Below, one piece after another: positions 1 to 21,218 of a DNA stretch of 21,218 nucleotides; the stretch's first letter is position 1, and each line of letters starts with the position of its first letter. Both the position numbers and the translations under genes were made by a program. The stretch is from a virus. The notes below the pieces were generated by a model, which was not told where the DNA came from, ran no database searches, and saw only the letters and a program-made list of their open reading frames with translations. Location of the stretch: positions 1-21,218 of the IMG/VR virus record IMGVR_UViG_3300006736_000116; one strand, written 5' to 3'.

Positions 1-187
1 AAGATATAGCCTGAATAGTATAATTAGAGGAGTCTAAAATAGAAGAAGTAGCATGATCAGGCACCCCCGATAGGGAGGGGGAGACTGTCATAATATCAGC
101 TAATAAAGAACCTGCCCCATTTACAAGAAGATTTGTCTCTTCGTAAATAAGCTTGTCTTTATAATATACTCCTACTGATCCTCTCAT
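1..187 (-). CDS. Virion structural / tail protein, N-terminal fragment
   Basis: The reading frame starts with ATG at 187 and runs off the left edge, giving 62 residues that begin MRGSVGVYYKDKLIYEE. The start lies directly after the TAA of the upstream gene (stop 190-188), which supports translational coupling. A weak GGA lies upstream and there is no strong SD. The pattern of an N-terminal beta-strand pair followed by a segment reading LVNGAGSLLADIM and then LDSSNYTIQAIS resembles the starts of tail or virion proteins in marine T4-like phages. That is recognition by eye, not a search result. It is the last visible gene of the baseplate operon and follows the gpI-like gene, where fibre or receptor-binding genes usually sit, so a tail-fibre or adaptor role is likely but unproven. 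Confidence 0.6.
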   Translation of the reverse strand, partial: MRGSVGVYYKDKLIYEETNLLVNGAGSLLADIMTVSPSLSGVPDHATSSILDSSNYTIQAIS

Positions 188-3100
188 TTAATTGTCCACT
201 ACTATGTTTTCCATACAATTATGTGGTGAATATTTAGTATTTCCATCTCCCCACAAGGGATGTATACGATAATTTAATCTACTGCCCCCACTAGGTCCTA
301 AATCATTGCCATATAAACGACCATATATGTTATTCGCATCTGGACCTCTTCTAAAATCTCTACTAGCCAAGTGAGTTTGATACAATCCATACCCCTTACC
401 TGCCAATCCAGTAAAGAATTTTAAAACAGTCCTTAATTGTTCTTTATTTAAATACAGTTTATCTTCCTTTACAAATTTCCTTAAAGGTATTCCACTTGTT
501 TGAATTCCATGATCTGTTCCTAACCCTGCATTGTCTCTCTGTGTACTGTCCTCTAAAGAAATAGAATCAATCAACAAATACTTGCCTGGATTAGTGGGAG
601 GTAAGAAAAATATTTCTACATAGTAATTAGCATCATCCCTATTTACCGTCTGTTCAAATCTATAATATTCCTCAGGTACGGGGATAATCTTTAAGTATTC
701 ATAATTATTATAGTTAGTATAATTTCGAGTATCAAAGTTTAATTCATAAGTCTCAAAATATCCTTCCAAAATATTATTTAATGAAACATTATTAATTACC
801 GACTCCTGCGTAGACTCACTATTATTTCCTAAACAATAAATTGTCTCTTCTTCTGTAGATTCTGTAGTCTTGAGATTATATGTGTGGATATGGGCGTATG
901 AACCTAAGACTGTAGGTAAACTTATATTAGTAGCGTTATGTAATGCCCACTTTCCTTCAGGCGTCCAAGACCACATTACACCACTAGGAGCAGAAGCATC
1001 ATAAATAGGATTAGTATGAATCCACACTCCTAATTGGCCTCCTCCCAATATTGGCGAATTTTCTTCAGCTACTAAAGCTTTAATTTTCAGTTTGAATTTA
1101 TGATCCTTGATGAAATAATTTCGTCTCTTCCCATAAGCTGATAAATCAAAACGTAATCTAGGAAATCCCCCTGCGGTTTTGCATTTAATAACTGTATTAT
1201 CTATTAAATAATTTTCGGCTCCAGGAACTTTAAAACTTGAATCAGCTTTAAATACATAGAACGCATTCTCGGATGGAGAACCTGACGTATCACAGAATTC
1301 CACACCACTTAAAATATGTGGATTTCTAAACTCAGCATTGTATACCGCTTCTTGTATAAATTGCGTACCTGATAAAGGAACTACTAAATCGCCTGTTGCG
1401 CTTGCGATATAAGTACCTGATGCTGGTAGATCATTACTTCCATCACTATACGCTGCTACAGCACATGTACTAAAAATTCCAGACCCAGCATTTTGATTTA
1501 TTGCAAGTCCTGAAGCAAAGCTAGAGGCAACATAATCCCCTGCCGTTGTTTCTACCGCAGAACCCTCAACAGAAAAGTTATCATTATATAACCCGTCCCC
1601 AAAAACTTGTCCAAAAATATTGCCCCCAGTATCATCCATATCATTTCTACTTAAATAATGTCTTTGAAAGTAGTATGCATAATCTTTATATAATTTTTGA
1701 AGACCAATACCGAAACTAAAATTCCTGTACTCGATGTCTGAATTAAAAACATACCCACTAGCTATCGCACTATTGGCATAACTCTGAATTTCATTTTTCC
1801 AGTAGGTATCCGCAGTAATAGAAGAGACTGTTCTAGCTAAATCGCGGGCTTTCTCTTCCAATAACTCATGCATTACAATATAAATATGGGGAGTTTGGCC
1901 TCGATCTACATAACGTGCTGTAGAGACTTCAATTTCATCCCACTTAGCATTAGAACCAAGAACTCTTAGTCCCCTATAAGGGAATGTAGCACTTGTATAA
2001 ATAGCTGAGAATGAACGAGTGGAACTTAGACCCTCACATTTATCCCACACCCCTGAGGGATTTATTGGATCTACAATAGGAAAAAACTTACCTGCGGAAG
2101 CCACATATCCCAGAGTAAATTCTCCTACAGAAGAAGGCATAGAATATTCTAAGGTGGATGGATCCCAACTATTAGGAGCATTAAACCCTGTTCGATGATA
2201 ATACCCCTCTGTGGGCAACGTATAGCGGAAATTACGTCTTCGCAACGCTGTACGTGATACTGAGCTTAAATCAGTAACAGTAGGAGTCTTCAGCGTAAAG
2301 AGTGTGTCCCCTACGATATTATCTACATCAGCCCGTTTAAAAGTATTTAAACCCCCTCTACCAGCATCCCCATCTAAATTGGAGTCCCCACCCCCAGCAG
2401 TTAGTATAGCCCCCATATCCAACCCGCTCCATTCAAAACCAGCTAAGACCGAAGCACTTGTATAACTTACTCTAGTATCATCTTTATCAAACCCTAAATA
2501 ACTCCAACGTGTACTAGAATAATCCGCATAGTCCATAGCACTAGCATTTAAATTGATTCTAGCTATGGTATGGGCGGGCGAAAAATTAGTTGCTACCCTA
2601 GAAGCTTCATATAAAGCATACTTAGAGTCTCCATCCAACGTAGTTTTAGCAAAATCAAAATCTGTATTATCAAAATCAATAAATATATGAGATGATTTTC
2701 CATTCCATAAACTCAAAAGATTATTATGAGATTCTGATATATTATATAATACATTATCATAATTAGGAGGAGTTTGTACTGCACTAAAGAACATCAAAAA
2801 TTCATTAAGACTCCCTAAGTTTGTGTCAGTATTAATTCCTGCACTCAGAATAAAATCTTCTACATCAGTACAAAATTCTCTCCTTACTCCAAAACAAGCC
2901 AACTTTTTTTTAAGGTTAGCAGCTAACGCAGGGGTAAGAGAACTGTCTCTATAGTATTTTATCTGTTCAAATGGGGGGAGAGGATAATTAGTATAGGTTC
3001 TATAATTAAATAAGAACTCTAAATCACCCGTGGCTGATAAGTAAATGGGTTCCTCACCTCCCTGAGGATGCTCTAAACCCGCCATATACACCCCAGTCCC

Positions 3101-4732
3101 TAAAGGACCATCACAATGGGCCGCATCCCATGCATCACCTTTCCCCAACATTAGGGCTTCCCGTTTAAAGACCTGATACCCAGGACTATCGGTAGTATGC
3201 ATATGAAAAGGTTTCATATGAGTTTCGTTAATTATGGTATACACACTAGAGGGGCACCCCCTATCATCCAGTGTATACATCCTATTTACAGGAAATTTTT
3301 CTCCATTATACAGAAAGTTATCAGGAAATTTCTTATATAAATCTAAGATGATTGAGTCGGTTACAATTTTTAAATTTTCTTCTATACTACTAGGATTGTA
3401 ATAGTAAACTCCTGCGTCTGTAGCTAATCCTTGTGTCCAAGTAGTTAAATCCCGGAAGTAAGGAGACTCTGTACCTAAACTATACCAAATAAGGAAAGGT
3501 ATGTATGATTCCCATAATTCTGCTACACGCCCCGAAACATCTAAAACAGAGTTAGTTACGAGAGTATTTATAGCGTATTGAATTGAATCTAATGTCCCTT
3601 TTCTCTTGTATAAATCTACTGCTGTTCGTAGCTGGTGTCTCCACTTAGAGGTAGAGGCTCCATACAATTTCCACCCAATTAGGTCTGCAATAAATTGTAA
3701 ATATTCCTCAGGACAATTTTCAATATCATACAGCAATCCTATTGATTCTATTTGTTCGGTAATATCAGCCGCTTGAAACCCAAAAGCATCAATAAATTTT
3801 CTAAAAGGACCCTTAGATACAAGATCGGTTAATGAAATAGTAGCGTCTATATAATCATTAAAAGCTTGCTGTACTTTAAAATCCTGTTGATCCATAAAAG
3901 CAGGAGAATATATTACATCTAACCAAGTTAATAAGTTATCTAATTTTTGAGTTCCACTTGTCCATGTAGCTACAACCCCAGCACTAGGAGTAAGAATGGA
4001 ATCGGCTGCTCCTGATACAAAGTCTGCTGGAATAAGACTAAGATTAGAAAAAATAGTACATGTAGAGTAGTTTTTCCACAAGTAAGTGTCAAAGCCTTTT
4101 ATACCATCGACAGTATTTAGACTATTTCCTAAATATAATGTGTTTAATGATTCTAGTACAAAACTAGAGGGGCTGTATGTTAAACCACCGTCTGCTGATG
4201 TATTCAAAAAGTACATCCAGCCTAATGCGTCTACCAAATAATTATGAACACTACTGGGATTATTATCAGTAGTTAAAGCAGATAGTGTAGAAATATTTTG
4301 GTGTAAAGCTCCAGGCTCCGATCCAGTAGCCAGAATTATTTGTGGTAATAAAGTCCCGGATAAATAAGTATTGTACTCTCCACTTGTAGCAAAATCCTTA
4401 AAAGCAGCCCCCAGCGGTAAAAGTATTTTAGTTTCAAAACTGTAGGGTGTTACATTGGTTAATTTATTTTGTTTAACAAAATATTGAGAGATGCCTGAAA
4501 TATTATCTAAACTAGAGGTTTGCGAATTAGCTACAGCCGAGATGGATAAGACCTGGGAAATATCATTAGCCGCTGCTAAATGAGTATTTATAATCCTTGA
4601 AGCTGGGTTTATCTCTCTTCCACTTAATGCTAAATCTTCCTCCTGATATACTCCAGGAGTAATTAACTCAATTAACTCAACAAAATTTCTTTTTGTATAA
4701 GTTCGTGGATCGGGAGTAAATTCACTTCTCAT
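188..4732 (-). CDS. Baseplate wedge / tail protein with P2 gpI-like domain and long adhesin-like C-terminus
   Basis: This 1514-residue protein probably links the baseplate wedge to the fibres. Residues about 265-400 match the P2 gpI / tail-protein-I pattern: YDIENCPEEYL (335-345), LIGW (351-354) and the KRKGTLDSIQYAI segment (376-388). In P2 and in contractile injection systems this family follows the gpJ/gp6-like protein, as here. The remaining ~1100 residues are far beyond the usual gpI length (about 180-200) and are beta-rich and aromatic. They include a possible carbohydrate-binding beta-sandwich ending in YLLIDSISLED (about 1385-1395). A short motif occurs twice (about 1017-1050 and 1447-1480). 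The start codon overlaps the preceding gene's stop by one base (TAATG), so translation is probably coupled. It may be the functional counterpart of T4 gp7. The domain call is fairly sure; the role of the C-terminus is inferred. Confidence 0.75.
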   Translation of the reverse strand: MRSEFTPDPRTYTKRNFVELIELITPGVYQEEDLALSGREINPASRIINTHLAAANDISQVLSISAVANSQTSSLDNISGISQYFVKQNKLTNVTPYSFETKILLPLGAAFKDFATSGEYNTYLSGTLLPQIILATGSEPGALHQNISTLSALTTDNNPSSVHNYLVDALGWMYFLNTSADGGLTYSPSSFVLESLNTLYLGNSLNTVDGIKGFDTYLWKNYSTCTIFSNLSLIPADFVSGAADSILTPSAGVVATWTSGTQKLDNLLTWLDVIYSPAFMDQQDFKVQQAFNDYIDATISLTDLVSKGPFRKFIDAFGFQAADITEQIESIGLLYDIENCPEEYLQFIADLIGWKLYGASTSKWRHQLRTAVDLYKRKGTLDSIQYAINTLVTNSVLDVSGRVAELWESYIPFLIWYSLGTESPYFRDLTTWTQGLATDAGVYYYNPSSIEENLKIVTDSIILDLYKKFPDNFLYNGEKFPVNRMYTLDDRGCPSSVYTIINETHMKPFHMHTTDSPGYQVFKREALMLGKGDAWDAAHCDGPLGTGVYMAGLEHPQGGEEPIYLSATGDLEFLFNYRTYTNYPLPPFEQIKYYRDSSLTPALAANLKKKLACFGVRREFCTDVEDFILSAGINTDTNLGSLNEFLMFFSAVQTPPNYDNVLYNISESHNNLLSLWNGKSSHIFIDFDNTDFDFAKTTLDGDSKYALYEASRVATNFSPAHTIARINLNASAMDYADYSSTRWSYLGFDKDDTRVSYTSASVLAGFEWSGLDMGAILTAGGGDSNLDGDAGRGGLNTFKRADVDNIVGDTLFTLKTPTVTDLSSVSRTALRRRNFRYTLPTEGYYHRTGFNAPNSWDPSTLEYSMPSSVGEFTLGYVASAGKFFPIVDPINPSGVWDKCEGLSSTRSFSAIYTSATFPYRGLRVLGSNAKWDEIEVSTARYVDRGQTPHIYIVMHELLEEKARDLARTVSSITADTYWKNEIQSYANSAIASGYVFNSDIEYRNFSFGIGLQKLYKDYAYYFQRHYLSRNDMDDTGGNIFGQVFGDGLYNDNFSVEGSAVETTAGDYVASSFASGLAINQNAGSGIFSTCAVAAYSDGSNDLPASGTYIASATGDLVVPLSGTQFIQEAVYNAEFRNPHILSGVEFCDTSGSPSENAFYVFKADSSFKVPGAENYLIDNTVIKCKTAGGFPRLRFDLSAYGKRRNYFIKDHKFKLKIKALVAEENSPILGGGQLGVWIHTNPIYDASAPSGVMWSWTPEGKWALHNATNISLPTVLGSYAHIHTYNLKTTESTEEETIYCLGNNSESTQESVINNVSLNNILEGYFETYELNFDTRNYTNYNNYEYLKIIPVPEEYYRFEQTVNRDDANYYVEIFFLPPTNPGKYLLIDSISLEDSTQRDNAGLGTDHGIQTSGIPLRKFVKEDKLYLNKEQLRTVLKFFTGLAGKGYGLYQTHLASRDFRRGPDANNIYGRLYGNDLGPSGGSRLNYRIHPLWGDGNTKYSPHNCMENIVVDN

Positions 4733-6360
4733 TATTCAAGCAAGCTCACGTTTACAGTTAAATTATTCAATTGAATAATTTCATTTTCATCTACTAAAAT
4801 ATTATGCACTAAATTATCTATCTCGGAATACCGAATTTCATCAACTTCAAAAATTTGTCTGTTTAATTCGGCTATTATTAAGGGCTCTCCAAATCTTCTA
4901 TTATCAATACTCATATAGTTCAATATTTTATTTCTGGCTAATCCAATAATCTGGGACTCTCTCGCCTCATCCTCTTTATCAATAAAGATAGTAACTACTA
5001 GATCTAATGTTCTGATTAAACCATCAACTGCAAACACTTCGTCTGTAGCCATTTTAACCTTATTTATAGCATCCAATAATTGAATTTTAAATGTAGGACT
5101 AGCTTTTTGTAATTGAATATCAGAAGCCTTCTCCAATACATAGATATCAATAATATTTGCAGAAGAATAAGCATCCCTAGTAACAGCCACTGCTTTGCCT
5201 ACTGTTCCAAAAGTACTTATGAATGTATTAGCAAAGACTGTGTAATCATTTAAAGTAACCACTCTATCCTGTCGAGCAAAAGTTAAGGGAGCCCATTGTT
5301 TGGCATGAGCCATGCTTTCAGCATTTGCTCCCCCTGTTGCAACACTCGTATTGGTAATTGTTCCAGGTCTAGCGTCTGTCCCCCCTATATTGGTTGTGGC
5401 TTGTATGGCAGCATTGATTACATTTGGATTTAAATTCCCTCTTGATCCCCCACCTATCCGATAATGAACCAAGTAAGAGTCTGTATTAGTTGGAGAAATA
5501 CCTACAGTTCCATCTCCAAACACTACGGTAGCCTGATAGCTATCGTCGTAAAGTACCTCAAAAATTCTATCTGTAGATCCCGAAGCAAAATAAATATTTT
5601 CCACCTTCCTGTAAGCTCCAGACACATTTGCATCAACCGAATTAATAAATACTTCAACACTTCCATCAATTACAGGAGCCTGCGTTAATTTTATTGTTTT
5701 TATAGCTTCTGTAGCCGCAAAGCCTCCGCTATCTGTAACCAATACTCCTTCTTGTAACGCTAAATTAGTGTATACTGTATCTGTTTCTGGATTATCACTT
5801 TCCGTACTATAGAGACGGATATCCCCTCTAGAATTTATCAAATCAATAATTCCATTCACTACCTTGTATAGAGTATATGTAACATTTCCTCCATCTTGGG
5901 GAGACTCAATACTGACAGTTCTATTAGCGGGAGCCAGTGTATAATATGCATTCCCACCTATATCCACAGGAGGATCATCAAAAGTTATAGAAGCATCCAT
6001 CGCAGCAGAAAGAGGTCCCCTCATTTTTACACCAATTAACTGTAATAATTTTTTTACACTACTACGTTGCCTAGCTGTTGCGAAGAAATTTTCGTTAGCT
6101 AACATGTCGGCTTTCATCGACATTACAGATCCCATATAAGCTATCAACTCAATAAACATCATGCCTATATCTGATTCAACAAAATAATTATACTCTGTAG
6201 GATAGACAGCTTTAATATATTTAATTAACGAATTTCTTAGAGAAATAAAGTCCGTCGCCGCAAAATCAACCAACGAAGGTCGCTTAACCAACGGAATATT
6301 CGTTAGTTTCATAAAATCCGATTTTAGTGTTCCAGAAAACGTCATCGTATTATTAGTCAT
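4732..6360 (-). CDS. gp6: Baseplate wedge protein, gp6 / baseplate J-like
   Basis: This 542-residue protein is the wedge component that forms the inner iris ring of contractile baseplates. The N-terminal part has the typical SDIGMMFIELIAYMGSVMS helix (63-81), followed by a helix rich in FATARQRSSVKKLL (93-106). The J-like core shows FEVLYDDSYQATVVFGDG (267-284), YRIGGGSRGN (300-309) and a GGANAESMAHAKQWAP segment (343-358), which match gp6-like proteins. An AGGTGG Shine-Dalgarno (6368-6373) lies 7 bases before the ATG. The start overlaps the stop of the gp25-like gene in an ATGA junction. The order gp25 - gp6 - gpI is the conserved order of contractile tails. Family assignment is confident. 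Confidence 0.9.
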   Translation of the reverse strand: MTNNTMTFSGTLKSDFMKLTNIPLVKRPSLVDFAATDFISLRNSLIKYIKAVYPTEYNYFVESDIGMMFIELIAYMGSVMSMKADMLANENFFATARQRSSVKKLLQLIGVKMRGPLSAAMDASITFDDPPVDIGGNAYYTLAPANRTVSIESPQDGGNVTYTLYKVVNGIIDLINSRGDIRLYSTESDNPETDTVYTNLALQEGVLVTDSGGFAATEAIKTIKLTQAPVIDGSVEVFINSVDANVSGAYRKVENIYFASGSTDRIFEVLYDDSYQATVVFGDGTVGISPTNTDSYLVHYRIGGGSRGNLNPNVINAAIQATTNIGGTDARPGTITNTSVATGGANAESMAHAKQWAPLTFARQDRVVTLNDYTVFANTFISTFGTVGKAVAVTRDAYSSANIIDIYVLEKASDIQLQKASPTFKIQLLDAINKVKMATDEVFAVDGLIRTLDLVVTIFIDKEDEARESQIIGLARNKILNYMSIDNRRFGEPLIIAELNRQIFEVDEIRYSEIDNLVHNILVDENEIIQLNNLTVNVSLLE

Positions 6361-6824
6361 TTAATTACCACCTGTACATCAAATACTGCTAAATCTGTAT
6401 CTGTCATTTCCACCAATAGTGTAATTTTTAAAGAGTTCCCCCCCGCAGGGCCTATATCCCCATAAGGTATCACCGAGAGTTTCTTCACTTTTGCTCCCAC
6501 AATATATTTATCAAAAGAATATAATATCTCCCTTTTTATAGATTCAAAAGTTGCTTCATCTAAGGGTTGAAATAAATATTTTCTTAAATTACATCCAAAG
6601 CTAGGAAGCATAATTCTTTCGCCCCGTTCGGTTTTTAATAATTGCTTTACTGCACCTCGGATTAATTCCTTGCCGCTCTCTCTATTAAAAAAACTTCCCT
6701 TGATCTTTTCTCTCCCTAAAGGAAAGGTTACTCCTAAGTATGAACCCCTTAACTCCGCAATACTCCTATCAGTAGGTGCAAAATAAGTGGTGCCATATGT
6801 ATTTACTGTTTGATTCGCTGCCAT
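6357..6824 (-). CDS. gp25: Baseplate wedge protein, gp25-like (GPW/gp25 family)
   Basis: This 155-residue wedge protein joins the sheath to the baseplate. The family signature is clear: GKELIRGAVKQLLKTERGER (51-70), IMLPSFGCNLRKYLFQPLDE (71-90), then the ILYSFDKYI helix and a C-terminal beta hairpin that ends DVQVVIK. It has about 25 extra residues at the N-terminus compared with the minimal family core. The ATG directly follows the TAA of the giant sulfatase protein, and the only SD-like sequence (AAGGAG) lies in the small inverted repeat at 6830-6845, about 12 bases upstream, which suggests coupling to translation of that gene. The family was originally described as lysozyme-like, but the role here is structural. 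Confidence 0.92.
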   Translation of the reverse strand: MAANQTVNTYGTTYFAPTDRSIAELRGSYLGVTFPLGREKIKGSFFNRESGKELIRGAVKQLLKTERGERIMLPSFGCNLRKYLFQPLDEATFESIKREILYSFDKYIVGAKVKKLSVIPYGDIGPAGGNSLKITLLVEMTDTDLAVFDVQVVIK

Positions 6825-9800
6825 TTAAGAGAAAGGCTCCTTTCTTTGATCTAGGTACTGGTTGAGAGAGTCTAATAGAGTGTAGTATATCCTAGCTAAC
6901 CTCCAATAATAATCATCCTCATTTGTTTGTGTCGCTTGATCCAATAAATATGTTAGCATATCTTTAGCGTCCGCGCCCGCACCCGCAACATCTGCGGCTA
7001 GATCTCTATACTGAAATAGTAAATTATCAAGTTCGTAAGGATCCGCATCTCTCCCATCTCCCAGTCTTAAGTGATATAATTCATCAAATCCTGACAAATT
7101 ATATAGATAACCACTAGTAGATCTTACTAGTTTCCAGGACCCAGCACTCACCTCTGGAACACTGCTATAAATTGCTGTAGAATCCGCACCTGAAACGGCG
7201 TAATGCCCAAGTTTATATGCATTAGCACTTACTGTAAGGGCGCGTCTACGCTCATAGGGTATGGTGGGGTTGCCTGTGCCTCCGTAAGCACCTGTTGTTT
7301 CTAATCCTTCGGGGGTTCCATCAAACTTCCCTATCTTCCCAGTCCAAGTACCCATTCCTTCAATATTAATAGCTCCATCTACCTCCATCACGCTAGTCCC
7401 AGACGCAGTAGAGTTTCCTTGGGGGGAAAAGAACTCTGAAAAAGAGAAATTCTTTTTAGGAGTAGGTCCTCCGCTTAAGATTGGTAAGAAGGAAATACCC
7501 TCATATCGTTGAGGCTTAGACGCAATATTAGAAATCAATGATCTCTTTACACCAGCAATATCAGCAATCGTAGCATATAAATCAATTCCATCAATAAAAG
7601 CGTTTGATATCGTATTTTTATTTGTTATCATTGTGGAACTTACAATAAAAGGAATTATTGTACCTCTCTCATATACTGATGTCTTAAATCCCCCAGGTCC
7701 ATTATTGTTCCCACCATGCCTAGCTCCACTTAGATAAGTTATACCCTCATTATCAAGCCATTTCGTGTAAACAGGACCTAATCCACTATTATCATTGTCA
7801 GCTTCTCCTGCTACCTTTCGTATACCCGAAGCATAATTATTCCTAGACTCCATAATGGCTTTATCCGCTCCATTATCACCCATAAATATAAATATAGTGC
7901 GATCTCGTCTGACAGGATCAATAGAGGAGAGGAACGCACTCACCATATAGTCTATATTCTCTACTTGTGCAGTAGAGTTCATCCACGACCCACTAGCAGC
8001 AATAGCAGTCACATGAGGACCTGGATCATTTCCAGCATCTGCAATCACATCCATTGAATGCTGTGTATTATTAGTACTGTAGAACCCATCCCAGTTATAT
8101 ATCATTCCACTAGGAGGAAATGTTTGAGGTGAGTGCGGAGCATTCATAGGAACATATAAAAAGAACGGTTCTCTCATAGTGTTAAACAGACTACTAGCAT
8201 CAGCAGCCGATTGGAAAGTAGCAAATGAACTTGCATCCCCAGGCCCATCATGTAATTCATACTTCGAATCAGCTTCAGCGAGAGGCTCCTGAAGATAAGG
8301 TATATGTCCCGCAGCCGTAGTCTTCTTACTATCTATGAATTTAGTATAGCCTGAATCAGAAACTGTGGTCACTGCTCCATCTCTATTCACAAAATAGTTA
8401 ACATATCCCATATCCTTATCAGAAACAGATAATGAGTCCCAATAATCTTCATTAGAGAAATTACCCGTATAATTATTGTGACCAGGAACAGGGGGTTTAT
8501 CTAGATTATGGAATATGGTTCTATACGTAGTCCACTTTCCGACAGCCGAGACATGTGCCCATCCTGCTCCTGACGCTGAAGCAATGGTAGCACCATCTAC
8601 TTCATAATAACTAGCCAGTCCATCCCACTCTGCTAAGTGCCATTTACCTGCCATCCCACTTCTATAACCATACTCCCGCAGTAATTCAGGTAAAATTTTG
8701 AAGTTAACTCCTGAAGTCCATACGGAGGGGTTATCATCGGCAGAACGAACAATTTCTGATAGAGGTTGTACAGTTCCAGAGGGATCAAATAAAGAATAAT
8801 CACACCCTAACCCCTGTAACCCTCCTCTCAGCCTATCAAATTCCTGCGTCCCCACGGCTCCAACTCCATGTCCCCAGTAACCTGAAGGCCCAACATCACG
8901 TTTATAATTAGGACTACTAAATGCATGCTTTCCTGTTAGAATTGCTGCTCTAGTTGGAGAACATACAGGAGCAACATGCACATTAGTAAATGTTATCCCG
9001 TTCTCAGCCATTCCACTTAAAGTAGGTGTATGAGCATAAAGGTTAGTACCATTAGTAGGATCAGTTAAATTACTAAATGGAGTAGACGTAGAAGGAAGTA
9101 CAATAGGATTAATAGAATCATATATTCCTAAATTATCCACACCCACATCATCTGAAATAATCAGAACTATATTAAAGCCTTCCCCACTGTCATAATTGAA
9201 CTCATGAAGTTCAGTATCAATATTTTTAAAATATCCTTCTTGAGCCTTATAGTTTTTTGCTACTTCTACTGAATTTATTGCTCGATCATAGAATTTTAGA
9301 CTTCCTAAGAATCCCTCATAACCACTTTTTACTCCTCCCCTGTCACCACCCATAAAATTACCACAACAGGACATTCCATCGGTATAACCACCTCCTACAA
9401 TCCAAGGAGTATAGAACTGATTCAATCTAGGGCCTTCATGAAGAGTAGTCGGCCCATCCACACTGGCAGAGGAATATTCAAAACTATTATTTTTCTTAAA
9501 AGAGGGTAAATTTGGAGTAGTATTAGGGGGCACCCCAAAAACATCACTTATTGCTGATGTTGCCACTAATGAACCGTCAGCATAAAGTTTTATCTCATTG
9601 GTCGGAGGATCAACGGTAATATCGACTAAAACATACGTAGCTGACACATCTCCAAACTGTGTGGCTGATAAATCTACTTTCATTTTAAAGAAAGTAGAGG
9701 TTGCTTGACATTCATCGTTATTAATCCACGAACAAGAGCTAGAATCTCTAGATTGAGTTGGGGCTATAAAGAAACTCAAAGAAGAAGCGGGATCATTTAG

Positions 9801-12008
9801 CACATTAAGGTTACTATACCCCGCTGAAGCTTGAGTAATTCTCCTATCCCGTGTAAATCCCATTAACATGCCTCTAACAAACTGATCCCCTCGATCATTT
9901 GCTAGGTAATCCAAATCTCGAATCTCTCCTAGCGAATCTACCGCAGAAGCTCCATCTTTTACACCAACATTCTCACATCCCAGGACCACTTTTGTTAAAG
10001 ATGAGGTGGTTCCACTAGACCATCCCAAATTCCCATCCATAATATTGGGCACAAAACTCCAAAATTCAACAGAAAAGCCTTTAGCGTTGTATGTTAACTC
10101 TCTAAACTCCTCCGTATCGGGTAAACGAGTAAAAGACCCTAAAGCAGAGGCAGCAGCATTATTGATTGAGCTATTTTTTGTAATGCCCTCTAAATAAGGA
10201 ATAGATAATCCATGCCTGAATATACTCTTCCTGTTTGTTCCTACTAATTTCGCATCATTATATTTATTTGTAGAGGCACAATTAGTTATAAAATAGTCAG
10301 TAGCAGAGGGGGTTACTAGTTTTGTCTCTAGAAAATTATAAATAGCGAATAATCCTTTAGTTGCCAACCTATCGTCTAATGATAAAACGGTCCCCTCTTG
10401 AGTTCCAGGCCCTGAAGGTGCGTATAAAATACTTCCCTTTCCTACAGGAGGAACATTTAAATGAGTAAACCCTATTGAAGGGGGCTTAGGAGGAGAAGTT
10501 ACAAAGGTAGGTGTAATAGGAAGAACCATTCCTGTTACTTCACCTTGTTCAAATATCAATGATCTTTGTTTTTCTAAATCTACAACTAAATTAAGATGTT
10601 CTAAATAGGAGAAATCATTAATAGGAACTTCCCCTGGAAGGAAAGGACTTATAGGTAAGGCATCCGTCCCATAAAGTTGGGGCGCTTTGACAGCAACTTC
10701 AATTTGTTTTTTTCTTCTATTGATTTTATTATTATGATTAATTATTTCTGATATAATTTCCTGTCTTTGATTCTTAACAATTGAAGAGTCTGCTCCATAA
10801 TCTTTTATATAAGTAGTTAAGGTAGAAGATAAATCATAAACATGTTTATCCCGCTGTTGAACCAAGACACTTAAAAAGTGATCAGCATCATATTCCCCCT
10901 GCATACCTACACTATCATCAATTAATTCCAAATCAAATAGGTTTTCGGTAAATGTATTCAGAGATTTGATAGAAATGGCCGTTCCCTTCCCCCCTAAATT
11001 AGGATCATAATCATACTTCCAAGTATCCCCCACAGGTGGAGACCCAGAAATAGCTAAGAATACGGGATCGAGTCCCCCTGACTGCGAATCATAGTACAAT
11101 CCATCAGATGTTAGGAGGAATTGGCCGCGCTGAGAAACAGGGGGGCCATAAACTAGCCTAAATATATCTTTTTCAGGGTCTTCTTCAAAATCTGAAACCC
11201 ACATTCCGTCCTGAGCAATACAAGTTGCTTCATCATCAGCCGTAGCCCCTACACAATGACCTCCTAATCCTGGATCTAGAGCAGGGTAACGAGCATACGT
11301 AGTATCTTCTAAAATAGGATCTAACTCTGCTATATCTAGAAAACGGGGTTCCAAGCTAGGGTCAGCAATTCTTGCTGCTAGAACTTCATTGATAGAATCT
11401 AATGTATTATTTGCTTGTTCTATAAATTCAAAAGTGTTTTGAAGTTTTACCTTATCAGCCGCATATACTGTATTAAATAATTCTTCCGCTTCCGCAGGAG
11501 ACAAAGCAGCTTTTTGATTAGCTGAATTACCGCTTTGGAATGACTCCATTGAATTAAACTTTTGTAAGCAATCGGTAATGGAATTAATTTGATTTTCAAT
11601 ATTAGTATAGTTTTGATAAATTTGTGCGCCAAACGACATAGCATACTGAAAAGCTCCTAAAACCCCTCCCAAATTTGAGAGCCCTTGAACATCATCATTA
11701 TCCATTCCCATCCAAGATGAATCAGACTTAAATTTTAAAATTCCCTCTTCAGTATCGTATTCAATTATCCCAGTATTCAACATTAATTTTTTGAATACTT
11801 CTTGGGTAACTTCATTTGCTTTATCTTTACCCGCTTGAATCTTAGACTGCATACCTGAGAGTACGTTGCTAGGGAGGAGTTGTAAGGCTTGTGAAGCCAA
11901 GTTCAACATACAACTAGGCATACCAAAAGACATTCCAAGAGCTTCAAATGCTCCTGTGCCTGTTTGTCCCTGTACCTTTAAGAATGTTTCAAGATCGAAT
12001 GATGCCAT
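6825..12008 (-). CDS. Giant virion protein: structural N-terminus + LamG-like domain + formylglycine sulfatase
   Basis: This 1727-residue protein is one uninterrupted frame. Residues 1-540 look like a phage virion protein: a Gly/Met-rich hydrophobic start, helical stretches, a Cys-Trp micro-motif (252-270), GQFLLTSDGLYYDSQSGGL (295-313) and a long helix (405-440). Residues about 545-930 form a LamG/concanavalin-like fold: FSVEFWSFVPN (645-655), GFLGSLKFYDRAINSVEVA (899-917). Residues about 940-1690 are a full sulfatase carrying D953, D954, C1016-S-P-T-R1020, K1122, H1124, H1292, D1378, N1379 and K1442. These correspond to the ten active-site residues of arylsulfatases, so it should hydrolyse sulfate esters using formylglycine made from C1016. 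An AGAGAGG SD (12014-12020) lies 5 bases before the ATG. The gene sits between spike and gp25, so the protein is probably part of the baseplate and exposed to the host surface (inference). No signal peptide is seen. Confidence 0.92.
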   Translation of the reverse strand: MASFDLETFLKVQGQTGTGAFEALGMSFGMPSCMLNLASQALQLLPSNVLSGMQSKIQAGKDKANEVTQEVFKKLMLNTGIIEYDTEEGILKFKSDSSWMGMDNDDVQGLSNLGGVLGAFQYAMSFGAQIYQNYTNIENQINSITDCLQKFNSMESFQSGNSANQKAALSPAEAEELFNTVYAADKVKLQNTFEFIEQANNTLDSINEVLAARIADPSLEPRFLDIAELDPILEDTTYARYPALDPGLGGHCVGATADDEATCIAQDGMWVSDFEEDPEKDIFRLVYGPPVSQRGQFLLTSDGLYYDSQSGGLDPVFLAISGSPPVGDTWKYDYDPNLGGKGTAISIKSLNTFTENLFDLELIDDSVGMQGEYDADHFLSVLVQQRDKHVYDLSSTLTTYIKDYGADSSIVKNQRQEIISEIINHNNKINRRKKQIEVAVKAPQLYGTDALPISPFLPGEVPINDFSYLEHLNLVVDLEKQRSLIFEQGEVTGMVLPITPTFVTSPPKPPSIGFTHLNVPPVGKGSILYAPSGPGTQEGTVLSLDDRLATKGLFAIYNFLETKLVTPSATDYFITNCASTNKYNDAKLVGTNRKSIFRHGLSIPYLEGITKNSSINNAAASALGSFTRLPDTEEFRELTYNAKGFSVEFWSFVPNIMDGNLGWSSGTTSSLTKVVLGCENVGVKDGASAVDSLGEIRDLDYLANDRGDQFVRGMLMGFTRDRRITQASAGYSNLNVLNDPASSLSFFIAPTQSRDSSSCSWINNDECQATSTFFKMKVDLSATQFGDVSATYVLVDITVDPPTNEIKLYADGSLVATSAISDVFGVPPNTTPNLPSFKKNNSFEYSSASVDGPTTLHEGPRLNQFYTPWIVGGGYTDGMSCCGNFMGGDRGGVKSGYEGFLGSLKFYDRAINSVEVAKNYKAQEGYFKNIDTELHEFNYDSGEGFNIVLIISDDVGVDNLGIYDSINPIVLPSTSTPFSNLTDPTNGTNLYAHTPTLSGMAENGITFTNVHVAPVCSPTRAAILTGKHAFSSPNYKRDVGPSGYWGHGVGAVGTQEFDRLRGGLQGLGCDYSLFDPSGTVQPLSEIVRSADDNPSVWTSGVNFKILPELLREYGYRSGMAGKWHLAEWDGLASYYEVDGATIASASGAGWAHVSAVGKWTTYRTIFHNLDKPPVPGHNNYTGNFSNEDYWDSLSVSDKDMGYVNYFVNRDGAVTTVSDSGYTKFIDSKKTTAAGHIPYLQEPLAEADSKYELHDGPGDASSFATFQSAADASSLFNTMREPFFLYVPMNAPHSPQTFPPSGMIYNWDGFYSTNNTQHSMDVIADAGNDPGPHVTAIAASGSWMNSTAQVENIDYMVSAFLSSIDPVRRDRTIFIFMGDNGADKAIMESRNNYASGIRKVAGEADNDNSGLGPVYTKWLDNEGITYLSGARHGGNNNGPGGFKTSVYERGTIIPFIVSSTMITNKNTISNAFIDGIDLYATIADIAGVKRSLISNIASKPQRYEGISFLPILSGGPTPKKNFSFSEFFSPQGNSTASGTSVMEVDGAINIEGMGTWTGKIGKFDGTPEGLETTGAYGGTGNPTIPYERRRALTVSANAYKLGHYAVSGADSTAIYSSVPEVSAGSWKLVRSTSGYLYNLSGFDELYHLRLGDGRDADPYELDNLLFQYRDLAADVAGAGADAKDMLTYLLDQATQTNEDDYYWRLARIYYTLLDSLNQYLDQRKEPFS
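6830..6845 (-). repeat. Short perfect inverted repeat covering the SD of the gp25-like gene
   Basis: The minus strand reads AGAAAGG-AG-CCTTTCT, seven bases on each side of a 2-base centre. As RNA it would fold as a 6-bp stem with a GAGC loop. It contains the AAGGAG ribosome-binding sequence for the gene starting at 6824 and overlaps the last codons of the 6825-12008 gene. There is no U-tract after it, so it does not look like a terminator. A role in coupling translation is possible. Confidence 0.4.
6939..9191 (-). other. Sulfatase catalytic domain within the giant virion protein
   Basis: Residues about 940-1690. In order: NIVLIISDDVG (946-956, metal ligands D953 and D954); VCSPTRAAILTGKH (1015-1028, formylglycine site); MAGKWHL (1119-1125); FFLYVPMNAPHSP (1282-1294); FIFMGDNGAD (1373-1382); FKTSVYERGTIIPFIV (1441-1456); LYATIADIAGV (1477-1487); and the typical C-terminal strand plus YHLRLGDGRDADPYELDNLL (1645-1664). 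It is about 750 residues long against some 450-550 for a usual sulfatase; the excess lies mainly between 1030-1100 and 1128-1280. A Cys nucleophile in CxPxR separates it from alkaline phosphatases of the same superfamily. Confidence 0.93.
9219..10376 (-). other. LamG / concanavalin A-like lectin domain within the giant virion protein
   Basis: Residues about 545-930. It starts with the domain's usual opening strand (GLFAIYNFLE, 552-561), continues with FSVEFWSFVPN (645-655) and beta-strands around KLYADGSLVA (807-816), and closes with GFLGSLKFYDRAINSVEVAKNY (split here: GFLGSLKFYDR 899-909, then AINSVEVAKNY 910-920). That closing strand is the common hallmark of Laminin_G_3-type domains. At ~385 residues it is longer than usual (150-200), with an insert around 690-770 that includes C759 and C767. 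Such domains commonly bind sugars and may hold the neighbouring sulfatase on its substrate. Confidence 0.75.
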
Positions 12009-12013
12009 AAGTA

Positions 12014-12020
12014 CCTCTCT
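12014..12020 (-). promoter_or_regulatory. Shine-Dalgarno sequence of the giant sulfatase gene
   Basis: AGAGAGG on the minus strand, 5 bases before the ATG at 12008. It overlaps the TAG stop of the spike gene (12021-12019). It supports the chosen start and indicates that this large gene has its own ribosome entry and does not rely only on coupling. Confidence 0.7.
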
Positions 12021-13155
12021 AGTATGTAGTTACTCCCGTATTTCCATAGTAACTATCTGTTTGTCCGATATCGGTATCAGCCACAGGATTTATACCGTCA
12101 TTAAGATGAATTTGAACGGCGTCGGCATTTATATTTCCCCCTGTGCATCTCAAACCCATGTTAGAAGCAGCCTCAAAATTAATTTCCTCTCCTGCTTTTA
12201 TATTTATATTTTCTACAGCTTCAAGGTCGATATTTTTAGCCGAAATATCGACCTTACCGTTTGTCTTAATCCTAATTGCTCCATCTTCTCCGTTAGTTTG
12301 TATTTCAATTACCTGATCACTTCCTCCCTCATTGGTACATTCAATAAAAATTCTACCACTTTCAGCGTTTGAAAAAACATTAACATCCCTCCATTTACTT
12401 TGAACATTTACATTTCCCCAATACTCATTTTCTGGGGGTCCATAAGGTTTATTATCCCCAACGGAATTATTCAAGACATTAATTTCTCGTCCATCATTAA
12501 CTAAAATATCAATTGAGGATTCTCCACATATTAACTTCTGAGGACCCATACTTTCCATTTGGATTGAATGGGCTGCGGCTCCCAGTTTTCCTTTATACTT
12601 AGTATCACCTTGTAAAGTTATCTTACTATTATTCTCTGTACTTAACAATATATTATCCTGACCTGGGCTATCGGTAAGTTTTATAATCTTTCCTTCAGGA
12701 GAACTTATTTCAGTCTTTACATTATAAAAATCTTGGTTATACTCCTCAGCAATCAATAAGCCCCCTCCTCTTGCACCCTTTAAATTAATTCTAAGGGGAA
12801 CCCCTCTAGCTCTAGCACTCCTAGCGTCCACACGCTCTGCGGGTTTTATCTCGGTGCCTGCTACCGTTGCTCCCTCTGCTTGAAGAGGTTCAGAAATAAA
12901 GGTACACCCTAGGTAGTAAAATTCAGTACCTCCTGCGGGCCTACAAACAAGAACCGTAGTTCCTATTTCAGGGATGGCAATAAAACCCCCCTCTCGTCCT
13001 GTCCCGTATGGAGAAACATAGTTTATCAACTCTTCCGAATTTCCTAACGAAAAAACTTTAGCTGTAAATGTACCGTTTCTATCAGGATCAAATGTATCCC
13101 TTACCTCAGCCAATGAAATAAGTGTGTATTTATCTGTTTCTAATTTACCTGTCAT
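12019..13155 (-). CDS. Baseplate central spike protein, gp5/VgrG-like (no lysozyme domain)
   Basis: This 378-residue protein is the membrane-piercing needle. Residues about 10-90 form an OB-fold like the gp5 N-terminus: a DRNGTFTAKVFSLG strand (25-38), GREGGFIAIPEIGTTVLVC (53-71) and FYYLGCTF (79-86). Residues about 140-352 alternate short beta-strands ending in a run typical of gp5C/VgrG triple-stranded beta-helices (VDISAKNIDLEAVENINIKA, 302-321; EINFEAASNMGL, 324-335). The lysozyme domain that T4 gp5 has between these parts is missing, and I see no HxH iron-binding motif at the tip. The gene lies between the hub and the sulfatase protein. The 4-base gap to the hub gene has only a weak purine run upstream, so coupled translation is likely. 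Confidence 0.85.
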   Translation of the reverse strand: MTGKLETDKYTLISLAEVRDTFDPDRNGTFTAKVFSLGNSEELINYVSPYGTGREGGFIAIPEIGTTVLVCRPAGGTEFYYLGCTFISEPLQAEGATVAGTEIKPAERVDARSARARGVPLRINLKGARGGGLLIAEEYNQDFYNVKTEISSPEGKIIKLTDSPGQDNILLSTENNSKITLQGDTKYKGKLGAAAHSIQMESMGPQKLICGESSIDILVNDGREINVLNNSVGDNKPYGPPENEYWGNVNVQSKWRDVNVFSNAESGRIFIECTNEGGSDQVIEIQTNGEDGAIRIKTNGKVDISAKNIDLEAVENINIKAGEEINFEAASNMGLRCTGGNINADAVQIHLNDGINPVADTDIGQTDSYYGNTGVTTY

Positions 13156-13159
13156 TTTT

Positions 13160-16045
13160 TTACCAATCTATTAAACCCAAATCACTAAAAGCATCATAAT
13201 TCTCACCATGAATTACTTCCCTAATTACCGCTTCCGACTCGTTCCACTCTCCACCGCCAGGGAGCAGGACGGGTAGGGCACCACCCGGATCCCAGTGCTG
13301 TCCAGGAGGGGCTTCGCCCAACTCCTCCTCTACTTCCTCAGGTTCTACAGCAGGATCCACTAACACTTCACTTTCTTCTTTAGCTATCTCAAACATGCCT
13401 TTCCCTTCAAAAGCAATCTCCTCTTCCTGCTCCCTAGTAGTATTACTCATTGTATTTTTTTGTAAGTAAAACTCAGATTCCGCAGATTTAGTCGATATAG
13501 TATGTGTAAATCCTACTATTTTGTACGCACCACTAAAAAAATTATTAAGGATTGTCCATTTTCTTGGTTTACTCTGAATTATAGGAGTATCCTGAGCAAA
13601 AAGTAAGCATGGTTGAAAAATAGTATTCCCAAAAGTAGATAAATAATAAAAAGGAACAGTCTTTATACTAAGTTGTAGTGCTTGTCTATACATTTGCTCT
13701 GCAAAATCAGCAGATATAGAGGGTGGCGTTCCTGGTAATAACTGATCTACCCTAATTAATGGTTTTAGGGGATCATTTAACAGGCGTGTATATTCTTTTA
13801 GAGCAGCTTGCGCGGCTGCGGGTGCGTCTCCTATATATTTTTTAGCTAACTCAGGACCTACTCTACTTATAATATCTGCCGTTATCTCTGTAGAATCAGT
13901 AAAAGGTCCCTCTAATCCACTATCTAAAGAATAATGTACAAGTCTAATATATGCTACTAGATCATCCAAAGTATTTATTTTAAAATCAGCATACTCGTTA
14001 GGGAGAATCCCGTGAGCAACTGCTGACACTTTCCTCTGTACCTGTTTGGTGTATCCCTGATTAAGCATGGAAAAATAAATACTACCAAATTTAAAATCCA
14101 TATCAATGATATTAGGATTAACGGTATTATACTTAAAAACAGGTATCCCCTTCTCTTGAAGGAATTCTTGTGATTTTTCTTCCCATTTTTCATCAAAATA
14201 CCCAAATCCTTCGGGAATCTCTGATTCATTTCCAAAAGCATCTGCGGCCAAAATCCTATTTGGATAAATAATTTCTGTTATTTCTTTATTATACTGTTGG
14301 TTGAATAAAATAGCATACTCATAGGGATGAAGAGGGACTAAATTCTGTAAACTTGTCACAGCATCTTTTAAGAAATCAGGTGTTGTCTGTGAATTTGGTA
14401 GAGAGGGGATCCCGTTAGAGTAGTCGGCTCCTGGGATGGGGACCGCAACAACCTGCTGTTGAGCTTCTGACACTTGCTGCTGTTTAGATTCAAAATCTGC
14501 TTTTCCATATAAGAAATCTTTAATTAATATTGCATCTCCATAAATAATTGCAGGGTGTCCAGAGTTAAAATTAAATTTCCCTGCAAACATGGGTAATTTA
14601 CCATATTTTTTCCATAAATTAAGTACTTTTGTATCAGTTTCAGTAAAAGTAACAAAATTGGAGCTATATAAGCTTTTAGAATTTCTATTAATACTATCTT
14701 CAATCTCTTTTAGTACTAATCTATGGTTTGGAAGTCCTTCTGAAGTTACATGAATCTTAGAAGCATACCAGTTTCTCTCATCCACATATCTTACAGCCCT
14801 AGCTTGATAACCACTCCCTAAACCAGCGTCAGAATTCCACGACTTACCGAAGGGCAGTACTTCTTTCTCCTTAAAATATGCTGGACCCTCTTGTGATCCG
14901 AAAGCCTGCACAGGATCATTCTTATCTGATCCCCATTCAGTCGCCAAATTTATACTAAATGATGCTAATACTGTTTTTAGAAGAGTATCGTATAAACCTA
15001 ATTTACGAGCATCTATTGGAGAGGCATATACTGCATCACCTCCTCCCGCAAACCCACGATATGTTGAAGCAGATATTGTAGATGCCACGGGGCGTGACGC
15101 ACCTTGAACCGCAATCTCATCAAATCGTGATTCTAGAATAAACTGTTGTATAGCCGCTCTACATATCCAATTTAAATTAGGAAGAATAACTATTACATTT
15201 GGATTAGAGGTAGCTTTTTGAATGTAATCTCTAATAACATCTACAATAATTAAATGAAAATCAATAGCTTGAACAGTAGCAGTAATTCCAGCATAATCTG
15301 TAGCATCTAATGCCTTGAATATCTTGCCCTCTAGTTTTTGGAGAGATGGAGGGGTGGGGGTATATAACTGCCCTCCGTCTAAAGCTCTTCTAAAATCAAA
15401 AGGTTTAGATTTTCCTTCTACCTCCAAGGAAAGTCCGTCTAGGTGTATATTAACTTTCTCATTATATATTCCCCTTCGTGCATCCTCATCTAGAGGCCGA
15501 GGATTAACTACTAGTGAAAGAGTAAGTTTACGTGATCCCTCCACTTTTATATCGGCTCCTGCTACAGTCATCATATGGGGACCTGACCAATAATCTAAAT
15601 TACTCCCTACCCCATATGCAACATAAATATATTGTTCAGCGACACTAGCTTGAAATTCTTTATCAAATTCCTCATAGTCCGCAGGACTTAAAGATTTTTC
15701 TACTTCATTTTTCTGTTTGATATCCGCATCAGATATTTCTCCTGCTACAGCGAAGTTCTTAGATAGACTGGCGATACTTCTAATCGCACTATCACTTATA
15801 AAGCGTCTTTCAAATTCATCTTTAGGATCAATAAATGTTAAATTCATAATATTCATTTCTCGACCCATATTACAACTGTGCTCAAATTCTATTAGATTAG
15901 AATTACCTTTATTACTAAAGATGAATGACGCTGAATCACCAGAGAGTTTCTCTAATATACTATTATACGATGCTCCCACTGCAAATAATTCATTTATTGC
16001 GGCACGATTAAAACCGATAACTACATGTACGGTGGGAATTCTCAT
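13160..16045 (-). CDS. Large baseplate hub-like protein
   Basis: This 961-residue protein is probably the hub that carries the spike (gp27-like). The N-terminus has a beta-rich domain reading LIEFEHSCNMGREMNIMNLT (51-70) and FIDPKDEFERRF (71-82), a pattern seen in hub proteins of T4-like marine phages. Near the end, GAYKIVGFTHTIS (839-851) and SEFYLQKN (857-864) match the closing strands of gp27/gpD-type hub domains. The position directly before the spike gene supports this. It is more than twice the length of T4 gp27 (391). A Gln-rich stretch (521-532) divides it into halves. The final ~90 residues are acidic then Pro/Gly/Trp-rich and coded by unusually GC-rich DNA (13251-13320). The start overlaps the preceding stop by one base (TAATG). 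The specific assignment is moderately sure. Confidence 0.65.
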   Translation of the reverse strand: MRIPTVHVVIGFNRAAINELFAVGASYNSILEKLSGDSASFIFSNKGNSNLIEFEHSCNMGREMNIMNLTFIDPKDEFERRFISDSAIRSIASLSKNFAVAGEISDADIKQKNEVEKSLSPADYEEFDKEFQASVAEQYIYVAYGVGSNLDYWSGPHMMTVAGADIKVEGSRKLTLSLVVNPRPLDEDARRGIYNEKVNIHLDGLSLEVEGKSKPFDFRRALDGGQLYTPTPPSLQKLEGKIFKALDATDYAGITATVQAIDFHLIIVDVIRDYIQKATSNPNVIVILPNLNWICRAAIQQFILESRFDEIAVQGASRPVASTISASTYRGFAGGGDAVYASPIDARKLGLYDTLLKTVLASFSINLATEWGSDKNDPVQAFGSQEGPAYFKEKEVLPFGKSWNSDAGLGSGYQARAVRYVDERNWYASKIHVTSEGLPNHRLVLKEIEDSINRNSKSLYSSNFVTFTETDTKVLNLWKKYGKLPMFAGKFNFNSGHPAIIYGDAILIKDFLYGKADFESKQQQVSEAQQQVVAVPIPGADYSNGIPSLPNSQTTPDFLKDAVTSLQNLVPLHPYEYAILFNQQYNKEITEIIYPNRILAADAFGNESEIPEGFGYFDEKWEEKSQEFLQEKGIPVFKYNTVNPNIIDMDFKFGSIYFSMLNQGYTKQVQRKVSAVAHGILPNEYADFKINTLDDLVAYIRLVHYSLDSGLEGPFTDSTEITADIISRVGPELAKKYIGDAPAAAQAALKEYTRLLNDPLKPLIRVDQLLPGTPPSISADFAEQMYRQALQLSIKTVPFYYLSTFGNTIFQPCLLFAQDTPIIQSKPRKWTILNNFFSGAYKIVGFTHTISTKSAESEFYLQKNTMSNTTREQEEEIAFEGKGMFEIAKEESEVLVDPAVEPEEVEEELGEAPPGQHWDPGGALPVLLPGGGEWNESEAVIREVIHGENYDAFSDLGLIDW
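13251..13320. other. GC-rich island in the 3' part of the hub-like gene
   Basis: 50 of these 70 bases are G or C (71%), in a window that is otherwise clearly AT-rich. It codes for a Pro/Gly/Trp-rich linker (GEAPPGQHWDPGGALPVLL and on). Codons such as CTG, CTC, GTC, CAC and GCC appear together here, unlike the A/T-ending codons around it, so the bias is only partly due to amino-acid content. Confidence 0.7.
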
Positions 16046-16350
16046 TAATACTTGGGAATTATTATCTGTTCATGTACCTTAAAGCCCTCAAAAGGATCAC
16101 TTATATTATTCACTAGCATAAGATCCCACCAATTTTTAGGACTACCATAGAAAATATTGGAGATCAAGTCTGGACGGTGCCCATATCCAGCAGGGATATA
16201 ACCAACATCAAACTTTTTCAGTTTATTTAAACCACTTATGTAATTATCGAAGACAGGAGAATTAACTATAGTAGTAACTATAGTACCTCTATGTCTTACT
16301 CTAACCATATCTAATGAATAAGGTCCTCTATTTTTTCCTAGTGCTGCCAT
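16045..16350 (-). CDS. gp53: Baseplate wedge protein, gp53-like
   Basis: This 101-residue protein resembles the T4 gp53 family of wedge proteins, which clamp neighbouring wedges together. The visible signature is LISNIFYGSPKNWWDLMLVN (62-81) followed by NISDPFEGFKVHEQIIIP (82-99), i.e. a short LysM-like alpha/beta unit with the characteristic WW and a final 'iP' strand. T4 gp53 is about 196 residues, so this is a minimal form closer in size to LysM-type tail proteins of other contractile systems. The ATG follows the upstream TAA without a gap and no SD is visible, so coupling is likely. It lies just before the hub gene, as in related baseplate operons. Confidence 0.75.
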   Translation of the reverse strand: MAALGKNRGPYSLDMVRVRHRGTIVTTIVNSPVFDNYISGLNKLKKFDVGYIPAGYGHRPDLISNIFYGSPKNWWDLMLVNNISDPFEGFKVHEQIIIPKY

Positions 16351-17418
16351 TTACATATTATTTATATAACCTGGGTCCATAGTACCTACAGCCCCAGCAT
16401 CATTAATGACTGATTCCCAACCAGCTAAGTTATCTCTTTTAATTATATCATTTTGATCAAATTCACCAAAATCTCCAGTTCGAACTTCTTCTAAATTCAT
16501 ACCAATTTTAATTCGTCTAGGAAGAAGTGTTTGTAAATCATAACCTTCTTTTTCTTCCCAACTCATTCTATAGTCTGTGCAAATACATGGGATATCCTGA
16601 TACATAACTCCATGCCGCAATCTTATTATAGGTGGTCCTGCTGTAGGATTACTAGCATTATTTGTCACACTAGCTCTTACAATATTAATCCAATATAAGA
16701 TCAAATCTATAAATTTAAAATTAGAATAATATTCATTTGAAGTTTGAGCAGCCCCAACTGCTGCGCCCATAGCCATCCCCATCCCAAAAGCCATTGGAGT
16801 TGGTCCGTACCCCCCATGCATTACGGTCTCATGTAACCCCATCACTGTGGCATTAGCTACATCCTGTGCATGTAATTGCTCTACATCCGTAGACACAAAT
16901 TTAGCAGGAGTCATTAAATAGGTTTTAATAATATACTCTCGTTCTTGCGGGCTTAAACCATGATTAGAGTCTAAAACTTGTTTAGCAGAATCACCTAATC
17001 CCTCTAGCCCTAGAAAATTATTTGCAATTTGAACGGCGGGATTCGTAAGTGTGTCTGGGGAAGCTACGGGAGATTTAAACTTTTCTCGCTCCATTTTAGG
17101 ATTCTCGTTTGTATTCAGTGTTGTAAAAAATTTATCTCTATTAATTTCAGGATGCTCGGTTTGGATATGAGGAAGGGTCATCCAAAAGGATAGAGTTAGT
17201 TGTCTTGAGTCGGCTCCCAAGTAACTATAAAGATTACTTGAGCGGGAGATTAAAGAATATTTCTGTAGTCTTGCTTTTTTCCTTTCCCTAATTTCAACAT
17301 TTTCAAAAAAGGGTAATTCTACAACAAAATAGTTACTACTTTCTGTTGGATTAGGAAAGTAGAACATTAGGTTAGTTCTATCAGGTAATCGCCTATCAAC
17401 TATATGTCTGTTTCCCAT
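16351..17418 (-). CDS. Tail tube initiator / baseplate tube-cap-like protein
   Basis: This 355-residue protein lies between tape measure and gp53-like genes, where T4-like phages place gp48/gp54-type proteins that start the tail tube on the hub. The N-terminal half has strands around FYFPNPTESSNYFVVELPFF (19-38) and LTLSFWMTLP (74-83). The C-terminal part has PPIIRLRHGVMYQDIPCICT (262-281), DYRMSWEEKEGYD (282-294) and LPRRIKIGMNLEEV (299-312), a beta pattern found in tube-like baseplate proteins (ligand strand, 'ip.i.t.y.msw', then 'p....v.l.l.E'). A Gly/Ala/Met-rich stretch lies at 202-224. An AGAGG SD (17426-17430) is 7 bases before the ATG. The assignment rests on strand pattern and context. 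Confidence 0.55.
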   Translation of the reverse strand: MGNRHIVDRRLPDRTNLMFYFPNPTESSNYFVVELPFFENVEIRERKKARLQKYSLISRSSNLYSYLGADSRQLTLSFWMTLPHIQTEHPEINRDKFFTTLNTNENPKMEREKFKSPVASPDTLTNPAVQIANNFLGLEGLGDSAKQVLDSNHGLSPQEREYIIKTYLMTPAKFVSTDVEQLHAQDVANATVMGLHETVMHGGYGPTPMAFGMGMAMGAAVGAAQTSNEYYSNFKFIDLILYWINIVRASVTNNASNPTAGPPIIRLRHGVMYQDIPCICTDYRMSWEEKEGYDLQTLLPRRIKIGMNLEEVRTGDFGEFDQNDIIKRDNLAGWESVINDAGAVGTMDPGYINNM

Positions 17419-17435
17419 TTAATTTCCTCTTTTCC

Positions 17436-19163
17436 CTAACCTTGATGCCCCGCATTAACACCCTGTCCAAACGCTGCCCGCATCAAGGGAAACATTTGCA
17501 TTATGGCTTCAGTAGCCTCTGCTGTACGTCTTTTATAATCCTCAGGATCAGCTACTTCGGGACTGATGCCCATTATCCTCGCAAGATTTTCTCCTAGAAT
17601 ATCCCTTGTTTCTACAAGTGCCCGTGCACCCGTGGTAGTGTCTGAGTTTGCTATTTCCAATTCTTTATTTCTAAGTTCTGCTAAGTGAGTTAGATAATCA
17701 TTTTGTACTCTACTTAGCCCCTCACCCTCTTCAATATCTTTTCTAAATTTATTTAATACATCAATTACATCATCAAACCGCTTTGATGATGAGGATGTAA
17801 ACTCTTTCCAATTAGATCTATTCTGATGCTGTTGCTCGAATATAGTTGCTCTTAATCCCCGTGAGGTTCGCTCCGCACTACTTTTTTTACTTTCATCCGA
17901 AAAAAGCCAGTGATCATACATTGCTACCAGAAAATCGCTAATTCCTAATCTAAGCTTTAAAAGACCAACTTCAGCTTTATCCCATGCCCCCCCAGCAGAA
18001 AACATATCATGAAATCCTTTTTTCATCGCTTCCATGGTCCCACGGATGCCCTTAGTAATTGTTATACTCCAATCAAGGGCTTGTAGTTGTAAATGCTTAA
18101 GCATCTTCGAAGCTCCCCCTAAACTCGTAATCCAACCAGCAGCCCAATCGGCAAGAGTATGACCTATAGCTGATAAAACATCTGCAAAATCTCGGAGAGG
18201 AGGGTAAAATTTAGTAGATAAAGCTTTATGTAAGGGAGCTAAAACTTCACTCTTCAAAGTAGAGAGGGTATTAGCATAATCTACAGCAGTCTCATTTTGA
18301 TCTCTCGCATGATTATTTAGCTGATCCATAATTATTCTCATATGCATAGACTCTTTACCAAGAGTCTTAGCAGCTATTCCAATCTGGTGTACGGGCGCGT
18401 TGATCCCCCCCGCTAGACCTGTAAATTGATCCGCAGCCTTACCGAAATTATCTTTTAATACTCTAAGTAACTCTGACACAGACTTCTGACCTGTTAGTTG
18501 TTCTCTAGCTTGACCCATCCCTAACATATGAAGGCGAGCAAAGGAATCCAAACTGGGGTCCATTACCAAGGACATAGCCTTCTGTAAAGAGCCAGCAAGA
18601 GGTGCCCCTATTTCTGCTTGGAATCTAGCGACTGCTTTGGTCAAATTCTCTGACATACCAGATAACCTAGCAACAGGCATTGCATCACTTAGATTCTTCA
18701 ACGCATTTACAAGAACATCTGTAGAAACACCAAACTTTTCTCCCCATTTAATGATATCAGCCGATAAAAGGTTCATTGACTCAAGAGATAAACCTCCTAC
18801 ATCTACAAGATTTGCCATTACGGTTGCTGTATTGGCAAAGGCAGTTCCCGTAAGCATCTGTTGATTAATTAACTTTGCTACGCCTGCGGTATTCCCCTGT
18901 AGTCCCGCCTCCAAAGACATGAAAGCTCCTCTAAACTGATTATCAATAGAACCCCGCAATCCCTGAATTGAAGCTGCAAAATCTGAATTAGTCTGCTCAA
19001 ATGTTGCGCCTAATGCAAGAGAAGCTTTTTGAGCCTCGTCTCCAAAATCCATAGCCCTGGCGAAGCTATCACGCAACTCATCCATAGCCCTCGTCAGCTT
19101 ATGCATTCCAGGAACCCATTTCTTTATTGCGTCTCCTGCGGCTACTGCTGCTCCTATTACCAT
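17436..19163 (-). CDS. Tape measure protein (gp29-like)
   Basis: This 575-residue protein is almost wholly helical and Ala/Gly/Leu-rich, with features of tail tape measures: a hydrophobic start (MVIGAAVAAGDAIKKW), amphipathic helices with AQKASLALGATFEQT (44-58) and repeated Ser/Ala/Gly loops, and hydrophobic helices around 325-355. Its length is close to T4 gp29 (590 residues). By the usual rule of about 1.5 angstrom per residue this predicts a tail of at most roughly 86 nm. Position at the head of the baseplate block, before the tube-initiator and hub genes, fits. An AGAGGA sequence lies about 12 bases before the ATG, overlapping the end of the upstream gene. The frame is intact from end to end. 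Confidence 0.83.
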   Translation of the reverse strand: MVIGAAVAAGDAIKKWVPGMHKLTRAMDELRDSFARAMDFGDEAQKASLALGATFEQTNSDFAASIQGLRGSIDNQFRGAFMSLEAGLQGNTAGVAKLINQQMLTGTAFANTATVMANLVDVGGLSLESMNLLSADIIKWGEKFGVSTDVLVNALKNLSDAMPVARLSGMSENLTKAVARFQAEIGAPLAGSLQKAMSLVMDPSLDSFARLHMLGMGQAREQLTGQKSVSELLRVLKDNFGKAADQFTGLAGGINAPVHQIGIAAKTLGKESMHMRIIMDQLNNHARDQNETAVDYANTLSTLKSEVLAPLHKALSTKFYPPLRDFADVLSAIGHTLADWAAGWITSLGGASKMLKHLQLQALDWSITITKGIRGTMEAMKKGFHDMFSAGGAWDKAEVGLLKLRLGISDFLVAMYDHWLFSDESKKSSAERTSRGLRATIFEQQHQNRSNWKEFTSSSSKRFDDVIDVLNKFRKDIEEGEGLSRVQNDYLTHLAELRNKELEIANSDTTTGARALVETRDILGENLARIMGISPEVADPEDYKRRTAEATEAIMQMFPLMRAAFGQGVNAGHQG

Positions 19164-19170
19164 CTAAATA

Positions 19171-19545
19171 TTATTCCTCTTCTTTCTTTGGTTTAGATAT
19201 CTTTCTCAAGGGTCCATACATTTTACTCATAATGTAGGTCTTATAACTATCTTGGGGTAATTCCTTATTATTATATAGATTTTCAAACGAAGCTGGTGTA
19301 TAAGTCCTATCCATAGGTAATTTGAATCCAGTTAGAAGGAGGCTGCCTGTTTTGGCACTTTTGGTAATAGGCTCAATTACTAAAAAGACTCTATACTCCT
19401 TCCAATTAGCATGCTTGTATTTGAACATTAAAAAATCCCCAGGAACCCCACAGGAATCACTCTTAGGGACGATGGAGATATTTTTATAGGGATCCACCCC
19501 TACTTGCTTTAAAAAACTTGAAATTTGTGGTGAAAATCTGGACAT
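19171..19545 (-). CDS. Small tail-module protein of unknown function
   Basis: This 124-residue protein is not recognised with confidence. It is basic and beta-rich: FLMFKYKHANWKEYRVFLVI (38-57), GSLLLTGFKLP (67-77), then DSYKTYIMSKMYGPLRKISK (98-117) and a charged tail (KPKKEEE). The layout 'FxY...LVi...l.gf.l...YKtY...l.ki' recalls small SH3-like proteins common in T4-like and jumbo phages near virion genes, but I cannot name the family. It is the first gene of the left-running virion operon, 7 bases before the tape measure, so it may be a tape-measure chaperone or baseplate assembly factor. No SD is visible before the ATG; instead a TATAAT sequence ends 7 bases upstream. Confidence 0.7.
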   Translation of the reverse strand: MSRFSPQISSFLKQVGVDPYKNISIVPKSDSCGVPGDFLMFKYKHANWKEYRVFLVIEPITKSAKTGSLLLTGFKLPMDRTYTPASFENLYNNKELPQDSYKTYIMSKMYGPLRKISKPKKEEE

Positions 19546-19586
19546 AGTTTATATTATATATTAATGTTAAAGAAAAATAATTAAAT
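19546..19586. promoter_or_regulatory. AT-rich divergent spacer with -10-like sequences
   Basis: This 41-base region between two divergent genes has only three G or C bases on the plus strand side by eye (positions 19547, 19566 and 19572). On the minus strand it holds a perfect TATAAT (19558-19553), 7 bases before the ATG of the tail operon's first gene. On the plus strand TATATT (19557-19562) lies 24 bases before the ATG at 19587. Neither has a recognisable -35 box. It is the most likely start region for the virion operon, but such AT-rich DNA produces these hexamers readily. Confidence 0.35.
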
Positions 19587-19886
19587 ATGCAAAGTGAAAA
19601 TTTAGATATTGATATAATTGATTTTTTAGATCTATTAAATGAAACATTAAGTTCTTCATTTGTAGAAAAATGGAGGTATAAGTACTCAGAAAAGTTTATA
19701 AAGCATTTTCAGCTAAAGCTACTCGCAGCCTTGAATAAGCAAAAACCTATCAAGATTGAGATGCTTTATAACTACTTAACTAAGAAATGTAAATACTCAC
19801 CAGAACAAGTAATACACTTCTTCGAAGCAATTGAAATTGAGTTATACTCCCCGTTTATTTTCGGGCGTTTGAAGAAGACTTCTTAA
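19587..19886 (+). CDS. Small helical protein of unknown function
   Basis: This 99-residue, plus-strand protein is predicted helical and charged (start MQSENLDIDIIDFLDLLNE; later MLYNYLTKKCKYSPEQVIHF). I do not recognise it. It is divergent from the tail operon across 41 bases and convergent with the nuclease gene, with which it overlaps by 32 bases at the 3' ends. No SD is seen upstream (only A-rich sequence). It fills the gap between two minus-strand genes that otherwise would be ~310 bases apart, and its amino-acid make-up is protein-like, so I think it is real. A small transcription accessory factor of the T4 gp33 kind, which also sits near late genes, is possible but not shown by any motif. 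Confidence 0.55.
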   Translation: MQSENLDIDIIDFLDLLNETLSSSFVEKWRYKYSEKFIKHFQLKLLAALNKQKPIKIEMLYNYLTKKCKYSPEQVIHFFEAIEIELYSPFIFGRLKKTS

Positions 19887-20643
19887 GATCTTTTAATTCT
19901 TCAATCTTTTTGTTCACTTCATGCACAGTACAAAACTCAGGACACGCACCTTTGTAAGCACACCAGTTGCAGAATTCATTCCTACTGGGTCTCATTTCTA
20001 TTTTCTTTTTCTTACGTATCTTCCAGATTTCATCCACAATCTTTCTAAGATGAGCGTTAATCTGAGGAACAGAATATTGTACGAAAACGAATGTATTTGT
20101 CAGAGGGTAGTAATGGGCAGCAACTATGTTTGAGATAGGAGTCTCATACATTTTACTGATAGCATAAGTATACCCCTTTAGTTGAGTATCCTGATAAAGC
20201 TCCACTTTACTCTTTTCCCGTTTTGAAGTCTTATAATCAATAATTAGGTATCCACCGTCTTTTCCCTTGATTACTCTATCAATGATACCATTAAGAGTAA
20301 TATCGTCTTTTACGGGAACTTCAAAGACTAATTCGGTTGCAACCGTTTCTCCTAACTTTGCGTTGAATTTAAGAAAATTCTCAATACACGTTAAATCTTT
20401 ACCCGTGTACTTCTTTGATACCTTGTATGAACCCTTCACGCCCTCAGCAATCTGCACTAATTCGTCCTTTGTGGTGGCTTTTACGCCATCCTCAAGAACT
20501 TTGTGGATATAAGATCCAAAGTGCAAAGCTTCGGTATTGGCCTCTTTGGGCTCAGGTAGCCTATCAACATACCTATAGCGGTACTTCAACTGGCATTGTT
20601 TAAAGGTCTGGAATTTTGATTCGGAAATTGTTTTTATGTACAT
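19855..20643 (-). CDS. PD-(D/E)XK nuclease with Fe-S cluster (RecB/Cas4-like)
   Basis: This 262-residue protein is a RecB-family nuclease, most like Cas4/AddB-type exonucleases. Seen in order: C17 in FKQCQLKYRYRY; motif I H47 in LHFGSYIHKVLE; motif II D122 in LNGIIDRVI; motif III D136-Y-K138 in YLIIDYKTSK; the QxxxY motif Q154-Y158; and C225, C228, C234, C238 in FCNWCAYKGACPEFC. C17 plus three of the C-terminal Cys would hold a 4Fe-4S cluster. The catalytic set is complete. Expected role: 5'-3' or end-processing exonuclease in phage replication or recombination, which fits the divergent primase next to it. A strong SD, GAGGTGAT, lies before the ATG. Standalone phage proteins of this type exist without CRISPR, and none is seen here. 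Confidence 0.87.
   Translation of the reverse strand: MYIKTISESKFQTFKQCQLKYRYRYVDRLPEPKEANTEALHFGSYIHKVLEDGVKATTKDELVQIAEGVKGSYKVSKKYTGKDLTCIENFLKFNAKLGETVATELVFEVPVKDDITLNGIIDRVIKGKDGGYLIIDYKTSKREKSKVELYQDTQLKGYTYAISKMYETPISNIVAAHYYPLTNTFVFVQYSVPQINAHLRKIVDEIWKIRKKKKIEMRPSRNEFCNWCAYKGACPEFCTVHEVNKKIEELKDLKKSSSNARK
20636..20643. promoter_or_regulatory. Shared palindromic start of the divergent nuclease and primase genes
   Basis: ATGTACAT is its own reverse complement. Read rightward it gives the primase ATG (20636-20638); read leftward it gives the nuclease ATG (20643-20641). Both proteins therefore begin Met-Tyr-Ile. No DNA lies between the two genes, so each promoter and ribosome-binding site must sit inside the other gene. 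Confidence 0.65.
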
Positions 20644-21218
20644 AATATCACCTCAGTTTATTAGAGACTATATTACTGAAAAGTTCAGCGATGTAGGCAA
20701 ACTCTCTGCAAATGCCCGCGAATTCATTCTTGAGTCGGTCTTCGTTGAGAATGACTGGAAACGGCATATGAGCATCAATATAGATAGTGGTCTATGGCAA
20801 TGCTTCAAGACGGGGCGTACTGGAAACTTCACCAGCCTCTATGCTCATGTAGAGAATCTTCCTTATTTTAGAGCACAGCGGGATTTACTAATTAAAAACT
20901 TTGAATTTCTTGGAGAGGAGATTCCCGAATTAGACAGACCCACACAAACACATACTGAGCTAGATACATCTAAACTCGAACCTATTTCTATATCGTCAGC
21001 TTATAGTGAAGATAAGGATGTTCTCTTAGCTTGGAGTTTTTTGTTTGGTAGAAAGCTCTTTAATGAAACTTCCGAAGAAAAGGAACCCTTCTACCTGTGT
21101 ATGCATGGAAAGTTTCACAACAGGATAATTATCCCTTTTCGTAAAGATGAGGTAGTTTACTACTACCAGGGAAGGACCCTTTTAGATGCTAGACCTAAGT
21201 ACCTCAACCCCTCCACAG
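20636..21218 (+). CDS. DNA primase, N-terminal part (cut by window edge)
   Basis: ATG at 20636 opens a frame of 194 residues that runs off the right edge. The region around RHMSINIDSGLWQCFKTGRTG (split: RHMSINIDSGL 43-53, WQCFKTGRTGNF 54-65) corresponds to the zinc-ribbon area of CHC2-type primases, followed by a helical stretch. FHNRIIIPFRKDEVVYYYQG (160-179) and RPKYLNPS (186-193) match the segment that precedes the TOPRIM domain in phage primases. The TOPRIM catalytic motifs lie beyond the window. Of the usual zinc ligands only H44 and C56 remain (T59 stands where the last Cys should be), so the ribbon may not bind zinc. The start chosen keeps the conserved N-terminal helix; an upstream extension in frame is open but overlaps the nuclease gene. 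A weak GGA, with no good SD, precedes it. Confidence 0.82.
   Translation, partial: MYIISPQFIRDYITEKFSDVGKLSANAREFILESVFVENDWKRHMSINIDSGLWQCFKTGRTGNFTSLYAHVENLPYFRAQRDLLIKNFEFLGEEIPELDRPTQTHTELDTSKLEPISISSAYSEDKDVLLAWSFLFGRKLFNETSEEKEPFYLCMHGKFHNRIIIPFRKDEVVYYYQGRTLLDARPKYLNPST
20647..20654 (-). promoter_or_regulatory. Strong Shine-Dalgarno of the nuclease gene, inside primase codons 4-7
   Basis: GAGGTGAT on the minus strand, complementary to the canonical 16S rRNA tail; from the end of GAGG there are 7 bases to the ATG at 20643. It is embedded in the opening codons of the oppositely oriented primase gene. Confidence 0.7.

Follow-up and report, generated by a model that had tools for sequence, protein, structure and literature searches.

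The window, by which we mean the whole stretch of viral DNA analysed here (21,218 nucleotides; the record is a 21.2-kb virus fragment), carries a gene in which a tail-region structural protein runs on into a domain with the profile match and the full active site of a sulfatase. An earlier note on this DNA had claimed both that a sulfatase is fused to a virion-type gene and that the phage desulfates a sulfated glycan on its way to the host. The profile match, the active-site residues and the relatives of the gene establish the first part. The second part goes beyond these data and is plausible because phages are known that have non-cleaving, decoration-removing tail enzymes, such as the G7C deacetylase (PMC10743462). 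Our preferred reading, which we consider probable, is that the product is a tail-baseplate protein with a jelly roll and a sulfatase that is matured by the host and desulfates a surface or matrix glycan during adsorption.

A fusion gene in a tail gene cluster

The fusion gene lies at 6825..12008 on the minus strand, as do all features of the window described below. It is the unbroken frame of 1727 codons that had been reported at these positions, where the strand was left out, and its product is a protein of 1727 aa with an ATG start. Residues 1–930 (9219..12008) form a core, a tail- or baseplate-region protein that stands complete alone (about 890–931 aa) in relatives; residues 931–1727 (6828..9218) form an optional sulfatase module.

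In the order of transcription, the surrounding genes encode a gp53-like baseplate wedge (16045..16350; phrog_232, 5.5e-7), a 961-aa protein (13160-16045) with no match in PHROG or in the phage collection, a gpV/gp5-like spike with DUF2345/OB features (12019..13155), the fusion protein, a gp25 baseplate wedge directly downstream (6357..6824; PF04965, 5.8e-10; phrog_261, 1.3e-12), a gp6-like baseplate wedge (4732..6360; phrog_219, 2.9e-33) and a Tail_P2_I-like (gpI/gp7) tail protein of 1514 aa (188..4732; PF09684, 1.6e-4, barely above the cut-off). The position between spike and gp25 genes given in the earlier note is confirmed, for the spike by weak Pfam and PHROG matches and for gp25 by the PF04965 match. 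Adjacent genes either touch or share a few bases, in the manner of a tail operon.

The gp25-, gp6- and gp53-type wedges are encoded on the window itself; the evidence from capsid, sheath, terminase and portal comes from a relative, the 67-kb contig L003. This contig encodes a T4-like major head protein (5.8e-82), a tail sheath (1.9e-79), a tail tube, a portal, a terminase and a PAAR protein. Because the L003 terminase matches the best listed phage records at only about 31–34% and no near DNA match to the window was found, the window appears to represent a remote, uncultured T4-like contractile lineage.

The AlphaFold model of the core, built from 42 sequences, has a mean pLDDT of 59.6. Residues 546–929 (9222..10373) model as a lectin-like ConA/LamG jelly roll: the BFVD matches of this part of the model that have names are mostly phage LamG/ConA proteins, and VIA-align gives Z values of 14–16 over about 190–230 residues to jelly-roll domains, including that of the cyanophage Pan3 tailspike (9vyh). 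PF13385 matches the core weakly, below its cut-off. The LamG/ConA-like tail proteins of cyanophages and other phages, such as the Pan3 tailspike and the S-CAM4 LamG protein, thus share with the core the presence of a jelly roll in a tail protein, at low sequence identity; we know of no sulfatase on proteins of this kind. The other half of the core is mostly helical in the model. No clear match of the core to a named virion protein was found; PF22670 (T4 gp10 domain 3) exceeds its cut-off in the core of the relative L013, over 30 residues only.

A sulfatase domain with a conserved active site

A search against the Pfam Sulfatase profile (PF00884) had been suggested as a check of the original assignment, which it upheld: residues 931–1727 score 97.9 bits (E = 9.1e-28) against a cut-off of 25. 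The same profile is above its curated cut-off in L002, L003, L013, L019, L020 and L021. All ten active-site residues occur at the numbers first reported. They are D953 and D954 (metal ligands; 9147..9152), C1016 and R1020 of the formylglycine motif CxPxR (C-S-P-T-R; 8949..8963), the active-site Lys and His of K1122-W-H1124 (8637..8645), the active-site residue H1292 (8133..8135), the metal ligands D1378 and N1379 (7872..7877) and the active-site residue K1442 (7683..7685); the CSPTR, KWH and DN motifs were confirmed by coordinate in the window. These observations support the assignment of residues 931–1727 to the formylglycine-type (S1) sulfatase domains, with sulfatase activity as a prediction.

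Comparison of ten complete homologous modules, which are 40–94% identical, shows that the ten catalytic residues are invariant; they are all among the 131 invariant columns of 797 (hypergeometric 1e-8). Values of dN/dS in five module pairs are 0.19–0.31 (NG86), and the module appears to be under long-term purifying selection. Enzyme folds are sometimes reused as lectins, and the module could in principle be a catalytically inert adhesin that binds sulfated glycans. Such a role is very unlikely given the invariance of the catalytic residues across so wide a range of identities, and the CxPxR, KWH and DN motifs are also present in the intact gene of L178.

A profile built from the ten modules matches solved arylsulfatases (1.4e-24), and the CxPxR, KWH and DNG regions of the two line up. 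At the position of the catalytic Cys, the 1hdh chain reads A (ASPTR), presumably an effect of how the modified residue is recorded. The S1 formylglycine sulfatases, represented by the Pseudomonas arylsulfatase 1hdh and the S1_15 sulfatases 9bau and 9bas, have in common with the window module PF00884, CxPxR, the DD/DN metal ligands and the Lys/His set, and their conserved blocks follow in the same order. The window module is longer, however (about 800 aa with extra segments, compared with about 460–540 in most solved sulfatases), and forms the C-terminal end of a phage protein, whereas its solved relatives are free enzymes. It appears too remote from them for a subfamily call. From the ten-sequence alignment, the AlphaFold model of the module has a pLDDT of 31. 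Among phage protein families, phrog_19870 (459 positions, no functional annotation) gives a short match around CxPxR in the window, L020 and L021 proteins, which spans only about 40–46 positions.

The alkaline-phosphatase superfamily is promiscuous, and NCBIfam searches with the module returned weak, below-cut-off matches only, PehA among them. Both observations leave some room for an enzyme of this superfamily that acts on a phosphodiester, a phosphonate ester or another sulfuric or phosphoric ester instead of a sulfated glycan. We regard this as improbable, as Lys1122 and His1124 are kept in a sulfatase-typical GKWH and the best solved relatives of the module are sulfatases throughout.

An optional module on two carriers

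To follow the module among relatives, we used the best 80 of 354 relatives from an IMG/VR scan with the core (residues 1–930) and the best 80 of 350 from a scan with a more divergent query. The relatives were dereplicated by sequence, not by population, and the resulting 87-to-7 ratio of short to extended forms is that of a sample. Among the matches listed there are 95 distinct C-termini, 87 of which stop no more than 5 residues past the position of residue 930, and 8 of which run into the sulfatase. These 8 represent 7 contigs, the window being counted apart (L070 and L101 are the same contig). No other domain was found at this junction among the matches listed, and two further contigs (L010 and L099) contain no more of the gene than its sulfatase end. 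The fusion of a sulfatase to a structural N-terminus of the phage tail region, as first described, is therefore real, with a core that is either free-standing or sulfatase-extended in its IMG/VR relatives.

The earlier note had itself raised the possibility of an assembly chimera. That the fusion joins a phage contig to a bacterial contig has a negligible probability, and we reject it: contigs assembled independently from several metagenomes share this junction, their modules being 48–94% identical, and gp25 comes directly after the fusion gene in the contigs that reach that far. What could be held in its favour is an exact, assembly-like 116-bp tandem duplication in L070 (13235-13354), which breaks the frame of the fusion gene there. 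Because L178 and L179, from a later scan, have the same fusion gene as L070 in intact form, this duplication is probably an assembly artefact.

A tree of 72 distinct cores places the extended forms whose core is complete, six in number, in one clade (support 0.985). The simplest history is therefore a single gain of the module in the core gene, followed by inheritance during which it diverged to about 47% identity, as judged from these sequences. PF00884 is absent from the nine short-form records searched, and in the records searched it was seen only in tail-gene fusions. The relatives without the enzyme evidently infect without it; the enzyme is therefore at most a host-specific add-on.

A homologous sulfatase is also found at the C-terminus of another gene of the tail cluster, in L020, L100 and L021. 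This second carrier is related to a protein of roughly 206 aa whose gene, in this family, lies two genes behind the Tail_P2_I gene. The sulfatases of L020 and L100 are 77% identical to each other, and those of all three contigs are about 40–46% identical to the others; the core gene of L020 has the short form, and that of L100 stops directly before gp25. Because homologous sulfatases end two different tail-cluster genes, the domain appears to behave as a transferable tail module.

The two-carrier pattern also bears on whether the domain is an auxiliary metabolic enzyme, working inside the cell or secreted, that provides the host with sulfate or sugar and became joined to a structural gene by chance. 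Viral genes for sulfur metabolism are on record (PMC10232697), but a tail-gene fusion in every member, two different carriers and long-term purifying selection make this extremely unlikely.

The carrier genes vary in other ways. In L020 (7871-12418) and L100 (7856-12427), the carrier domain and the sulfatase are separated by about 480 aa that contain a GNGFGS motif and recall an alpha/beta-hydrolase, an identity that we rejected for the L020 insert, which has no Pfam or PDB match. L098 (20463-22634) has the same roughly 206-aa carrier gene with an unrelated C-terminal extension of about 520 aa, which has no Pfam or PDB match and is possibly another tail enzyme. A gene starting with MRGEVEIW or similar is 650–670 aa long in L013 (14363-16342), L021 (7395-9356) and L042 (13408-15420), where it carries an insertion, and 349–416 elsewhere.

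Proposed role, maturation and precedents

In the mechanism that we propose, a host maturation enzyme would convert C1016 to formylglycine in the producing cell, and the fusion protein would be built into the tail tip region. The jelly roll may then attach the particle to a sulfated glycan of the surface or matrix, whose sulfate esters the sulfatase would hydrolyse. Once desulfated, the layer could be loosened, unmasked or made passable for the phage, such that the tail reaches a secondary receptor.

Sulfated polysaccharides are plentiful in the sea (PMC6388578), and many relatives lack the module although their core is conserved. Both points would suit a virion enzyme that acts not on the host coat but on a matrix outside the host, such as sulfated polysaccharide from algae or on particles, or sulfated glycans that act as decoys and trap virions. 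We consider this unlikely, though deserving of some weight; the baseplate placement and the adjoining lectin-like domain are more in keeping with the last step towards the cell.

In sulfatases of this type, FGE or anSME has to convert the Cys to formylglycine. Because the maturation enzyme profile PF03781 is absent from 18 related virus records, a set that includes many fragments, the formylglycine of the phage enzyme is probably supplied by a host maturation enzyme. A more specific version of the desulfation reading, for and against which we see the balance as about even, is that the domain is an exchangeable tail-tip sulfatase, that infectivity is licensed by the FGE or anSME of the producing cell and that hosts are limited to bearers of sulfated glycans that own sulfatase maturation. 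If true, both the chemistry, among virion enzymes, and the dependency on the host would be new. We also looked for cellular relatives or prophages, and neither the sulfatase nor the core matched GTDB contigs; no host is therefore proposed by name.

The closest functional analogues are the deacetylase tail spikes of phages G7C (gp63.1), PP99 and Possum, which are tail-borne and remove a decoration while the backbone stays intact (PMC10743462). The enzyme of the G7C spike leaves the O-antigen backbone intact and is essential for infection, and Alt63 carries a lyase in place of this deacetylase (PMC10743462); the enzyme domain is thus exchangeable on a constant scaffold, like the window module. 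The predicted target of the window enzyme is a sulfate ester, as opposed to an acetyl ester, and the enzyme would be metal- and formylglycine-dependent and, unlike the deacetylase spikes, would need maturation by another enzyme. It is also part of a baseplate gene of a contractile T4-like phage, whereas the deacetylases are podovirus spikes. To our knowledge, the virion enzymes described so far that act on glycans are hydrolases, lyases and deacetylases. Desulfation seems to be a new chemistry for virions within the known class of virion-borne, glycan-modifying tail enzymes, to which a virion sulfatase would add it.

No description of a virion-borne or phage sulfatase was found in the searchable PMC open subset, which leaves subscription papers and preprints outside; the statement in the earlier note that virion sulfatases are hardly described holds within that subset. 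The 'FGE-sulfatase' domains of phage papers were rejected as precedents, being DGR targets or maturation enzymes and not sulfatases. The fusion would suggest that the hosts are uncultured bacteria whose surface glycans are sulfated, and provides a candidate enzyme for sulfated polysaccharides. It also raises the testable idea that a virion enzyme depends on a host-made catalytic residue, and the role of the module can be tested directly on naturally occurring pairs, one of which has it and the other not.

Searches of phage collections gave no match of the full 1727-aa protein to 50,697 phage records at 1e-5, and weak matches only of the sulfatase module alone to INPHARED phage records. Three INPHARED sulfatase records that we examined (MT835490, MT835586 and CAKLQF020000021) were rejected as precedents on account of their chromosome-like surroundings and are probably bacterial contamination. 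One of these sulfatases has chromosomal genes of Acinetobacter as neighbours, for example fadH, oprD and a tRNA. The two others are on fecal 'Bacteriophage sp.' scaffolds, with neighbours that include an ABC transporter, an AMP-binding enzyme and a radical-SAM/SPASM protein that could be a maturase.
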